Positions 1 to 64,000 of a DNA stretch of 64,000 nucleotides are shown piece after piece. The DNA is from Ancylobacter koreensis (GTDB taxonomy: Bacteria > Pseudomonadota > Alphaproteobacteria > Rhizobiales > Xanthobacteraceae), in assembly GCF_023016525.1 (NCBI RefSeq), contig NZ_JALKCG010000001.1:62001-126000 (forward strand), read 5' to 3'. Every line of letters starts with the position of its first letter. Positions within the stretch are counted from its first letter, which is position 1. Made by a program: the position numbers and the translations under genes. The notes beneath the pieces were generated by a model. It saw only the letters and a list, made by a program, of their open reading frames with translations, searched no databases and had not been told where the DNA came from.

Positions 1-1
1 C

Positions 2-364
2 CGGATCGTCGAACGCCGTACCGGCCTCTACGCGCTCTATCGCAATCTGCTGCCCGACTTCGTGTTTCAGGAACTGACCGGCCTGCGAACCGCCCATCAG
101 TTCGTGCCGGCCCTGCTGCCCGAGGGCGCTCCTGTTTGCCGTGCCGATTTCGTCCAGCGCATGAAATCGCTCGGCGTGGGGCTCGGCACCTATTTCAGCC
201 CTCATCTCGCCGAACAGCCCTATTTCCGGGAGATCTCGCTCGTGGACCAACTTGCTGTCACCGAACGGCTCGCCTCACGTATTGTCGCCCTTCCGCTGTA
301 CGATGAGATGGAAGAGGCGGAACTCAGATATGTCTGCGAGGCGGCGGCGGGCTGCCTGCACTGA
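2..364 (+). CDS. DegT/DnrJ/EryC1/StrS-type aminotransferase, C-terminal fragment
   Basis: The last 120 codons of a gene that begins before the window; the frame starting at base 2 runs without a break to a TGA at 362-364. What remains resembles the C-terminal domain of PLP-dependent sugar aminotransferases that make amino-sugars for surface glycans: HLAEQPYFRE matches the family's His-x-Gln-Pro-x-Tyr/Phe-Arg stretch, and VTERLASRIVALPLYDEM matches the usual end of these proteins. The catalytic lysine would lie upstream and is not visible, so activity cannot be judged. The NeuD/PglD-like acyltransferase 41 bases downstream is a typical partner, since such enzymes acylate the amino group that the aminotransferase installs. 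The family call is good; the exact sugar substrate is unknown. Confidence 0.8.
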   Translation, partial: RIVERRTGLYALYRNLLPDFVFQELTGLRTAHQFVPALLPEGAPVCRADFVQRMKSLGVGLGTYFSPHLAEQPYFREISLVDQLAVTERLASRIVALPLYDEMEEAELRYVCEAAAGCLH

Positions 365-405
365 GATCCTGGATTCGGTGAGCGGGGCCGGACCGGCGCC
401 GGAGC

Positions 406-1110
406 GTGAGCGACAAGTCGATGCTGGGCCGGGACGAACTCCAGCTTCCTCGGGAAGCGACACTGTACGGCGCGGGGGGCCATGCCCGGGAACTGCGCTT
501 CGAGCTTGAGGCGGACGGTGTGAACGTCCGTGCCTTCGTCGACGACTTCGCCTCCGGACGGCAGATCGACGGCCTGCCGGTCCTGTCCTTCGAGGATGCC
601 GCCGTCCGGCTCCGCGACAGCGACTGGTTCATCGCCGTCGGCGGGATCGCCGCGCGGATGACGCTCGCCGCGAAGGTTGCGGCCGCAGGCCTGCCGCTCG
701 GGCGCTTCGTCAGCCGCGCCGCGCGCATGCTGCCTTCGGCCCGCGTCGGCATCGGGGTCCAGGTCTTTCACGGAGCGGTGCTCTCGGCCTCGGCGCAGCT
801 CGGTGATTTCAGCCTGGTGAACTTCGGCTGCGTGCTCTCCCATGACGTGCATGTCGGCGCCTATGCCACGATCTGCCCGGGTGTTCATGTCGCCGGCCAT
901 GTCGTGATCGGCGAGCGCGTATGGATCGGCGTCGGTGCGTCCATCCGTAACGGCAGCCCCGGCAAGCCGCTGATCATCGGCGACGACGCCTTCGTCGCGG
1001 CAGGGGCCTGCGTGGTCGGCGATGTGGCGGCTCGCGCCACTGTGGCCGGCGTCCCGGCGCGGCCCTTCTCACCGGCGGCGCCGGGCGAACGGGGCGGCTC
1101 CGGCACATGA
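406..1110 (+). CDS. NeuD/PglD-like sugar O/N-acyltransferase
   Basis: A 234-residue protein with a GTG start. The N-terminal quarter is a small nucleotide-sugar-binding fold with YGAGGHA at about residues 21-27, the hallmark of NeuD/PglD proteins. From about residue 100 to 220 the sequence runs in hexapeptide steps (for example VGIGVQVFHGAVL, then VGAYATICPGVHV), which form the left-handed beta helix of acetyltransferases. Its length is close to the roughly 200-220 residues usual for the family. It sits between an aminotransferase fragment and a glycosyltransferase whose ATG overlaps its stop codon (ATGA at 1107-1110), so the three are probably co-transcribed. Likely role: acetylating an amino-sugar precursor in the cytoplasm for a surface glycan. 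The acyl donor and sugar are inferred from the family only. Confidence 0.85.
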   Translation: MSDKSMLGRDELQLPREATLYGAGGHARELRFELEADGVNVRAFVDDFASGRQIDGLPVLSFEDAAVRLRDSDWFIAVGGIAARMTLAAKVAAAGLPLGRFVSRAARMLPSARVGIGVQVFHGAVLSASAQLGDFSLVNFGCVLSHDVHVGAYATICPGVHVAGHVVIGERVWIGVGASIRNGSPGKPLIIGDDAFVAAGACVVGDVAARATVAGVPARPFSPAAPGERGGSGT

Positions 1111-2138
1111 GGAAACCGCGGGTTTCCGTCGTCATGCCGTCCTACCGGCATGAGGCGTACATCGCCGAGGCGATCGGCTCGGTCCTCGGCCAGTCCGTCC
1201 GCGATATCGAGTTGATCGTGATCGACGATGCTTCGCCGGACGGCTCGAACGCCGTAATCGGCCGTTTCGACGATCCGCGGCTGGTCCACATCCCGCTCAC
1301 GAGCAACGTCGGCGCCAGCGCAGCGATGAACGTCGGGTTGCGGCGGGCGCGCGCGCCGTTCATCGCCGTGTGCAATTCCGACGACGCCTGGGAGCCGGAC
1401 AAGCTGGAACGCCAGCTCGCCATTCTCGACCGGTCGCCCGAAATCGCCGCCGTCTTCACCGACGTGTCCTGGGTCGATGCCGCCGGCGCACCCATGGACC
1501 GTGCCGTGCCCGGCGCGCTCGGGAATTTCGCGTGGGAAAACGGCACCCGGCATGTGTGGCTGAAGCGGCTGGCGGAGGAAGGAAACTGCCTGTGCCACCC
1601 CTCCGTCCTGCTCCGGCGCGAGGTCTATGAGAGTTGCGGAGCCTATGACGACTATCTGCGCCAGCTGCCCGACTATGACATGTGGCTGCGTCTGCTGCAG
1701 AAGCACGAGATACACGTCCTCGCCGACCGGCTGGTACGGTTTCGCGTCCATGACCGCAACACATCGGGCGGAGCCTCCGAGGTGCGGCGGCGCGACGCGC
1801 GCGAGGGCTTGTTCATCCTTCGAAGGTTCTTCGAGGAGATCGACGCAGGAGATTTCGCGGCCGCCTTTCTCGGCGGCGAGTTGTCCGGTGCGGCGACCGC
1901 TGCATCCCCAGACCCGCGCGAGCTCCTGCGCTACCTCCTTGCGCATGAGGGGCACCGTCGCGGCCTTTTCAGAGAGATCGCGCTCGAAGCGATATTTCGG
2001 GCGCCGCCCGACATTCGACAGGACGCGATGTCCGTCGCGGCCTTCCAGCGGGCGATGGGCGATGCCATGCCGCGCCCGGACCGCAAGCGCGGCCTGATGT
2101 CACGTCTCTATGGGGTTTTCGCTTCTCTCGGACGATAG
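1107..2138 (+). CDS. family 2 glycosyltransferase
   Basis: A 343-residue GT-A type glycosyltransferase that overlaps the preceding gene by four bases. The N-terminus has the standard GT2 opening (VSVVMPSYRHEAYI, residues 6-19), the nucleotide-binding IDDASPDGS at about 39-47 and a metal-binding SDD at 91-93 in the place of the DxD motif. The region around LPDYDMWLR is the usual acceptor-side motif. No membrane segment is obvious, so it probably works at the inner face of the cytoplasmic membrane, adding a sugar to a lipid-linked glycan. The acceptor and sugar cannot be read from the sequence. Confidence 0.88.
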   Translation: MRKPRVSVVMPSYRHEAYIAEAIGSVLGQSVRDIELIVIDDASPDGSNAVIGRFDDPRLVHIPLTSNVGASAAMNVGLRRARAPFIAVCNSDDAWEPDKLERQLAILDRSPEIAAVFTDVSWVDAAGAPMDRAVPGALGNFAWENGTRHVWLKRLAEEGNCLCHPSVLLRREVYESCGAYDDYLRQLPDYDMWLRLLQKHEIHVLADRLVRFRVHDRNTSGGASEVRRRDAREGLFILRRFFEEIDAGDFAAAFLGGELSGAATAASPDPRELLRYLLAHEGHRRGLFREIALEAIFRAPPDIRQDAMSVAAFQRAMGDAMPRPDRKRGLMSRLYGVFASLGR

Positions 2139-2165
2139 CCGGGACTGACGGGATGCCGCGCCACG

Positions 2166-2185
2166 CCTCACCTCGCCTCGCCTCG
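2166..2185 (+). repeat. pentanucleotide tract CCTCA(CCTCG)x3
   Basis: Four consecutive five-base units (one CCTCA and three CCTCG) in the 75-base gap before the 961-codon gene. The tract ends 28 bases before that ATG, whose likely Shine-Dalgarno sequence is GGAG at about 2206-2209. It is short, so slippage is possible but not demonstrated. Confidence 0.55.
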
Positions 2186-2213
2186 CCGAACCACTCACCC
2201 TTGCCGGAGCACC

Positions 2214-5099
2214 ATGACCGATATCCGCAAGCTGGCCGATCTGCTCTTCTCAATTCCCGTCGACATGGGAGGCGGAAGCGCGCTCGACAAGATTTACGTC
2301 ATGGCCGGGCTTGCCGGCCGCCTCGGCCTGAAGAGTTATGTCGAGATCGGCGTCTATCGCGGGCGCAGCCTGCTTCCCATGGCGTTGTCCTTCGCGGCGC
2401 GAGGCGGCCGCAGCTACGGCATCGACCCCTATCTGCGCTCGGCTGCCTATGAGCAGGACATTCCGCCAGCGCAGTTCGACGCCGTGACGGCTTTCATCGA
2501 GGCCACCGACTACGACGCCGTGCATGACGAATTCCTGCGGCGGCGCGACGAGGTGAAGCTGGCCTCCTCCTGCGAGCTGCTTCGCGAGACATCCGCGCGG
2601 GCGGGCGGTCTTCTGCGCGCGCGCGGCATCCTCGCGGACATGGTTCATATCGACGGAAACCACGACCGCGCTCACGCACTCGCCGACGTCATGAACTACA
2701 TCGGGATCATGACCGATGGCGCGATACTGGTTCTGGACGATATCGATTGGCCGTCTGTCGGCGATGCTCTTTCCTATGCCAAGGAAAGGATGTCGCTGGT
2801 CTTCGAGACCGCCACCTATGCTGTTTTTATCGGCTCGAGCGACGGCGCCCTCATTCGCGACCTCGGCGCGTTCTGCCGGTCTCTGGAACGGCACGCGCAG
2901 CGCTTCCTCGACACAGAGCCCGCGCCGAGGGTGTCGGTGTCGATCATCACCTACAATCAGGAACGCTATATCGGGCAGGCCATCGAGAGCGCCCTGTCGC
3001 AGAAGACGGATTTCGACGTCGAGCTGGTGGTCGGGGAGGATTGCTCCAGCGATGCCACGCTGGCGATCTGCCGGGACTATCGCGACCGCTACCCCGACCG
3101 CATCCATCTGGTCGAGCGCCCCGGCAACCTGGGGGCGGTCGCCAACTATCTCGAAACCTACAAGGATTGCCGTGGGGAATACGTCGCCTTCCTGGAGGGC
3201 GACGATTTCTGGACCGACCCGCTCAAGCTCCAGAAGCAGGTCGACTTCCTCGACGCCCACCGCGATTATGCGATCTGCTTCCACAACGTCCTGCTGGTCG
3301 ACGACGCCGGGCGGCCGATCCGGCCCCTGTTCAGCACGCTGCCCGACACCAGCACGGCCGCCGACCTCTGCGAGGGCGACTACATCTCGACGCCGTCTTG
3401 CATGGTCCGCAACCGCCTCGTCGAAGAGATTCCGGCATGGATGTACACCCTTCCGGGTTGCGACTGGCCCTTCGACATACTGAATGCCGAGCATGGGAAG
3501 ATAAAGTTCATCGACCAGACCATGGCTGCCTATCGGCTGCATGGGAGCTCGATATGGTCCAGCCGTCCCGCTTATGAAAGGTTCGCGGCCGCCATCACAA
3601 TCGGCATGCGGCTCGATCGCTTTTTCGGCTTTCGCTATCGTGACCGTTTCGCGCGCTATATCGAATCCAATCGGCGGGCCCTGACGGCGGAGATGGACGC
3701 GCGTCGCCGCAGCGCCGGGCCGCAGCCGGAGCGGAATCGCGCGCTCCCGGCCCAGCCCCTGCCGGTTGTCGAGCAAGCCGAAGTAGAGATGCCACCAGCA
3801 AGGGCGCCGACGAAGCGGCGGGGAAGGGTCTCGACCGCCCGCAAGAAGCTCCAGCGGCACTGGCGGCGCCTGTTCGCAAGGCCCGCGCACATTGAACCGG
3901 TCGCACCTCCCGACGAGCCGCTGCCCCGTTCCGATCCTCCCGAGCCTTCATCGCCGCTGGACCTCATCGTCCTCGACGATGCCTTCCCGCACCCGCATTC
4001 CGGTTTCCGACTGGAGGAACTCGACACCTATCTGGCGATGTTCGAGCGCATGCGGGTGTTCACCACGGGGCGCGCTTTTTCCTTCTTCAAGGATCCGCGT
4101 GACGTTCGCGAGGTCATCGCCGAGCATGATGAGCGGGCGCCCGCCCTCCTCGGCCGCACCCTTCCCTTTGCCGATCTCCCGCCGACCATCACGGCGCGGT
4201 GCGGCTATGCTGTATTCGCGGGAAATGCCTGGGAGAACGTGGCCTATTTGGAGGCCAGCAACATTCCCTTCGTGTTCACGCTCTATCCGGGAGGCTCGTT
4301 CTACATCCATGACCCGGCGTCCGACGAACGCCTGCGCCGTGTCTTCGGCAGCCCGATGTTCCGAAAAGTGATCGTGACGCAGAAGCTCACATTCGACTAT
4401 ATTATCGATCAGGGGTTCTGCGAGAAAGAAGACATAGAATTCATATACGGGGTAGTGACCCCTACGGAAACTCTTGTAGCGTCATCTGCTCCGCATATTT
4501 ATTACAAGAATGGAAAGGAGCGGCTGGACATCTGTTTTACGGCGCATAAATACACGTCGGACGGGCACGACAAGGGCTACGACATCTTCCTGGACGTAGC
4601 ACGCATGCTCGCGGCCCGCTTCGAGGACTGCCACTTCCACGTCGTCGGCGGCTTCGGCGAAGACGACCTCTCCATCGCCGGGCTGGAGCGGCGTATCAGC
4701 TTCTACGGCCTGCGCGATCAGGAATGGCTGCGCGATTTCTATCGGGACAAAGACCTGATCCTGCTGTGCAACATTCCCTTCGTCATCAGCCCCGGCGCCT
4801 TCGACGGGTTTCCCACCGCCTGCGGATCGGACGCGATGCTGAACGAGGTGGCGCTCTTCTGCACCGATCCGCTAAACCTCAATTGCGCCTTCGTCGACGG
4901 ACGCGACATCGTGATCGTTCCCTACGACGTCGATGCGATCGTCGAAAAGCTGAGCTGGTACAGGGAACACCCCCACGAACTGGCCGAGCTGGCGCGCAAT
5001 GGCCGCAAGCAGGCGGCGCGTGCCTACAGCTTCGAGGCGCAATTGGCCCCCCGCCTGGCAGTGCTGCGCAATCAGATCGAATCGTCCGCACGCGAATAA
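2214..5099 (+). CDS. three-domain glycan enzyme: methyltransferase-like, GT2 and GT-B glycosyltransferase
   Basis: A 961-residue protein with three recognisable parts. Residues about 25-225 look like a class I SAM-methyltransferase fold of the Methyltransf_24 kind: VEIGVYRG (43-50), GID (69-71), HIDGNH (145-150), LVLDDIDW (172-179). Residues about 239-480 are a GT2 domain with VSVSIITYNQERYI, VGEDCSSD (273-280) and LEGDDFW (327-333). After an Arg/Pro-rich linker of about 90 residues, residues about 590-955 look like a GT-B (GT4-like) domain with KGYDIFLDVARML and FDGFPTACGSDAML. Such multi-domain proteins occur in clusters for O-antigen, capsule or flagellar glycans. It is the last gene of the local glycan set. 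The base composition drops locally around 4370-4560, which may mark recombination in the third domain. Domain calls are good; products and order of action are unknown. Confidence 0.82.
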   Translation: MTDIRKLADLLFSIPVDMGGGSALDKIYVMAGLAGRLGLKSYVEIGVYRGRSLLPMALSFAARGGRSYGIDPYLRSAAYEQDIPPAQFDAVTAFIEATDYDAVHDEFLRRRDEVKLASSCELLRETSARAGGLLRARGILADMVHIDGNHDRAHALADVMNYIGIMTDGAILVLDDIDWPSVGDALSYAKERMSLVFETATYAVFIGSSDGALIRDLGAFCRSLERHAQRFLDTEPAPRVSVSIITYNQERYIGQAIESALSQKTDFDVELVVGEDCSSDATLAICRDYRDRYPDRIHLVERPGNLGAVANYLETYKDCRGEYVAFLEGDDFWTDPLKLQKQVDFLDAHRDYAICFHNVLLVDDAGRPIRPLFSTLPDTSTAADLCEGDYISTPSCMVRNRLVEEIPAWMYTLPGCDWPFDILNAEHGKIKFIDQTMAAYRLHGSSIWSSRPAYERFAAAITIGMRLDRFFGFRYRDRFARYIESNRRALTAEMDARRRSAGPQPERNRALPAQPLPVVEQAEVEMPPARAPTKRRGRVSTARKKLQRHWRRLFARPAHIEPVAPPDEPLPRSDPPEPSSPLDLIVLDDAFPHPHSGFRLEELDTYLAMFERMRVFTTGRAFSFFKDPRDVREVIAEHDERAPALLGRTLPFADLPPTITARCGYAVFAGNAWENVAYLEASNIPFVFTLYPGGSFYIHDPASDERLRRVFGSPMFRKVIVTQKLTFDYIIDQGFCEKEDIEFIYGVVTPTETLVASSAPHIYYKNGKERLDICFTAHKYTSDGHDKGYDIFLDVARMLAARFEDCHFHVVGGFGEDDLSIAGLERRISFYGLRDQEWLRDFYRDKDLILLCNIPFVISPGAFDGFPTACGSDAMLNEVALFCTDPLNLNCAFVDGRDIVIVPYDVDAIVEKLSWYREHPHELAELARNGRKQAARAYSFEAQLAPRLAVLRNQIESSARE

Positions 5100-5147
5100 A
5101 AATCGTCCTGCGACGAGCCATCCTCTCCCGCGAGGACGTCCGCACAT

Positions 5148-5168
5148 TGCACGCAGTCGTGCATACGA
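5148..5168. promoter_or_regulatory. candidate operator upstream of the polyamine-type importer
   Basis: The 244-base gap before the binding-protein gene holds a perfect inverted repeat TGCACG-N4-CGTGCA (5148-5163) that runs into GTGCATACGA (5159-5168). The same ten bases GTGCATACGA recur at 9894-9903, just upstream of the GntR regulator gene of this cluster. That shared motif makes it a reasonable operator for that regulator. This is inference from position and repetition. Confidence 0.45.
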
Positions 5169-5296
5169 TTTAACCCTTTCAGACATTTTCCGTGCAGGTG
5201 GCGCCGAGCGCCAAAAGCAGCCGCGTCACGCAACTCCTTGAATCGACTGAGCTTGAGTCTGCCCAGACGAATGGCACGCCACTTGCTTCATAAATC

Positions 5297-5315
5297 GCAT
5301 GCACTTGATGCATGC
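5297..5315. promoter_or_regulatory. perfect palindrome GCATGCA-N5-TGCATGC before the binding-protein gene
   Basis: Seven-base arms separated by CTTGA, ending 28 bases before the preferred ATG at 5344. The palindrome covers an upstream in-frame ATG at 5299, which has no Shine-Dalgarno sequence, so the ATG is more likely part of an operator than a start codon. A near-identical 19-base copy lies inside the gene at 5640-5658. Confidence 0.5.
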
Positions 5316-5343
5316 AAAAAATCCAGAAGCAGGAACAGACCCG

Positions 5344-6474
5344 ATGCGCACATCCTTCGTTTCGGGCGACATCAGTCGCCGCTCCTTCCTCAAGGCCGGC
5401 GCCGCCGCCGGCGCGCTCGCCGCCGCCTCGCGCTGGTCCCCGGCGCAGGCCGACGATCCCAAGGTGCTGAACTATCTCTCCTGGCCCGGCAATGCCGATC
5501 CCTATCTCGTCGAGCAGTTCGAGAAGGAGAACGGCGTCAAGATCCGCATCAAGGAATATGTCGGCGGCGACCAGATGCTCGCCGTCATCAACCAGTCGCC
5601 GCCGGGCTCCTTCGATGTGGTTCTCGCCGACGCCGAGTACATGCACTTGTTGCATGCAGCCGACTTTATCGAAGAGCTCGATCCGGCGGATTACCCCCTC
5701 AAGGATTTCTGGCCCGAGTTCCAGAAGTTTCCGCTGCACTGGTTCGACGGCAAGCTCTACGGCGTGATGACCGATTTCGGCTATCTCGGCCTGTCCTACA
5801 ACACGAAGGAGTTCACGCCGAAGGAGGTCGCCTCCTACGCCGCGATGTGGAGCGACAAGGCCAAGGGCAAGGTCGGCTTCTTCGACTGGTATCTGCCTTC
5901 TATCGGCTCGATCAGCCTCGCCAATGGCAACCGTCCGCCCTTCGACATCGACGAAGCGCATTTCGAGGCGGTGAAGGAGAAGCTGTTCTCGCTGAAGCCG
6001 CAGGCTTCCGGCTTCTACACCATTGCCGACATCTTCTCCTCGCTCACCAATGGCCGCGCCCAGCTTGTGCCCGGCATCGGCGAATGGATCACGCTCGGCC
6101 TGCGCACGAACGGCGTGCCGGTGGACACCATCATCCCCGAGGAAGGCGGCCTGCAGTGGACGGAATCGCTGTCCATCGTGAAGGGCACGCCCAAGCGCGA
6201 CCTCGCCCGCCAGTTCATCCAGTACACCACCTCGCCCGAGGGACAGGTGAAGATGGCGACCAAGGTCGACAACAAGAAGTCGATCCCCTCCATCGCCGGC
6301 TGGAAGCTGCTCAACGAGACCATGCCGAAGGAGGCCGAGATCCTGCGCATGACGCTGACCGGCCCGAACGTGATGGACGAGTACAAGGCCAAGAAGATCC
6401 AGTTCCGCCAGCTGCCCAAGCAGCAGGAAATCGCCGACTGGAACGACGCCTGGAGCGAGTTCAAGAGCCTCTGA
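5344..6474 (+). CDS. ABC transporter substrate-binding protein, polyamine (PotD) type, Tat-exported
   Basis: A 376-residue periplasmic binding protein. It opens with a twin-arginine signal (SRRSFLKAG followed by an Ala-rich stretch ending near AQA), so it is exported folded. The mature part has the family-1/8 binding-protein look of PotD-like proteins (VLNYLSWPGNADPYLVEQFE, then FDVVLADAEYMHLL). I chose the ATG at 5344 because AGGAA at 5331-5335 is well placed before it; an in-frame ATG at 5299 lies inside a palindrome and lacks a Shine-Dalgarno sequence. It is followed after 26 bases by two permeases and an ATPase. The ligand is unknown: the neighbouring deaminase suggests a nitrogen compound rather than necessarily a polyamine, which is inference. 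Confidence 0.9.
   Translation: MRTSFVSGDISRRSFLKAGAAAGALAAASRWSPAQADDPKVLNYLSWPGNADPYLVEQFEKENGVKIRIKEYVGGDQMLAVINQSPPGSFDVVLADAEYMHLLHAADFIEELDPADYPLKDFWPEFQKFPLHWFDGKLYGVMTDFGYLGLSYNTKEFTPKEVASYAAMWSDKAKGKVGFFDWYLPSIGSISLANGNRPPFDIDEAHFEAVKEKLFSLKPQASGFYTIADIFSSLTNGRAQLVPGIGEWITLGLRTNGVPVDTIIPEEGGLQWTESLSIVKGTPKRDLARQFIQYTTSPEGQVKMATKVDNKKSIPSIAGWKLLNETMPKEAEILRMTLTGPNVMDEYKAKKIQFRQLPKQQEIADWNDAWSEFKSL
5640..5658. repeat. intragenic copy of the 19-base operator-like element
   Basis: CATGCACTTGTTGCATGCA inside the binding-protein gene matches the upstream element at 5298-5316 at 18 of 19 bases. Both copies fall in the same reading frame (Met-His-Leu-Met/Leu-His-Ala). The spacing of 342 bases would suit DNA looping by a dimeric repressor, but coincidence through a shared peptide is also possible. 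Confidence 0.45.
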
Positions 6475-6500
6475 TCCAACGCGAACAAAGGGGTTTCGCC

Positions 6501-7430
6501 ATGACGGCCGCCTCTGTGACGACGCGTGCCAGCGCCTCCCGGCGCTGGTTCCGGCTGCCGAGGCCGCGCATTGCCGGATCGTCCGGCGTGCTGCCCAGCC
6601 TGCTCGGCATTCCCGTGGTGCTCTGGCAGGCGGTGTTCTTCGCGGCGCCGCTGATCTTTCTTGTCGTGGTGACGTTCTGGCAGGTGAAGTCGTTCCGGCT
6701 GGAACCGGCCTTCGTGGTGGACAACTGGACGCGCATCCTGTTCTCGGCAACGTTCCAACGCGCGCTGGTGCACACCTTCCTGGTGGCGGGCACGACGACG
6801 GTGCTCGCCGTCGCCATCGCCTTTCCCGCCGCCTACACCATCGCCTTCCGCCTGGGTGCACGGGCGCGGGACCTCGCCGTCGCCTTCCTCGTGGTGCCGG
6901 TGTTCTCCAGCTACATGCTGCGCATCTATGCGTGGCAGATCGTGCTGAGCCCGGAGGGCATCACCAACGCCCTGCTCGGCGGGATCGGCATCGGCCCGCT
7001 GCCGCTGCTCGGCGGGGCGTTCTCGCTGCAGGTCGGGCTGTTGACGCTGACCCTGCCGATCGCGGTCCTGATCCTCGTCTTCGCCATGGCCGGGATCGAC
7101 CGGACGCTGATCGAAGCGGCGGAAAATCTCGGCTGCCGCCGCGCGCGGGTGATCGCCCATGTGATCATTCCCTCGCTGCGCCCGGCCATCGCGCTGACCG
7201 CGACCACCAGCTTCCTGCTGGCTTTCGGCGACTATATCAGCCCGCTCTTCATGACCGGCTCCAAGCCGCCGACCCTCTCCATCCTGATCGTCGACACGGT
7301 GAAGTCCGGCTCGCAATGGCCGCGCGCCTCGGTGATCGGCGTCTCAATGCTGGTGATGCTGGCGCTGGTCCTTAGCCTCGGCCAGTACCTGTCGCGCGGC
7401 CGCACGGGACGGAAGGAGGCGGCACGATGA
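6501..7430 (+). CDS. ABC transporter permease, PotB type
   Basis: A 309-residue inner-membrane permease. The start is the ATG at 6501; the open frame continues upstream but only as a shadow of the previous gene. Several hydrophobic helices are visible from about residue 45 (VVLWQAVFFAAPLIFLVVV) to the end. The EAA loop that contacts the ATPase reads EAAENLGCRRARVIAHVIIP. The gene starts 26 bases after the binding-protein gene and overlaps the second permease by four bases (ATGA at 7427). Role: first half of the channel of a polyamine-type importer. Confidence 0.92.
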   Translation: MTAASVTTRASASRRWFRLPRPRIAGSSGVLPSLLGIPVVLWQAVFFAAPLIFLVVVTFWQVKSFRLEPAFVVDNWTRILFSATFQRALVHTFLVAGTTTVLAVAIAFPAAYTIAFRLGARARDLAVAFLVVPVFSSYMLRIYAWQIVLSPEGITNALLGGIGIGPLPLLGGAFSLQVGLLTLTLPIAVLILVFAMAGIDRTLIEAAENLGCRRARVIAHVIIPSLRPAIALTATTSFLLAFGDYISPLFMTGSKPPTLSILIVDTVKSGSQWPRASVIGVSMLVMLALVLSLGQYLSRGRTGRKEAAR

Positions 7431-8248
7431 ACCGCAGCCTCGCCACCCGCCTGTCGCGCCTCGCCCAGTACGGCTTTCTCGGCCTGCTGTTCGCCTTCAT
7501 CGCCACGCCGATGCTGGTCATCGTCGTGTTCTCCTTCGACGCCAATCGCTTCCCGACCATCCCCTGGGGCGGCTTCAGCCTCGAATGGCACCGCGCGATC
7601 CTCGACGACCCGATGATCCGCGATGCTTTCCTCAACAGCATAAAGGTCGGATTCGGGACGGCCGTGCTCTCCACCGCGCTCGGCTTCGCGGCGGCCTATA
7701 TCGATTTCCGCTACCGCTTCCGGCTCAAGCTGCCCTTCGTGCTGCTGGTGGCGGTGCCGCCTGCGGTGCCGGCGACCATCCTCGGCATGGCGATGCTGGC
7801 GTTCCTGTCGCGCATCGGCCTGTTCGGCCGGCTGGAGACGGTGATGGCCTGCCATGTCGCCATCGCCACCTCTTTCTCCATGGCGATCATCCGGCTGCGG
7901 CTCAACGATCTCAGCCGCGATCTCGAACCGGCGGCCTGGAACCTCGGTGCCTCGCCGGCAGCGGCGCTGGTGCATGTCGTTCTGCCGTTCTGCAAGCCGG
8001 CGCTCATCGCCTCGTTCTTCCTGTCGGCGGCGGTGTCGTTCGACGAGTTCCTCATCGCCTGGTTCGTCGGCGGCGTGCACGAGACGCTGCCGGTGCGCAT
8101 CCTCAATCTGCTGCAGGGACAGGTGAACCCGAAGATCAACGCCATCGGCGCCGTGGTGCTGGTGGTCAGCATCGCGCTGGTGCTGATCGCACAGCGCTTC
8201 ACCGGCGTGCGCGCCGGCCGTCGTCCCAGCCCCGATCCCGGAGAGTGA
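7427..8248 (+). CDS. ABC transporter permease, PotC type
   Basis: A 273-residue permease with about six membrane helices (for example YGFLGLLFAFIATPMLVIVV near the start). Its EAA-like loop, EPAAWNLGASPAAALVHVVL, is the contact point for the ATPase. It overlaps the preceding permease by four bases and is followed after one base by the ATPase gene, so translation is probably coupled across the operon. It pairs with the PotB-type protein to form the channel. The assignment to the second-permease class rests on length and the typical FSFDANRFPTIPWGGFSLEW start. Confidence 0.92.
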   Translation: MNRSLATRLSRLAQYGFLGLLFAFIATPMLVIVVFSFDANRFPTIPWGGFSLEWHRAILDDPMIRDAFLNSIKVGFGTAVLSTALGFAAAYIDFRYRFRLKLPFVLLVAVPPAVPATILGMAMLAFLSRIGLFGRLETVMACHVAIATSFSMAIIRLRLNDLSRDLEPAAWNLGASPAAALVHVVLPFCKPALIASFFLSAAVSFDEFLIAWFVGGVHETLPVRILNLLQGQVNPKINAIGAVVLVVSIALVLIAQRFTGVRAGRRPSPDPGE

Positions 8249-8249
8249 C

Positions 8250-9332
8250 ATGAAGACGCCGTTCATCGCGCTCGACCAGCTCGACAAGCGCTATGCCGAC
8301 CACCACGCCGTGAAGTCCGTCGACCTCGACATCGAGGCCGGCGAGTTCATCGCCCTCATGGGCCCCTCGGGCTGCGGCAAGTCGACGACGCTGCGGCTCA
8401 TCGCCGGGCTCGACGAGCCGACCGGCGGCGAAATCCGCATCGGCGGGGACAGCATGCGCGGCGTGCCGGCCTTCCAGCGCAACACGCCGATGGTGTGGCA
8501 GAGCCTCGCCCTGTTCCCGTTCCTCACCGTCGCGGAGAATGTCGCTTTTCCCCTGCGCATGCAGAAGGTCGGCACGGCCGAGCGGCGCCGGCGCGCGCTG
8601 GAATGGCTCGACCGTCTCGGCCTCGCCGGAATGGCCGAACGCAACGTCGCCCAGCTCTCCGGCGGCCAGCGCCAGCGCGTGGCAATCGCCCGGGCGCTGG
8701 TGACGGAGCCTTCCGTTCTCCTGCTCGACGAGCCGCTCTCCGCGCTCGACGCGCATCTGCGGGTGCGGATGCAGACCGAGCTGTCGCGCCTGCATCGCGA
8801 ACTTGGCATCACCTTCGTCTATGTCACGCATGCCCAGTCGGAGGCCTTCGCGCTGGCGGACCGCATCGTCATCATGAGCGAAGGCTCCATCCAGCAGGTC
8901 GGACGCCCGCAGGACGTCTACCGCGCGCCCGCCAACGCCTTCGTCGCCGAGTTCATGGGCATGAACAATCTGGTGCGCGGCGAGGTGCGGGGCGAGCGTG
9001 ACGGCCTGCTCGACATCGCCGGGGCGCTCGGCGAGTTCCGCGTGCCATCCGCGACGCCGCGGCCCGAGGGAAGCTCGGGCGATTTCGTCATCGCCGCCGA
9101 CCGCATCGCGCTGGCGGCCGATGGCGAGGGCCTCGCGGGCACGGTGCTCGGCCTCGAATTCGTCGGCTCGACGCAGACTGTCTTCGTCGAGATCGAGGGC
9201 GGTGCCGAGTTCCGCGTGCAGAAGCAGCAGCACGAGATTGAGGCGCTCGATCTGGTACCTGGCCGCAAGGTGCGGCTGAGCTGGAACCCGCAACACGCCT
9301 GGCTGCTGCCGCAACCCGCCCAGGCACATTGA
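8250..9332 (+). CDS. ABC transporter ATP-binding protein, PotA type
   Basis: A 360-residue ATPase that powers the importer. It has Walker A GPSGCGKST (38-46), the Q-loop glutamine at about 84, signature LSGGQ (136-140), Walker B LLLDEP (157-162) and the switch His at about 194. The C-terminal 110 residues form a TOBE-type regulatory domain, as in PotA and other CUT1-like ATPases. One unusual residue is Trp before the Q-loop glutamine (VWQSLALFPF), a variant also seen in putrescine-type ATPases. It begins one base after the second permease stops. Full-length and apparently intact. Confidence 0.93.
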   Translation: MKTPFIALDQLDKRYADHHAVKSVDLDIEAGEFIALMGPSGCGKSTTLRLIAGLDEPTGGEIRIGGDSMRGVPAFQRNTPMVWQSLALFPFLTVAENVAFPLRMQKVGTAERRRRALEWLDRLGLAGMAERNVAQLSGGQRQRVAIARALVTEPSVLLLDEPLSALDAHLRVRMQTELSRLHRELGITFVYVTHAQSEAFALADRIVIMSEGSIQQVGRPQDVYRAPANAFVAEFMGMNNLVRGEVRGERDGLLDIAGALGEFRVPSATPRPEGSSGDFVIAADRIALAADGEGLAGTVLGLEFVGSTQTVFVEIEGGAEFRVQKQQHEIEALDLVPGRKVRLSWNPQHAWLLPQPAQAH

Positions 9333-9379
9333 TGGCCGGCTGCGGGCTCCGTTCGCCCCGTACTTCCAAGGAGGAAACC

Positions 9380-9889
9380 ATGTACCGCGAGAACTTCATG
9401 CGCCGCGCGATCGACATTTCGCGCCGGGCACTCGACGAGCCGGGCACCGAACCGTTCGGCTGCGTGATCGTCAGGAACGGCGAGATCGTCGGCGAGGGGC
9501 TCAACCACTCGCTCGCCCATTTCGACCCGACCTCGCATAGCGAGGTGGAAGCGATCCGCGACGCCTGCCGGCGGCTGGAATGCGTCGACCTCACCGGCTG
9601 CGAGCTCTACACCTCATGCGAGCCCTGCGCGATGTGCGTGGCGGTGATGGAGGTCTCGGGCATCTCCCGGCTCTATTACGCCGCCTCGCAAGGCCAGGCG
9701 GGCGAGGCGTTCGCGACCCTTACCCCGGCGGAGCGCCATCCGATCGACGTCGAGGCGCTGCGCCTCGCGGCGGGGGCCCTCGTCGAGGACCGCGCCATGC
9801 CCGCGCAGCAGGAGATGGACGCGCAGGCCATCGTCGTCCTCGACAGCTGGGTGAAGGCGCGCAAGGCTGCCACCGCCTCGGCCGGCTGA
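9380..9889 (+). CDS. nucleoside deaminase, cytidine/guanine deaminase-like
   Basis: A 169-residue zinc enzyme of the cytidine deaminase fold. The metal site is complete: HSE at 53-55 (His ligand and catalytic Glu) and CEPCAMC at 80-86 (two Cys ligands in PCxxC). The N-terminus EPFGCVIVRNGEIVGEG is like that of guanine and tRNA-adenosine deaminases. The start is fixed by AAGGAGG at 9368-9374; an upstream TTG has no support. It lies in the ABC importer operon, which suggests it deaminates an imported amino-heterocycle or related amine in the cytoplasm. The real substrate cannot be told from these motifs. Confidence 0.87.
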   Translation: MYRENFMRRAIDISRRALDEPGTEPFGCVIVRNGEIVGEGLNHSLAHFDPTSHSEVEAIRDACRRLECVDLTGCELYTSCEPCAMCVAVMEVSGISRLYYAASQGQAGEAFATLTPAERHPIDVEALRLAAGALVEDRAMPAQQEMDAQAIVVLDSWVKARKAATASAG

Positions 9890-9893
9890 TTCA

Positions 9894-9903
9894 GTGCATA
9901 CGA
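9894..9903. promoter_or_regulatory. GTGCATACGA box before the GntR gene
   Basis: A ten-base match to the box at 5159-5168, placed 17 bases before the GntR start codon. Two identical boxes, one before the importer and one before its linked regulator, fit autoregulation by that regulator. Confidence 0.4.
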
Positions 9904-9919
9904 AACCCAGAGAAGTCGC

Positions 9920-10699
9920 ATGAGCATCCGTGTGAAGAAGGGCGCTTCGCGCTCCGTCAACGACCCGACCGCGAAGGGGAAAGGTCCCCCTGCCGCCGGC
10001 GAAAGCGGGACGATCTCCCGCACCGAGGCGGTTCAGGACGCGCTTCGCCAGGCCATCATCGAGCAGCGGCTCCAGCCCGGAGCCAAGCTCCCGGAGGACG
10101 CCATCGGCGATGCCTTCGGTACAAGCCGCACCATCGCGCGCGAGGCGCTCGGGCGTCTTGCCGTGGAAGGACTGGTCGAGTTGAAACCCAATCGCGGCGC
10201 CTTCGTCGCCAATCCGACGCTCGACGAGGGACGTGATGTGTTCGTGGTCCGCCGGGGCCTTGAACGGATCGTCACCGAATGCCTTTCCGGCAAGCTGAAG
10301 CCCGACGAGATCGCGGTGCTGCGCGAGCATGTCGCCCGCGAGCACGAAGTGTCCGGCCATAACGAGGTGGAATCGATCCGCCTCGCCGGGGAATTCCATC
10401 TGCTGCTCGCCCGGCTGACCGGCAACCATGTGCTGGTACGCTATGTCACCGAGGTGGTGTCGCGCTGTTCGCTCATCCTCGCCATGTATGGGCGGCCGCA
10501 CTCCTCGGACTGCGGCGTGAGCGAGCATGGGGAAATCGTGGACGCGCTGATCGCGGGCAAGGGCGCGCGCGCCGTCGAGCTCATGGATCATCATCTGGAG
10601 GCCGTCGCGAGCCGTGCTCTGCTCCAGCAGAAGACGGAACGCGACATACGCGACGTGCTGGCGCCCTATGCCGCGCGAATCAAGGGGCTCGACGCATGA
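9920..10699 (+). CDS. GntR-family transcriptional regulator, FCD (FadR) subfamily
   Basis: A 259-residue regulator. After a basic 30-residue leader comes a winged helix-turn-helix (RTEAVQDALRQAIIEQRLQP, LPEDAIGDAFGTSRTIAREALGRLA), then an all-helical FCD ligand domain from about residue 105 with metal-type His residues in EFHLLLARL and ALIAGKGARAVELMDHHLEAV. FCD proteins usually bind a small carboxylate or amine and release their operator. The gene is inside the operon, 30 bases after the deaminase and overlapping the flavin reductase by four bases. It probably controls the importer at 5.3-9.3 kb through the GTGCATACGA or palindrome elements; this link is inferred. Confidence 0.9.
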   Translation: MSIRVKKGASRSVNDPTAKGKGPPAAGESGTISRTEAVQDALRQAIIEQRLQPGAKLPEDAIGDAFGTSRTIAREALGRLAVEGLVELKPNRGAFVANPTLDEGRDVFVVRRGLERIVTECLSGKLKPDEIAVLREHVAREHEVSGHNEVESIRLAGEFHLLLARLTGNHVLVRYVTEVVSRCSLILAMYGRPHSSDCGVSEHGEIVDALIAGKGARAVELMDHHLEAVASRALLQQKTERDIRDVLAPYAARIKGLDA

Positions 10700-11373
10700 G
10701 CCTGCACCGCGAACCCGAAACCGATTCCGTCGCCTTCGACTTTCGCGCGCTTGGCGAACGCGAGCGCTACAAGCTGATGATCGGCACCATCGTGCCGCGC
10801 CCAATCGCGCTCGTCACCACCGTCGATCCGCAGGGTCGGGTGAACGCGGCGCCGTTCAGCTTCTTCAACTGCCTCTCCGCCGATCCGCCCATCCTGGCGC
10901 TGGGGGTCGAGAACCATGCCGACATGTCGTTCAAGGACACGGCGCTGAACATCCGGCTGACCGAGGTGTTCACGGTCAACATCGTCTCCCACGCTATCGC
11001 CGAGAGCATGCATCTGTGCGCGGCCGATTTCCCGCCGGGGGCGGACGAGCTCAGCGCGGCGGGGTTCACGCCCGTGCCGGGGGTCAAGGTCGCCTCGCCG
11101 TGGATAAAGGAGGCGCCGGCGGCGCTGGAATGCCGCCGCCATCTCACGCTCGAACTCGGCAGATCGCGGCAGATCATCCTCGGCGAGATCGTCTATGCCC
11201 ATTACCGCTCCGACGTCGTGGACACGGAGCGCCTGCGCATCGACCCGGCGCGGCTGGACGCAATCGCGCGGCTCGGAGGGAGCGTCTGCTCCACCATCCG
11301 CGACCGTTTCGAGATGCCGACGCCGAGCTTCGCCGAATGGTCGACGCGGTCTCGCAGCGAGAAGGTCGGCTAG
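10696..11373 (+). CDS. flavin reductase-like (DIM6/NTAB family) FMN-binding protein
   Basis: A 225-residue protein of the split-barrel flavin reductase family. The opening IVPRPIALVTTVDPQGRVNA and APFSFFNCLSADPPILAL are the FMN-binding core found in DIM6/NTAB proteins. Members either feed reduced flavin to a monooxygenase or act alone on small substrates. No oxygenase gene is next to it; the nearest one in the window is at 27.6 kb and has its own reductase. It overlaps the GntR gene (ATGA at 10696) and ends the operon. A direct role on the imported compound is possible but unproven. Confidence 0.87.
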   Translation: MSLHREPETDSVAFDFRALGERERYKLMIGTIVPRPIALVTTVDPQGRVNAAPFSFFNCLSADPPILALGVENHADMSFKDTALNIRLTEVFTVNIVSHAIAESMHLCAADFPPGADELSAAGFTPVPGVKVASPWIKEAPAALECRRHLTLELGRSRQIILGEIVYAHYRSDVVDTERLRIDPARLDAIARLGGSVCSTIRDRFEMPTPSFAEWSTRSRSEKVG

Positions 11374-11386
11374 TTCGACACATGCT

Positions 11387-11457
11387 GCTCCGCTTCGCGC
11401 CGGAGCGGGCGCCGGGTGCAGCATCCGGGACCGGCGGCAGGCACAGCCCGCCGCCGG
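11387..11457. terminator. two hairpins between convergent genes
   Basis: GCTCCG/CGGAGC (11387-11392 with 11401-11406) and CCGGCGGC/GCCGCCGG (11431-11438 with 11450-11457) lie in the 92-base gap between the flavin reductase and the aldo/keto reductase, which face each other. There is no T-run, so any terminator action is tentative. Confidence 0.4.
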
Positions 11458-11465
11458 CCTATTGC

Positions 11466-12509
11466 TCAGGGGCAGGGGTTGCCGCGCAGTTGGTGCACCG
11501 CATCGATGCGCTCCAGCACCTCGGCCGACAGCGTAACCTGCGCCGCGCCGATATCGGCGACGAGCTGCTCCATCGAGGTGGCGCCGATGATCGCCGACGT
11601 CATGAATGGGCGCGTCAGGCAGAAGGCGATGGCCATCTGTGCGGGGTCGAGCCCGGCGTCGCGGGCGATGGCGAGATAGTCGTCCACCGCCTCCTCCGCG
11701 CCCGGCACCTGGTAGCGCGTCGCCCGCTTGAACAGCGTCGTGCGCGCCCCGGCCGGCAGCGCGCCCTTCTGGTACTTGCCGGTCAGGTAGCCCTGCGCCA
11801 GCGGGGAATAGGCGAGCAGGCCCACCTGTTCGCGCAGGCTCACCTCGGCAAGCGCCGTCTCATAGGTGCGGTTCAGCAGGTTGTAGGCGTTCTGGATCGA
11901 GACCGCGCGCGGCCCGCCGGTGCGTTCGGCCTCCGCGAGGAAGCGCATCGTGCCCCAGGCGCTCTCATTGGAGAGGCCGAAATGGCGGATCTTGCCCTCC
12001 GCCACCAGCTCGGCGAAGGCGGCCAGCGTCTCGGCGATCGGCGTCTCCTCGCCCGGCTGCGTCTTCCAGCGCGTGGGATTGGCGCCCCACTGCATGGGCC
12101 GGCCCGGCCAGTGGAGCTGGTAGAGATCGATATAGTCGGTCTGCAGCCGGCGCAGGCTCTTCTCCACCGCCTCGCGAATCTGCGGGCGGGTCGGCCGGCC
12201 CGGCGCGCCGTCGTCGCGGAACCAGGTCATCTCGGACAGGCCGACGGCCTTGGTCGCCAGGATCACCTTGTCGCGGTTGCCGCGCGCCTTGAGCCAGGAG
12301 CCGATGATGCGCTCGGTGGAGCCCTGCGTCTCGGGTCTGGGCGGGATGGAATAGAGCTCGGCGGTGTCGAGGAAGTTGATGCCTTGATCGAGCGCGTAAT
12401 CGAGCTGTTCGTGGCCCTCGGCCTCGGTGTTCTGCTGGCCATAGGTCATGGTGCCGAGACAGATCGCGCTGACCTCGAGGCCGGTGCGGCCTAGCGGACG
12501 GTACTGCAT
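11466..12509 (-). CDS. NADP(H)-dependent aldo/keto reductase, Tas-like
   Basis: A 347-residue soluble oxidoreductase of the aldo/keto reductase superfamily. The catalytic tetrad is visible: Asp48 (FLDTA), Tyr53 (ELYSI), Lys87 (ILATKA) and His133 (LYQLHWP). The C-terminus holds the NADPH-binding region (AYSPLAQGYLTGKY and SAIIGATSMEQL). The length and the ETQGSTERIIGSWLK segment match the Tas group. The open frame continues far upstream on the minus strand, but the MQYRPLGRTG start at 12509 is the family N-terminus and the extension overlaps a real gene. The physiological substrate is unknown. Confidence 0.93.
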   Translation of the reverse strand: MQYRPLGRTGLEVSAICLGTMTYGQQNTEAEGHEQLDYALDQGINFLDTAELYSIPPRPETQGSTERIIGSWLKARGNRDKVILATKAVGLSEMTWFRDDGAPGRPTRPQIREAVEKSLRRLQTDYIDLYQLHWPGRPMQWGANPTRWKTQPGEETPIAETLAAFAELVAEGKIRHFGLSNESAWGTMRFLAEAERTGGPRAVSIQNAYNLLNRTYETALAEVSLREQVGLLAYSPLAQGYLTGKYQKGALPAGARTTLFKRATRYQVPGAEEAVDDYLAIARDAGLDPAQMAIAFCLTRPFMTSAIIGATSMEQLVADIGAAQVTLSAEVLERIDAVHQLRGNPCP

Positions 12510-12604
12510 GGGGAGCTTTTCGGAAGGTTGAGGAAAGTGGCGACACCATAGGCAGCGTCGCCATCGCGCACAAGTTGCCGGACCGGAATGCCGGCCGACC
12601 CTCC

Positions 12605-14659
12605 TCAGGGGTGGTCGGCGACCGCCGACATGTCGCCGCGCGCCTGCCGGCTGATCTGCTCGAAGGCGCGCGTCACGCTGTCCCGGAGAAACTCCGTGCC
12701 ATGCACCGAGAGATGGTTCTGGTCCGAATAGAAGGCGCCGCCGCGGTCGCCCCAGACATAGCGGCCATTGCGCTCGAAGGCGTCCTCGAAGGACACCACC
12801 CAGACCTTCTCGCCCCGCAGCTTCTCCACCACGTCGCGGGTGAAGGCGAGGCGCTTGCGGCCCTCCTCCACCGTCGTCGAGCTTTCCCAGATCGCCTTCT
12901 CGAACGCCTCGTCGTCGACCCCGCCGCTCATGCCGAGCAGGGCGGCCTGCTGCAACGTCTTCTCCGGCAGCACCTTCTGCTCGGGAATCTGCTCGACCAG
13001 CACGACATTCACGCCGAGGGCGAGATAGGCGGCAACGGTGTTGGGCAGCGCCTGTGCGAACAGCTCGGCGGAGTCGGCCTGCGAGGTGCCGCGCATCTCG
13101 CCCTCGCGCGACAGGCTTACCCGCCGGCCGAGGCCCGGATTGTAGCCGTCGGGATAGAGCGACCAGCGCGCGACCAGCACGACCGTGTCGAAGCCGCGCT
13201 CCTTCACCATCTCGATCTGCCGGCGGGCGACGTCCTCGCACACGCCGAGATCGAACATGCCGCCGTGCACGCTCACGCCGATGAGCGGCGGGCAGCCGGG
13301 TGCGCCGAGCCAGTAGACGGCATTGCGCTCGCCCACCCCCGCCCAGGCCGGCAGCATGACCGAGGAATGGCTGTCGCCGACAATGAGAATGCGGCGTTCG
13401 GCGTTCGCCGGCTCGAAGACGGCGCAGAGGGCGCCGGCCCCGTTCGTGCGGGGGCCGGGCTCGCAGCGCCCGGTGCCCATGGGCATGCGCGCCGAGGCCA
13501 TCAGGCGCTCCTCGCGGCTGCCGGGCTCGATGGCGGCGAGACGGCTGGGAATGCCCTTGGAGACATTGGCATAGGTGCCGATGGCGGCGAACAGCACGCC
13601 CGCCACCGTGCTCGCCCGGAACACTGCCTGCCGGCTCGGCAGCAGCGGAATGGGCCCGCGCCGGAATGGCTGCTCGACATAGCGCCAGCTCAAATAGGCG
13701 AGCGCGAGGGAGAGCACCGCCAGACCCGACATCAGCTCCGGCGAGGGGTCGGCCATCGAGCGGATGCGCGCGAAGGCAAAAAGCGGCTGGTGCCAGAGAT
13801 AGGCGCTGTAGCTGATCAGCCCGATGCCCACGAGAACCGGCGTCGAGAGGAGCCGCGCGGTGAAGGTGCCCTTGTGGGCGTAGAGCACGATCAGCGACGC
13901 CCCGACCACCGGCACCAGCGCGTAGAAGCTCGGAAACGGCGTGCCGGAATCGAAGGCGAAGATCGCAAAGACGATCAGCGCAAGACCGATGGCGGCGAGA
14001 AGCTCGTTCGGGCGCGGCGCGCGGCTCGTCGCGATGAAGCCGCAGATCGAGCCCGCCAGCAGTTCCCAGATGCGGAACTGCGGCAGGTAGAAATTGGCGC
14101 GCGGAGCGAAGCGCCAGCCCCATTCGGTGGCCAGCAGGCTGGCCAGCGCGGTCGCCACCACGCACCAGAACACGGCGCGCCGGCCAAAGCGCCAGAGCAG
14201 CGCCAGCGAGACCGGCGCCAGCAGGTAATATTGCTCCTCAACCGCCAGGCTCCACGTGTGCAGCAGCGGCTTCAGCTCGGCGGCGGGAGCGAAATAGCCG
14301 CCCGATTCCTGCCAGAACAGGATGTTCGAGACGAAGAACACGACGGCGGTGACGCTCTGCCCGAACGCCTTGAGCTGGTCCGGCACCATCCACAGCCAGG
14401 CGAAGGGCAGGCAGGCCGCCATGACCACGAACAGCGCCGGCAGGATGCGCCGCGCCCGCCGCTCGTAGAACTTCGCGATCGAGAATTCGCCTTTCTCGAT
14501 CTCCGTCAGGAGGATAATGGTGATCAGGTAGCCGCTGATGACGAAGAAGACGTCGACACCGACGAAGCCACCGCTGAATACCTCGAAGCCGGCATGAAAC
14601 AGGATGACGGGAACGACGGCGACGGCTCTCAGGCCATCAATCTCACGGCGGTATTTCAT
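12605..14659 (-). CDS. OafA/YrhL-type acyltransferase with C-terminal SGNH domain
   Basis: A 684-residue membrane protein. The first 380 residues are an acyltransferase-3 domain with ten or so hydrophobic helices, the early catalytic His22 (ILFHAGF) and GVDVFFVISGYLI. After it comes a periplasmic SGNH hydrolase-like domain with the Ser motif GDSHSS at about 430 and an Asp-x-x-His motif in DQNHLSVHG near 655. Proteins of this build O-acetylate O-antigen or other surface glycans: the membrane domain brings acetyl groups across and the SGNH domain passes them on. No glycan cluster is directly beside it; the glycan genes in the window are 7.5 kb away. Confidence 0.92.
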   Translation of the reverse strand: MKYRREIDGLRAVAVVPVILFHAGFEVFSGGFVGVDVFFVISGYLITIILLTEIEKGEFSIAKFYERRARRILPALFVVMAACLPFAWLWMVPDQLKAFGQSVTAVVFFVSNILFWQESGGYFAPAAELKPLLHTWSLAVEEQYYLLAPVSLALLWRFGRRAVFWCVVATALASLLATEWGWRFAPRANFYLPQFRIWELLAGSICGFIATSRAPRPNELLAAIGLALIVFAIFAFDSGTPFPSFYALVPVVGASLIVLYAHKGTFTARLLSTPVLVGIGLISYSAYLWHQPLFAFARIRSMADPSPELMSGLAVLSLALAYLSWRYVEQPFRRGPIPLLPSRQAVFRASTVAGVLFAAIGTYANVSKGIPSRLAAIEPGSREERLMASARMPMGTGRCEPGPRTNGAGALCAVFEPANAERRILIVGDSHSSVMLPAWAGVGERNAVYWLGAPGCPPLIGVSVHGGMFDLGVCEDVARRQIEMVKERGFDTVVLVARWSLYPDGYNPGLGRRVSLSREGEMRGTSQADSAELFAQALPNTVAAYLALGVNVVLVEQIPEQKVLPEKTLQQAALLGMSGGVDDEAFEKAIWESSTTVEEGRKRLAFTRDVVEKLRGEKVWVVSFEDAFERNGRYVWGDRGGAFYSDQNHLSVHGTEFLRDSVTRAFEQISRQARGDMSAVADHP

Positions 14660-14814
14660 CGGGCGCGGTATTTCATCGGCGCATTGGTGGCGAAGCGCGG
14701 CGGGACGTCGACTGCGCCGCCGCCCGCCTGCCGGGCGTCCTCAATACAGCACCATGCGCGCCCACGTCGAGCGACACGGCGACACGGTCAGCTCCGATGC
14801 AGGTTCTTGCGCCG

Positions 14815-15453
14815 TCAGTCCGTGCGGGCGGGCAGCGTCGCGATGAAGGCCTCAACGGCCGGCAGCATGCGCGCGACGATGATGTCGACGCCCTCCCCCG
14901 TCGGGTGGATGCCGTCCGCCTGGTTCAGCTTGGTATTGCCCGCCACCCCGTCAAGAAAGAACGGATAGAAGGGCACGCCGAACTCTTCGGCGAGGTGCGG
15001 ATAGATAGGGTCGAACTTCGCGACATATTCGAAACCGTAATTGGGCGGCGCCCGCATGCCGGCCAGCAGCACGGGAATCTTGCGCGCCTTCAGCCGCTCC
15101 AGAATGGCGGTGAGCGACTTCTCCGGGATCGCCGGATCGAGCCCGCGCAGCGCGTCATTGGCGCCGAGTTCGAGGATCACCCCGTCGGTGCCGTCGGGCA
15201 CCGACCAGTCCAGCCGCGCCAGGCCCCCGGAGGTGGTGTCGCCGGAAACGCCGGCATTCTCGATCACGACATCGTGTCCCTTGGCCTTCAGCGCCGCCTG
15301 CAGACGCACGGGAAAGCTCTGGTTGGCGGGCAGCCCGTGGCCGGCGGTCAGGCTGTCGCCAAGCGCCACGATGCGCAGGGACTCGGCGCCGGCAGGTGCC
15401 GCAGCGGCCATCAGTGCGCCGGCAAGAAGAAGCAACTGGAGCAATCGTGACAA
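14815..15453 (-). CDS. TesA-like arylesterase/lysophospholipase (SGNH hydrolase)
   Basis: A 212-residue periplasmic esterase. With a TTG start at 15453 the protein begins with a compact signal peptide (LLQLLLLAGALMAAAA, cleavage near AGAES), and GGGAAAGG at 15461-15468 is a good Shine-Dalgarno sequence seven bases away. Upstream in-frame starts at 15501 and 15513 would add a hydrophilic leader and lack such a site. All four SGNH blocks are present: GDSLTAG (Ser34), AGVSGDT, GANDALRG and DGIHPTGEG. TesA, YbbA and YbbP genes are neighbours in many proteobacteria, and here the gene is divergent from the ybbA-ybbP pair. Confidence 0.9.
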   Translation of the reverse strand: MSRLLQLLLLAGALMAAAAPAGAESLRIVALGDSLTAGHGLPANQSFPVRLQAALKAKGHDVVIENAGVSGDTTSGGLARLDWSVPDGTDGVILELGANDALRGLDPAIPEKSLTAILERLKARKIPVLLAGMRAPPNYGFEYVAKFDPIYPHLAEEFGVPFYPFFLDGVAGNTKLNQADGIHPTGEGVDIIVARMLPAVEAFIATLPARTD

Positions 15454-15566
15454 GGCCGAACCTTTCCCAAAGCGATGCAGTGCAGCATATGTTGCGACCA
15501 TTCCCGGCCGCAAAGAGGCGATGCGGCGACGTTTTCCCGCCGCCCGCCTTCAACGCACAGGACGAC

Positions 15567-16319
15567 ATGCAGTCTCACCCTCAGCCCGACATTTCCCGCA
15601 CCGCCGCACGTCCCGAGACGCAGACCGCCCCCGGCCAGGCCGTGCGGCTCGACGGCGTCGAGCTCTCGCTCGGCAGCGGCGCGGCGCGGGTGCACATTCT
15701 CAAGGGCGTATCTCTGAGCATCGCGCCCGGCGAGGCGGTCGGCCTCGTCGGCCCGTCGGGCTCGGGCAAGTCGAGCCTGCTGATGGTGCTGGCAGGCCTT
15801 GAGCGCGCCGATGCAGGCAGCGTGCAGGTGGCGGGGCAGGAGCTGACCGGGCTGGACGAGGACGCCCTCGCCCGCTTTCGCGGCCGCCATGTCGGCATCG
15901 TCTTCCAGGCCTTCCATCTCATCCCGACCATGACGGCGATCGAGAATGTGGCGGTGCCGCTGGAGCTTGCCGGCCGCGCCGATGCCTTCGAGCGCGCCGC
16001 CGCCGAGCTGACGGCGGTGGGCCTCGGCCACCGGCTCGACCATTACCCCGCCCAGCTCTCCGGCGGCGAGCAGCAGCGCGTGGCGGTCGCCCGCGCGCTG
16101 GCGCCGGAGCCCCGCATCCTCGTCGCCGACGAACCGACCGGCAATCTGGACGAGGCGACCGGCCGCCAGATCATGGACCTGCTGTTCGAGGCGCAGGCGC
16201 GGCGAGGCGCGACGCTGGTCATCGTCACCCATGACGCGACGCTGGCGAAGCGCTGCGACCGCACCGTCCGGCTGCGCTCGGGCGCGGTGGAAACCGACGC
16301 GGCCGGAATTCCCGCATGA
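15567..16319 (+). CDS. ABC transporter ATP-binding protein, YbbA/LolD type
   Basis: A 250-residue ATPase of the MacB/LolD class. It has Walker [10 protein letters not shown] (62-70), the Q-loop in VFQAFHLIP, signature LSGGE (164-168) and Walker [11 protein letters not shown] (186-195). The TGNLD after Walker B is characteristic of the class that works with FtsX-fold permeases. The open frame reaches further upstream, but ATG 15567 leaves about 28 residues before the ATPase core and fits the family. Its stop overlaps the start of the 870-residue permease (ATGA at 16316), its partner. Likely function: energising export or extraction of a lipid or envelope compound. Confidence 0.9.
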
Positions 16320-18928
16320 GCACGGAGCAGCTTTCCGCCACCGCCGGCGCGGGCCATGCGCCTTCCGCCCGGCGTTCCGGGCGTGGCCCGCTGGCCCTGC
16401 GCTTCGCCCTGCGCGAACTGCGCGGCGGCCTGCGCGGCTTCGCCGTGTTCCTCGCCTGCCTCGCGCTCGGCGTCGCGGCCATCGCCGGCGTCGGCGCCTT
16501 CTCGCGCGCGCTGACCGACGGGCTCGCCCGCGAGGGCGCGACGCTGCTCGGGGGCGATGCCGCCTTCTCGCTGGTCCAGCGCGAGGCGAGCCCGGAGGAA
16601 TACGCGCTGATTGCCTCGGGCGGGCGCGTGGCGGCCATCGCTACCACCCGCGCCATGGCCCGCACGGGCAGCGGCGAGACGCTCGACGCCACCCTCGCCG
16701 AGGTGAAGGCGGTGGACAGCGCCTATCCCATGGTCGGCGCGCTGGAGCTCGATCCGCCGCAGTCCGTCCCGAACGCCCTTGCCCGCGACGGGGAAGGGGA
16801 GGGCAAGGCTTTCGGCGCGGTGGTCGACCCGGCGCTGGCCGAGCGGCTCGGCCTGAAGACGGGCGACCATTTCCGTCTCGGCGATGTCGATCTCGTACTG
16901 CGCGGCACCATCGTCCGCGAGCCGGACGCTCTGTCCACCGGCATCGGCTTCGGGCCCCGGCTGATGGTGTCCATCGACGCGCTGCGCGCCTCGAACCTGC
17001 TGCAGCCCGGCAGCCTGGTGCGCTGGCAGTACCGGGCGCAGCTCGCCGACCCCGCCGGCCTCGCCGCCTATGTCGAGCGCGTGCAGCACGGCGCCCCGGA
17101 GGCCGGATTCGAGACCCGCACACGGGAGGCGGCCGCCCCGCGCCTTGAAAACAATGTCCGCCGCTTCACGGAATACCTCACCCTCGTCGGGCTGACCGCG
17201 CTGCTGGTGGGGGGCGTCGGCGTCGCCAATGCGGTGAAGAGCCATCTCGACGCCAAGCGCGGCGTCATCGCCAGCTTCAAGAGCCTCGGCGCACCCGGGC
17301 TCACGGTGTTTTCCATCTACCTCGTCGAGGTCGGGCTGATCGCGCTGGTCGGCATCGGCATCGGCGTGGCGGTCGGCTCCGCGCTGCCCTTCATCGCCAA
17401 CGCCGCCTTCGGCCATCTGCTGCCCGTGCCCATCGCGCCGAGCCTGCAGCCGGGGGCGCTGGCGCTCGCCATCGCCTATGGCGCGCTGATCGCGCTCGCC
17501 TTCGCGCTGTGGCCGCTGGGCCTCGCCCATGACGTGCCGGTCTCGGCGCTGTTCCGCGAGCGGGTGGAGACCGCCCGCCGCCGCCCGCGCCGGCTCTATG
17601 TCGCGGCGACCGCCCTCGCCGTCGCTGCGCTGGCGGGGCTGGCCGTGGCGGCCTCGCAGGAGCCGCGCATCGCGATCTACTATCTCGTGGCCGCCGCAGC
17701 TGTTCTGGTGACGCTGCGCCTCGTCGCGGTCGGCATCATGGCGCTGGCGCGCCGCCTGCCCCGCCCGCGCTCCACCGCGCTGCGCCTCGCCCTCGCCAAC
17801 ATCCACCGGCCGGCGGCACTGACGCCGACCGTGGTGCTCTCGCTCGGCCTCGGCCTGACGCTGCTGGTGACGCTGGCGCTTATCGACCGCAGCCTGACGC
17901 GCGAGCTCTCCTCCCGCCTGCCGACCGAGGCGCCGAGCTATTTCTTCCTCGACATACAGAGCGCGGAGACGGACCACTTCGCCTCCTGGCTGCGCCATCA
18001 GGCGCCGGAAGGCGAGGTGGAGGTGGTACCGATGCTGCGCGGACGCATCATCTCCATGGCCGGCCGTCCGGTCGAGGAGATCACGCCGCCGCCGGAATTC
18101 TCCTGGGTGCTCTCCTCCGACCGCGGCGTGACCTATTCGCCCGACATTCCGGAAGGCTCCACCGTCGTCGCCGGGGACTGGTGGCCGGCCGACTATGCCG
18201 GCCCGCCGCAGGTCTCTTTCGAGCAGGAGATCGCCGACGCCTTCGGGCTGAAAATCGGCGACAAGGTGACGGTGAACGTGCTCGGCCGCTCCATCACCGC
18301 CACCATCGCCAATCTGCGGCAGGTGGAATGGGAGCGGCTCGCCATCAATTTCGTCATGGTGTTCTCGCCCAACACCTTCGCGGGCGCGCCGCACACCTCG
18401 CTCGCCACGCTGACGCTGCCCAACGGCGGCGATCCGGCCTTCGAGCGCGCCATCGGGCGGGCGGTGGCGGCGCAGTTCCCCGCCGTCACCTCGGTGCGGG
18501 TGAAGGAAGCACTGGTGCAGATCGGCGAGATCGTCGGCAACCTGCTGACCGCCATACGCGGCGCGAGCCTGGTGACGCTGCTCGCCAGCGTGCTGGTGCT
18601 CGCCGGGGCTCTCGCCGCAGGCCAGCATCACCGGGTCTACGACGCCGTGGTGCTGAAGACGCTGGGCGCCACCCGCGCGCGGCTGGTGGCGGCGTATGCG
18701 CTGGAATATGCCGCGCTCGGCCTCGTCACCGCCGTGGTGGCGGTGGGTGCCGGCGCGGCGGCGGCCTATGTGGTGGTGGTGTATGTAATGAAGCTCGGCT
18801 TCGCCTGGTCGACCGCCACGGCGGTCGGAGCGGCGGCGGTGGCGCTGGCGCTCACCGTCGGCTTCGGGCTGATCGGCACGTGGCGGGCGCTCGGGCAGAA
18901 GCCGGCACGCATCCTGCGCGATCTGTGA
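16316..18928 (+). CDS. ABC transporter permease, YbbP type (FtsX fold)
   Basis: An 870-residue membrane protein with the YbbP layout: an N-terminal helix near residues 40-65 (FAVFLACLALGVAAIAGVGA), a periplasmic domain, a first FtsX block around residues 270-420, a second anchor region near 445-535, another periplasmic domain and a final FtsX block near 740-865 (ASVLVLAGALAAGQHHRVYDA). It overlaps the ATPase gene by four bases. Together with the adjacent TesA-like esterase this is the common tesA-ybbA-ybbP set. The transported substrate is not known with certainty for this family. Confidence 0.92.
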   Translation: MSTEQLSATAGAGHAPSARRSGRGPLALRFALRELRGGLRGFAVFLACLALGVAAIAGVGAFSRALTDGLAREGATLLGGDAAFSLVQREASPEEYALIASGGRVAAIATTRAMARTGSGETLDATLAEVKAVDSAYPMVGALELDPPQSVPNALARDGEGEGKAFGAVVDPALAERLGLKTGDHFRLGDVDLVLRGTIVREPDALSTGIGFGPRLMVSIDALRASNLLQPGSLVRWQYRAQLADPAGLAAYVERVQHGAPEAGFETRTREAAAPRLENNVRRFTEYLTLVGLTALLVGGVGVANAVKSHLDAKRGVIASFKSLGAPGLTVFSIYLVEVGLIALVGIGIGVAVGSALPFIANAAFGHLLPVPIAPSLQPGALALAIAYGALIALAFALWPLGLAHDVPVSALFRERVETARRRPRRLYVAATALAVAALAGLAVAASQEPRIAIYYLVAAAAVLVTLRLVAVGIMALARRLPRPRSTALRLALANIHRPAALTPTVVLSLGLGLTLLVTLALIDRSLTRELSSRLPTEAPSYFFLDIQSAETDHFASWLRHQAPEGEVEVVPMLRGRIISMAGRPVEEITPPPEFSWVLSSDRGVTYSPDIPEGSTVVAGDWWPADYAGPPQVSFEQEIADAFGLKIGDKVTVNVLGRSITATIANLRQVEWERLAINFVMVFSPNTFAGAPHTSLATLTLPNGGDPAFERAIGRAVAAQFPAVTSVRVKEALVQIGEIVGNLLTAIRGASLVTLLASVLVLAGALAAGQHHRVYDAVVLKTLGATRARLVAAYALEYAALGLVTAVVAVGAGAAAAYVVVVYVMKLGFAWSTATAVGAAAVALALTVGFGLIGTWRALGQKPARILRDL

Positions 18929-19091
18929 GCGGGCGAGCCAGCAAAAGCCTCTGCCGCAGCGTCATATCTGTCGCAAACTTCACTTGCGGCAGACGGTTGC
19001 GCCCCTCATATTCGCGCTGACGCCCTTCTCGCGCCGATCGCCGGCGGGTACCGGGGTGGGCAACGCACTATCAGGAGAGGATCCGTCCAAC

Positions 19092-19874
19092 ATGTCCGAC
19101 TTCAACCGCAACGTCTCCGTGCCGCGCTTCGGGGCGACGGCGGCGCGGACGCAGGCCGAGATCGACCTGGGCCTGCGCGCCTACATGCTGCGCGTCTACA
19201 ACTACATGACGCTCGGCCTCGCCATCACCGGCGCGGCGGCGCTCGGCATCTACATGCTGTCGGTCTCCGACGTGCCGACCCAGGCCGCCATCGCGCCCGG
19301 CGTCTACCTCACCGATCTCGGTGTCGCGCTGTTCTTCAGCCCGCTGCGCTGGGTGGTGATGCTCGCCCCGCTGGCGGCGGTGTTCTTCCTCAGCTTCCGG
19401 GTCGACCGGCTGAGCGTGGGCGCGGCGCAGGGCATCTTCTGGCTCTATGCCGGCCTCGTCGGCGTGTCGCTGGCCAGCATCTTCCTCGTCTACACCCATG
19501 AAAGCGTCGTCCGCGTGTTCTTCATCACGGCGGCGACCTTCGGCGGTCTGAGCCTCTACGGCTACACCACGTCGCGCAGCCTGAGCGGCATGGGCTCCTT
19601 CCTGATCATGGGCCTGTTCGGCATCATCATCGCGTCGCTGGTGAACATCTTCCTCGGCTCGTCGATGCTGCAGTTCGTCATCTCGGTGGTGGGCGTGCTC
19701 GTCTTCGCCGGCCTCACCGCCTACGACACCCAGCGCATCAAGGAGATGTACTTCGCGGGCGACGACGACGTGGTCGCGGGGCGCAAGGCCATCATGGGCG
19801 CGCTGACGCTCTATCTCGACTTCATCAACCTGTTCCTGATGCTGCTGCAGCTCTTCGGCAACCGGAACAACTGA
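19092..19874 (+). CDS. Bax inhibitor-1/YccA family membrane protein
   Basis: A 260-residue inner-membrane protein with about seven hydrophobic helices from residue 35 to the end. The N-terminus (RTQAEIDLGLRAYMLRVYNYM) and the GLTAYDTQRIKEMYF segment before the last helices are the usual family features. ATG 19092 follows an AGGAG at about 19071-19078; the open frame upstream has no such signal. Bacterial members such as YccA and YbhL are linked to membrane protein quality control or calcium leak, but a specific role here is unknown. A strong terminator follows. Confidence 0.93.
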   Translation: MSDFNRNVSVPRFGATAARTQAEIDLGLRAYMLRVYNYMTLGLAITGAAALGIYMLSVSDVPTQAAIAPGVYLTDLGVALFFSPLRWVVMLAPLAAVFFLSFRVDRLSVGAAQGIFWLYAGLVGVSLASIFLVYTHESVVRVFFITAATFGGLSLYGYTTSRSLSGMGSFLIMGLFGIIIASLVNIFLGSSMLQFVISVVGVLVFAGLTAYDTQRIKEMYFAGDDDVVAGRKAIMGALTLYLDFINLFLMLLQLFGNRNN

Positions 19875-19900
19875 TCCCCGGGCACCTCCCGAAACCGAAA

Positions 19901-19927
19901 GCCCCGGCCTCGCGGCCGGGGCTTTTT
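19901..19927. terminator. bidirectional rho-independent terminator
   Basis: GCCCCGGCC (19901-19909), loop TCGC, GGCCGGGGC (19914-19922), then five T. An AAA run on the other side makes it usable from both directions, which fits its place between the convergent BI-1 and HxlR genes. Confidence 0.9.
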
Positions 19928-19945
19928 CGTTCAGGGCACGTCGTT

Positions 19946-20653
<708 letters not shown>

Positions 20654-20757
20654 GGTTGTTTTTGCTAACCAGCGCCTTTACTCCTGTCAACGGACTGCCG
20701 CACGGTCATGCGACAAAGGGATAAAGGTGCCGCAGGGTGCCGACCGGAGGAAACCCG

Positions 20758-21183
20758 ATGCCCAAAATGATCTTCGTGAACCTGCCGGTTCGCGACCTGA
20801 CCCGCGCCATCGCCTTCTACGAGGCCGTCGGCGCGACGAAGAACCCGCAATTTTCCGATGAGACCGGCGCCTGCATGGTGTTCTCCGACACCATCTACGT
20901 CATGGTGCTGACGCACGCGAAATTCGCGAGCTTCGCCCCGCGCCCCATCGCCGATGCGCACGCCGCCACCGGCATGCTGATCGCGCTCGCGCAGGACAGC
21001 CGCGCCGACGTCGACGCGGTCGTGGAGAGCGCCGCCGCAGCCGGCGGCAGGGCCGATCCCAGCGCGATGCAGGATCACGGCTTCATGTACTCGCGCAGCT
21101 TCGAGGATCCGGACGGGCATGTCTGGGAGCCGTTCTGGATGGACATGGCAGCGGTCCAACCCGCCGCCGACGCCGCATCCTGA
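20758..21183 (+). CDS. VOC (glyoxalase/bleomycin resistance-fold) protein
   Basis: A 141-residue protein of the vicinal oxygen chelate superfamily. It has FVNLPVRDLTRAIAFYEAVG at the N-terminus and FEDPDGHVWEPFWMD at the C-terminus, the two beta-alpha-beta-beta-beta halves of the fold; the closing DPDGHVWE glutamate is a usual metal ligand. GGAGG at about 20747-20751 supports the start. It is the first of three short genes facing away from the HxlR regulator. Members include lyases, dioxygenases and resistance proteins, so the reaction cannot be named. Confidence 0.88.
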   Translation: MPKMIFVNLPVRDLTRAIAFYEAVGATKNPQFSDETGACMVFSDTIYVMVLTHAKFASFAPRPIADAHAATGMLIALAQDSRADVDAVVESAAAAGGRADPSAMQDHGFMYSRSFEDPDGHVWEPFWMDMAAVQPAADAAS

Positions 21184-21216
21184 CACCGCTTTGCCGGCAA
21201 TACGAGACGGGAGGAA

Positions 21217-21579
21217 ATGATGAGTTACATCGACGGATTCGTGGTCGCGGTACCGACGGCCAACAAGGAGGCCTACCGCGCCATGGCGGAAAAGGCGGCG
21301 CCGATCTTCATCGACCATGGCGCCCTGCGCCTCGTCGAGACCTGGGGTGACGACGTGCCGGACGGCAAAGTCACCGACTTCCGCATGGCGGTGAAGGCGA
21401 CGCCGGACGAGACGGTGGTGTTCTCCTGGATCGTCTGGCCGTCGAAGGAGGTGCGCGACACCGGCATGAAGAGCTTCATGGAAGACCCGCGCATGAAGGA
21501 GATGACCGAGATGCCGTTCGACGGCAAGCGCATGATCTTCGGCGGCTTCTCCCCGATCGTCGATATCGGGAAAGAGTGA
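21217..21579 (+). CDS. DUF1428 family protein
   Basis: A 120-residue protein with the DUF1428 features: an N-terminal YIDGFVVAVPTANKEAYRAM, a central LRLVETWGDDVPDGKVTDF, and an end with MPFDGKRMIFGGFSPI. The family has a ferredoxin-like fold and no settled function. A Met-Met start leaves the exact initiator (21217 or 21220) open; GGGAGGAA lies just before it. It lies 33 bases after one VOC gene and 4 bases before another, so the three probably share a transcript. Confidence 0.9.
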   Translation: MMSYIDGFVVAVPTANKEAYRAMAEKAAPIFIDHGALRLVETWGDDVPDGKVTDFRMAVKATPDETVVFSWIVWPSKEVRDTGMKSFMEDPRMKEMTEMPFDGKRMIFGGFSPIVDIGKE

Positions 21580-21583
21580 CGCC

Positions 21584-22060
21584 ATGTCTCCGCTGTGCAC
21601 CTGCCTGTGGTTCAACGGCAAGGCGGAGGAAGCCGCGCGTTTCTACACGTCGCTGCTGCCCGATTCGCGGGTCGATTCCGTCAACCTCTCCCCCGTCGAC
21701 ACGCCCGGCAACAAGGCGGGCGAGGTCATCACGGTGGAGTTCACCCTGAACGGCGCGCCCTATCTCGGGCTGAACGGAGGGCCGCGCTACCCGTTCACCC
21801 CGGCCGTCTCGCTGATCGTGCCCTGCGAGGACCAGGCCGAGGTCGACCGGCTCTGGGAGGCGTTCTCCGATGGCGGCACGCCGGTGCAGTGCGGCTGGAT
21901 CACCGACCGCTACGGCCTGTCCTGGCAGATCACCCCGCGCTGGCTGCTGGAGGCCATCAAGGACCCGGACGTCGCGCGCGCGAAGCGGGTCATGGAGGCG
22001 ATGTTCGAGATGGTGAAGCTCGACCTTGCCGCGCTGCAAGCCGCCTATCATCGCAGCTGA
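21584..22060 (+). CDS. PhnB-like VOC protein
   Basis: A 158-residue VOC-fold protein. The opening CTCLWFNGKAEEAARFYTSL and the later ITDRYGLSWQITPRWLLEAI belong to the PhnB/3-demethylubiquinone-methyltransferase-like group, which is named after misassigned members and is not itself shown to be a methyltransferase. It begins four bases after the DUF1428 gene. PhnB-like and DUF1428 genes are often neighbours and often sit near HxlR or ArsR regulators, as here. Substrate unknown. Confidence 0.9.
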   Translation: MSPLCTCLWFNGKAEEAARFYTSLLPDSRVDSVNLSPVDTPGNKAGEVITVEFTLNGAPYLGLNGGPRYPFTPAVSLIVPCEDQAEVDRLWEAFSDGGTPVQCGWITDRYGLSWQITPRWLLEAIKDPDVARAKRVMEAMFEMVKLDLAALQAAYHRS

Positions 22061-22072
22061 TGCGCGCGCCGT

Positions 22073-22108
22073 GGCGTTGTGGCTGCCCGGCGCGGACGCT
22101 ACAACGCC
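22073..22108. terminator. hairpin after the VOC operon
   Basis: GGCGTTGT (22073-22080) pairs perfectly with ACAACGCC (22101-22108) across a 20-base GC-rich loop, starting 12 bases after the stop of the PhnB-like gene. There is no T-run, so it may be a weak terminator or an mRNA end-stabiliser. Confidence 0.4.
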
Positions 22109-22157
22109 AACCCGGTGCCGGTCATGAGGGTCCGCGCCGGGCGTGGCGGAGGCAGAG

Positions 22158-23600
22158 ATGAGCTGGACCGACTTCAGGCGCGAGGCGAATTTCATCGGCG
22201 GCGAATGGCAGGCTGCCGATAGCGGCGGCACCATCGACGTGACCAACCCCGCCACGGGCGAGGTCATCGGCACGGTGCCTAACGCCGGCGCCACCGAGAC
22301 CCGTCGCGCCATCGCGGCAGCCGACGCGGCGTTCGAGAGCTTCTCGCACACCACCGCCGACGAGCGCGCCAGGATGCTGCGCCGCCTGCACGCCGCGATC
22401 ATGGACAACCAGCGCGCGCTCGCCGAGCTGCTGACCATCGAGCAGGGCAAGCCGCTGGCCGAATCCATGGGCGAGGTCGGCGCCAGCGCCGCCTATGTGC
22501 TGTGGTTCTCGGAGGAGGCCCGGCGCGCCTATGGCGATGTCATCCCCTCGCCGTGGGGCGAGCGGCGCATTCTGGTGACGAAGCAGCCGGTCGGCGTGAT
22601 CGCCGCCATCACGCCGTGGAACTTCCCCTCGTCCATGCTGGCGCGCAAGATCGGCCCGGCGCTGGCGACGGGCTGCACCTCGGTGGTGAAGCCGGCGACG
22701 CAGACCCCGTATTCGGGCCTTGCCTGGGGCGTGCTGTGCGAGCAGGTCGGCTATCCCGCCGGCGTCGTCAACATCCTCACCGGCTCGGCCTCGGCGATCG
22801 GCGGCGAGCTGACCGCCAACCCGACCGTGCGCAAGATCACCTTCACCGGCTCGACGCCCATCGGCAAGATCCTGATCAAGCAGGCCGCCGAGACGGTGAA
22901 GCGCGTCTCGATGGAGCTGGGCGGCAATGCGCCCTTCCTCGTCTTCGACGACGCCGATCTCGACAAGGCGGTGGAAGGCGCCATTGCCTCCAAATACCGC
23001 AATTCCGGCCAGACCTGCGTCTGCGCCAACCGCTTCTACGCCCAGGCCGGCATCTACGACGCCTTCGTCGAGAAGCTCGCTGCCGCCTCGGCGAAGCTGA
23101 AGGTCGGCCCCGGCCTTGAGGACGGCGTGGTGCAGGGCCCGCTGATCGACGACAAGGCGGTCGCCAAGACCGAGGGCTTCATCGCCGACGCCCTCGCCAA
23201 GGGCGGCAAGGTCGTCACCGGCGGCGGGCGCCACGCGCTGGGCGGCCAGTTCTTCCAGCCCACCGTCATCGCCGGCGCGACGCCCGAGATGAACTTCGCC
23301 CGCGAGGAGATTTTCGGCCCCGTCGCCCCGGTGTTCCGCTTCGAGACCGAGTCGGAAGCGATCAAGCTCGCCAACGACACCGAGTTCGGCCTCGCCTGCT
23401 ATTTCTATACGCGCGACCTCGCGCGCGCCTTCCGCGTCTCGGAGGCGCTGCGCTACGGTCAGGTCGGCATCAATGCCGGCGTCATCACCACGGAAGTGGC
23501 GCCGTTCGGCGGGGTGAAGGAATCCGGCATCGGCCGTGAGGGCTCGAAATACGGCATCGACGAGTATCTCGACCTGAAATACGTCTGCATCGGCCTGTAA
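22158..23600 (+). CDS. gabD: NAD(P)-dependent succinate-semialdehyde dehydrogenase
   Basis: A 480-residue aldehyde dehydrogenase. Key residues are in place: Asn155 (PWNF), Glu253 (MELGGN) and the catalytic Cys287 (SGQTCVCAN). The paired Cys287/Cys289 and the overall sequence match GabD-type succinate-semialdehyde dehydrogenases, which oxidise succinate semialdehyde to succinate at the end of GABA or polyamine breakdown. ATG 22158 was preferred to the GTG at 22143 because GGAGG at 22147-22151 is well spaced for it. It is transcribed alone. A link with the polyamine-type importer at 5 kb is possible but not shown by the layout. Confidence 0.92.
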   Translation: MSWTDFRREANFIGGEWQAADSGGTIDVTNPATGEVIGTVPNAGATETRRAIAAADAAFESFSHTTADERARMLRRLHAAIMDNQRALAELLTIEQGKPLAESMGEVGASAAYVLWFSEEARRAYGDVIPSPWGERRILVTKQPVGVIAAITPWNFPSSMLARKIGPALATGCTSVVKPATQTPYSGLAWGVLCEQVGYPAGVVNILTGSASAIGGELTANPTVRKITFTGSTPIGKILIKQAAETVKRVSMELGGNAPFLVFDDADLDKAVEGAIASKYRNSGQTCVCANRFYAQAGIYDAFVEKLAAASAKLKVGPGLEDGVVQGPLIDDKAVAKTEGFIADALAKGGKVVTGGGRHALGGQFFQPTVIAGATPEMNFAREEIFGPVAPVFRFETESEAIKLANDTEFGLACYFYTRDLARAFRVSEALRYGQVGINAGVITTEVAPFGGVKESGIGREGSKYGIDEYLDLKYVCIGL

Positions 23601-23626
23601 GGGCGGATGCGATGAGACCCGACGCG

Positions 23627-23851
23627 TCAGCGCCGGGTCATCAGGGTCCGATATTCCTGGGTGAGGCTCTCGATCTCGCCGGATGCGAACGGCCAGTCGC
23701 CCACTACCACCCCCTGGCGGATCTCATTGGCCAGAACCGGCCAGAACCGGTCCACCAATGCAGGAATCTCGCGCTCGGCGATGCCCAGCGCGCGCAGGTC
23801 GAGCGCGCAGATCCGCCGGGCGGTCTCTTCTGTTTGACGCATGATCGCCAT
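23627..23851 (-). CDS. small protein of unknown function
   Basis: A 74-residue open frame (or 71 residues from the second ATG at 23842) between the gabD stop and the TetR gene. I do not recognise the family. The predicted protein is helical and soluble, with RRICALDLRALGIAEREIPA and ALVDRFWPVLANEIRQG, and has no signal peptide or membrane segment. A short tandem (GGCCAGAACC twice, 23728-23747) lies within it. Its upstream side, on the minus strand, carries a palindrome and two TRGTGCACA boxes. Composition looks coding, but support is modest. Confidence 0.5.
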   Translation of the reverse strand: MAIMRQTEETARRICALDLRALGIAEREIPALVDRFWPVLANEIRQGVVVGDWPFASGEIESLTQEYRTLMTRR

Positions 23852-23876
23852 CTAGCATGGAACCGGACGGACATGC

Positions 23877-23913
23877 GTACACTAGTGCACACAAAAATGC
23901 GCATTGGTGCACA
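23877..23913. promoter_or_regulatory. palindrome and paired TRGTGCACA boxes
   Basis: GTACACTAGTGCAC (23877-23890) is a palindrome except for one pair, with a perfect CACTAGTG core. TAGTGCACA (23883-23891) and TGGTGCACA (about 23905-23913) form a direct repeat. They sit between the TetR stop and the small-protein start, so they could be an operator for the small gene. Confidence 0.4.
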
Positions 23914-23922
23914 GAAGGCGCG

Positions 23923-24564
23923 CTAGCCTGCCGCCCCTCGCATCGCCGCGGGCCTCGCACCCGCACCCAGCGTGGCGCGCACGAAATCGGCGAGGTCGGC
24001 GATATCGGCGACGATGCGCTCGTCGCCGCGGCTCGCCGACGCATAGAAGATGCCGTCGAGCATCAGGCCGATGCGGCGCGCCGTGCGCGGGATGTCGACC
24101 GGGGGAAAGCGGCCGCTCTCCACCCCGCGCCGCAGCGCGCTTTCCAGCAGCGTCTTCTCGCGGCCGTAGAAGCCGGCGATCAGCCCGTCGAGCTCCTCGT
24201 CACGCAGCGAGGAACTCGCATAGTCCGACATAAGCTTGACCATCAGCGCCAGCGTCGGGGCCAGTTCCATATGGATGTCGAGCCAGGCGAGTATGTCGGC
24301 GAGCGGTTCGGTATCGACCGGCCGGCGTGCCTCATAGCCCGCCATCAGCTGCTCGATGGCGTGCCCGAGCGCGCTGCGCACCAGATCGTCCTTGTTGGCG
24401 AAGTAGTGGTAGAGCAGCCCGACATTGATGTCGCAGACCAGCGCGATGTCGCGCACCGTGACCACGGAGAAATGCCGCTCGGCGAACAGCCGCAACGCTT
24501 CTTCGAGGATCATGCCCCGCCGTTCGGCGGGGTGCAGGCGCTTGCGCGCAGGCCGGGCAGTCAT
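23923..24564 (-). CDS. TetR-family transcriptional regulator
   Basis: A 213-residue regulator. The N-terminal helix-turn-helix reads ILEEALRLFAERHFSVVTVR then ALVCDINVGLLYHYFANKDD, standard for TetR proteins; the rest is an all-helical ligand domain. ATG 24564 is preferred over an upstream start at 24606 because GGAGG lies six bases before it on the minus strand. A perfect inverted repeat (24573-24588) overlaps that Shine-Dalgarno sequence. The gene is divergent from the ABC importer at 24.7 kb and most likely regulates both itself and that operon. Confidence 0.9.
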   Translation of the reverse strand: MTARPARKRLHPAERRGMILEEALRLFAERHFSVVTVRDIALVCDINVGLLYHYFANKDDLVRSALGHAIEQLMAGYEARRPVDTEPLADILAWLDIHMELAPTLALMVKLMSDYASSSLRDEELDGLIAGFYGREKTLLESALRRGVESGRFPPVDIPRTARRIGLMLDGIFYASASRGDERIVADIADLADFVRATLGAGARPAAMRGAAG

Positions 24565-24572
24565 GCGTTTCC

Positions 24573-24588
24573 TCCGTAATTGTACGGA
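24573..24588. promoter_or_regulatory. candidate TetR operator TCCGTA-ATTG-TACGGA
   Basis: A perfect 6-4-6 inverted repeat in the 136-base gap between the divergent TetR and importer genes. It starts nine bases before the TetR ATG and covers its Shine-Dalgarno sequence, as expected for an autoregulatory site. Confidence 0.6.
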
Positions 24589-24700
24589 ATTTTTTGCCTT
24601 GCTCATATGCTATGCGTGCCCATTTGTTGGGCTTGCAGACGATATTAAGTCACCGTTTAATAGCCCGGTCCAGCCATTTCAGCGACCGGAGCCACTCCTC

Positions 24701-25780
24701 ATGATGCGTGTTATCAGGGCTGCAGCCGTTACACTCGGCCTAGCCGCCGCCGCCTTCGCGGCCGTGCCGGGGGCGCAGGCCGCCCCCAAGAAGAGTTTCA
24801 AGGTCGCCTACACCGTCTATATCGGCTTCATGCCGTTCGCCTATCTCAAGTCGTCCGGCATCATGAAGAAGTGGGCCGACAAGTACGGCATCGATGTCGA
24901 GATCATCCAGGCGAACGACTATGTCGGCTCGATCAACCAGTTCATCGCCGGCGAGATCGATGCGGTGGGCGTCGCCTCCATGGACGGCCTCACCATGCCG
25001 GCCGCCGGCGGCGTCGACACCTCGATCTTCCTGATCACCGACTATTCCAACGGCAACGACATCGTCGTCTCCAAGACCGCCAAGACGGTGAAGGAGCTCG
25101 CCGGCCAGGATGTCTACCTGCTCCAGTATTCGGTCTCGCACTATCTGCTGAACCGCGCGCTGCAGCAGGCCGGCATCGACGACCCGACCGCCGCCAAGGC
25201 CGTGAACATCTCCGACGCCGAGATTTCCGCCGCCTTCGTCTCGCAGCCCGACATGAAGCACGCCGTGTCGTGGAAGCCGCTGACCGAGGACATGCTCAAG
25301 GTCTCCGGCACCACCAACCTGTTCGATTCGTCGAAGATCCCCGGCGAGATCATGGACGTATTCATCGGCAACACGCAGACGCTGAAGGACAATCCCGACT
25401 TCGCCAAGGCCGTCGTCGGCGCCTGGTACGAGGCGCTCGGCATTCTCAAGGACGGCGGCCCGAAGGGCGAGGAGATGCGCGCGGTGATGACCAGCGCCAT
25501 GGGCACGGATACGGGCGGCCTTCAGGCGCAGCTCGACACCACCCACTTCTTCTACACCCCGGCCGAGGCGTCGAGCTTCCTGCTCTCGCCGGAGAACGAG
25601 AAGATCTGGAACAGCATCCGCACCTTCTGCTTCCAGCAGGGCCTGTTCGGCCAGGGCGCCACCAGTGTGGATTCGATCGGCATCGAGGTCGCCGACGGGA
25701 CTGTGCTCGGCGACAAGGCCAACATCAAGCTGAGGGTCAACGCGACCTTCACCAAGGATGCGGCGGACGGCAAGCTCTGA
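24701..25780 (+). CDS. ABC transporter substrate-binding protein, urea-carboxylase-associated (TIGR03427-like) type
   Basis: A 359-residue periplasmic protein with a signal peptide ending near AQAAPKK. The mature sequence (YTVYIGFMPFAYLKSSGIMK, WADKYGIDVEIIQANDYVGS, MPAAGGVDTS, QYSVSHYLLNRALQ, FDSSKIPGEIMD, and the TKDAADGKL end) agrees closely, as I recall it, with binding proteins found beside urea/guanidine carboxylase genes, a branch of the NMT1/taurine group. No such carboxylase is in this window; instead the operon continues to a flavin monooxygenase. The open frame extends upstream, but ATG 24701 gives the signal peptide and has CGGAG before it. The ligand is therefore uncertain: a small nitrogen compound is the best guess. 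Confidence 0.85.
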   Translation: MMRVIRAAAVTLGLAAAAFAAVPGAQAAPKKSFKVAYTVYIGFMPFAYLKSSGIMKKWADKYGIDVEIIQANDYVGSINQFIAGEIDAVGVASMDGLTMPAAGGVDTSIFLITDYSNGNDIVVSKTAKTVKELAGQDVYLLQYSVSHYLLNRALQQAGIDDPTAAKAVNISDAEISAAFVSQPDMKHAVSWKPLTEDMLKVSGTTNLFDSSKIPGEIMDVFIGNTQTLKDNPDFAKAVVGAWYEALGILKDGGPKGEEMRAVMTSAMGTDTGGLQAQLDTTHFFYTPAEASSFLLSPENEKIWNSIRTFCFQQGLFGQGATSVDSIGIEVADGTVLGDKANIKLRVNATFTKDAADGKL

Positions 25781-25812
25781 GCCTGCGGGCTCGGACTTCC
25801 TCCGCTGCCGGA

Positions 25813-25854
25813 GGCGGCACGCCGCTCTTAGCGCCCCCCGCAAGGCGTGCCGCC
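25813..25854 (+). promoter_or_regulatory. intercistronic hairpin after the binding-protein gene
   Basis: GGCGGCACGCC (25813-25823) and GGCGTGCCGCC (25844-25854) are perfect complements around a 20-base loop. The hairpin lies in the 120-base gap between the binding-protein and permease genes. Such hairpins commonly protect the upstream message or cause partial termination, giving more binding protein than permease. Confidence 0.65.
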
Positions 25855-25900
25855 CTCCCCCACCGACCCGCATCACCGGAACGACGCCCAGGGAACCCCC

Positions 25901-26719
25901 ATGCGCCGAATGATCAATTACGCGCCCCGCCCGGGCGTCCGGCTGATCCTTGCCGCCCTGCCCTTCGTGCTGATGATCGCCGCCTATATGCTGGCCTCGA
26001 ATGCGCGCCTCGCGGTCGAGCCGGCCGACAAGCTGATGCCGAGCTTCGCCAGCTTCTGGGCGACGATCCTGCGCATGGCGACCACGATCGACGTCGCCAC
26101 CAAGCAGTATCTGCTGTGGTGGGATACGTGGCTCAGCCTGTGGCGGCTCTTCGTCGGTCTCGGCATCTCTGCCCTGCTCGGCCTCGTGCTCGGCATCGTG
26201 GTCGGCTTCATCCCGTATCTGCGCTCGACCTTCGAGCCCTTCTTCGCGGCCTTCTCGCTGATCCCGCCGCTTGCCGTGCTGCCGATCCTGTTCATCCTGT
26301 TCGGCCTCGGCGAAGCCTCCAAGATCGTGCTCATCGTCTTCGGCATCGCGCCCTTCATCATCCGCGACGTGATGCTGCGCGTCGCCGCCATTCCGACCGA
26401 GCAGATCGTCAAGGCGCAGACGCTCGGCGCCTCGACCTGGCAGATGATCACCGGCGTGGTGCTGCCGCAGGTCATGCCGCGCCTGATCGACTCCGTGCGC
26501 CTCTCGCTCGGCGCCGCCTGGCTGTTCGTCATCGCGGCGGAGGCGATCACCGCCGAGGGCGGGCTCGGCTACCGCATCTTCCTCGTCCGGCGCTATCTCG
26601 CGATGGACGTGATCCTGCCCTATGTCGCCTGGATCACCCTGCTGGCCTTCCTCATGGATTACGCGCTGCGCCGCATCGGTGCCGCCGCCTATCCCTGGGA
26701 CAAGATCAAGGCGGCCTGA
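25901..26719 (+). CDS. ABC transporter permease, SsuC/TauC-like
   Basis: A 272-residue inner-membrane protein. Hydrophobic helices begin at about residue 12 (LILAALPFVLMIAAYMLAS) and continue through LGIVVGFIPYL and ILFILFGLGEASKIVLIVFG. The EAA-type loop for the ATPase is KAQTLGASTWQMITGVVLPQ. It is a single-permease type that would act as a homodimer, as in nitrate, sulfonate and taurine importers. ATG 25901 is placed after the hairpin; the ATPase gene follows directly, its ATG on the base after the stop codon. Confidence 0.92.
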   Translation: MRRMINYAPRPGVRLILAALPFVLMIAAYMLASNARLAVEPADKLMPSFASFWATILRMATTIDVATKQYLLWWDTWLSLWRLFVGLGISALLGLVLGIVVGFIPYLRSTFEPFFAAFSLIPPLAVLPILFILFGLGEASKIVLIVFGIAPFIIRDVMLRVAAIPTEQIVKAQTLGASTWQMITGVVLPQVMPRLIDSVRLSLGAAWLFVIAAEAITAEGGLGYRIFLVRRYLAMDVILPYVAWITLLAFLMDYALRRIGAAAYPWDKIKAA

Positions 26720-27556
26720 ATGACCACGATCGTTTTCGAGAATGTCTGGAAGGAATATGATGACCGGGTCGTGCTGGAGCGCGTCAATCTCGCGCTCGAC
26801 GACCACGAATTCCTCGTCATCATCGGCCCCTCGGGCGTCGGCAAGACGACGCTGCTGCGCATGCTGCTCTCGCAGGAGCTGCCGACGCGCGGGCGCATAC
26901 TGATCGACGGCGAGCCCATCGCCGCCGAGCCGACCGCCGACCGCGGCGTCGTCTTCCAGCGCTACTCGGTGTTCCCGCACAAGACCGTGCTGGGCAACGT
27001 CATGATGGGTCCGCAATGGGCCGGCGCGCCCGTTCTCGGCCGCTTCTTCGGCGCCCGCCGCCGCGCGCTGGAAGAGCGGGCCATGGCGCTGCTCACCCGT
27101 GTGGGCCTCGCAGAGCATGCGGAAAAATACCCCGCGCAGCTTTCCGGCGGCATGCAGCAGCGTCTCGCCCTGGCGCAGGCGCTGATCATGAAGCCCAAGG
27201 TGCTGCTGCTCGACGAGCCCTTCGGCGCGCTCGATCCCGGCACGCGCAAATCCATGCACGAGCTGGTCGGCGAGCTGTGGGAGGAGAACCGCATGACCAT
27301 CGTCATGGTCACGCACGATCTGCCCGAGGCCTTCCTGCTCGGCACCCGCGTGATCGCGGTCGACAAGCCGCGCAAGGACCCGCAGGCGCCCGAACGCTTC
27401 GGCGCCACCATCGTCTCCGACTTCGAGGCCAAGTGCCGCAGCGTGCGCGAATCGCGGGTCTTCGAAGCCGAGCGCGAGAAGGCGCGCCTCGCCCTCATCG
27501 GCGGACATTCCGTACCCGTGGACGCCTCGCCCGTCCCGGCCCTAATGAAGGACTGA
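26720..27556 (+). CDS. ABC transporter ATP-binding protein, SsuB/TauB-like
   Basis: A 278-residue ATPase with Walker A GPSGVGKTT (36-44), Q-loop VFQRYSVFP, signature LSGGMQQR and Walker B LLLDEPFGALD, then the His of MVTHDLPEA. The C-terminal tail is longer than in SsuB (about 40 extra residues, from KPRKDPQAPERFG onward), which resembles the ATPases encoded with urea-carboxylase-type importers. It begins one base after the permease stop and is followed after five bases by the monooxygenase gene, so the importer and the enzyme are very likely co-expressed. Confidence 0.92.
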   Translation: MTTIVFENVWKEYDDRVVLERVNLALDDHEFLVIIGPSGVGKTTLLRMLLSQELPTRGRILIDGEPIAAEPTADRGVVFQRYSVFPHKTVLGNVMMGPQWAGAPVLGRFFGARRRALEERAMALLTRVGLAEHAEKYPAQLSGGMQQRLALAQALIMKPKVLLLDEPFGALDPGTRKSMHELVGELWEENRMTIVMVTHDLPEAFLLGTRVIAVDKPRKDPQAPERFGATIVSDFEAKCRSVRESRVFEAEREKARLALIGGHSVPVDASPVPALMKD

Positions 27557-27561
27557 CAGAC

Positions 27562-28875
27562 ATGGCCGACAACCGCTTCCATCTCGCCTGGTTCATGAAC
27601 TTCACCCCCGACGAGTGGCGTGAACCCTTCGGGCAGGGCGGCTATCCCTGGGACGGCCAGTTCTACATCGAGATGGCCCAGAGCCTGGAGCGCGCCTGCT
27701 TCGATCTGATCATGATCGAGGACAAGCTGATGGTACCGGAGACCTACGGCAAGTCGCGCGACCTCTCGCTCAAGCACGCCATGATGGTGCCGAAGGCAGA
27801 CCCGGCCCCGCTCGCGGTCGCCATGGGCATGGCCACCCGCCACCTCGGCGTCGTCGCCACCATGTCGACCATGGCCTACCCGCCCTTCATGCTGGCGCGC
27901 CTTTCCTCCACCATCGACAGCCTCACCAAGGGCCGCTTCGGCTGGAACGTCGTCACGTCCGCCGAGGACCTGATGGCGAAGAATTTCGGCATGGACAGGC
28001 TGCCTCCGCGCGAGGACCGCTACGCCATGGCCGACGAATACATGGAGGTCGTCGGCAAGCTGTTCGAGAGTTGGGAGCCGGACGCGGTGGTGCTCGACCG
28101 CGAGAACGGCATCTATGCCGACGGCTCCAAGGTCCACACGGTCGACCACAAGGGCCGCTTTTACCAGGTGCGCGGGCCGCTCAACACCGTGCCCTCGCCC
28201 CAGCGCCGCCCGGTCTACCTCCAGGCCGGCGCCTCGCCGCGCGGACGCGATTTCGCCGCCCAGCACGCCGACGCCATCGTCTCGGTGGCCAACGGCGTGG
28301 AGGGCATGAAGGAGTTCCGCGCCGACATCCGCGCGCGCGCCGAGAAGATTGGCCGCAACCCGGACGACATCAAGGTGTTCTTCTGCATCACGCCGAGCCT
28401 TGGCGAGACCGAGGCGGCGGCGCGCGCCCGCTACGAGCAGGTCACCCTGTCGGACAATTTCGTCACCGACGTGCTGATCTCGATTTCCGCCATCACCGAG
28501 ATCGACTTCGCGCAGTACGACCTCGACAAGCCGCTGCCGGAGAAGCTCGTCACCAATGGCGAATCCGGCACGCTCGACAAGTTCCAGCAATGGGGCTCGG
28601 GCAAGACGCTGCGGCAGCTCGCGGCCGATGGCGGCGGCGGGCTCGTCTCCTCGCTGGAGCTGATCGGCACCCCGGCGCAGGTGGCCGAGAAGATGGGCGC
28701 GGCGATGGCCGAGGTCGGTGGCGACGGTTTCCTCATCACCACCCCGGTGCTGCGCGTCTCGCGCCGCTACATCACCGAGATCGTCGACGGGCTGGTGCCA
28801 GAGCTGCAGCGCCGGGGCCTCACCCGCACCGAGTACAAGCACCAGCTTCTGCGCGACAATCTGCGCGAATTCTGA
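27562..28875 (+). CDS. FMN-dependent LLM-class monooxygenase (NtaA/SnaA/DszA family)
   Basis: A 437-residue bacterial luciferase-like monooxygenase. Features of the NtaA/SnaA/DszA branch are clear: [54 protein letters not shown] and [20 protein letters not shown]. These enzymes use reduced FMN from a separate reductase and oxygen to attack C-N or C-S bonds in chelators, sulfonates or heterocycles. The gene starts five bases after the importer ATPase and is followed by a matching flavin reductase, so the set forms an uptake-plus-oxidation unit. The substrate is not apparent; the importer type hints at a small nitrogen-rich molecule. Confidence 0.92.
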
Positions 28876-28878
28876 TCC

Positions 28879-28914
28879 GCGAAGGAGGGCGCGGGACAAC
28901 CCGCGCCCTTCGCT
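28879..28914 (+). terminator. strong hairpin after the monooxygenase
   Basis: GCGAAGG-A-GGGCGCGGG pairs with CCCGCGCCCTTCGC around a four-base ACAA loop, with one bulged A. Only TTT follows, and the reductase gene starts 35 bases later. It may be a partial terminator or a processing/stability element. Confidence 0.5.
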
Positions 28915-28948
28915 TTGCCGGCTACCGGCAGATGCGAGGGAGACGAAG

Positions 28949-29488
28949 ATGGGCCAATGCATGCCCGCCGGGGAGACCCCGGCCACGATTGCCCCGCCGG
29001 TCACGCGGCAGCAGTTCCGCGACGCCATGGCGTGCCTCGGCGCGGCGGTGAACATCGTCACCACCGACGGGCCCGCGGGACGCCACGGCTTCACCGCCTC
29101 GGCCGTGTGTTCCGTCACCGACAGCCCGCCGACGCTGCTGGTCTGCCTCAACAAGAGCTCCTCGGCGGCGAGCGCGGTGCACGCCAACGGGGTGATCTGC
29201 GTCAACACGCTCGCCGCCGGCCATGAGGAACTCTCCAACCTGTTTGGCGGCCGCACCCCGCCGGAAGAGCGGTTCGCGCGCGGGCAATGGTGCGCCTCCG
29301 CCACCGGCGCGCCCATGCTGGCCGGCGCCGTGGTCGCCTTCGACTGCAAAATCGTGAGGACCGTCGAGGTCGGCACGCACGACGTGCTGTTCTGCGAGGT
29401 GGTCGGCCTCGCCGAAGGCGGCGCGCGCGAAGGCCTGATCTATTTCAGCCGCCGCTATCATACCCTTCCCGGCGCGCCGGAGGCCTGA
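28949..29488 (+). CDS. flavin reductase (HpaC/NtaB-like) partner of the monooxygenase
   Basis: A 179-residue flavin reductase of the split-barrel family. It shows [40 protein letters not shown] and the closing [12 protein letters not shown], which are standard for HpaC/RutF/NtaB-type NAD(P)H:FMN reductases. It probably supplies reduced FMN to the LLM monooxygenase encoded 73 bases upstream. The start at 28949 has a GAGG/GACGAAG leader. It is the last clear gene of the unit that begins with the binding protein at 24.7 kb. Confidence 0.92.
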
Positions 29489-29618
29489 CCCCTCCACGGC
29501 GCGCGGCGCGTCCTTCAACAGCCGGTGATAGGCCAGAACGGTCGCAGGGATGTGAGCGCCGCCGCCGCGCGAAAGGTGGATGCTCCCCCGAACAGCGCTG
29601 CGGCGCCCCGTTCGAGGC

Positions 29619-29840
29619 ATGACGACCATGAAGACGAACCGTTTCATCGCACGGGCCGGCGCCGCTCTCGCCGTCGCGCCGCTCCTCATCGTCGCCGCGC
29701 AAGCGCAGAACCAGCCGCGCTCGCCCTTTCCATGGGAGCAGCGGCAGAAGCTGCCGAACCAGCCGAACAACGCCGCCGCCACCAATGGCGACGCCGCCAT
29801 CCGCTGGCAGTCGCTGATCAATTCCTACGCCCATCGCTGA
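29619..29840 (+). CDS. small predicted secreted protein of unknown function
   Basis: A 73-residue frame (70 residues from the second ATG at 29628) with a convincing signal peptide: basic NRFIARAG, a hydrophobic ALAVAPLLIVAA core, and cleavage near AQA-QNQ. The mature part is about 46 residues, rich in Asn, Gln and Pro, with NQPRSPFPWEQRQKLPNQPN and a C-terminal AIRWQSLINSYAHR. It has no Cys or lipobox. I do not recognise a family. It lies in the 382-base gap between the flavin reductase and the convergent purine operon. Signal peptide quality argues for a real gene. Confidence 0.5.
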   Translation: MTTMKTNRFIARAGAALAVAPLLIVAAQAQNQPRSPFPWEQRQKLPNQPNNAAATNGDAAIRWQSLINSYAHR

Positions 29841-29870
29841 CGCGCCACCCATCGCCGAGCGGCGACGCGC

Positions 29871-30758
29871 TCAGCTCCCGCGATAGGTGGAATAGCTCCA
29901 CGGCGTGACGGCGAGTGGCACATGGTAGTGCCCTTCCGGTTCGGCGATGCCGAAGCGGATCGGCACCGTGTCAAGAAAGGGCCGCTCCGGCAGGTCGAGC
30001 CCCCGCGTGGCGAAATAGGCGCCAATGCCGAATTCCAGCTCATATCGGCCGACGCGCAGCGGCACGCCCGCGATCAGCGGCGTATCGGTGCGACCATCGG
30101 CATTGGTTACGGTCCGGCACAGCAGCGCCCGCCCCGAGGCGCCGACCTCGTAAAGCGCAATGCCCACACCGGCCGCGGGACGGCCGGCGTGGGTGTCCAG
30201 CACATGGGTCGACAGCCGCCCGGCCACCGCCGGCAGGCCGGGGCCTTCCACCCGCTCCACCAGCCGCAGCCGGGTGATGTGGCCGATCTCGGCCAGCGCG
30301 GCGGCCAGTTCACCCGCCCGGTCGTTGCCCAGCCGGCGCTCGAAGGCATCGAGAATGGCGTCGCGCGTCTGCCGCCGCACGCAGATCACGAAGGGAAATC
30401 CGAAGCGCGCGCGGTAGGCGGCGTTCAGCTTTTCGAAGCGGGCATATTCCTCCTCGGACAGCCGGTCGAGCCCGAGGCCCGCCTGCTCGGAGACGGAGGC
30501 CGCCGTCATCGCCCCGGCCCGCGCCGCCTTGCCGGCGAGATCGGGATGGGCGGCGACGAAGGCCGCCTGCTCCGCCTCGCCGCGCACCCGCAGCGCCTCC
30601 ATCATCGCCGCATGCAGCGCGCTCACCGTCGCGAAGGGGCGTCTGTCGAAAGCGTACTCCGCCGCCCAGGGCGCGTGCTCGAAAATATCGCCCAGCGCGG
30701 CGACGAAGCCGGCTTTGTCCCGCCCGTTGAGCTCGTCGAGGCTGATGCGTTCGGACAC
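29871..30758 (-). CDS. fused OHCU decarboxylase / 5-hydroxyisourate hydrolase
   Basis: A 295-residue bifunctional enzyme for the last two steps from urate to allantoin. Residues about 1-168 are OHCU decarboxylase with the catalytic His28 (IFEHAPW), HPDLAG (71-76) and the SEQ motif near 90-92. Residues about 181-295 are the transthyretin-like 5-hydroxyisourate hydrolase with [17 protein letters not shown] and the diagnostic C-terminal YRGS. The GTG start at 30758 follows AGGTGTCCC; the frame continues upstream only as a shadow of guaD. The OHCU decarboxylase acts on the product of the hydrolase, so fusion couples the two. It is the last gene of the purine operon, eight bases after guaD. Confidence 0.92.
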
Positions 30759-30766
30759 GGGACACC

Positions 30767-32119
30767 TCAGGAGGAAGCAGGGAGGAAGGGATCGCCGGGC
30801 CGCGCGCGGTCGTAGACGCAGGCGCCGGCGGCATAGGTGGCGCGCACGGCGCGGTCGTCGCCGAGCGTCATCAGCATGAACAGCAGTTCCTCGATGGAGG
30901 CGCAATAGCCGGCGCGGAATGCCATCAGCGGCGTCGCCTGCGGGTCGAGCACGCAGATGTCGGCCTCGTGGCCCGGCGCCAGCCGGCCGAGCGTGCCTTC
31001 CAGCCCGAGCGCCCGCGCCCCGCCGAGAGTGGCGAGATAGAAGCCCTGCACCGCGTCGAGCTTGTGGCCGGTGAGCGCCGCCACTTTGTAGGCCTCGTTC
31101 AGCGACTGGAGCTGCGAGAGCGAAGTGCCTCCGCCCACATCGGTGCCGAGGCCGACCCTCACCGGGCGGCGCGGGTCCACCGCGTCGAACAGGCGGAACA
31201 GCCCGCTGCCGAGAAAGAGGTTCGAGGTCGGGCAATGCGCCAGCCCCGCCCCGCTCTGGTGGCAGGTGCAGAAATCGCCCTCATGCATGTGCACCGCATG
31301 GCCGAACATGGAGCGCGGCCCAACGAGGCCGGCATGGGCGTAGACATCGAGATAGGAGGCGCGGGCGGGAAACAGCTCGCGCACCCATGCCACCTCGCCG
31401 GGGTTCTCGCACAGATGCGTCTGCAGGAAGAGCCCGTCGCGCGTCTTCAGCAGCGCGCCGGCGGCGTCGAGCTGCGCCTCGGTCGAGGTCGGCGCGAAGC
31501 GCGGCGTCACGCAATAGAGCTGGCGCCCGCGCCCGTGCCAGCGCTCGATCAGCGCGACACTCTCGTCATAGCCGCGCTGGGCGGTGTCGAGCAGCGCCGC
31601 CGGGGCGTTGCGGTCCATCAGCACCTTGCCGGCGATCATGCGGGTGTTGAACCGCTCGGACTCGGCGAAAAAGGCGTCCACCGAATGGGGATGCACGGTG
31701 CAGTAGACCATCGCCGTCGTGGTGCCGGCGCGCAGCAGCTCGCGCAGGAACAGCCGTGCCACGCGCGCGGCATGGCCGGCATCGGCAAAGCTCATCTCGG
31801 CGGGGAATGTATAGGTGTCGAGCCATTCCAGCAGTTGCGCGCCATAGGCGCCGATCATCTGGAGCTGGGGGAAGTGCACATGCGCGTCGATGAAGCCCGG
31901 CACGAGGAGATGGTCGGGATAGTGATGCACCTCGGCACCGGCCGGCACAGCATCCTTCAGCTCGGCATAGGGGCCGAAGGCGCGGATGATGCCATCCTCG
32001 ATCACCACCAGCGCGTCCTCGTGCGTCACGAGGCACGCGCGCGAGGGCTGCTCGAACGGGTTGTCGACGAGCGTCGCCGCCGGCCCGCGCAGCGCCCGCA
32101 TCCCGCTCCCCGCGCTCAT
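30767..32119 (-). CDS. guaD: guanine deaminase
   Basis: A 450-residue zinc amidohydrolase that converts guanine to xanthine. Metal ligands are visible: HVH at 80-82 ([11 protein letters not shown]), the His of LQTHLCEN, the His of [10 protein letters not shown], and the Asp of [12 protein letters not shown], all as in guanine deaminases. The length is normal for the family. It overlaps the xanthine dehydrogenase gene by four bases upstream and is followed after eight bases by the decarboxylase/hydrolase fusion. It feeds xanthine to the dehydrogenase encoded just before it. Confidence 0.94.
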
Positions 32120-34842
32120 TCCGCCGCATCCCTGGCAAGTTGGTCGGGCAGCAGCGCGTAGAGCTCGTCGGCCATGAAGGGCGTGCGGCGCAGGCGCACG
32201 CCGGTGGCGTCGAAGATAGCATTGGCGAGCGCCGCCGCCACCGGGTTGTAAGGGCTCTCGCTCATCGACTTGGCGCCGAGCGGCCCCACGCTGTCATGGG
32301 TCGCCGCAAAGAAGACCACCGTGCGCGGTACGTCGGCAAAGGCCGGAATGTGGTAGCCGCGAAAGCTTGGATTCGAGACCGCCCCCTGTTCGTCCATGAT
32401 GAGCCGCTCATAAAGCGCTGCGCCGATGGCCTGCGCCACGCCGCCTTCCACCTGCCCCCGGCACTGCATGGGATTGATGACGGTGCCGGCATCCGCCCCG
32501 TGGACCGAGCGCAGGATACGGATCTCGCCATAGCGCCGGTGCACCGCCACCTCGAAGCCCTGCACGTTGAAGGCGACCGAGCGCGGCGAGCCGTCGGCAT
32601 CGCCCGTCGCCTCCAGCGGCGCGAGGTCGGCGAGCGCGACCCGGCCGGAACCGGCAACCACGGAATCAGCTTCGATCCGGCACGCCTCGGGCAAGACGTC
32701 GAGCCGCACGGCGGCGGCCATACGGATCGCCCCCGCCAGCGCCTCGGCCGCCCGGCGGGTCGCTTCGCCCGCCACCACCGTTCCGGTCGAGCCATAGGCG
32801 CCGGTATCGTGCGCGACATGGGCGGTGTCGGACTGGCGCATGTCGATCTGGTCGACGCGGGCGCCCAGCAGCGTGGCGGCGATCTGCACGTGCACGGTCG
32901 TCGTGCCATTGCCGAATTCCGCCGTGCCGGTGCGCAGTTCGTAACGTCCCTGCGGCGTGAGCGTCAGCCGCGTCTGCGCGACATGGCCGCGCGGGGGAAT
33001 GGTGTCGATCATCGCCGCCGCCACACCGCGCCCGACCAGCCAGTCGTCGGAGAGGTTCACCGGCGCCGGCCGGGCCAGCGCGGCTTCCACCGCATCAAGG
33101 CATTGGTCGAGCCCGTAGCTGCCCATCTCGACGTCGTGCTTCTCCTCCGAAGTGGAGACCATCGTGTCGCCCGGCACGACGACGTTTAGCCGGCGAAATT
33201 CAAAGGGATCAATGCCGAGCCTGTGGGCCAGCTCGTCCATGGCGGATTCGACGGCGAAATTGGTCTGGCTCAGGCCATAGCCGCGAAAGGCGCCACTCGG
33301 CAGGGAATGGGTGTAGACCGAGTAGCCGTCCACCTTCTTGTTCGGGCAGCGATAGAGCGCGATGCACTCGCCCGAACCGTGGAAGAGCACGCCGCTGGCA
33401 TGGTTGCCATAGGCGCCGGTGTTCAGCAGCATGCGCATGGAGATGGCGGTCAGCCGCCCTTCGCGCGTGGCGCCGATTTTCAGCGTCACCTTCATCGGGT
33501 GGCGGCTGGTCGAGGCGGCAAACTGTTCGGCGCGGGTGAACTCCAGCTTCACCGGACGTCCGGTCTTCATCACCGCCAGCGCGACGATATCCTCGGTCAG
33601 CATCTCCTGCTTGCCGCCGAAGCCGCCGCCCACGCGCTCGGCGACGACGCGCACATCCTCGCGCGGCAGGTCGTAGAGCGCGGCCAGCGCGTCGCGGGTG
33701 AGGAAGGGCGTCTGCGTCGAGCTCCGGATGTTCAACCGCCCGCCGGCGTCCCTCCAGCCGATGCAGCCATGCGTCTCCAGATGCGCGTGCTGCACGCGCT
33801 GGCTCTCATAGGTCGCCTCATGGATCACCTCGGCCTGCGCGAACCCGGCTTCCACGTCGCCGACATGGCCGTGCAGTTCGGCGGCCATGTTGCGCGCGGG
33901 GTCGGCGATGCGCGAGGCCTGCGTCTTGTCGCCATGCACCAGCGCCGCGCCGGGTCGCATCGCCGCCTCCGGGTCGAACACCGCCGGCAGAATTTCGTAC
34001 TCGACACGCAGCGCGTCGCGTCCCGCCTCGGCCGCCGCCTCGCTCACCGCGACCACGGCGGCGACGCGCTGGCCGATGTGGCGCAGCACGGGATCGAGCA
34101 CGCGAGTGTCGTCGGCATCGTCGGTCGGGTGGTGGTGGCGGGCGGTGGAGAACAGCCGGCGAGGTGCGTCTTCATGGGTCAGCACCGCCACCACGCCGGG
34201 AAGGGCGAGCGCCGCCGCCGTATCAATGGAGAGAACGCGCGCATGGGGATGGGGCGAGCGCAGCAGCTTCATGTGCAGCAGTCCGGCGAGTTCGCCCTCC
34301 GGCGCCACGTCCATCGTGTAGCGGGCGCGCCCGGTGACAATGCCGGGGCCGGCGGGGGCCGGCAGGCTGCGCCCGGCCGCCGCGCCCGGCCGGTCCGGCT
34401 CCACGGCGGCGATGCCCTGGATCGCATCCGCGATGGCGCGGTAGCCGGTGCAGCGGCACAGATTGCCCTTCAGCGCGGCGGGGAGCTCCGCCTTCTGCCC
34501 CTGGTCGAGCGTCGCGGCGGTCATCAGCATGCCGGCGGTGCAGAAGCCGCACTGGAAACCCTGCGCGGCGAGAAAGGCCTGCTGGATCGGGTGCAGCCCC
34601 TCGCCCGGCACAGTGTCGGCGAGGCCCTCCAGCGTGGTGACGGCGAGCCCCTCGGCGCGGAAGGCGGGCGTCACGCAGCTGTGCACCGCCCGGCCGTCGA
34701 GATGCACGGTGCAGGCGCCGCAATCGCCGGCGTCGCACCCCTTCTTCACCCCGAACCAGCCAAGCTCCCGCAGCAGCGTGCGCAGGCACTGGCCGGGCCT
34801 CGGCTCGACCTCGTGCGCGCGGCCGTTGACGCTCAGCCTCAT
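32116..34842 (-). CDS. xanthine dehydrogenase, fused 2Fe-2S and molybdopterin subunit
   Basis: A 908-residue molybdoenzyme subunit. Residues 1-60 are a plant-type 2Fe-2S domain (Cys36, 41, 44, 56) and residues about 75-155 hold the second cluster (Cys98, 101, 129, 131). From about 165 to the end is the molybdopterin domain, with GGFGGKQEML in the cofactor site and SMSESPYNPVA near the end where the catalytic Glu is expected. There is no FAD domain; a separate FAD subunit is encoded just upstream and overlaps by four bases. This layout resembles the aldehyde oxidoreductase of Desulfovibrio, and differs from the usual XdhA/XdhB split. The purine operon makes xanthine or hypoxanthine the likely substrate. 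Confidence 0.9.
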   Translation of the reverse strand: MRLSVNGRAHEVEPRPGQCLRTLLRELGWFGVKKGCDAGDCGACTVHLDGRAVHSCVTPAFRAEGLAVTTLEGLADTVPGEGLHPIQQAFLAAQGFQCGFCTAGMLMTAATLDQGQKAELPAALKGNLCRCTGYRAIADAIQGIAAVEPDRPGAAAGRSLPAPAGPGIVTGRARYTMDVAPEGELAGLLHMKLLRSPHPHARVLSIDTAAALALPGVVAVLTHEDAPRRLFSTARHHHPTDDADDTRVLDPVLRHIGQRVAAVVAVSEAAAEAGRDALRVEYEILPAVFDPEAAMRPGAALVHGDKTQASRIADPARNMAAELHGHVGDVEAGFAQAEVIHEATYESQRVQHAHLETHGCIGWRDAGGRLNIRSSTQTPFLTRDALAALYDLPREDVRVVAERVGGGFGGKQEMLTEDIVALAVMKTGRPVKLEFTRAEQFAASTSRHPMKVTLKIGATREGRLTAISMRMLLNTGAYGNHASGVLFHGSGECIALYRCPNKKVDGYSVYTHSLPSGAFRGYGLSQTNFAVESAMDELAHRLGIDPFEFRRLNVVVPGDTMVSTSEEKHDVEMGSYGLDQCLDAVEAALARPAPVNLSDDWLVGRGVAAAMIDTIPPRGHVAQTRLTLTPQGRYELRTGTAEFGNGTTTVHVQIAATLLGARVDQIDMRQSDTAHVAHDTGAYGSTGTVVAGEATRRAAEALAGAIRMAAAVRLDVLPEACRIEADSVVAGSGRVALADLAPLEATGDADGSPRSVAFNVQGFEVAVHRRYGEIRILRSVHGADAGTVINPMQCRGQVEGGVAQAIGAALYERLIMDEQGAVSNPSFRGYHIPAFADVPRTVVFFAATHDSVGPLGAKSMSESPYNPVAAALANAIFDATGVRLRRTPFMADELYALLPDQLARDAAE

Positions 34843-35660
34843 GCATCCGCCTCCGCCAGTTCCTCGCGGATCTCCTCGGCCAGCAGACCCGTCATGTGCC
34901 GGCGCCAGTCGGGCGCGCCGTGCACGTCGTCGTAATAGAGGTCTTCGGGAATAGCCCCCGCGAGCCGCTCGGCAAGCGCCTGGCGGCCGGGAAGCGCGGG
35001 AAAGTCGAGCCGCACCGGATGACGGGTGGAGGCCGTGACGGTGAGCGCGAAGCCCTCCTCGTCCAGCGTGCCGATCAGCAGCACGCCGGAGCGCCCGAGC
35101 GGGGTGAGCGAGGCGCGACGGAAGGCGGCCCGGCGCAGGAGCGCGGCGGCGGGCAGCTGGATGGCGCGCAGCACTTCACCCGGCGCCAGCGTCGTCTCGC
35201 GCGGGCCGCGCACGAAGTCGATCACCTTCTCGCGCCGCTCGCCGCCCTCCGGCGTCCACACCACGCATTCTCCGTCCAGCGCGGCGCAGAGCGAGATCAT
35301 CGGGCCGGCGGGAAGCGCGAGGCAGACATTGCCGCCCACCGTCGCCATGCTCCAGATCTTGAACGAGGCGAGGAAGGAGCGGCAGCATTCGGCGATCAGC
35401 GAGGCGGCGCGCCAGTGCGCCGGCGGCTCGAAGCTGTAGAGGTTCACAATGGTACAGGTCGCGGCGATGCAGAGCCCCTGCGCGTCCGCCCGCAACGGGT
35501 TCCAGCCGAGGCTGGAGAGGTCGATGAGGCGGCGCAGCGCCGGCTGCGGCTCGGAGAACAGCCAGGTGCCGCCGCCGAGCCAGGCGTCGCCCGCCCGCTC
35601 CTGCGGAAGCTCCTCGCGGCCGCGCGGCCTCAGCACGGCGGTGACGGCGTTCAGGTCCAT
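34839..35660 (-). CDS. xanthine dehydrogenase, FAD-binding subunit
   Basis: A 273-residue FAD-binding molybdopterin dehydrogenase subunit. It begins LNAVTAVLRPRG, has GGGTWLFSE for the FAD pyrophosphate, and the second FAD motif ATVGGNVCLALPAGPM near residue 105. The last 100 residues are the CO-dehydrogenase flavoprotein C-terminal domain (RRAAFRRASLTPLGRSGVL). Its stop overlaps the start of the 2Fe-2S/molybdopterin subunit. Together they form an NAD-linked or other-acceptor hydroxylase; electrons would run Mo to 2Fe-2S to FAD. Confidence 0.9.
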   Translation of the reverse strand: MDLNAVTAVLRPRGREELPQERAGDAWLGGGTWLFSEPQPALRRLIDLSSLGWNPLRADAQGLCIAATCTIVNLYSFEPPAHWRAASLIAECCRSFLASFKIWSMATVGGNVCLALPAGPMISLCAALDGECVVWTPEGGERREKVIDFVRGPRETTLAPGEVLRAIQLPAAALLRRAAFRRASLTPLGRSGVLLIGTLDEEGFALTVTASTRHPVRLDFPALPGRQALAERLAGAIPEDLYYDDVHGAPDWRRHMTGLLAEEIREELAEADA

Positions 35661-35708
35661 GGCGCAGGTCTCATCGGGCGCGAGCGCGGCGCATGATCGG
35701 GACCGGCA

Positions 35709-36548
35709 TCAGCCACGCGCAATGGTGCACTCGATCTGGCCATGCGGCTCGTCTGTCGGGGTGAAGACCTGCCCGTCGAAACCGCGCCCGAAAGGCGAGA
35801 GGTCGATCGGCAGGTAATGCTTGTTGGGGCAGGCGATGGTGATCTCGGCGATCTCGGGCACCGCCGCCAGCACCGCCTCGCCGATCAGGTAGAGCGTGTT
35901 CTGGACGCCGGGGCTGTAGGTGGTAGCGAACACCTTCAGCGCCTCGTCGATCACCGTGGCATTGGCGCCGGCATAGGAGGCGGGCGTCCCCGACCACAGC
36001 CAGGAGGCATCCATCGCCGTGGCGAAGAGACGGTCGGGGGTCGGCTTCAGGGTCGTCGCCTCGTCGAACCAGTAATTCTCCCAGCCCGATTCCGTCGTCT
36101 TGAGAAAGGTGAAACCGGTGATTCCCGAGACGAGGCGCCGATCCTGCCGGGTGGCTTCGAGCTTCACGAAGGGCTTGCCGTTGCCGTCGAGCACGAAGGA
36201 ATGGTCGTGGCCGGCGCCGTCGACCTCGATGCGGCGCCATCGGGTCTCGGCGGCGGTGATCTCGACGCCGTCGACATGGGCATAACGGTCGAGAAAATGG
36301 CTCGCCAGCAGCCCGACGAAGTCCTCGTTCTCGGCACCCACATGGTCGCGGGCGACGATGTTGACGATGTTCTTGATCGAATCGGTGGCGATCACCTTCG
36401 AATTGTCGCCCTCGGTATAGGCAGCATCGAAATCGCCGGTCAGCATCGCCTGCACGGAGAGCTCGCGCACCTCGTGGCGAGCGTTGTCGCGCTTCACCCG
36501 CATGATGCGCACGCGGCCCTTGCCGTAGCTGTTGCGAATGAGCGGCAT
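35709..36548 (-). CDS. urate oxidase (uricase)
   Basis: A 279-residue cofactor-free uricase that oxidises urate to 5-hydroxyisourate. The family motifs are present: an early Lys in NSYGKGRVRIMRVKRD, the Thr of IATDSIKNIVNIVARDH, the SGITGFTFLKTTESGW segment, and ACPNKHYLPIDLSPF near the C-terminus. Length is normal. It is the first gene of the minus-strand purine set, 48 bases before the FAD subunit, with 121 bases to the upstream TetR gene where a promoter could lie. Its product is used by the hydrolase fused to the decarboxylase at the operon end. Confidence 0.95.
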   Translation of the reverse strand: MPLIRNSYGKGRVRIMRVKRDNARHEVRELSVQAMLTGDFDAAYTEGDNSKVIATDSIKNIVNIVARDHVGAENEDFVGLLASHFLDRYAHVDGVEITAAETRWRRIEVDGAGHDHSFVLDGNGKPFVKLEATRQDRRLVSGITGFTFLKTTESGWENYWFDEATTLKPTPDRLFATAMDASWLWSGTPASYAGANATVIDEALKVFATTYSPGVQNTLYLIGEAVLAAVPEIAEITIACPNKHYLPIDLSPFGRGFDGQVFTPTDEPHGQIECTIARG

Positions 36549-36669
36549 GCGCGAACTCCCCTGTCACCGCCGGTATCATCACCCGGCATGCGAAACCGAT
36601 GCCAGTCCGAAAGCGGCCGTCGATTACTCTGGCACGGGCGGCACCTGCTTCGGAAGCGGTACGAAGGGC

Positions 36670-37239
36670 TCAGGCCATAAGGCCGCAGCGAGCGCGCAGG
36701 CGGGCCATTTCGCGGCGGAACACGTCCTCGTCGTCGCGCGCCTGCGCCAGCACGATGGCGCCCTGAATGCCGACCAGCACCTCCTCGGCGAGATCGACGG
36801 GCGAGCTTGCATGCCCGGCGCGGGCGAGCGCGCCGGCCAGCGCCATCTGCCAGCGCCAGAAATAGCCGTCGATGATCACCGCGAAGCGCCCCCGCGTGTC
36901 GCCCAGCGCGAAGGCGCCGATCAGGCAGCTGCGCCGGCCGGAGCGGAAATAGGCGTCGACATTGGTGAACATCGCCGCGAGGCTGGTGCGGGCGCCGTCC
37001 GCATCCTCGCCGGCGCGCAGCGGGACATAGATCTCGCGCTCGAACCAGCCGTCGATATCGGCCAGCACCGCCGCCGCCATCTCCTCCTTTCCGCCGGGAA
37101 AGAAGTGGTAGAGGCTGCCCTTGCCGAGCCCCGTGCGCGCCGTGATGAGGGCAAGACTCGCGCCCGCAAAGCCGTGCTCACGGAAAATCTCCGCCAGCAC
37201 GGGCACGATGTCGGCGCGCTCGGCGACCTCGCGCGCCAT
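36670..37239 (-). CDS. TetR-family transcriptional regulator (AcrR-like)
   Basis: A 189-residue regulator with the TetR helix-turn-helix VLAEIFREHGFAGASLALIT then ARTGLGKGSLYHFFPGGKEE. The C-terminal part resembles the TetR_C group of YxaF/LmrA-like regulators (SCLIGAFALGD). The ATG at 37239 overlaps the stop codon of the HPP gene, so the two are co-translated. A tandem operator-like element just before the HPP gene (37728-37768) is the likely binding site. It could also affect the purine operon that follows on the same strand after 121 bases, but no matching site was seen there. Confidence 0.9.
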   Translation of the reverse strand: MAREVAERADIVPVLAEIFREHGFAGASLALITARTGLGKGSLYHFFPGGKEEMAAAVLADIDGWFEREIYVPLRAGEDADGARTSLAAMFTNVDAYFRSGRRSCLIGAFALGDTRGRFAVIIDGYFWRWQMALAGALARAGHASSPVDLAEEVLVGIQGAIVLAQARDDEDVFRREMARLRARCGLMA

Positions 37240-37727
37240 CAGGGCGCCTTCAGCGGATAGGTCGTGCCGGTGAAACGGTGGAACAGCGCGGCGATGACCA
37301 CCAGCGCCACGGCGCCGAGCCCCACGGGCATGAGCACGAAGCTCCAGCCGGGATCGGAGGCGAAGACCAGCAGCGGATCGGCGCCGGCCGGCGGATGGGT
37401 GACACGCAGCAGCGCCATCAGCGAGATGGCGACGCCCACGGCGATGGCCGCCGCCCACCAGGTGCCCGGCAGTACCAGATGCAGCGCCACCGCCGCCGCC
37501 GTCGCCAGAAGATGGCCGCCCACCACATTGGCAGGCTGCGAAAGCGGACTGTTCGGCACCGAGAACAGCAGCACGCTGCTGGCGCCGAAAGGCGCGATGA
37601 GCAGCGGCGCGCCGCCATACAGGCTGATCGCGCCGGTGACGCCGATGGCGATCATGGCGCCGATGCCGGCGAGCAGCGCGACATGCGGCTTGTGGGGAGG
37701 CTGGTGGCGATGGATATAGTGGCGCAT
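37239..37727 (-). CDS. HPP family integral membrane protein
   Basis: A 162-residue membrane protein with four hydrophobic helices. It contains the family signature THPPAGADPLL, from which HPP proteins take their name, and the early PHVALLAGIGAMIAIGVTGA helix plus APFGASSVLLFSVPNSPLSQ. The four-helix size is standard. Chloroplast and cyanobacterial HPP proteins have been linked to nitrite transport; a role here is not established. It is the first gene of a two-gene operon with the TetR regulator, overlapping by one to three bases at 37239. Confidence 0.93.
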   Translation of the reverse strand: MRHYIHRHQPPHKPHVALLAGIGAMIAIGVTGAISLYGGAPLLIAPFGASSVLLFSVPNSPLSQPANVVGGHLLATAAAVALHLVLPGTWWAAAIAVGVAISLMALLRVTHPPAGADPLLVFASDPGWSFVLMPVGLGAVALVVIAALFHRFTGTTYPLKAP

Positions 37728-37768
37728 CTGTGTACCGATCGGTCCTGACTGTACCTTTCAGTACACAG
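37728..37768. promoter_or_regulatory. tandem TetR-type operator before the HPP gene
   Basis: Directly before the HPP start codon lie two related 16-base sites: TGTACCGATCGGTCCT (37731-37746, with a perfect CCGATCGG core) and TGTACCTTTCAGTACA (37750-37765, a TGTAC-N6-GTACA palindrome). An outer perfect repeat CTGTGTAC/GTACACAG (37728-37735 and 37761-37768) encloses both. This is what autoregulation by the downstream TetR gene would need. Confidence 0.65.
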
Positions 37769-37867
37769 AGAGCGCAGGCCTGTCCAGCGTCGGAAGCGGG
37801 TGGCGCCGCGCCCCGCGCAGGGCCAGAGTGCCGGGAATCCATGCACCCCCCATCGATCGAGCTTGCG

Positions 37868-38656
37868 ATGACCGACGCTGCCTCATCCCCGCGCCCGCCC
37901 TTCCGTCTCGACGGACGGGTCGCCCTTGTCACGGGCGCCGGCCGCGGGCTCGGCTTCGAGATGGCGAAGGCGCTCGCGCTGGCCGGCGCCCGGGTGGCGA
38001 TTAACGGGCGCGACGCCGCCCGACTGGACGATGCCGCCGCCCGTATCACTGAAGCGGCCCGCCACCCGGTCCGTGCCCTGCCCTTCGACGTCGCGGATAT
38101 GGCGGCCGGCCGCGAAGCCATTGCCGGCCTCGCCCGCGACGAGGGTCGGCTCGACATTCTCGTCAACAATGTCGGCGCCCGCGACCGCCGCCCGCTCAGC
38201 GACTTCACTCCCACCGAGGCCGAACGGCTGATCGCCACCGATCTTCTGGCGCCGATGATGCTGGCGCGCGAGGCCGCCGCGCACATGGCCGCGCACCGGC
38301 ACGGCCGGCTGATCACCGTCACCTCCATCGCCGGCCATGTCGCCAACCGGCACGACCCGGTCTACACCGCCGCCAAGGCCGGGCTCACCGGGCTGATGCG
38401 GGCGCTGGCCGTCGACCATGCGCGCGAGGGCATCACCAGCAACGCCATCGCCCCCGGCATGTTCGCCACCGAGACGAATGAAGGCCTCGTGCGCGACGCG
38501 CGCTTCTCCGAATTCGTCGACATCCGCGTGCCGGTCGGGCGCTGGGGCCGCCCGCACGAAATCGGTGCCGCCGCCGTCTTCCTCGCCTCGGACGAGGCCT
38601 CCTTCGTCAATGGCCATGTGCTCACCGTCGATGGCGGGCAGACCGTGCGGATGTAG
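37868..38656 (+). CDS. short-chain dehydrogenase/reductase, gluconate 5-dehydrogenase-like
   Basis: A 262-residue classical SDR. The NAD(P) motif is TGAGRGLG (22-29), followed by NNVGARDRRPL, the catalytic Ser in VTSIAGH, and YTAAK for Tyr and Lys. The end reads FVNGHVLTVDGGQTVRM, as in the FabG/Gno group. The NNVGxRDRRPL stretch recalls gluconate 5-dehydrogenases, which interconvert gluconate and 5-ketogluconate, but SDR substrates are hard to predict. Start at ATG 37868 was preferred; ATG 37841 is in frame and adds nine residues. Transcribed divergently from the HPP-TetR operon. Confidence 0.87.
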   Translation: MTDAASSPRPPFRLDGRVALVTGAGRGLGFEMAKALALAGARVAINGRDAARLDDAAARITEAARHPVRALPFDVADMAAGREAIAGLARDEGRLDILVNNVGARDRRPLSDFTPTEAERLIATDLLAPMMLAREAAAHMAAHRHGRLITVTSIAGHVANRHDPVYTAAKAGLTGLMRALAVDHAREGITSNAIAPGMFATETNEGLVRDARFSEFVDIRVPVGRWGRPHEIGAAAVFLASDEASFVNGHVLTVDGGQTVRM

Positions 38657-38736
38657 CGACCGGCCCCCGCGAACCATCTCGACGCCCCGCGCCTGCCGCC
38701 CTAGAACGTGGCCGACAACAGGCGGGACGGAGATCG

Positions 38737-39381
38737 ATGAGCTTCAGCGAGGAACTGCGCGCGCAGAACGCGGAAAACTGGCGAGCCGCCACTGGCCACC
38801 GCTTCGTCGAGGAGATCTTCGCCGGCACGGTGCCGCCGGAGGTGATGCGCCGATACCTGACGCAGGACTACCAGTTCATCGACGGCTTCGTCGCCCTGCT
38901 CGGCATGGCCATCGCCACCGCCGACCGCTTCGATTCCCGCATCCGCTTCGCCCAGTTCGCGGCGATGATCACCTCGGACGAGAACACCTATTTCCAGCGC
39001 TCCTTCGACGCGCTGGGCGTTCCGGCGGCCGAGCGTCTGCATCCCGTGCTCACCGCACCGACGACGGGATTTCAGGCGCTGATGCGCGACGCCGCCGCCA
39101 GCCGCGACTATGCGGCGTGCCTCGCCGTGCTCACCGTCGCCGAATGGATCTATCTCTCCTGGGCCGACCGCCCCGGCGCGGAGCTGCCGCCGGATTTCGT
39201 GCATGCGGAATGGATCACGCTGCACAATAATGACGGCTTCCGCGCCTTCGTGGACTGGTTGCGCGGCGAGCTCGACCGGGTCGGCGACGCCATTGACGCC
39301 GAATCGCGCACCACCGCCGCCGCCTTTTTCTCGCGCGCCGTTACGCTGGAGCGCGCCTTCTTCGATCACATCTATGTTTGA
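38737..39381 (+). CDS. TenA/THI-4-family protein
   Basis: A 214-residue all-helical protein. It has the TenA opening (FSEELRAQNAENWRAATGHR, FVEEIFAGTVPPEVMRRYL, DYQFIDGFVAL) and VAEWIYLSWA near the middle. The C-terminal half matches the TenA/PQQC fold (LERAFFDHIY). The Cys that acts in thiaminase II TenA proteins is not obvious in the usual position, so this may be a TenA_E-type member that deforms or salvages thiamine pyrimidines rather than a thiaminase. It follows the SDR gene by 80 bases on the same strand. No thiamine gene or TPP riboswitch was seen nearby. Confidence 0.88.
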   Translation: MSFSEELRAQNAENWRAATGHRFVEEIFAGTVPPEVMRRYLTQDYQFIDGFVALLGMAIATADRFDSRIRFAQFAAMITSDENTYFQRSFDALGVPAAERLHPVLTAPTTGFQALMRDAAASRDYAACLAVLTVAEWIYLSWADRPGAELPPDFVHAEWITLHNNDGFRAFVDWLRGELDRVGDAIDAESRTTAAAFFSRAVTLERAFFDHIYV

Positions 39382-39796
39382 CGCGGCAGAGCCGGCCGAT
39401 AAGCCCCGCGCCATCTTTAGAATCGCTACAAATTCTGCAAGAGGCGCAGCGGCAACGAATCCGCAAGTTGTTTCTATTTTTGAAACATGTCTTCGGCGGA
39501 ACCGAGGTTGCGACAAAGCCCTCAAACCTCCGTCGTATCCGCTGAATCCGGGGCGTTCGAGGCGGATTTCGACCTTCCCGAACGACATGGCCGGATCGAG
39601 AGGAAAGGTGGCCGACGCCTGATGGCGGGAACGCCGCCGATCTGGCCACGAAAGACACGCATCACATCAGAACAGCGGCACCCAATTACGTGATAACCGC
39701 CCCGATTCAGTTATTTTCATCATGCGATGCTTGGCGTTCGTAGTTGACCTTTTCACCGACAGTGATAAATCCCTCGGGATATCAATGGAGAAATAA
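39382..39796 (+). promoter_or_regulatory. gene-free region with the mucR promoter
   Basis: A 415-base gap without a convincing gene. Its last 90 bases are AT-rich. A sigma70-like promoter is visible: TTGACC (39744-39749), 16 bases, TAAATC (39766-39771), giving a short leader with GGAG at 39787-39790 before the MucR ATG. MucR proteins are known to bind AT-rich sites, often before their own gene, so the AT-rich tract at about 39690-39725 is a fair autoregulatory candidate. Confidence 0.55.
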
Positions 39797-40261
39797 ATGT
39801 CAGAGCAGGATGCTTCGTCGGTCGATTATCTCGGCCTCACTGCGGACGTCGTCGCCGCCTTCGTCGGCAACAATTCGGTTCCCGCGACCGAGCTTCCCGA
39901 TCTGATCGCCAAGGTTCATGGCGCGCTGCTTCGCCTCTCCACTCCGGCTCCCGCCGTGGTCGAGGAAGTGCTGAAGCCCGCCGTTCCCGTGAAGAAGTCG
40001 GTGACGCCGGAATATATCATCTGCCTTGAGGACGGCCTGAAGTTCAAGTCGCTCAAGCGTCATCTGCGCACCAAGTACAATCTGACGCCCGAGGAATACC
40101 GGGCGAAGTGGGGCCTGCCGAACGATTATCCGATGGTCGCCCCGAGCTATGCCGAGGCGCGCTCTAACCTCGCCAAGAAGATGGGCCTCGGCCAGCAGCG
40201 CAAGAAGCCGGCGACGCCTGCCCCGGCCCGCGGCCGTGGCCGCGCCAAGAAGGCCGTCTGA
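39797..40261 (+). CDS. mucR: MucR/Ros-family transcriptional regulator
   Basis: A 154-residue DNA-binding protein of the Ros/MucR group, typical of Alphaproteobacteria. The prokaryotic zinc-finger region is around residues 76-112: [20 protein letters not shown], then [20 protein letters not shown]. The N-terminus has [20 protein letters not shown], involved in oligomerisation in this family. The C-terminus is basic ([13 protein letters not shown] and RGRGRAKK). MucR proteins bind AT-rich DNA and control surface polysaccharides, motility and cell cycle. It is transcribed alone, with a promoter upstream and a terminator downstream. The assignment is secure; its regulon here is unknown. Confidence 0.94.
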
Positions 40262-40343
40262 GGCCGCCTGAAACAAGGAAGCCGGGGCGCAACGCGCGGC
40301 GCCGGATGGTGTTTTGGGCGAAAGCCCGACGAGAATTGGAAAA

Positions 40344-40374
40344 GCCGCGCCGGCTCCCCGCCGCGCGGCTTTTT
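40344..40374 (+). terminator. rho-independent terminator after mucR
   Basis: GCCGCGC (40344-40350) pairs with GCGCGGC (40363-40369) around a 12-base loop and is followed by TTTTT; an A-run precedes the stem, so it may also serve the convergent amidotransferase gene. Confidence 0.85.
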
Positions 40375-40404
40375 CATTGGCAGTTGCGCGGACGGGCGCG
40401 GCTC

Positions 40405-41151
40405 CTACACCGCCGGCAGCGGACCGCTCGCCAGCCAGTGATCGAGAAAGGCGTCGAGCCAGAGCCGGATACGGCGATCGTGCTGCAGCCGGCCGTAGAA
40501 ATGTGCCGGGCGGGAGCGCGCGCCGGCCTGGCCAAGCCGGTCGCTGGCCCGCGCGGTCCAGCGATACATCATGCCGAACGTCACTTCCGGATGGAACTGG
40601 ATGCCGAAGGCCGCCGGACCGTAGCGGAACGCCTGGTTCGGGAAGGTCGGGCCCTCCGCCAGAAGATCGGCGCCGTTGGCAAGCTCGAAGCCTTCGCGGT
40701 GCCAATGGTAGACGTGATCCGGCCAGGCCGGGCCAGCCGTGCCGGGGGCGGCCGCAAGCAGCGCCGAGCCGGCGGCGGTAACGCGCACCGGGTAGTAGCC
40801 GATCTCCACCAGCCCTTCGGGATGCGGGGCGACCCGGGCGCCGAGATGCCGGGCCAGCATCTGCGCGCCTAGGCAGATGCCCAGATACGGCTTGCCCTCG
40901 CGCAGCGGCACCGCCATCCAGTCGATCTCCGCCCGGACATAGTCGTGGCAGTCATTGGCGCTCTGGGGACCGCCGAACACGATGGCCCCGGCATGTCCGG
41001 CCAGCGTCGGCGGCAGCGGCTCGCCGAGGCAGGGGCGCCGGATGTCGAGGCGATAGCCGCGTTCGACCAGCAGCCGCCCGACGCGGCCGGGCGAGGAATG
41101 CTGCTGATGGAGCACGATCAGCACGGGGAGCGGAGCTGCAGCGCAAGTCAT
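40405..41151 (-). CDS. class I glutamine amidotransferase-like protein
   Basis: A 248-residue protein of the GMP-synthase-type GATase1 group. The catalytic triad is present: nucleophile Cys in YLGICLGAQML (residue 93) and His187/Glu189 in FGIQFHPEVTFG. The preceding GAIVFGGPQSAND is also standard. A GTG start at 41166 would add five residues; neither start has a strong Shine-Dalgarno sequence. There is no synthetase domain, so it is likely a stand-alone amidotransferase or gamma-glutamyl hydrolase (as in PuuD or GuaA-like 'glutamine amidotransferase' genes). No partner is nearby, and the acceptor is unknown. Confidence 0.88.
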   Translation of the reverse strand: MTCAAAPLPVLIVLHQQHSSPGRVGRLLVERGYRLDIRRPCLGEPLPPTLAGHAGAIVFGGPQSANDCHDYVRAEIDWMAVPLREGKPYLGICLGAQMLARHLGARVAPHPEGLVEIGYYPVRVTAAGSALLAAAPGTAGPAWPDHVYHWHREGFELANGADLLAEGPTFPNQAFRYGPAAFGIQFHPEVTFGMMYRWTARASDRLGQAGARSRPAHFYGRLQHDRRIRLWLDAFLDHWLASGPLPAV

Positions 41152-41285
41152 ATCGGGGCGAGGCACGAGCGGGGCGAAGGAGGGGCGATTCGAGGCGCGT
41201 TCAGAATATCGGCAAGCAAGGATGGCGCCATCTGGGCAACGCCGGCACGACAGCCGCGCCGGGAGCCGAAACAGGCCGGCGCCGC

Positions 41286-41747
41286 TCAGTCCTCGGCGTC
41301 GTCGCGCACACGCTTGCGGATCTGCACGCGGTCACGCGAGGAGATATTGAGCAGTTCGGCCGCCCGCCAGACCAGATTGTCCTCGAACTCGGTCAGCCCG
41401 CCATCGGCATAGGCGACCTCGAACATCATCTCGACCACGCGCTTGCGGCCTTCCTCGTCCATCGCGCGGTTGAGCACGCTGGTGAAGGCATAGAGATCGA
41501 CCGCCTCGGCGTCGCGGGCGATCGCGGCTTCCAGCAGCCGCTCGGCATCGGCCTCGGGCAGGTCGAACTGGGCGGCGAGAATGCTGCGCAGCCTGCCCAT
41601 CTCGTCGGCACCGATCACCCCGTCGATGGTCACGACATGCACAAGCAGCGCCGCCGCCGCCAGCCGGTAGTCGTTCTCCGCGAAGGCGATGGATTCGCGC
41701 CCGCCGCCGGCGATCTCGGCGATGAAATCGGTCAACGAGCGCAGCAT
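41286..41747 (-). CDS. TerB-like (tellurite resistance/co-chaperone) protein
   Basis: A 153-residue acidic, helical protein of the TerB family. The paired acidic motifs seen in TerB folds are here as VVTIDGVIGADEMGRLRSIL and VAYADGGLTEFEDNLVWRAA. ATG 41747 is preceded by GGAG on the minus strand and gives the normal length; the open frame runs on upstream without support. TerB-like proteins bind metal through acidic residues and occur as stand-alone genes in many alphaproteobacteria, where function is not clear. No other ter gene is present, so tellurite resistance should not be inferred. Confidence 0.88.
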   Translation of the reverse strand: MLRSLTDFIAEIAGGGRESIAFAENDYRLAAAALLVHVVTIDGVIGADEMGRLRSILAAQFDLPEADAERLLEAAIARDAEAVDLYAFTSVLNRAMDEEGRKRVVEMMFEVAYADGGLTEFEDNLVWRAAELLNISSRDRVQIRKRVRDDAED

Positions 41748-42054
41748 GCCGGCGGGCTCCCCTGCGGCGTGGCGGAACGGCTGGAATGTGTGAGGGGGCC
41801 CGGCGTCCGGCCCTTGAATCGTGCGTAACGTAATCGCTGCCGGCGCGCAACGGCCGACCTCTCGCGCACGATAAAGCGTGCGGACGCGGTGCAGCAACGC
41901 CACACCCGGTCCACGCGACCGGCCGGAACGCCACAAGCGCGGGCAGGTCCTGCGACCGGCCCGCGCCTGCCAAAAAAGAGCCCGGCGGGGTCGAGGAACC
42001 CGCCGGGAAGAGGTTGGGGAAGTTCGTTCGGCGCCGCCGGATGCCCCGGCGCCG

Positions 42055-42780
42055 CTATTCCAGATAGTCGGCGAAGCGCGACACGTGGTCGGCGAGGCCG
42101 AGCGCATGGTTGCGCACCAGCACCTCGGCGGCGCCGGTATCGCGCGCCTCCAGTGCCTGGATGATGGCGAGGTGGTCCTGGATCGAGCGGTCCGCCCGGT
42201 CCTCCTCGCCGATCGTCTTGCGGCGGATCATGCGCATATGGGTGAACAGGTTCTCCGCCAGATTGACGAGGATGCCGTTGCCGCCCATCGCGATGATGGT
42301 CTGGTGGAACTGGATGTTGATCTCGGAATATTCATCCAGCTTGGCGTGCGGCGTGCCTTCGTCGAAGGAGGCGAACATCCGGCGAAGCTGGCTGATCTCC
42401 TCGTCGCTGGCGTGCAGGGTGATCAGGCGTGCGGCGAGGCTTTCCAGCGCCGCCCACACCTGGATCATCTCGATCACCTCGCGCTTGGTCTTGCGCACCA
42501 CATAGATGCCGCGGCGCGGCACCGAGTGGACGAAGCCCTCGCGTTCGAGCTGCGCCATCGCCTCGCGGACCGGCGTGCGGCTGACGCCGAGGCTCTGGGC
42601 GAGCTGGCGCTCGTCGAGCCGGACCTCGCTGGCCTGGTCGTAGATGTTGAGCGAGACGATGACCTCCTTCAGCGCGGCATAGGCGCGGTTCTTGAAGGTG
42701 GACGTGTCCTCGAGCGGCGCGACGGAGAGCTTCGCGGCGCCCCCATTGACCCGGCGGATCGTGCTTTCGACGCTCATCAT
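42055..42780 (-). CDS. GntR-family regulator, FCD subfamily, linked to the TctCBA transporter
   Basis: A 241-residue regulator. The winged helix reads RAYAALKEVIVSLNIYDQAS, then LDERQLAQSLGVSRTPVREA; the FCD domain follows from about residue 95 with the His-containing INIQFHQTIIAMGGN and SIQDHLAIIQALEARD. A Met-Met start leaves 42777 or 42780 open. The gene is downstream of tctA on the same strand, after a strong hairpin, so it probably has its own promoter in the 330-base gap. GTATAC-type boxes before tctC (46.6-46.7 kb) match the general style of FCD operators and make tctCBA the likely target. Confidence 0.9.
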   Translation of the reverse strand: MMSVESTIRRVNGGAAKLSVAPLEDTSTFKNRAYAALKEVIVSLNIYDQASEVRLDERQLAQSLGVSRTPVREAMAQLEREGFVHSVPRRGIYVVRKTKREVIEMIQVWAALESLAARLITLHASDEEISQLRRMFASFDEGTPHAKLDEYSEINIQFHQTIIAMGGNGILVNLAENLFTHMRMIRRKTIGEEDRADRSIQDHLAIIQALEARDTGAAEVLVRNHALGLADHVSRFADYLE

Positions 42781-43110
42781 GATGCTTCCGTCCCGCGCCC
42801 GGCTGCGGGCGTCGGCCCGCCGCATCGGGAATGAAGCCTGTTATCGGCATAGATCATTGGCGTTGCCTCCCGTCCCCCGAAACACCGGCGCGCGTCCCGC
42901 TGCGGCGGCCACCTTCTCTGGCGTGGCTCGTCCGGCGGTCCCCCGCGCCGCTGATTGCCCGATCTCCCTCTCCGGGGACGAGGGATTCGGCGGAAGGGCG
43001 ATTGGCCCCGCCCTTCGCCTGGGCGCCCGAGACCGGCGGCGCGGGCGCCGCCTTCCTCAGGCCGAACCCGCCGCGCGGCAGCCGCGCGGCGGGTCTTTGT
43101 CGTCCTGTAC
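42781..43110 (-). other. gene-free gap with hairpin between tctA and the GntR gene
   Basis: A 330-base GC-rich stretch. I see no supported gene in it. It contains the hairpin listed separately at 43066-43094, near the tctA end, and should also hold the promoter of the GntR gene, though no clear -35/-10 pair was found. Confidence 0.5.
43066..43094 (-). terminator. strong hairpin downstream of tctA
   Basis: A near-perfect 13-14 base-pair stem (ACCCGCCGCGCGG with CCGCGCGGCGGGT) with a very short loop, starting 17 bases after the tctA stop on the minus strand. There is no T-run after it in that direction, so it may work as a factor-dependent terminator or 3' end protector. Confidence 0.6.
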
Positions 43111-44622
43111 TCACGCAGGCTGGGCGGAGGAGCCGCGCAGCTTGGAGATCAGGAAGGAGATGACCGGCCACAGACCCGCGATCAGGCCGATGGCCATGAT
43201 GCTGGAGACCAGCCCGTTCGAGAAGAACACGCCCAGCGAACCGCCCGAGTAGAGCAGCGCCTGACGGAAGGCCTCCTCGGCGCTGTCGCCGAGAACGATG
43301 GCCAGCACGAGCGGCGCGAGCGGATAGTTGGTCTTCTTCAGGAGGTAGCCGAGGACACCGAACACCATCATCATCAGCACGTCGAAGACGTTGTTGTTCA
43401 CGGTGTAGGCACCGATCGCGCAGATCACCAGGATCACCGGAGCGATGATCGAGAAGGGGATGCGCAGGATCGAGGCGAAGAGCGGCACCGTGGTCAGCAC
43501 GAGGATGAGGCCGACGATGTTGCCCAGATACATGGAGGCGATGAGGCCCCACACGAACTCGGCCTGTTCGACGAACAGCATCGGACCGGGCTGCAGACCC
43601 CAGATCAGCAGGCCGCCGAGCAGAACCGCGGCGGTCGGCGAACCGGGGACGCCGAGGGCGAGCATCGGCAGCATGGCGGCCGTGCCGGCGGCGTGCGCGG
43701 CGGTCTCGGGGGCGACGACGCCCTCGATCTCGCCATTGCCGAAGTTCTTGCCGTTCTTCGACACGCGCTTGGCGATGCCATAGGCCATGAAGGAGGCCGG
43801 CGTCGCACCGGCGGGCGTGATGCCCATCCAGCAGCCGATGATGCAGGAGCGCAGCGAGGTCGACCAGTAGCGCGGCAGCGTCTTCCAGGTCTTCCACACC
43901 ACCTTCGGGTCGATCTTCGCCGCCTTGCCGCGGAACTCCAGGCCCTCTTCCATCGTGAGCAGGATTTCGCCGATGCCGAACAGACCGATGACCGCGATGA
44001 GGAAGTCGAAGCCGTTGAGCAGTTCGGTGATGCCGAAGGTCAGGCGCAGCTGGCCGGTCACCATGTCGAGGCCGACCGCGGCGAGCGCGAAGCCGATCAT
44101 CATGGAGACGATGGTCTTGGAAGGCGGCTCCTTGCTCATGCCCACGAAGGAGGCGAAGGCGAGGAAGTACACCGCGAACTTCTCGGCCGGGCCGAACTGC
44201 AGCGCGAACTGGGCGACCAGCGGCGCGATCATGGTGATCATCACGATCGCGAAGAAGGCACCGACGAAGGACGAGGTGAAGGCGGCCGTCAGAGCCTCGC
44301 CCGCCCGTCCCGAACGCGCCATCGGATGGCCGTCGAAGGTCGTGGCCACCGACCACGGCTCGCCCGGGATGTTGAACAGGACGGAGGTGATGGCGCCGCC
44401 GAACAGCGCGCCCCAGTAGATGCAGGTCAGCAGGATGATCGCCGAGGTCGGCGACATCGAGAAGGTCAGCGGCAGCAGGATGGCGACGCCGTTGGCGCCG
44501 CCGAGGCCCGGCAGCACGCCGATGATCACGCCGAGCAGGATGCCGATCACCATCAGCAGGATGTTGAACGGATCGCCGGCTATGTAGAAGCCGTGGTAGA
44601 GATTGATGAAATTATCGAGCAT
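43111..44622 (-). CDS. tctA: tripartite tricarboxylate transporter, large permease TctA
   Basis: A 503-residue inner-membrane protein with about 11-12 helices. The family's first conserved region is here as GVIIGVLPGLGGANGVAILL, close to the usual Gly-rich TctA motif, and the second half repeats it in MLALGVPGSPTAAVLLGGLL. It forms the channel of a secondary, binding-protein-dependent importer with TctB and TctC. It comes 55 bases after tctB. Substrates of this family include citrate and other di- or tricarboxylates; the present one cannot be named. Confidence 0.94.
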   Translation of the reverse strand: MLDNFINLYHGFYIAGDPFNILLMVIGILLGVIIGVLPGLGGANGVAILLPLTFSMSPTSAIILLTCIYWGALFGGAITSVLFNIPGEPWSVATTFDGHPMARSGRAGEALTAAFTSSFVGAFFAIVMITMIAPLVAQFALQFGPAEKFAVYFLAFASFVGMSKEPPSKTIVSMMIGFALAAVGLDMVTGQLRLTFGITELLNGFDFLIAVIGLFGIGEILLTMEEGLEFRGKAAKIDPKVVWKTWKTLPRYWSTSLRSCIIGCWMGITPAGATPASFMAYGIAKRVSKNGKNFGNGEIEGVVAPETAAHAAGTAAMLPMLALGVPGSPTAAVLLGGLLIWGLQPGPMLFVEQAEFVWGLIASMYLGNIVGLILVLTTVPLFASILRIPFSIIAPVILVICAIGAYTVNNNVFDVLMMMVFGVLGYLLKKTNYPLAPLVLAIVLGDSAEEAFRQALLYSGGSLGVFFSNGLVSSIMAIGLIAGLWPVISFLISKLRGSSAQPA

Positions 44623-44677
44623 GGGCGCTTCCCCCGGGGGAGCGGCTGGCCGCCGGCTCCGCCCTATCTGTCAGTGA

Positions 44678-45178
44678 TCAGAGTCCGAGCATCGCCTCGA
44701 TCGGCCCCTTGGGGAGGGGGATCAGGAACCAGCGCTCAAGCGTGATGTAGAAGAAGGCCGGCACACCGAAGCCGACCGCCAGCGACAGCGGCAGCCCGTA
44801 CTTGCCCAGCCAGGTCATGAACACGACGATGAGGATGACCGACGGCAGGTAGATGCCGAGGAACGGCACCAGCAGCACGTAGATGGTCGCCGGAATGAGC
44901 ACCCGGAGCACCTGCCCGAGCTGGCCCCATTCGGCGAACAGCTCGTTCTCGTCCTCGCGCAGGCCGGAGACCACGTTGATCAGGCTGCAGCCGACGATGA
45001 TCAGGCCGACATAGAAGGGGAAGAAGCCGGCCTGCGGGCCGTCCGAACCCCAGCCCACGCCCACGAGATAGCTTCCATAGATAACGATAAGGCCGAACAG
45101 CAGGGTCAGCAGCGCCGTGCCGATCTCGACGGCACGTTGCTTGGGCCCCGTACCACCGGCTCCATGAGCCTGTTCCAT
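44678..45178 (-). CDS. tctB: tripartite tricarboxylate transporter, small permease TctB
   Basis: A 166-residue membrane protein with four helices (LLTLLFGLIVIYGSYLVGVG, then FFPFYVGLIIVGCSLINVVS, LIPATIYVLLVPFLGIYLPS and the C-terminal hydrophobic part). This is the usual size and helix count of TctB. ATG 45178 is preceded by GGAGAG; the frame runs on upstream but that part is hydrophilic and unsupported. It lies between tctC and tctA and is separated from tctC by a 230-base gap with hairpins. Confidence 0.88.
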   Translation of the reverse strand: MEQAHGAGGTGPKQRAVEIGTALLTLLFGLIVIYGSYLVGVGWGSDGPQAGFFPFYVGLIIVGCSLINVVSGLREDENELFAEWGQLGQVLRVLIPATIYVLLVPFLGIYLPSVILIVVFMTWLGKYGLPLSLAVGFGVPAFFYITLERWFLIPLPKGPIEAMLGL

Positions 45179-45336
45179 CACGATCTCTCCGAAAATCCGC
45201 GCAAAGAACGGGCCGGCGGGACAGAGGCCCGTCGACGGCACAGTGGCACCAGCCCGCTGGATGTCTTGTTTTATGTCGGCTGAAGGGCGCCCGGCGGGGA
45301 GGCGCTCACGCTCCCCCGCCCCTGCGCCACGCACGT

Positions 45337-45358
45337 CGCGATCCGCTCGGGGATCGCG
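45337..45358 (-). promoter_or_regulatory. intercistronic hairpin between tctC and tctB
   Basis: CGCGATCC (45337-45344) and GGATCGCG (45351-45358) form a perfect eight-pair stem with a six-base loop, in the 230-base gap after the tctC stop. A second GGCCGGCC/GGTCGGCC-type stem lies next to it (about 45360-45380). Such stems usually raise the binding-protein to permease ratio. Confidence 0.6.
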
Positions 45359-45408
45359 CGGCCGGCCCGAAGGTCGGCCGTGCCTAGGCTACGCCATCGC
45401 GCGCCCGA

Positions 45409-46419
45409 TCAGTTGCCGGCGATGAAGCCGGCTTCCTGCATGAGACCCTTATGGGTCTTCTCGGACTGCTCGACCCACGCCTTGAATTCGTCGCCGGCCA
45501 TGAAGGTCTGGTTGAAGGCGCCGTCCTTCATGAGCTGCTGCCACTCGGGGGTCTCGCGGACCTTCTTGAACAGGTTCACGAAGTAATCGACCTGCTCCTG
45601 CGACACGCCCGGGGGCATGAAGATGCCGCGCAGCATGAGATACTCGACGTCGAGGCCGGCCGACTTGCAGGTCGGCACCGAGGACCAGGACAGGTCGCCC
45701 TGGATCTTGTCGGTGTAGGGGAGCGTCTTGCTGTCGAACACGCAGAGCGGGCGGACCTTGTCGCCGCGCCACTGGGAGACCGCCTCGATCGGGTTGTTCA
45801 CGCTCGAATTGATGTGATTGCCCACCAGCTGCACCGCGACCTCGCCACCGCCCTTGTAGGGGATGTAGGTCATCTTCTTGCCGAGCGCCTTCTCGATGGC
45901 GACGGTGATGATCTGGTCTTCCTGCTTTGAGCCCGTGCCACCCATCTTGAAGGTGCCGTCCGGGGCGGCCTTGATCGCGGCCTCATACTCCTGCGCGGTC
46001 TTGTAGGGAGCCTCGGCGTTCACCCACAGGATGAATTCGTCGAGCGCCAGCATCGCGACCGGGGTCAGGTCCTTCCAGTTGAAGGGAATGCCGGTGGCGA
46101 GCGGGGTGGTGAACAGGTTGGAGAGCGTGATGACGATCTTGTGCGGATTGCCCTTGTTGCTCTTCACATCGAGGAAGCCCTCGCCGCCGGCGCCGCCGGA
46201 CTTGTTGATGACGACGAGCTGGGTCGACATCAGGTCGTGCTTGGCGATGATGCCCTGAAGCGTGCGGGCCATCTGGTCGGCGCCGCCGCCGGTGCCGGCC
46301 GGCACGATGAACTCGACCGGCTTGGTGGGCTCCCACGCCGCCGAGGCCGGCAGCATGGACAGGGCCGTCATGCCAAGAGCGGTCACGGCGCCGAGGCCGA
46401 GAGCATGCAAATGTTTCAT
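45409..46419 (-). CDS. tctC: tripartite tricarboxylate transporter, binding protein TctC (Bug family)
   Basis: A 336-residue periplasmic binding protein. It has a signal peptide (LHALGLGAVTALGMTALSML, cleavage near ASA-AWE) and the Bug-family features FIVPAGTGGGADQMARTLQG and VVINKSGGAGGEGFLDVKSN, and the later VAIEKALGKKMTYIPYKGGG. ATG 46419 follows GGAAGGAAA on the minus strand; an upstream start at 46437 would add six residues. It is first in the operon, followed by tctB and tctA. Bug proteins bind carboxylates such as citrate or aromatic acids; the ligand is open. Confidence 0.93.
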   Translation of the reverse strand: MKHLHALGLGAVTALGMTALSMLPASAAWEPTKPVEFIVPAGTGGGADQMARTLQGIIAKHDLMSTQLVVINKSGGAGGEGFLDVKSNKGNPHKIVITLSNLFTTPLATGIPFNWKDLTPVAMLALDEFILWVNAEAPYKTAQEYEAAIKAAPDGTFKMGGTGSKQEDQIITVAIEKALGKKMTYIPYKGGGEVAVQLVGNHINSSVNNPIEAVSQWRGDKVRPLCVFDSKTLPYTDKIQGDLSWSSVPTCKSAGLDVEYLMLRGIFMPPGVSQEQVDYFVNLFKKVRETPEWQQLMKDGAFNQTFMAGDEFKAWVEQSEKTHKGLMQEAGFIAGN

Positions 46420-47188
46420 TTGGCGTTTCCTTCCCAAGGGGTTTGTCGAACGGCCGACTTTTTCCGCTGTCGGCTCTTCGGTTTGGGCAACGTCTCACGT
46501 CTGGCGAACGGGATGTCACCTCGGATAGCCGGCGATTCTTGGTGTCTCTCCCGCCGGATATTCTGTGGAATAACTTGTACCAAGATGGCGGCCAAGCCAA
46601 GCGATAATTCTAAAGTGCAATGTTGCGACGCAAGGTAAACTGGTATTACGTATTTATATTATTTTGTATTTGGCATACCACTTTTGGTATACCTAATAAT
46701 GAATAATGTGCGGAAGCATACCTTATAAAGCAAACCATTGGCCGGAAAGCCTTTTTAATCAAGCTCCCGTGAGCCGCGCGACGCTGCCGAGGCCGCCATC
46801 GACCGCCATGTCGCGAGGCCCACGCTGACGGAACGGCGCCTAGCACTCGACTTGCCAATACTGTGTACGGTCGGCCCCGCCCAATTTAGCCCCTCTGCGT
46901 ACCGCTTTTTCGCCATAATGCTGCGACGCAACACACAAATCTGTTGCCGGTCCCGGCGTTCGGGCGCCGCTGCGCAGCCTTCCGGAAGCGCGCATCATCG
47001 CCGCGTCGCACTGCCCGGCCAGAGTACCGCGCTTCCTCCGCCGCGACGGTATCGCGGCGCGGAATCGTTTTTGCTAGGACACCGCCTTGAAGGCGGCGCG
47101 TCCGCAATCCGGCCCTCATGCGGGCCGATAACGCCCGCAGGCGCGCCCACGCCGCGTGCATCTGCCCCTGTCGAGGAGACACTGCCTA
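46420..47188. other. gene-free divergent region between tctC and zwf
   Basis: A 769-base gap. I see no supported gene in it. The central part (about 46600-46740) is much richer in A and T than the surroundings and holds the boxes listed at 46574-46724. On the minus strand TTGCGT (46633-46628) and TAGAAT (46612-46607), 15 bases apart, could serve tctC. The zwf side has GAGGAG at about 47172-47177 before its ATG but no clear promoter. Confidence 0.5.
46574..46724. promoter_or_regulatory. cluster of GTATAC-type boxes upstream of tctC
   Basis: Within 155-305 bases of the tctC start are CTTGTACCAAG (46574-46584), TGGTATTACG (46641-46650), TGGCATACCA (46671-46680), TGGTATACCT (46685-46694; GGTATACC is a perfect palindrome) and AGCATACCTT (about 46715-46724). 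FCD-type GntR regulators commonly bind TGGTATACCA-like or TTGTATACAA-like sites, and such a regulator is encoded just after tctA. Confidence 0.6.
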
Positions 47189-48664
47189 ATGACCAGTCGC
47201 GTGATCCCGGTGGCTCCCTTCACCCTCACCGTCTTCGGAGCGACCGGCGACCTTTCCCGCCGGAAGCTGATTCCCGCGTTGTTCCACCGCGATCTGGACG
47301 GCCAGATCCCGGACGAGGCCGCGATCATCGGCGTCTCGCGCCGTCATCTCAGCGACGAGGAGTTCCGGGGCTTCGCGCACCAGGCGCTCAACGACCACAT
47401 CCCCGCCTCGGAACTGCAGGGGCCGGAAGTGCAGCGCTTCCTCGCACGCCTGACCTATGTCACAGCCGATGCCGACAGCGATCCGGGCTGGGCGGAGCTT
47501 GCCGCCCGCGTCGGCAGCCAGCCCGACCACATTCCGGTCTATTATCTCGCCACCGCGCCGCATCTTTTCGGCCCGATCTGCGAGCGACTGGGCAAGTTCG
47601 GCCTCGCGGATAAGGGCCGCGTCGTCATCGAGAAGCCGATCGGCAAGGATCTGAAGTCGGCGCTGGCGCTCAACGAGCAGGTCGGCCGCATCTTCCCGGA
47701 GGAGCGCGTCTATCGCATCGACCACTATCTGGGTAAGGAGACCGTGCAGAACCTGATGGCGCTGCGCTTCGCCAACGCCCTGTTCGAGCCGCTCTGGAAC
47801 AACGCCCATATCGATCACGTGCAGATCACCGTTGCCGAGGCGCTCGGCGTCGAGGAACGCGCCGGCTATTACGACACCGCTGGCGCCATGCGCGACATGG
47901 TGCAGAACCACATCCTCCAGCTGCTCTGCCTCGTCGCGATGGAGCCGCCCTCCTCGCTCGACGCCGACGCGGTGCGCGACGAGAAGCTGAAGGTGCTGCG
48001 CGCGCTCAAGCCCATCGACGACCACAACATGGCCGCGGTGACCGTGCGCGGCCAGTACCGCGCCGGCGCCTCGGCGGGCGGGGCGGTGCCCGGCTATCTC
48101 GAGGAACTCGGCTCCGACAGGAGCCAGACCGAGACCTTCGTCGCGGTGAAGGCGGAGGTCGAGAACTGGCGTTGGGCGGGCGTGCCCTTCTATCTGCGCA
48201 CCGGCAAGCGGCTCGCCTCGCGCGTCTCGGAGATCGTCGTCGGCTTCAAGCCGGTGCCGCACTCGGTGTTCGATTCCGCCGCCGGCCCCGTCGAATCCAA
48301 CCGCCTCGTCATCCGCCTGCAGCCGGACGAGGGCGTGAAGCTGTGGCTGATGATCAAGGATCCCGGCCCCGGCGGCATCCGCCTCACCCATGTGCCGCTC
48401 GACATGAGCTTCGCCAAGGCCTTCAAGGTCCGCAACCCGGACGCCTATGAGCGGCTCATCCTCGACGTGGTGCGCGGCAACCAGACGCTGTTCATGCGCC
48501 GCGACGAGGTGGAAGCCGCCTGGCGCTGGGTCGACCCGATCCTCGCCGCCTGGCGCGGCGCCAAGGAGCCGCCGCGTCCCTATACGGCCGGCACCTGGGG
48601 GCCCTCGGCGTCCATCGCCCTCATCGAGCGCGACGGCCGCACGTGGCTGGAGGACGGCGCCTGA
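47189..48664 (+). CDS. zwf: glucose-6-phosphate 1-dehydrogenase
   Basis: A 491-residue enzyme that oxidises glucose-6-phosphate to 6-phosphogluconolactone with NADP+ or NAD+. The coenzyme motif FGATGDLSRRK lies at about 17-27, and the substrate-site signature RIDHYLGKE at about 180. Other matches are VVIEKPIGKDL and FYLRTGKRL. ATG 47189 is preceded by GAGGAG at about 47172-47177; an upstream start at 47156 has none. It heads the zwf-pgl-edd set, which carries hexose phosphate into the Entner-Doudoroff pathway; the aldolase (eda) is not in the window. Confidence 0.96.
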   Translation: MTSRVIPVAPFTLTVFGATGDLSRRKLIPALFHRDLDGQIPDEAAIIGVSRRHLSDEEFRGFAHQALNDHIPASELQGPEVQRFLARLTYVTADADSDPGWAELAARVGSQPDHIPVYYLATAPHLFGPICERLGKFGLADKGRVVIEKPIGKDLKSALALNEQVGRIFPEERVYRIDHYLGKETVQNLMALRFANALFEPLWNNAHIDHVQITVAEALGVEERAGYYDTAGAMRDMVQNHILQLLCLVAMEPPSSLDADAVRDEKLKVLRALKPIDDHNMAAVTVRGQYRAGASAGGAVPGYLEELGSDRSQTETFVAVKAEVENWRWAGVPFYLRTGKRLASRVSEIVVGFKPVPHSVFDSAAGPVESNRLVIRLQPDEGVKLWLMIKDPGPGGIRLTHVPLDMSFAKAFKVRNPDAYERLILDVVRGNQTLFMRRDEVEAAWRWVDPILAAWRGAKEPPRPYTAGTWGPSASIALIERDGRTWLEDGA

Positions 48665-48808
48665 GGGCGCCTCAAGCCGTCGCAGCAGCCGCGAGGGGAT
48701 CGCGGCGGCGGCGGCCATGGCCCTATACTCGCAGCGGGCGGCGCGCTGGCGCCGGCCGCAGCGGAAGCCGGCCCGACCGTGGGCCGGCGAGGTGAGTGGA
48801 GTGAAAGC

Positions 48809-49507
48809 GTGAGCGTGGCGGGATTTCACGAATTCGGCGACGGGGCCGCGCTGGCGGCGGCGCTGGCGGATTATGTCGGCGCCGCGCTGGCGGCGCGGGT
48901 GGCCCGCGACGGCATGGCGAGCCTCGCGGTCTCCGGCGGGCGCACGCCCACCCGCTTCTTCGAGGCGCTGTCCACACGCGACCTGCCGTGGTCGAAGATC
49001 GCGGTGACGCTGGTCGACGAGCGCTGGGTGCGAGAATCCTCCGACCGCTCGAACGCCCGCCTCGTGCGCCAGCATCTGCTGATCAACCGCGCCGCCGACG
49101 CCCGCTTCGTGCCGCTGGCGAATGATGCGCCGACCCCGGAAGACGGGCTGTTCGCCGTCAACGAGGCGCTGGAGGATCTCGCCTGGCCGCTGGCCGCCGC
49201 CGTGCTCGGCATGGGCGACGACGGCCATACCGCCTCCTTCTTCCCCAATGGCGACCATCTGGAGGAAGCCATCGACCCGCAGGCGACGCTCGGCCTCATC
49301 CCGATGCGCGCACCGAATGCAGGCGAGCCGCGCATCACCCTCACCCTGCCGGTGCTGCTCGGCGCCGACGCGCTGGCGCTCCATATCGAGGGCGCGGCCA
49401 AGCGCCCGGTGCTCGACAAGGCGCTGGGCGAGGGACCGGCGAGCGAGATGCCGATCCGCGCCGTGCTGCGCGCCGACCGGCCGCTCGACATCTTCTGGGC
49501 GCCCTGA
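48809..49507 (+). CDS. pgl: 6-phosphogluconolactonase
   Basis: A 232-residue hydrolase of the DevB/Pgl family. It has the SGGRTPTRFFEAL phosphate-binding loop near the N-terminus, VTLVDERWV and the catalytic-region GMGDDGHTASFFPN. A GTG start at 48809 was chosen because GGAG lies before it and it gives the family length; a second GTG at 48815 is also possible. It follows zwf after 144 bases and precedes edd by 89 bases. It hydrolyses 6-phosphogluconolactone to 6-phosphogluconate. Confidence 0.94.
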   Translation: MSVAGFHEFGDGAALAAALADYVGAALAARVARDGMASLAVSGGRTPTRFFEALSTRDLPWSKIAVTLVDERWVRESSDRSNARLVRQHLLINRAADARFVPLANDAPTPEDGLFAVNEALEDLAWPLAAAVLGMGDDGHTASFFPNGDHLEEAIDPQATLGLIPMRAPNAGEPRITLTLPVLLGADALALHIEGAAKRPVLDKALGEGPASEMPIRAVLRADRPLDIFWAP

Positions 49508-49596
49508 CGGGCCCCGCGCTACCGGCGCCGGGCTTCCGGCGCCGCCACCGACGACCGGCCGGGATCGCCGGCCGCTGACGACCTGAGGAGAGCCGC

Positions 49597-51435
49597 ATGG
49601 CCGACGCCATCCCGTCCAGCGTGAACGCCCGCATCGGCGAGGTTACGGAGCGCATCGCGCGGCGCTCCCATGACAGCCGCGCGCGCTATCTGGAGCGCAT
49701 CGCCGCCGCCGCCGAACGCGGCCCCAGCCGGGCCAAGCTCGGCTGCGCCAACCAGGCGCATGGCTTCGCCGCCTGCGGCCCCTCGGACAAGGCGATGCTG
49801 CGCGAGGGCGCGGGGGCAAACCTCGCCATCGTCACCGCCTATAACGACATGCTCTCGGCCCACCAGCCCTATGAGACCTATCCCGACCTCATCCGCGCCG
49901 CCGCCCGCCGCGCCGGCGGTGTCGCGCAGGTCGCGGGCGGCGTGCCCGCCATGTGCGATGGCGTGACCCAGGGCGAGGCCGGCATGGAGCTGTCGCTGTT
50001 CTCGCGCGACGTCATCGCGCTGGCGACAGCCGTCGCGCTCTCGCATCAGACCTTCGACGCCGCCGTGTTCCTCGGCATCTGCGACAAGATCGTGCCGGGC
50101 CTCGTCATCGGCGCGCTGTCCTTCGGCCATCTGCCGGCGGTGTTCATTCCCGCCGGCCCGATGACCTCGGGGCTCTCCAATGACGACAAGGCCAAGATCC
50201 GCCAGCTCTTCGCGGAAGGGAAGGTCGGCCGCGACGCGCTGCTGGAGGCCGAATCGCAGGCCTATCACGGGCCCGGCACCTGCACCTTCTACGGCACGGC
50301 GAACACCAACCAGATGATGATGGAGATCATGGGCCTTCACCTGCCCGGCGCCTCCTTCGTCAACCCGAACACGCCGCTGCGCGAGGCGCTGACCACCGCC
50401 GCCGCCGAGCGCGCCATGTCGATGACGGCGCTCGGCAACGACTATGTGCCGGTCGGCCGCATGCTGGACGAGAAGGCCTTCGTGAACGGCGTCGTCGGTC
50501 TGCACGCCACCGGCGGCTCGACCAACCACACGCTGCACATTGTCGCCATGGCAGCGGCGGCAGGGATCAAGCTGACCTGGGACGACTTCTCGGACCTCGC
50601 CGACATCACTCCCCTGCTCTGCCGCGTGTATCCCAACGGCAAGGCCGACGTGAACCATTTCCACGCCGCCGGCGGCATGGGCTTCGTCATCCGCGAGTTG
50701 CTGGCCGACGGCAAGCTGCACCGCGACGTGGAGACCGTGTGGGGCAAGGGGTTGGACGCCTACACGCAGGAGCCCGTGCTGGGCGAGGACGGCGCGCTCG
50801 GCTGGCGCGACGGCGCGGCGACGAGTGGCGACGAATCCGTCGTGCGCGGCGCGGGTGCGCCGTTCCAGTCGACCGGGGGCCTCAAGCTGCTCGCCGGCCC
50901 GCTCGGCCGCGCCGTCATCAAGACCTCCGCCATCGCGCCCGAGCGCCATATCATCGAGGCACCGGCTCGCGTCTTCCACAGCCAGGAGGAACTCCAGGCC
51001 GCCTTCAAGGCCGGCGAGCTCAAGGGCGATTTCATTGCCGTGGTGCGCTTCCAGGGGCCCAAGGCGAACGGCATGCCGGAGCTGCACAAGCTGATGCCGC
51101 CGCTCGGCGTCTTGCAGGATCGCGGCTTCAAGGTCGCCCTCGTCACCGACGGACGCCTGTCGGGCGCGTCCGGCAAGGTGCCGGCCGCGATCCATGTGAC
51201 GCCGGAGGCGGCCGATGGCGGCGCCATCGCGCTGATCCGCAACGGCGACCTCATCCGCCTCGACGCAGTGGCGGGCCGGCTCGACGTGCTGGTGGAACCT
51301 GAGGTCTGGGCCGAGCGCGCGCCGGCACCCGCCAATCTCGCGGGCTCCCATTTCGGCGTCGGGCGCGAGCTCTTCTCCTCGTTCCGCGCCGCGGTCGGCA
51401 CGGCGGATACCGGCGCGACGATCTTCGCGGTGTGA
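49597..51435 (+). CDS. edd: phosphogluconate dehydratase
   Basis: A 612-residue iron-sulfur dehydratase that turns 6-phosphogluconate into 2-keto-3-deoxy-6-phosphogluconate. It is a full-length member of the IlvD/EDD family: [39 protein letters not shown] and [20 protein letters not shown] are all present, with conserved Cys in the first block and near FLGICDK, as expected for cluster ligands. AGGAGAG at about 49585-49591 supports the start. It ends the ED set; 8 bases later a palindromic repeat begins. Confidence 0.96.
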
Positions 51436-51443
51436 AGGCACGC

Positions 51444-51535
51444 CGTCATCCCGGACGGCCGCAGGCCGATCCGGGATCGCGCACCCATCCGAAAGCGATC
51501 CCGGCGCTACAGCTTCGCCTTCGGCCGGGATGACG
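51444..51535. repeat. nested palindromic repeat, copy 1
   Basis: Outer arms CGTCATCCCGG (51444-51454) and CCGGGATGACG (51525-51535) enclose inner arms CCGGGATCGC (51471-51480) and GCGATCCCGG (51495-51504). All arms match perfectly. The same four arms recur at 57183-57276. It fills the gap between convergent edd and the DUF2125 gene and could act as a two-way terminator or message end. Confidence 0.85.
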
Positions 51536-51547
51536 CTGGAGGCAGGC

Positions 51548-52654
51548 TCAGAACAGCGGGCCGATCTTGCCGATGGGCAGCACGCCGAGCGCCACGCGCC
51601 CGTCGCGGAACATGAAGGGGAAGCTGCTCGCCTTCTGCCCGTCGACCGTGGTCGGCAGGCCGGCGACGAGCAGGGCCGGAGCGAGATTGGCGACGAAGTC
51701 CGGCATCAGCCCGGCCGCCACCAGCGCGGTGAAGAGCGGCTGCGCCTTCACCAGCGACAGGTTGAGCCGTCCGTCGGGCCGGCGCTGGGCATCGAGACCG
51801 AGATCGCCGGAGGCGGTGAGCGCGCCGCCGCCCCCCGTCAGCTTGGCGATCTGAAGGTCCACCCGCCCGCCGGCCTGCTGCCAGAGCGCGAGGCGCTGCG
51901 CCGCCGGCATGGAGCGGAACGGCGGCACGCCGGTCACGGTGGCCTCCACCTCGCCATCGATGGCGCTCGCGGGAACCGCCGGGGCCGGCGTAGCCGCCGC
52001 CGGCGAGGTGGCCGCCGGTGTAATGGCGGCGCCGGAGAGCAGCATGCCGCTCGCGCCCTTGAAACCGAAGGCAATGTCGAGCGTGCCCGCCGCCTCACCG
52101 GGGTGATGGCGCACATGCAGCTCGGTGTGACGGGCCGCGAACACCGTGGTGCCGCCCTCGGCGAGGGAATAGTCGTTGGTGGAGATCGAGACCCGCTCGG
52201 CACGCCCCCCGCTGCCGACGCCGCTGACCTGCAGCAGCGACCAGCGCGCCGTCACCTCGCGGCCGGTGGCCGCTTCCTTCAGCACCGCCGGTCCCTCGAA
52301 CTCGGCGATGATGTGGTTGGGGTTCCACACCTGCGCCACCGCATGGGCACGGGTCATCTTCGCCTCCCACCCGCCCGGACCGGCGAAGGTCACGGAGGGC
52401 TGCGCGCAGATCAGCTCGAAGCGGAACGGGAAGCCGCCGAGCTCGCGGCTGGCGCAGCTCCAGTTGCGGCCCTCGGCTGCCTCGCGCGCCATCCACGCGT
52501 CGATTTCGGTGGAGGCGCGGCCGGAGGCGTAGAACCACGCCGCCGACCAGCCCAGCCCCGCCAGCACGACCAACAGCGTCGGCAGCGCGATCAGCCAGGG
52601 CCGGCGCCGGGCAGGGATGGCGGGCGGCGCGGACGGGCGATCGAGGGAACTCAT
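51548..52654 (-). CDS. DUF2125 domain-containing envelope protein
   Basis: A 368-residue protein with one N-terminal membrane anchor (LIALPTLLVVLAGLGWSAAW, about residues 19-38) and a long periplasmic part. The conserved piece ASRELGGFPFRFELICAQPS is the DUF2125 signature, typical of Alphaproteobacteria. An Ala/Pro-rich stretch (ITPAATSPAAATPAPAVPAS) interrupts the middle of the protein. ATG 52654 gives the right start; the open frame upstream is unsupported. Function is unknown; the fold may be related to AsmA-like envelope proteins, which is a guess. Confidence 0.88.
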   Translation of the reverse strand: MSSLDRPSAPPAIPARRRPWLIALPTLLVVLAGLGWSAAWFYASGRASTEIDAWMAREAAEGRNWSCASRELGGFPFRFELICAQPSVTFAGPGGWEAKMTRAHAVAQVWNPNHIIAEFEGPAVLKEAATGREVTARWSLLQVSGVGSGGRAERVSISTNDYSLAEGGTTVFAARHTELHVRHHPGEAAGTLDIAFGFKGASGMLLSGAAITPAATSPAAATPAPAVPASAIDGEVEATVTGVPPFRSMPAAQRLALWQQAGGRVDLQIAKLTGGGGALTASGDLGLDAQRRPDGRLNLSLVKAQPLFTALVAAGLMPDFVANLAPALLVAGLPTTVDGQKASSFPFMFRDGRVALGVLPIGKIGPLF

Positions 52655-52854
52655 GCGGCGACTCCGGTCATCAAGGGCGCGCACGCTCGAACGGCGATGC
52701 GGCGGGCATAAGGCAGGCACCCTAGCGCCCGCGCCCGGACGCGCCAAATCGCCGACCGCGCCCCTGCATCCCCGCCTTCCCCTTGCGCCGCGCGCCTGCG
52801 GCGGGCAATGGCTTGGATGGACATCCCGTGTCCGCTGATTCTGGCAGCCCGACC

Positions 52855-53400
52855 ATGAGCGCTTCTTCGACCGCCCACACGCCGGCCGATCTCTGGGTCT
52901 TCGCCTATGGCTCGCTGATGTGGAATCCGGGCTTCATTTATGAGGAGCGCGTGGCCGGCCGGCTGATCGGCGCCCACCGCTCGCTCTGCGTGCGCTCCGT
53001 GCACTGGCGCGGCACGCCGGAACGGCCCGGCCTCGTGCTGGGGCTCGACCGTGGCGGCTCCTGCGTCGGGGTCGCCTTCCGCGTGGCGGCGGAACAGGCC
53101 GAGACGACCCTCGCCTATCTGCGCGAGCGCGAGCAGGTGACGAACATCTATCGCGAGGCGACGCAGCGCGTCTGGCTGAAGGACGGCAGCGAACGGGCGG
53201 TGGCCGCCGTCGTGTTTCTTGTCGACCGGGGTCACGCGCAATATTCCGGGCCGCTCACCCGCGAGGAGCGCCTGCACATCATCCGTCAGGGGCACGGGGT
53301 CGGCGGGCTGAATGCCGACTATGTGCTCGCCACCGCGCGGCATCTCCAGGAGATGGGCCTGCGCGACGAGGAGCTCGACTGGCTCGCCGCGCGACTCTAG
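52855..53400 (+). CDS. gamma-glutamylcyclotransferase, ChaC-like
   Basis: A 181-residue cytoplasmic protein of the ChaC group. The opening WVFAYGSLMWNPGFIYEE is the substrate-binding loop of gamma-glutamylcyclotransferases, and the catalytic Glu is expected in AYLREREQVTN. ChaC proteins cleave glutathione to 5-oxoproline and Cys-Gly. ATG 52855 was preferred to an upstream start at 52783 that would add an unconserved leader. It stands alone between two minus-strand genes. Confidence 0.92.
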   Translation: MSASSTAHTPADLWVFAYGSLMWNPGFIYEERVAGRLIGAHRSLCVRSVHWRGTPERPGLVLGLDRGGSCVGVAFRVAAEQAETTLAYLREREQVTNIYREATQRVWLKDGSERAVAAVVFLVDRGHAQYSGPLTREERLHIIRQGHGVGGLNADYVLATARHLQEMGLRDEELDWLAARL

Positions 53401-53424
53401 GCGCGGCGGGCGAGCGCCAGGACG

Positions 53425-53748
53425 TCAGAGCGGGGCGAGCGCGCCGCTGTCGGTCTCGGGCAGGATGCGCAGATGGATCTCATGCGCCCCGTTGGCGAGC
53501 GCGGCGCTGCGCGCCTTGGCGCCGGCCGGGCCGCTCCACACGGGCACGCGTCGCGTGCCTTCCATGCGCACGGCGATGGCCACCGCGTCGGGATAGTCCG
53601 GCGCGTCCTCGGCGGCGTAGACGGAGAACACCTGCCGCCGTCCATCGGTGCCGCGCCACAGCCGGAAGCGGCGGGCGAGCAGACCGCTGGCGCTGAGCGG
53701 GCCGGCGTCCTCAAGCGAATCGGTCCGTATGGTGTCGCGTGTCATCAT
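53425..53748 (-). CDS. small protein of unknown function under a LexA-type promoter
   Basis: A 107-residue soluble protein (106 from the second ATG at 53745). I do not recognise a domain. The readable features are GLLARRFRLWRGTDGRRQVF and YAAEDAPDYPDAVAIAVRME, suggesting a small beta-rich fold, and a C-terminal HLRILPETDSGAL. It has no signal peptide or membrane segment. The main point is its promoter: TTGACG, 16 bases, TAGATT, with GTTC-N7-GTTC over the -10 element and the predicted transcription start at the ATG itself. No Shine-Dalgarno sequence is present, so translation is probably leaderless. Related proteins may exist in other Rhizobiales, but I cannot confirm this here. A role in DNA damage response is inferred from the box alone. 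Confidence 0.8.
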   Translation of the reverse strand: MMTRDTIRTDSLEDAGPLSASGLLARRFRLWRGTDGRRQVFSVYAAEDAPDYPDAVAIAVRMEGTRRVPVWSGPAGAKARSAALANGAHEIHLRILPETDSGALAPL

Positions 53749-53750
53749 GA

Positions 53751-53783
53751 GAACAAATCTAGAACATGGTTTGGCGGCGTCAA
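53751..53783 (-). promoter_or_regulatory. LexA (SOS) box over a sigma70-type promoter
   Basis: On the minus strand: -35 TTGACG (53783-53778), 16-base spacer, -10 TAGATT (53761-53756), then seven bases to the ATG at 53748. The perfect direct repeat GTTC-N7-GTTC (53765-53751), the known alphaproteobacterial LexA site, spans the -10 element. Confidence 0.75.
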
Positions 53784-53837
53784 CTCGTTCATGAGTGGAA
53801 TCCGCGAAGATGCTGAATGTTCCGTTGATCGCGCACG

Positions 53838-54512
53838 TCAGGGCCCGGCAGGGCCGGCATTCTCTCCGAGTTGTGATGCGGTGGCCGGCCACAACCGCAC
53901 GCCGGCATAGGCGGCAAGGAACTTCACATATTCCACCGCGAGCAGCCGCGCCTTGGCGAACTCGTCCGTCCAGCTCGCCTCGGCGGGGCGGTTCGGCACC
54001 ACCGGATAGGGCACCAGCTCGACATCCGGCAGGGTGCGGTTGAGCTCGACCAGCGCGCGCGGCATGTGCCAGGCCGAGGTGACCACCAGAAGCGAGCGGA
54101 AATGGTTCGCCCGCGCCCAGTCCGCCGCCTCCAGCGCGTTGCCGCGCGTGTTCAGCGCCGAGCGGCCCAGCTCGACGCAGCACGCCAGCGCCTCCTGCGT
54201 CGCCGGCACGGTGCGGCTGATGCCGGCGAGCGTGGTGTCGGGATGCACGCCGGTGATCAGCAGGCGCTTGCCACGCCCCTCGATCAGCAGGTTGGTCGCC
54301 TCGACGATGCGGTCCGGCGTGCCGGTCAGCACGACGATGCCGTCGGCGCGGCGCGGCGTCTGCGCCTCGCGCCCGTCTATGCCGGCGACGAAGGCCGCGA
54401 ATCCCGCCAGCAGCGCGCCCGCCACGAGCGCGACCGCCAGAAGCGCAAGCCGGAGCCGGCGCCGCCGGGGCGCCGGCCGGGCGCCGGTCTCGGTGGAAGG
54501 AACCTCGGTCAC
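53838..54512 (-). CDS. YdcF-like (DUF218/ElyC) membrane-anchored protein
   Basis: A 224-residue protein with one N-terminal membrane helix (LALLAVALVAGALLAGFAAF, about residues 22-41) and a periplasmic DUF218 domain. The domain shows DGIVVLTGTPDRIVEATNLL, LLITGVHPDTT, NTRGNALEAADWARANHF and VVTSAWHMPRALVELNR, all usual for YdcF/ElyC/SanA-like proteins. GTG 54512 is the start. Some members affect envelope or peptidoglycan integrity. It begins nine bases after the ftsX stop on the same strand, so it belongs to the ftsE-ftsX transcript, which fits an envelope role. Confidence 0.9.
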   Translation of the reverse strand: MTEVPSTETGARPAPRRRRLRLALLAVALVAGALLAGFAAFVAGIDGREAQTPRRADGIVVLTGTPDRIVEATNLLIEGRGKRLLITGVHPDTTLAGISRTVPATQEALACCVELGRSALNTRGNALEAADWARANHFRSLLVVTSAWHMPRALVELNRTLPDVELVPYPVVPNRPAEASWTDEFAKARLLAVEYVKFLAAYAGVRLWPATASQLGENAGPAGP

Positions 54513-54521
54513 GGCGCCAAC

Positions 54522-55679
54522 CTAGCCGATGCCGCGCAGCGTGCGGTAGACCGTGGTGCGCGAGGTGAGCGTCGTCACCAGCGCCACCAGCACCGACACG
54601 CCGAATATGCCGCCATAGCCGCGCAGGTCGATGGTCAGCGCGCCGACCAGCGTGTCGATGCTTCGGTCGACCGCGAACCAGGAGGGGATGGTCGAGCCGA
54701 GCAGGAACAGCGCAACTGCCGCGCCCCCGCCTATGGCCGCGCCCTTCAGCCCGACGGTGAGGAAATGGTGCTGGAACTCGGAGACGATGAAGGTGTCGCG
54801 CGCGCCGACAAGGTGCAGCACCTCAACCACCGAGCGCGCCGCGTCCACCGCCGCGCGCGTCGCCACCGCCACGCACAGCACGGTCGCCGTGGCGACGAGG
54901 CCGAGCACGGCGAGCCCGATCGCCATCGCCGTGCGCGCCGTGGAAGACAGCCGCTCGGCCCATTGCCGGTGGTCGTCAAGCATGGCGGAAGGCACCTGCT
55001 CGGCCAGCGCCGAGCGCAGCGCCGCGAGCACGGGCGCCCCGGCGCCGGGCGCGAGGTTCACCACCACGAGGCGCGGCACGGGCAGGTTGGCGAGGTCGAG
55101 CCCCGCGCCGAGCCACGGCTCCAGCAGCGCGGCCGTCTCGCTCTCGTCGAGCGCGCGCGCATTCGCCACCCCCTGCGTCGCACGCGCGACACTCACCGCC
55201 TTGGCGAGCGCCGCCTCGACGTCGAGCCCGTCCCCGGGGCGGATCTGGATCGTCGTCTCGCGGGCGATGTCGGAGGTCCATTCGGCCGCGACATTGCTCA
55301 CCGACGAGACCGCGCCGATGGTGATGCCGGCGAGGAAGGTCATGATGGCGATCACCGCCACCAGCGCCCGCGCGGTGACGGTCGTGCCGGGCACGATGGG
55401 GCGCTGCGGCGCTGAGCGCAGCGGCGCGGCGACGGGCCTGACGGCCGCCGCGCCAGCGGGAGCGGAACCGGCGACGGCGGGGCCAGCAACGGTGGAGCCC
55501 GCAGCCTTGGAGCCGGCGCGCGCGCCGGCCCCGGACGTGGCTGGCGCGCCCTTCTCGCCGGATGCCCGGACGGGCGCCGCCGGGGGCGTCCCGGCGCTCT
55601 CGCCGCCGCGCGCACGCGTTGGCAGCCGGCGCGTCACCGACACGAGCATGCTGGAGATGCGGCTGCGCTTCTCAGTCAT
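54522..55679 (-). CDS. ftsX: cell division protein FtsX
   Basis: A 385-residue permease-like division protein. After an Ala/Pro-rich cytoplasmic extension of about 90 residues come a first helix (LVAVIAIMTFLAGITIGAVS, about residues 108-127), a periplasmic loop and three C-terminal helices (MAIGLAVLGLVATATVLCVA, GAAIGGGAAVALFLLG and GIFGVSVLVALVTTLTS). FtsX of E. coli is about 350 residues without such a Pro-rich leader; long leaders occur in Rhizobiales. It overlaps ftsE by eight bases (55672-55679). With FtsE it forms an ABC-type complex at the septum that controls peptidoglycan hydrolases. Confidence 0.9.
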   Translation of the reverse strand: MTEKRSRISSMLVSVTRRLPTRARGGESAGTPPAAPVRASGEKGAPATSGAGARAGSKAAGSTVAGPAVAGSAPAGAAAVRPVAAPLRSAPQRPIVPGTTVTARALVAVIAIMTFLAGITIGAVSSVSNVAAEWTSDIARETTIQIRPGDGLDVEAALAKAVSVARATQGVANARALDESETAALLEPWLGAGLDLANLPVPRLVVVNLAPGAGAPVLAALRSALAEQVPSAMLDDHRQWAERLSSTARTAMAIGLAVLGLVATATVLCVAVATRAAVDAARSVVEVLHLVGARDTFIVSEFQHHFLTVGLKGAAIGGGAAVALFLLGSTIPSWFAVDRSIDTLVGALTIDLRGYGGIFGVSVLVALVTTLTSRTTVYRTLRGIG

Positions 55680-56331
55680 AGACGGTCAGGCGCCCCTGAT
55701 TGATGACGAGGCGGCGGGCGTCGAACTGGTCCATCAGCCCGATGTCGTGGGTGGCGATGAGCACCGAGGTGCCGCTCTTGTGCAGTTCGAGGAACAGCCG
55801 CAGCAGCCGGCGCGCCAGGCTGGGATCGACATTGCCGGTCGGCTCGTCGGCGAGCAGGATCTCCGGCCGGCCGATCAGCGCGCGGGCGATGGCGGCGCGC
55901 TGCTTCTCGCCGCCCGACAGCACCGGGGGCAGCACATGCATGCGCTCGCCAAGCCCGACCCAGTGCAGCAGTTCCTGCACCTCGGCGCGGTAGCTCGCCT
56001 CCTCGCGCCCCTGCACGCGCAGCGGCAGGGCGACATTCTCATAGGTGCTGAGATGGTCGAGCAGGCGGAAATCCTGGAACACGATGCCGATGCGCTGGCG
56101 CAGCGCCGCTGTCGCGTCGGCATCGAGCTTGGCGGCGTCGCGCCCGAAAATCGTGATCAGCCCGCGCGTGGGGCGCAACGAGAGGAACAGCAGGCGCAGC
56201 AGCGTCGTCTTGCCCGCGCCCGACGGGCCGGTGAGGAACTGGAAGGAATGCGGGGGAATGCCGAAGGTGACATCCCGCAGCACCTCCGGCCCCATGCCGT
56301 AGCGCAGACCGACATTCTCGAAGCGAACCAA
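55672..56331 (-). CDS. ftsE: cell division ATP-binding protein FtsE
   Basis: A 219-residue ATPase that partners FtsX. It has VRFENVGLRYGMGPEVLRDV at the start, Walker A GPSGAGKT (35-42), the signature LSGGEKQRAAIARAL and Walker B LLADEPTGNVD. A TTG at 56331 is the best start: it leaves the normal FtsE N-terminus and is preceded by AAGGAAAG at a good distance. The open frame reaches 43 residues further upstream without conservation. The gene overlaps ftsX by eight bases. Confidence 0.92.
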   Translation of the reverse strand: MVRFENVGLRYGMGPEVLRDVTFGIPPHSFQFLTGPSGAGKTTLLRLLFLSLRPTRGLITIFGRDAAKLDADATAALRQRIGIVFQDFRLLDHLSTYENVALPLRVQGREEASYRAEVQELLHWVGLGERMHVLPPVLSGGEKQRAAIARALIGRPEILLADEPTGNVDPSLARRLLRLFLELHKSGTSVLIATHDIGLMDQFDARRLVINQGRLTVYD

Positions 56332-56557
56332 GACTCTTTCCTTCAGGCTGGCCCGACGCACGCCCGCTGATTCTGATGGCGCAGCCACCCCTAACATAGC
56401 GTTTGCGCCGCGGGGCAAAAGACGCGCCGCGCCGAAGCGCTGCGCACGGTATTCCAGCACGCCGGCTGGACGCGGGTTGTGCCCCGGTCCATCCTGCCGC
56501 GAGGACCGCTAGGCCCGATGGGGGCGCCAGCGGGCGCGCCGCCTTGAGAGGATGACG

Positions 56558-57145
56558 ATGACGCAGCCGACGACCGACGACGCTCCGGCCGGGGAAGCCC
56601 ATGCCTACCGCGACGCCCGCATCGAGGTGCTTTTCGATGCAGAGACCATCGCCCGCCGCAACCGCGAACTGGTCGCCGAGATCGTCGCCTCAAGGCCCGA
56701 GAAGCTGGTCGTCATCGCCGTGCTGAAGGGCAGCTTCGTCTTCGCCGCCGACCTCATCCGCGCCATGCACGAGGCGGGGCTGGCGCCGGAGGTCGAGTTC
56801 ATCACGCTGTCGAGCTACCGCGACGCACGGGTTTCTTCCGGGCAGGTCGCGGTGCTGCGCGACATCGACACCGATGTGCGCGGACGCGACGTGCTGCTGA
56901 TCGACGACATCCTCGAATCCGGCCGGACGCTGGCTTTCGCCAAGGACCTTTTGTCCGCGCGCGGGGCGCGGCGGGTCTCGGTCTGCGTGTTGTTGGAGAA
57001 GCCGCACAAGCGCGCCGTGCAGATCACCGCCGATTTCGTCGGTTTCCAGTGCCCGGACTATTTCGTGGTCGGCTACGGCATGGACGTCTCGCACGCCTTC
57101 CGACAGCTTCCCTTCATCGGCTACATCCCTGACGCCGAGAAATAG
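56558..57145 (+). CDS. hpt: hypoxanthine-type phosphoribosyltransferase
   Basis: A 195-residue purine salvage enzyme. The PRPP-binding loop is VLLIDDILESGRTLAFAK, and the substrate-side features VVIAVLKGSFVFAADLIRAM and FVGFQCPDYFVVGYGMD are those of Hpt-type enzymes, converting hypoxanthine (often also guanine) and PRPP to IMP or GMP. Two ATGs six bases apart are possible; 56558 has GAGAGG at a workable distance, while 56552 is too close to it. The gene faces away from ftsE and converges on the TIGR02302-type gene. It gives this genome salvage in addition to the purine breakdown operon. Confidence 0.92.
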   Translation: MTQPTTDDAPAGEAHAYRDARIEVLFDAETIARRNRELVAEIVASRPEKLVVIAVLKGSFVFAADLIRAMHEAGLAPEVEFITLSSYRDARVSSGQVAVLRDIDTDVRGRDVLLIDDILESGRTLAFAKDLLSARGARRVSVCVLLEKPHKRAVQITADFVGFQCPDYFVVGYGMDVSHAFRQLPFIGYIPDAEK

Positions 57146-57182
57146 CGGCGCCACGACAACGCGGCTGGCGCGCATTTCCCGA

Positions 57183-57276
57183 CGTCATCCCGGCCGCAGC
57201 GAAGCGGAGAGCCGGGATCGCCTGCAAGCATAGGCATGCGATCCCGGACACGGCCTGCGGCCGTTCCGGGATGACG
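57183..57276. repeat. nested palindromic repeat, copy 2
   Basis: Outer arms CGTCATCCCGG (57183-57193) and CCGGGATGACG (57266-57276), inner arms CCGGGATCGC (57212-57221) and GCGATCCCGG (57238-57247), identical to those at 51444-51535. Like copy 1 it lies between two convergent genes (hpt and the TIGR02302-type gene). Confidence 0.85.
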
Positions 57277-57283
57277 GACGGGA

Positions 57284-60076
57284 TCAGAAGTCGCGCAGCA
57301 GCCGGTCGAGATAGTCGAGCTCGAAGCGCGGGCGGTCCGGCTCGCCGAAGCGGCGGCGCAGCTCTTCCAGCACGCGGCGGGCGCGCTGCATGTCGATCTC
57401 GTCCGGCACCTTCACCGTAACGTCGTCGCCATAGTCGCGCGAGCGCATCGGCCGGCCGAGCGGGTCGTTGCGCTCGGCGGTCTCGCCGGAGGGGCCGCCC
57501 GGCTCCTGTCCGGGGCCGCCCTGTTGCTGCTGCATGGCCTCGGCCATCTGCTGGGCGCCCTTGCGCAGCGCCTGCAACGCCTCGCTCTGGGCATCGACCG
57601 CGCCGGTGCCGTCGCCCTGGCCGAGCGCCTGCTCCGCCTCGCGCATCGCCTGCTCGGCCTCGCCGAGCCCGCCATCGCCGGGCATGCCCTGGCCGTTCTG
57701 GCCCTGGCCGTTCTGGCCCTGGCCGTTCTGGCCCTGACCTTGCTGGCCCTGCCCGTTCTGGCCCTGCTGCTCGCCTTCACCCTGTTGGCCTTGCTGACCC
57801 TGGCCCTGCTGGCCCTGCTGGCCACGCATGGCTTGCTGCATCTTCTCGCGCAGCTGGCGGAGCTGCTCGCGAAGCTGCTCCTGATTCTGCTTCAGGTCGT
57901 TGAAGGCCTGGTCCTGCTGCTCGCCGTCGCGACCTTCCTTGAAGGTGCGGTCGCGCAGCTGCTGCTGGCGGCGGATCATGTCGCCGAGTTGGTCCATGTT
58001 CTGCGACATCTGGCTCTGGCCCTGCCGGCGCTGCTGCTGGCGGCCGGCCTGCAGGCCGTTGAGCATGTTCTGCAGTTCGCTCAGCATCTGCCGGGCGGCG
58101 TCGCGCGCGCCGTTGCGGGCCATGTCCTCGATGCGGTCGAGCATCTTCTGCAGGTCCTGAGGCCGCACGGTGCGGGTGTTCGGGTCCATGGGCTGGTTGC
58201 GGTCGGCGCGGTCGCCGTTGCGCTGCGCCTCCTGCGCCAGCGCCTGCATGAACTCCTGCATGGCCTCGCGCAGTTCCTGCGTCAGCCGCTTGATCTCCTC
58301 GTCGCTGGCACCATTCTCGAGCGCGTTCTGCAGCGCCTGCTGGGCGTCGCGCAGGCGCTTCTCGACATCGGAGAGGTTGCCGTCCTCGATGCGCACGGCG
58401 ATTTCCCAGAGATAGTCGACCACCCCGCGCAGATCCTCGTCGCTGCGCGCGTTTGCCAGCCGCCAATAGGCGCTGCGCAGGCCCATGTAATGGGCCGGAT
58501 CGGGCGTGAAACGTTCGGGCGCGATGGCCAGCGCATCGAGCCCCGCCGCCACCCGCTCGCGCTGGTTGGCGTCGAAGGCGAGCGTGCGCCGCTGCTCGAT
58601 CAGGGCGCGTGCCAGAGGATTGGAGAAGCTGCGCTCGGGCAGGGTGAAGCTGCGCGGTCGCGACTGGCCGAGATGGCCGGCCTCGTCGCGGGCGACGAGC
58701 GTCATCGTCACCCGCGCGCCCGCCCACGGGCTCTCGGTGAGGTCCTTGGTCGTCTGCCCGGTCGCCACACGGGCACGTCCGCCGGTGAGCGGCAGCGGGA
58801 AGTTCGGCGCCTCGACCAGCGGACGGGCCGGCGGCGGGGTGGGCGCGTTCTTCAGCGCATGGAGCGGAGGCGACGGCGGCACGGCGGCAAAGCGCGCCTC
58901 GGCGCCGGCGACGCCGTAATCGTCCTCGGCCTTATAGGCGAGCGCGAGGCCGGTATTGCCGGAGGCCTGCGGCTCCTTGGTCAGCTCGATGGTCGGCGGT
59001 TCGTCCGGCTGGGCCCGGAAATGCCAGGAGACGAAGCGCCCGTCCGGCCCCTCGACACGGGCGGAACCGTCGCCGGTGACGATGAAGCGGCGCTCCTCGC
59101 CATTGGGCGCGCGCGCCGGGGCTGCGCCAGCGGTCGCCGCAGGCGCCGGCACCGGCTGCGCCGGCTTGGGAGCGGCGGCGTCCGTCTCGTCCTTTGTCTC
59201 CGGCGGCGGGGCCAGAGCGCCCTCGGTGGTGAGGCGGGCCTCGTCGAGCCCGGTGATGCGCACCACCAGCTCGCTGCCGGCGGGCACGGTAAGCGCGGTG
59301 GCGTCGAAGGCGGGCTCGCTCGCGGCTTCCGCGCCGTTGCGGGCGGTCTCCTGCGAGCGCAGGCCCGGCAGCATCACCGGCGGACGACCGGTATAGCCGG
59401 GCGGCGTCACCCAGGCATCGACGCGGTACGGCTTGGGCGCGACCAGCGTCTGCCAGTCGAAAGCCGCCGCGATGCGGCGCAGATGGTCGCCGGGGACCAT
59501 GAAGAAGGTGGCGACGACGCCGAGCAGCACCAGCGCGCGCACCGCCCGCGTGTCGATGGCGGCAAGGCGCGGCGAGGGCAGGCCGGCGCGCAGGCCGCCG
59601 AGCTGGGCCGACATGCGCGCGACATGGGCGCGCCAGAGCGCGGCGCCGACCGGGTCGTCCGGACGGGAGGCGAGATGGTCGGCGAGCGCGGTGGCGGGCC
59701 GGTGCGGCAGCCGGCTCTCACGGTCGAGCCGCGAGAGCGCCTCGCCGGCACTCGGCGGGCGGATGCGCAGGGCGGGATAGAGCGCGGCAGCGAAGAGCAG
59801 GGCGAACAGCACGAGGCCAGCGACACGCCCGTAAGGCGGCAGAGCGAGCCAGAGGCCGAGCCAGGAGGCAATCAGGAAGACGCCGAAGGCGGCGCCGACC
59901 GCGGCGACCGCCGGCCAGACGCGCTCCCACAGCAGCGCCGCCCGCGCCCGCTGCAGCGCGCTGCGCAGGCGATGCTCGGCACGGCGCACCTCGGTGCGCG
60001 CCCTGTCGCCACGCGGAGCCGTACCCGTCTCGGGAACCGCTTCGCCGCCGTCCGTTCCATCCGGTGTTGCCGTCAC
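57284..60076 (-). CDS. TIGR02302/DUF4175-type membrane protein with Gln-rich region
   Basis: A 930-residue protein of a family found in Alphaproteobacteria. Two or three N-terminal membrane helices (VWPAVAAVGAAFGVFLIASW, VAGLVLFALLFAAALYPAL and ALVLLGVVATFFMVPGDHL) are followed by a large periplasmic part, then a helical region with NGASDEEIKRLTQELREAMQ and LRQLREKMQQAMRGQ. From about residue 765 there is a Gln/Gly/Asn-rich low-complexity stretch based on GQNGQ repeats, coded by a 15-base minisatellite. A GTG at 60076 with GGAGG nine bases before it is the best start; a GTG seven codons upstream also exists. Function unknown; neighbours lysA and the LptM-like gene are typical for this family. 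Confidence 0.87.
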   Translation of the reverse strand: MTATPDGTDGGEAVPETGTAPRGDRARTEVRRAEHRLRSALQRARAALLWERVWPAVAAVGAAFGVFLIASWLGLWLALPPYGRVAGLVLFALLFAAALYPALRIRPPSAGEALSRLDRESRLPHRPATALADHLASRPDDPVGAALWRAHVARMSAQLGGLRAGLPSPRLAAIDTRAVRALVLLGVVATFFMVPGDHLRRIAAAFDWQTLVAPKPYRVDAWVTPPGYTGRPPVMLPGLRSQETARNGAEAASEPAFDATALTVPAGSELVVRITGLDEARLTTEGALAPPPETKDETDAAAPKPAQPVPAPAATAGAAPARAPNGEERRFIVTGDGSARVEGPDGRFVSWHFRAQPDEPPTIELTKEPQASGNTGLALAYKAEDDYGVAGAEARFAAVPPSPPLHALKNAPTPPPARPLVEAPNFPLPLTGGRARVATGQTTKDLTESPWAGARVTMTLVARDEAGHLGQSRPRSFTLPERSFSNPLARALIEQRRTLAFDANQRERVAAGLDALAIAPERFTPDPAHYMGLRSAYWRLANARSDEDLRGVVDYLWEIAVRIEDGNLSDVEKRLRDAQQALQNALENGASDEEIKRLTQELREAMQEFMQALAQEAQRNGDRADRNQPMDPNTRTVRPQDLQKMLDRIEDMARNGARDAARQMLSELQNMLNGLQAGRQQQRRQGQSQMSQNMDQLGDMIRRQQQLRDRTFKEGRDGEQQDQAFNDLKQNQEQLREQLRQLREKMQQAMRGQQGQQGQGQQGQQGEGEQQGQNGQGQQGQGQNGQGQNGQGQNGQGMPGDGGLGEAEQAMREAEQALGQGDGTGAVDAQSEALQALRKGAQQMAEAMQQQQGGPGQEPGGPSGETAERNDPLGRPMRSRDYGDDVTVKVPDEIDMQRARRVLEELRRRFGEPDRPRFELDYLDRLLRDF
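57691..57735. repeat. 15-base tandem repeat in the TIGR02302-type gene
   Basis: Three perfect copies of GGCCGTTCTGGCCCT (57691-57705, 57706-57720, 57721-57735), followed by degenerate copies to about 57830. Each unit adds five residues (GQNGQ), so copy-number change keeps the reading frame. Confidence 0.8.
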
Positions 60077-60251
60077 GCGTACGAGCCTCCGACGCACGTA
60101 GGTCCCACACCAGCCCCAGCGTCACCTTAGCATGGCGATGCCCACGCGCCAGCCCTGCCCGGAAAACAGGCGCGCCCAATCCATCATCAGATTGTGAAGG
60201 TCGCCGCGACGAAATGCGGCCGGATCGTCGTACGCCGCCGTGCGCGGGAAC

Positions 60252-61523
60252 TCAGCCGAGCCACCCGGGCAGACGATCGAGCGCGATCAGCGCGTCGGTC
60301 TCCACGCGCGGGCGTACCACGGCGAATTCCCCGCCCCGCGCCAGCACTTCCGGCACAAGGGCCCGCGTGTTGTAGGTGGAAGCCTGAACCGCGCCATAGG
60401 CGCCGCCGGTCATCACCGCGACCAGATCGCCGGGTCTGAGCGCCGGCAGCCGCCTTCCCAGCGCCAGATAATCGCCGGTTTCGCAGACCGGGCCGACCAC
60501 GTCCGCGACGATCTGCCCCTCCCCGCCGGGTACCGCCTCGCGCACGGGCAAAATTTCGTGATGCGCCTCGTAGAGCGTCGGGCGGATGAGATCGTTCATG
60601 GCCGCGTCGACGATGACGAAGTGCTTGCCCTCGCCTTCCTTCACATACAGCACGCGGGCGAGCAGGATGCCGGCATTGGCCACCAGCATCCGCCCCACCT
60701 CGAAGACGAGGCCGAGGCCGAGATTGTGCGTGTGCCGCTTCACCAGCGCGGCATAGGCGGACGGCAGCGGCGGCTCGGGCTCGCCGGCCACGTAAGGCAC
60801 GCCGAGCCCGCCGCCGAGATCGAGATGGGTCAGCCGGTGGCCGTCCGCCATCAAGTCGCGGGCGAGTTCGACCAGCAGCGCGGTGGCGTTGTCGAACGGA
60901 CCGAGATCGGTGATCTGGCTGCCGATATGCATGTCGACGCCGGTGATGCGCAGCCCCGGCAGCGCGCTGGCATGGCGATACACCTCGCGCGCCCGCGACA
61001 CCGGGATGCCGAACTTGTTCTCCGACTTGCCGGTGGAGATCTTGTGGTGCGTCTTGGCGTCGACGTCCGGGTTGACGCGGATCGAGACCGGGGCGGCGAC
61101 GCCGTGGCTCACTGCCACCTCGGAGAGCGTCAGCAGCTCCGGCTCGCTTTCCACGTTGAAGCACATGATGCCGGCGTCGAGCGCGGCCGCCATCTCCTCG
61201 CGCGTCTTGCCGACGCCGGAGAACACGATCTTGTGCGGGGCGATGCCGGCCGCCAGCGCCCGCTTGAGTTCGCCGCCGGACACGATGTCGGCGCCGGCGC
61301 CGAGCTTGGCGAAGGTCGCGATCACCGCCTGGTTGGAATTCGCCTTGATGGCGTAGCACAGCGTGGTGCGCATGTCGGCGAAGGCGTCGGTGAAGACGTG
61401 GAAATGCCGCTCCAGCGTCGCCGTCGAATAGACGTAGACCGGCGTGCCGACCGCCTGGGCGATATCGTTGAGGCTCACATCCTCCGCGTGGAGGATGCCG
61501 TCGCGATAGGCGAAATGATGCAT
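60252..61523 (-). CDS. lysA: diaminopimelate decarboxylase
   Basis: A 423-residue PLP enzyme that makes lysine from meso-diaminopimelate. The PLP lysine is Lys60 in CYAIKANSNQAV, the phosphate-binding glycines lie in HLDLGGGLGVPY, and the second-subunit Cys-Glu in VCETGDYLALGR. Start HHFAYRDGILHAEDV is standard for the family. Upstream on the same strand, 17 bases away, is the LptM-like lipoprotein gene; downstream is the TIGR02302-type gene. This order is common in Rhizobiales. Confidence 0.95.
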   Translation of the reverse strand: MHHFAYRDGILHAEDVSLNDIAQAVGTPVYVYSTATLERHFHVFTDAFADMRTTLCYAIKANSNQAVIATFAKLGAGADIVSGGELKRALAAGIAPHKIVFSGVGKTREEMAAALDAGIMCFNVESEPELLTLSEVAVSHGVAAPVSIRVNPDVDAKTHHKISTGKSENKFGIPVSRAREVYRHASALPGLRITGVDMHIGSQITDLGPFDNATALLVELARDLMADGHRLTHLDLGGGLGVPYVAGEPEPPLPSAYAALVKRHTHNLGLGLVFEVGRMLVANAGILLARVLYVKEGEGKHFVIVDAAMNDLIRPTLYEAHHEILPVREAVPGGEGQIVADVVGPVCETGDYLALGRRLPALRPGDLVAVMTGGAYGAVQASTYNTRALVPEVLARGGEFAVVRPRVETDALIALDRLPGWLG

Positions 61524-61540
61524 GGGGCCGGCGTCCGGGG

Positions 61541-61753
61541 TCAGAGCAGTCCGTCGAGGATGAAGGGCTGGTTCGGCTTCACCGGGCCCGTGTCCTTCGG
61601 CACCTTGCCGTCCGGGCCGGGCTGCGCCTGCGGCGAGTTCGGCGGCGGCTCCAGCGCGCCTTTCACGCCGCAGCCGCCCAGCGCCAGCGCGCCGGCGAGA
61701 GCAAGCGTCGCGGCAAGGATGCGGGTGGGGCGAAGCGGGGAACGGCGGGACAA
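61541..61753 (-). CDS. LptM-like small lipoprotein
   Basis: A 70-residue lipoprotein. The signal peptide (ILAATLALAGALALGG) ends at a lipobox with Cys28 (LGGCGVKG), and the next residues GVKGALEPPP are the motif of LptM/YifL proteins, which assist assembly of the LptD/E lipopolysaccharide translocon in E. coli. The rest is Pro-rich and disordered. Its position just upstream of lysA is also usual. The lipoprotein call is firm; the LptM function is by similarity of motif and context. Confidence 0.88.
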   Translation of the reverse strand: MSRRSPLRPTRILAATLALAGALALGGCGVKGALEPPPNSPQAQPGPDGKVPKDTGPVKPNQPFILDGLL

Positions 61754-61902
61754 GGAGGCTTCCTCGGCTTGGGACTCAACCTGAACGGACCGCGCCGCCG
61801 GAAGGCCCGCGCGGACGCTCGGCGCAAACTATAACGCCGGCGCGGGAAAGGCGAGCCCGCAAAGCGGCTTCGCGTACCGCCGGGGCCCGGCGGCGCGGCG
61901 CG

Positions 61903-62730
61903 TCACGCGTCGAACGTCACCACGACGGGCACGTGGTCGGAAGGGCGCTCCCAGCCGCGCGCCTCGCGCAGCACCGTCATGGCGCGCGCGGAAGGCGCCA
62001 GCGCCGGCGTCGCCCACACATGGTCGAGCCTCCGACCACGGTCGGAGGCGGCCCAGTCGGCCGCGCGGTAGCTCCACCAGGTGTAGAGCCTCTCCTGCGG
62101 CGGGATGAAGTTGCGCATCACGTCGACCCAGCGCCCCGCCGCCTGCAACCTCGCCAGCTTCTCCACCTCGATCGGCGTATGGCTCACCACGTCGAGAAGC
62201 TGCTTGTGGCTCCACACGTCGGTTTCCAGCGGGGCGATGTTGAGATCGCCCACCAGCACCGAGCGCGCCGCCGGGTCCTGCGGGTGCAGCGTCTCCCAGG
62301 CGGTCGCCTCGTCGAGGAAGGCCAGCTTGTGGCGGAACTTCTCGTTCACCGCCGGGTCGGGAATGTCGCCGCCCGCCGGGATGTAGAAATTATGAATGGT
62401 CAGCGGCGCCGCGAGCCCCGCCTCGCGGCCGAGCACCACCGAGATGTGGCGCGCATCGCCCATGTCGCAGAAGCCCTGCCGGCTCACCTCCTCGAACGGC
62501 CGCTTCGAGAGGATGGCGACGCCGTGATAGCCCTTCTGGCCGTGGATCGCGGCGTGGGGATAGCCGAACCTGGCGGCGTCCTTCAGCGGGAAGGCGTCGT
62601 CCGGCGTCTTCGTCTCCTGCAGGCAGATGACGTCCGGCTGCTGCTCGGCGGCGAGCTTGGCGACGAGACCGATGCGCAGGCGCACCGAATTGATGTTCCA
62701 GGTGGCGATGGAAAGCGGCAAGGCGGGCAA
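61903..62730 (-). CDS. xthA: exodeoxyribonuclease III
   Basis: A 275-residue AP endonuclease/exonuclease of the XthA family. The motifs are IATWNINSVRLR, LQETKTPDDAF (metal-binding Glu), GDLNIAPLETDVW, RLDHVWATPAL and SDHVPVVVTF (catalytic His). The start appears to be a TTG (62728-62730), with only a weak Shine-Dalgarno sequence, so the first residues are uncertain. It repairs abasic sites and 3' blocks in DNA. Confidence 0.92.
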   Translation of the reverse strand: MPALPLSIATWNINSVRLRIGLVAKLAAEQQPDVICLQETKTPDDAFPLKDAARFGYPHAAIHGQKGYHGVAILSKRPFEEVSRQGFCDMGDARHISVVLGREAGLAAPLTIHNFYIPAGGDIPDPAVNEKFRHKLAFLDEATAWETLHPQDPAARSVLVGDLNIAPLETDVWSHKQLLDVVSHTPIEVEKLARLQAAGRWVDVMRNFIPPQERLYTWWSYRAADWAASDRGRRLDHVWATPALAPSARAMTVLREARGWERPSDHVPVVVTFDA

Positions 62731-62855
62731 ACCTGTCGAGGGCGGGATTCGGCCGCGACACTAGAGCATGTTCCGCCGAAGGTGAACGCGCCAGTCTGGT
62801 GTCCCGGTCGCCTACGGGCATCGGCCGGAGGCGCTTTCTCGCAGTGGCCTCGCCC

Positions 62856-63653
62856 TCAGTTCCGGTTGATCACGAACAGCGCCGGGTCCGGCCGGTCGGC
62901 GGTGTTGAGGTTGGAGACCGCGACCGTGGTGTCGTAGCCCTGCGGGTCCGTCACCGTCCACTGTTTGAGCTGCATGGTGTTGGCGTCGAACATGATCATC
63001 AGCCGGTAGGTGCCGACCATCGGCTGCTTCTCTTCCAGCACCACGGTGGCGAAGATGTCGTCCTGGTAGACGCCGGTGACGTTGGTGTTGCGGGCGAGGT
63101 CGAAATCCTCCGACAGCAGGAAGCGCAGCGGCGTCGCCGAGAGCGGGGAGATGTCCTGCGTCTTCAGCCGCTTGTCGCGCACCGCGACGGAACGCCCGTC
63201 GGCCACCAGCTCGATCGGGCTGGGAGGGGCATATTCGAACAGCACGCGGCCGGGCTTGAGGATGTAGAACTCGCCCTGCCGGCGCGTGCCGTCGGGATCG
63301 ACCTGCACGAAGTCGCCGGTCATGGTCTTGAAGCTGTTGAAATAATCGCTGATGCGCTGGACCGTGTCGGCCGCCGCACGGCGGTTGGAGGCCGCCGCCA
63401 TCTGGATGGTCGGATCGGCCTGCGCGCCGGCCGCCGCCGGCTTGGCCGCCACGGGCTTGGCCGCTGCCGGGCGGGCGGCGGGGGGCGCCACGGCGGCGGG
63501 GCTGGCCTGCGCCGTGCGGGTCATCGTGGCCTGTGCGGGCTTTTTCGGCGGCAGCGGCGCGGCGAAGGGAGGCGGAGGTACCTGCGCGAGCGCGGCGCCG
63601 GGCGGCAGCATCAGCAGGGCGGAAGCGGCGCAGGCGCGGATCAGATGGCGCAT
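62856..63653 (-). CDS. lolA: outer-membrane lipoprotein carrier protein LolA
   Basis: A 265-residue periplasmic protein with a signal peptide (RACAASALLMLPPGAALA, cleavage near ALA-QVP). It has a Pro/Ala-rich leader of about 65 residues, then the LolA core from AADTVQRISDYFNSFKTMTG to the C-terminal VSNLNTADRPDPALFVI. ATG 63653 is supported by GGAG. E. coli LolA lacks the long leader; Alphaproteobacteria often have it. It carries lipoproteins from the inner to the outer membrane. It is 171 bases downstream of ftsK on the same strand, a common arrangement. Confidence 0.9.
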   Translation of the reverse strand: MRHLIRACAASALLMLPPGAALAQVPPPPFAAPLPPKKPAQATMTRTAQASPAAVAPPAARPAAAKPVAAKPAAAGAQADPTIQMAAASNRRAAADTVQRISDYFNSFKTMTGDFVQVDPDGTRRQGEFYILKPGRVLFEYAPPSPIELVADGRSVAVRDKRLKTQDISPLSATPLRFLLSEDFDLARNTNVTGVYQDDIFATVVLEEKQPMVGTYRLMIMFDANTMQLKQWTVTDPQGYDTTVAVSNLNTADRPDPALFVINRN

Positions 63654-63824
63654 GGGCGCATCTCCATGGGGCACGTCGATGAGGCGCGACGCCGATTAGG
63701 CCGGCGCGGCGCGGAAATCCGTTCGGGCGACGCGGTTAGCGCGCCGCTGTGGCGATCCTGTGGCCCGGACGCTGGGGAAGGCGAAGCGCCCGCCCGGCGC
63801 CGGCGCATGTCGCCCCTCATCGGC

Positions 63825-64000
63825 TCAATACCCTTCCGCACCGGCGGATTCGGCGAGAATCTCGCGCTTGCCGGCATGGTTGGCCGGACCCACCAGTCCC
63901 TCGCGTTCCATGCGCTCGACCAGCGAGGCGGCGCGGTTGTAGCCGATCTGCAGCCGGCGCTGGATGTAGGAGGTGGAGCACTTCTTGTCCCGCAGCACCA
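63825..64000 (-). CDS. ftsK: DNA translocase FtsK, C-terminal fragment
   Basis: The last 57 codons of a gene that continues past the end of the window, stop TGA at 63827-63825. The visible part is the FtsK gamma winged helix: [20 protein letters not shown], then [20 protein letters not shown] and AGKREIL, very close to the standard FtsK C-terminus that reads KOPS sequences on DNA. The motor domain lies outside the window. FtsK pumps chromosome ends across the septum; lolA and xthA follow it as in many relatives. Confidence 0.93.

Follow-up and report, generated by a model that had tools for sequence, protein, structure and literature searches.

The Escherichia coli protein Cho is induced in the SOS response, and SidA of Caulobacter is a small, damage-induced inhibitor of cell division. 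Division inhibitors of the SidA/DidA type carry a membrane-spanning helix. For the Hyphomicrobiales, an order of rhizobia, methylotrophs and their relatives, accounts of the SOS regulon have to our knowledge dealt mostly with genes that are shared with E. coli or Caulobacter. The repeat GTTC-N7-GTTC is the LexA motif of alphaproteobacteria (PMC3323433, PMC8565304). GIY-YIG nucleases are defined by the GIY and YIG motifs, a central arginine and a C-terminal glutamate, and a role in repair has been reported for E. coli Cho (PMC1564403). An SOS box was found at the Caulobacter gene CC3518, a UvrC-like gene of COG2827 (PMC1839093), and in Bacteroidetes an exonuclease with a GIY-YIG domain was predicted to be under LexA motifs (PMC8565304). 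CC3518, the Bacteroidetes exonuclease and Cho are precedents for a GIY-YIG gene within an SOS regulon. The small damage-induced protein DidA of Caulobacter inhibits division (PMC4211646), and leaderless mRNAs are established in the order, with 171 start sites in Sinorhizobium meliloti (PMC3616915). Among the publications listed in a literature search there was no recognised account of the family described below or of a non-catalytic, leaderless SOS version.

We analysed a 64-kb stretch of the Ancylobacter koreensis genome, here called the window. On its minus strand, a 107-codon open reading frame (53425..53748) starts with the ATG at 53748..53746, which is directly followed by a second ATG, and its stop codon ends at 53425. 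The first-pass annotation had described the upstream sequence as TTGACG-N16-TAGATT-N7-ATG with GTTC-N7-GTTC on the -10 element, and both were read as claimed on the minus strand. The -35 element TTGACG (53778..53783) is separated by 16 nt from the -10 element TAGATT (53756..53761), and 7 nt (tgttctc) separate the latter from the ATG. The LexA operator GTTCTAGATTTGTTC (53751..53765) spans the -10 element, and 2 nt lie between its end and the ATG. It was the only exact GTTC-N7-GTTC within the window, where 0.95 copies were expected by chance (100 shuffles), so the box by itself was not significant and comparative evidence was needed. A ChaC-like gene on the plus strand (52855..53400; Pfam E 2.7e-42) faces the 107-codon gene, and a DUF218 gene (53838..54512) lies upstream on the same strand as the 107-codon gene. 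Genes that were read from the sequence as ftsX and ftsE are located two and three genes upstream.

The gene was present in 43 of the 61 genomes searched, including all 30 genomes of the genus; among the loci of close relatives with named genomes, 9 of 11 were from Ancylobacter and 2 of 11 from Xanthobacteraceae. In each of the 30 genus genomes the exact box ended 2 nt before the ATG, TTGAC occupied positions -35 to -31, the ATG was kept and the spacing between the elements was constant. Most genus genomes had TAGATT or TAACTT as the -10 element. Two N7 positions varied in the box and -10 region (22/30) and the rest were identical in 30/30, while the spacer was mostly variable and the flanks varied as well. 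It is this position and conservation in 30 of 30 genomes, next to a mostly variable spacer, that gives the operator its significance. The pairwise dN/dS (Nei-Gojobori) was 0.08-0.36 in 12 picked genus pairs, which marked it as a genuine gene maintained by purifying selection.

Outside the genus, the family was widespread in the order. Profile A1 matched 38 of 149 family genomes and 133 of 397 order genomes; five of these matches (L191, L197, L200, L201 and L208) were later judged false and dropped, as their long frames looked like P-type ATPases. The wider profile A2 detected the family (E ≤ 0.001) in 125 of 199 sampled order genomes and 61 of 99 genera. A class-wide search matched only 8 of 385 genomes, among them the genome of the window itself and two others from the order. 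Several searches of plasmids and phages gave no match; one plasmid search gave L105, which is discussed below, and another gave L105 itself and a weak match in Methylobacterium bullatum. For the comparisons below, 156 homologues were used, comprising all A1 matches outside the genus (51 loci, L044-L094, and 110 fetched loci, minus the five false ones). This set leaves out L042, L043 and L095, whose genus genomes were counted already, the non-genus matches in G044, G056 and G060, matches from the A2 order search alone, and the class-search loci L096-L102. A ChaC match was found near 102 of the 156 homologues (79 with and 23 without a box) when flanks of 0.9-1.5 kb were searched, so that most homologues were positional orthologues.

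An exact box in the gene's orientation was found upstream of 118 of the 156 homologues, in a stretch of 220 bp for L044-L094 and 300 bp for the others. By chance, about 0.4 of the 156 would be boxed, as calculated from the 76 sites that the window's own 4.06-Mb genome carries over its two strands, or about one at the highest site density seen (G054). The expectation that the box would be conserved upstream of homologues thus held for 30/30 genus genomes and 118/156 homologues elsewhere and failed for the 38 that had no exact box in this orientation. These were concentrated in four families, f2, f34, f35 and f12, which together held 32 of the 38 (14, 8, 6 and 4). A reverse-orientation exact site was present within 225 bp upstream in three of the 38 (L162, L189 and L209); apart from these, exact sites were absent upstream of the gene in the unboxed families. 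Exact sites did occur elsewhere in the genomes of the four families (16 genomes scanned), and among those listed for G358 (f34) and G054 (f19, likewise without a box) some were AT-rich. None of the seven class-search loci L096-L102 had an exact box within 250 bp upstream, and no box was present just upstream of the gene in the M. bullatum locus L260, which is nearly identical to L096. When the box state was placed on a protein tree (183 rows, 129 columns), seven changes were needed, which fits an old box that was lost several times; the root branch of this tree had 39% support and many of its forks were unresolved. The 107-codon gene thereby has what marks an operator of the alphaproteobacterial LexA regulon, namely GTTC-N7-GTTC in the promoter and conservation of the repeat upstream of orthologues. 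In one lineage (L076-L079 and L082) we also observed a further exact repeat that runs the other way (GAAC-N7-GAAC); it is located just inside the coding start, adjoining the operator, and is a possible second LexA site.

The window's own genome was scanned for further boxes. Exact copies were found upstream of recA, lexA, ssb, ruvC, a recN-like gene (its identity read from a Pfam SMC/AAA match) and a dnaE-type polymerase gene, and the remaining sites scanned showed no recognised SOS gene. In four of these six control genes (recA, lexA, ssb and the recN-like gene) the box had the opposite orientation, and none had it 1-2 nt before the start, the nearest being ruvC at 11 nt. The genome contained 76 exact boxes compared to 25 copies of the backwards pattern, but the backwards pattern was the commoner one in 9 of 22 other genomes, making the genome-wide count a weak control. 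Side observations were made at three sites in this genome. Upstream of the dnaE-type polymerase gene, two opposite exact boxes lie 46 bp apart from start to start (L250, C13:68778-68838). A radical-SAM gene (L236:1542-2810, C11 at about 881887) is preceded by the exact box GTTCTTGCTATGTTC at a distance of 26 nt and may be a splB photolyase-type gene; splB was reported to be SOS-regulated in alphaproteobacteria (PMC3323433). The exact and AT-rich box GTTCTTGTTTCGTTC lies 92 nt before the start of a gene for a Pfam MTaX1 (Methylase-associated X1) protein (L218:197-1408, C1 at about 2657), which is a possible SOS-linked restriction-modification locus.

The distance between box and start codon was scored in 117 boxed homologues; L152, with its box 188 nt before the aligned start, was boxed but had no scored gap. 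The box was located 1-2 nt before the start in 75 of the 117. Among these 75 close-box homologues, 73 had a TTG-type -35 element (TTGAC, TTGAT, TTGC or TTGTC) 35-37 nt before the start, and 73 started with ATG. None of the 75 had a Shine-Dalgarno-like tetramer, a result that follows in part from the box itself taking up the searched positions; in the genus, too, the Shine-Dalgarno stretch was occupied by the box. When the box was 4-40 nt from the start, a Shine-Dalgarno-like motif was found in 14 of 26, compared to 12 of 117 in a control stretch. The geometry in 75 of 117 homologues, the lack of a Shine-Dalgarno motif and the TTG-type -35 element indicated that a leaderless start has been kept as a design by much of the family and is no peculiarity of a single genome. 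For the gene in the window, the AUG falls at the expected transcription start, 7 nt after the -10 element, and there is no Shine-Dalgarno sequence; by its conserved geometry, the gene is probably leaderless. The proposal that the gene is under LexA control and leaderless was strongly supported by comparison of the sequences (30/30 in the genus, 118/156 boxed elsewhere and 75/117 close to the start). One lineage, which includes L112, L114, L123, L126, L130, L134 and L139 among others, had the box 84-93 nt before the assigned start and conserved sequence between box and start (near CTTGAAT and CAACC), which may reflect a second promoter or an extended N-terminus.

The claim that the protein lacks a recognised domain held, as it had no Pfam match at E ≤ 1. 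NCBIfam gave a single row for the window protein, which was noise (E 0.72), nothing was above the cut-off when 10 relatives were scanned with Pfam and NCBIfam or when the window protein and nine relatives were scanned with PHROGs, and for the 32 rows of A2, all scanned with Pfam, the matches were weak and none reached the cut-off. The lowest E-value in the library scans, 0.0039, was to unrelated families. The relationship instead came from the class search with the family's own profile. One of its loci, L099, resembled a GIY-YIG nuclease (Pfam E 0.0074, below the cut-off), and searches from L099 and its matches reached four bridging proteins, L104, L105, L106 and L107, whose Pfam GIY-YIG matches were below the curated cut-off. 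L105 (WP_231146028.1), from a Bradyrhizobium barranii plasmid, is annotated as a GIY-YIG nuclease family protein. In BLASTP it aligned with the boxed homologue L081 over 91 residues without gaps (E 5e-11), and it reached E ≤ 1e-3 against 109 of the 177 family rows, of which 71 were boxed. Its best identities over 91 aa were 44% (boxed L183) and 46% (unboxed L153), and within the genus only 3 of 21 rows were matched directly. When A2 was compared with L104-L107 in hhalign, the score was 98.1% (E 1.3e-13), compared to at most 0.8% for eight column shuffles and 3.6% for the reversed alignment; with A4, an alignment of six rows of which two were found by A2, it was 99.0%. L104 matched the models of UvrC (6e-6) and Cho (1.3e-5), in neither case reaching the whole-protein cut-off. 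In a PDB search with the A4 profile six chains of the UvrC N-domain ranked first, with weak E-values of 0.011-0.11. Designed repeat proteins that appeared in a PDB search with A2 (E 1.9e-6 and 4.5e-4) were rejected, as their scores were summed from stretches that were not significant singly. Sequence comparison thus indicated homology between the family and small GIY-YIG nucleases of the UvrC/Cho type.

L105 and the family share a W-x-G-x-SG start, the hairpin of the GIY and YIG strands, a GA-E-H-H strand and a D-L helix. Unlike the family, L105 retains the tyrosines of GIY and YIG as well as the arginine, the glutamate and the asparagine. The family was also distinguished by its operator, since L104, L106 and L107 had no exact GTTC-N7-GTTC in their whole loci and L097-L100 had none within 250 bp upstream; no ChaC match was found near L097-L100, L104, L106 or L107. 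E. coli Cho and the N-terminal domain of UvrC are distant homologues of the bridging proteins. Cho and UvrC are active 3' incision nucleases with extra domains, whereas the window protein consists of a single short domain that lacks the catalytic residues. As described, CC3518 resembles the window gene in being a small GIY-YIG-type gene with an SOS box in an alphaproteobacterium, and it is set apart by its assignment to COG2827. As a separate observation, L105:601-963, L104, L106, L107 and L099 form a group of small UvrC/Cho-like GIY-YIG proteins with a W-x-G-x-SG-like N-terminal motif, intact catalytic residues and scores below the Pfam cut-offs, and this group is possibly the parent of the SOS family.

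All five catalytic residues were retained in five of six GIY relatives. Among the 177 family rows the GIY tyrosine was retained in 53, the YIG tyrosine in none, the arginine in 1, the glutamate in 45 and the asparagine in 2, while the glycine of YIG was found in 153. The genus rows (21/21 used) had A and W at the columns of the GIY and YIG tyrosines, and the window protein had A, W, a gap and L at those of the GIY tyrosine, the YIG tyrosine, the arginine and the glutamate. All five residues were absent from the window protein and the C-terminal helix with the glutamate was missing. It belongs to the GIY-YIG superfamily by homology and lacks the motif and catalytic residues, a loss that makes it a degenerate relative of GIY-YIG nucleases; on the residues at these columns it is almost surely non-cutting. 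An AlphaFold2 model built with 12 close sequences (pLDDT 75, pTM 0.67) had strands at residues 37-45, 55-63 and 66-74, a helix at 77-85 and a strand at 90-95, and from residue 55 on this order was compatible with the GIY-YIG core. Foldseek gave no match to the model at E ≤ 0.001, VIA gave none that was significant, its best row being a kinase (Z 5.1), and no GIY-YIG structure was among the 50 rows listed by either program. The best 19-residue Kyte-Doolittle mean of the window protein was 0.44, so hydropathy gave no membrane span, and its longest model helix was nine residues.

The explanation that we consider probable is a widespread SOS family of Hyphomicrobiales in which a LexA-controlled, leaderless gene encodes a non-catalytic, GIY-YIG-derived repair accessory. 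LexA bound to the operator over the -10 element, ending 2 nt before the start codon, would shut out RNA polymerase. After DNA damage LexA would be cleaved and the transcript would start with the AUG or only a few bases away from it, and from the conserved geometry the message would be leaderless. By its sequence, the product is a small, probably soluble protein that derives from a UvrC/Cho-like GIY-YIG domain and has lost the catalytic residues, and it would most likely act in damage repair as a non-cutting accessory that binds DNA or a repair complex. That the GTTC repeat could instead be a chance match or the site of another regulator, leaving the gene outside SOS control, is suggested by the expected 0.95 exact matches per window and the 38 of 156 homologues without a box. 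This is highly improbable when 118 of 156 homologues were boxed against about 0.4 expected, the box was invariant in 30 of 30 genus genomes and the same repeat is present at recA and lexA of the same genome. A different origin of the protein, with the resemblance to the bridging proteins due to convergence and the fold being some other small beta sheet, would agree with the failure of Foldseek and VIA to give a GIY-YIG structure among the rows listed and with the low-score kinases at the top of the VIA rows. We regard it as unlikely in view of the ungapped BLASTP alignment over 91 residues, the hhalign score of 98.1% against at most 0.8% for the shuffles, and the strand-strand-helix-strand order of the model, which agrees with GIY-YIG.

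Given a GIY-YIG origin, the protein could still work as a nuclease, its active site having changed so that Trp or Ala replaces the YIG tyrosine. The retained YIG glycine (153/177), GIY tyrosine (53/177) and glutamate (45/177) would be in line with this, but the arginine is missing in 176 and the asparagine in 175 of the 177 rows, and with all five residues and the C-terminal Glu helix gone from the window protein, activity is very doubtful. The first-pass annotation had suggested a division or replication modulator, a guess that gained no support; the family is related to GIY-YIG nucleases. An SOS-induced inhibitor of cell division, functionally like SidA, DidA, SulA or YneA, would match the small size of the protein, its SOS-type promoter and the genes taken for ftsX and ftsE, the second and third upstream. 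Unlike SidA and DidA, however, the window protein has no hydrophobic span or long helix (hydropathy 0.44; longest model helix nine residues), its family is homologous to nucleases, and the neighbour most often conserved is ChaC, so that a role as a division inhibitor is quite unlikely.

The LexA-controlled, non-cutting repair accessory, which we prefer, can be extended further, and we put this forward tentatively, as a possible rather than a likely reading. A dead GIY-YIG nuclease could serve as an order-wide SOS effector that binds the damaged or branched DNA to which UvrC-type nucleases bind, or a partner of these nucleases, without cutting, and thereby limits or times incision. Operator, -10 element, transcript start and start codon would be fused within about 35 bp, giving a LexA-silenced leaderless message and a translation route that could favour stressed cells. 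The family makes a testable prediction, namely a damage-induced, leaderless and non-catalytic relative of a repair nuclease. If this is true, a bacterial SOS protein would have been made by disarming a nuclease, and the gene would represent an extreme superposition of operator, promoter and start codon that has been conserved over much of the order.
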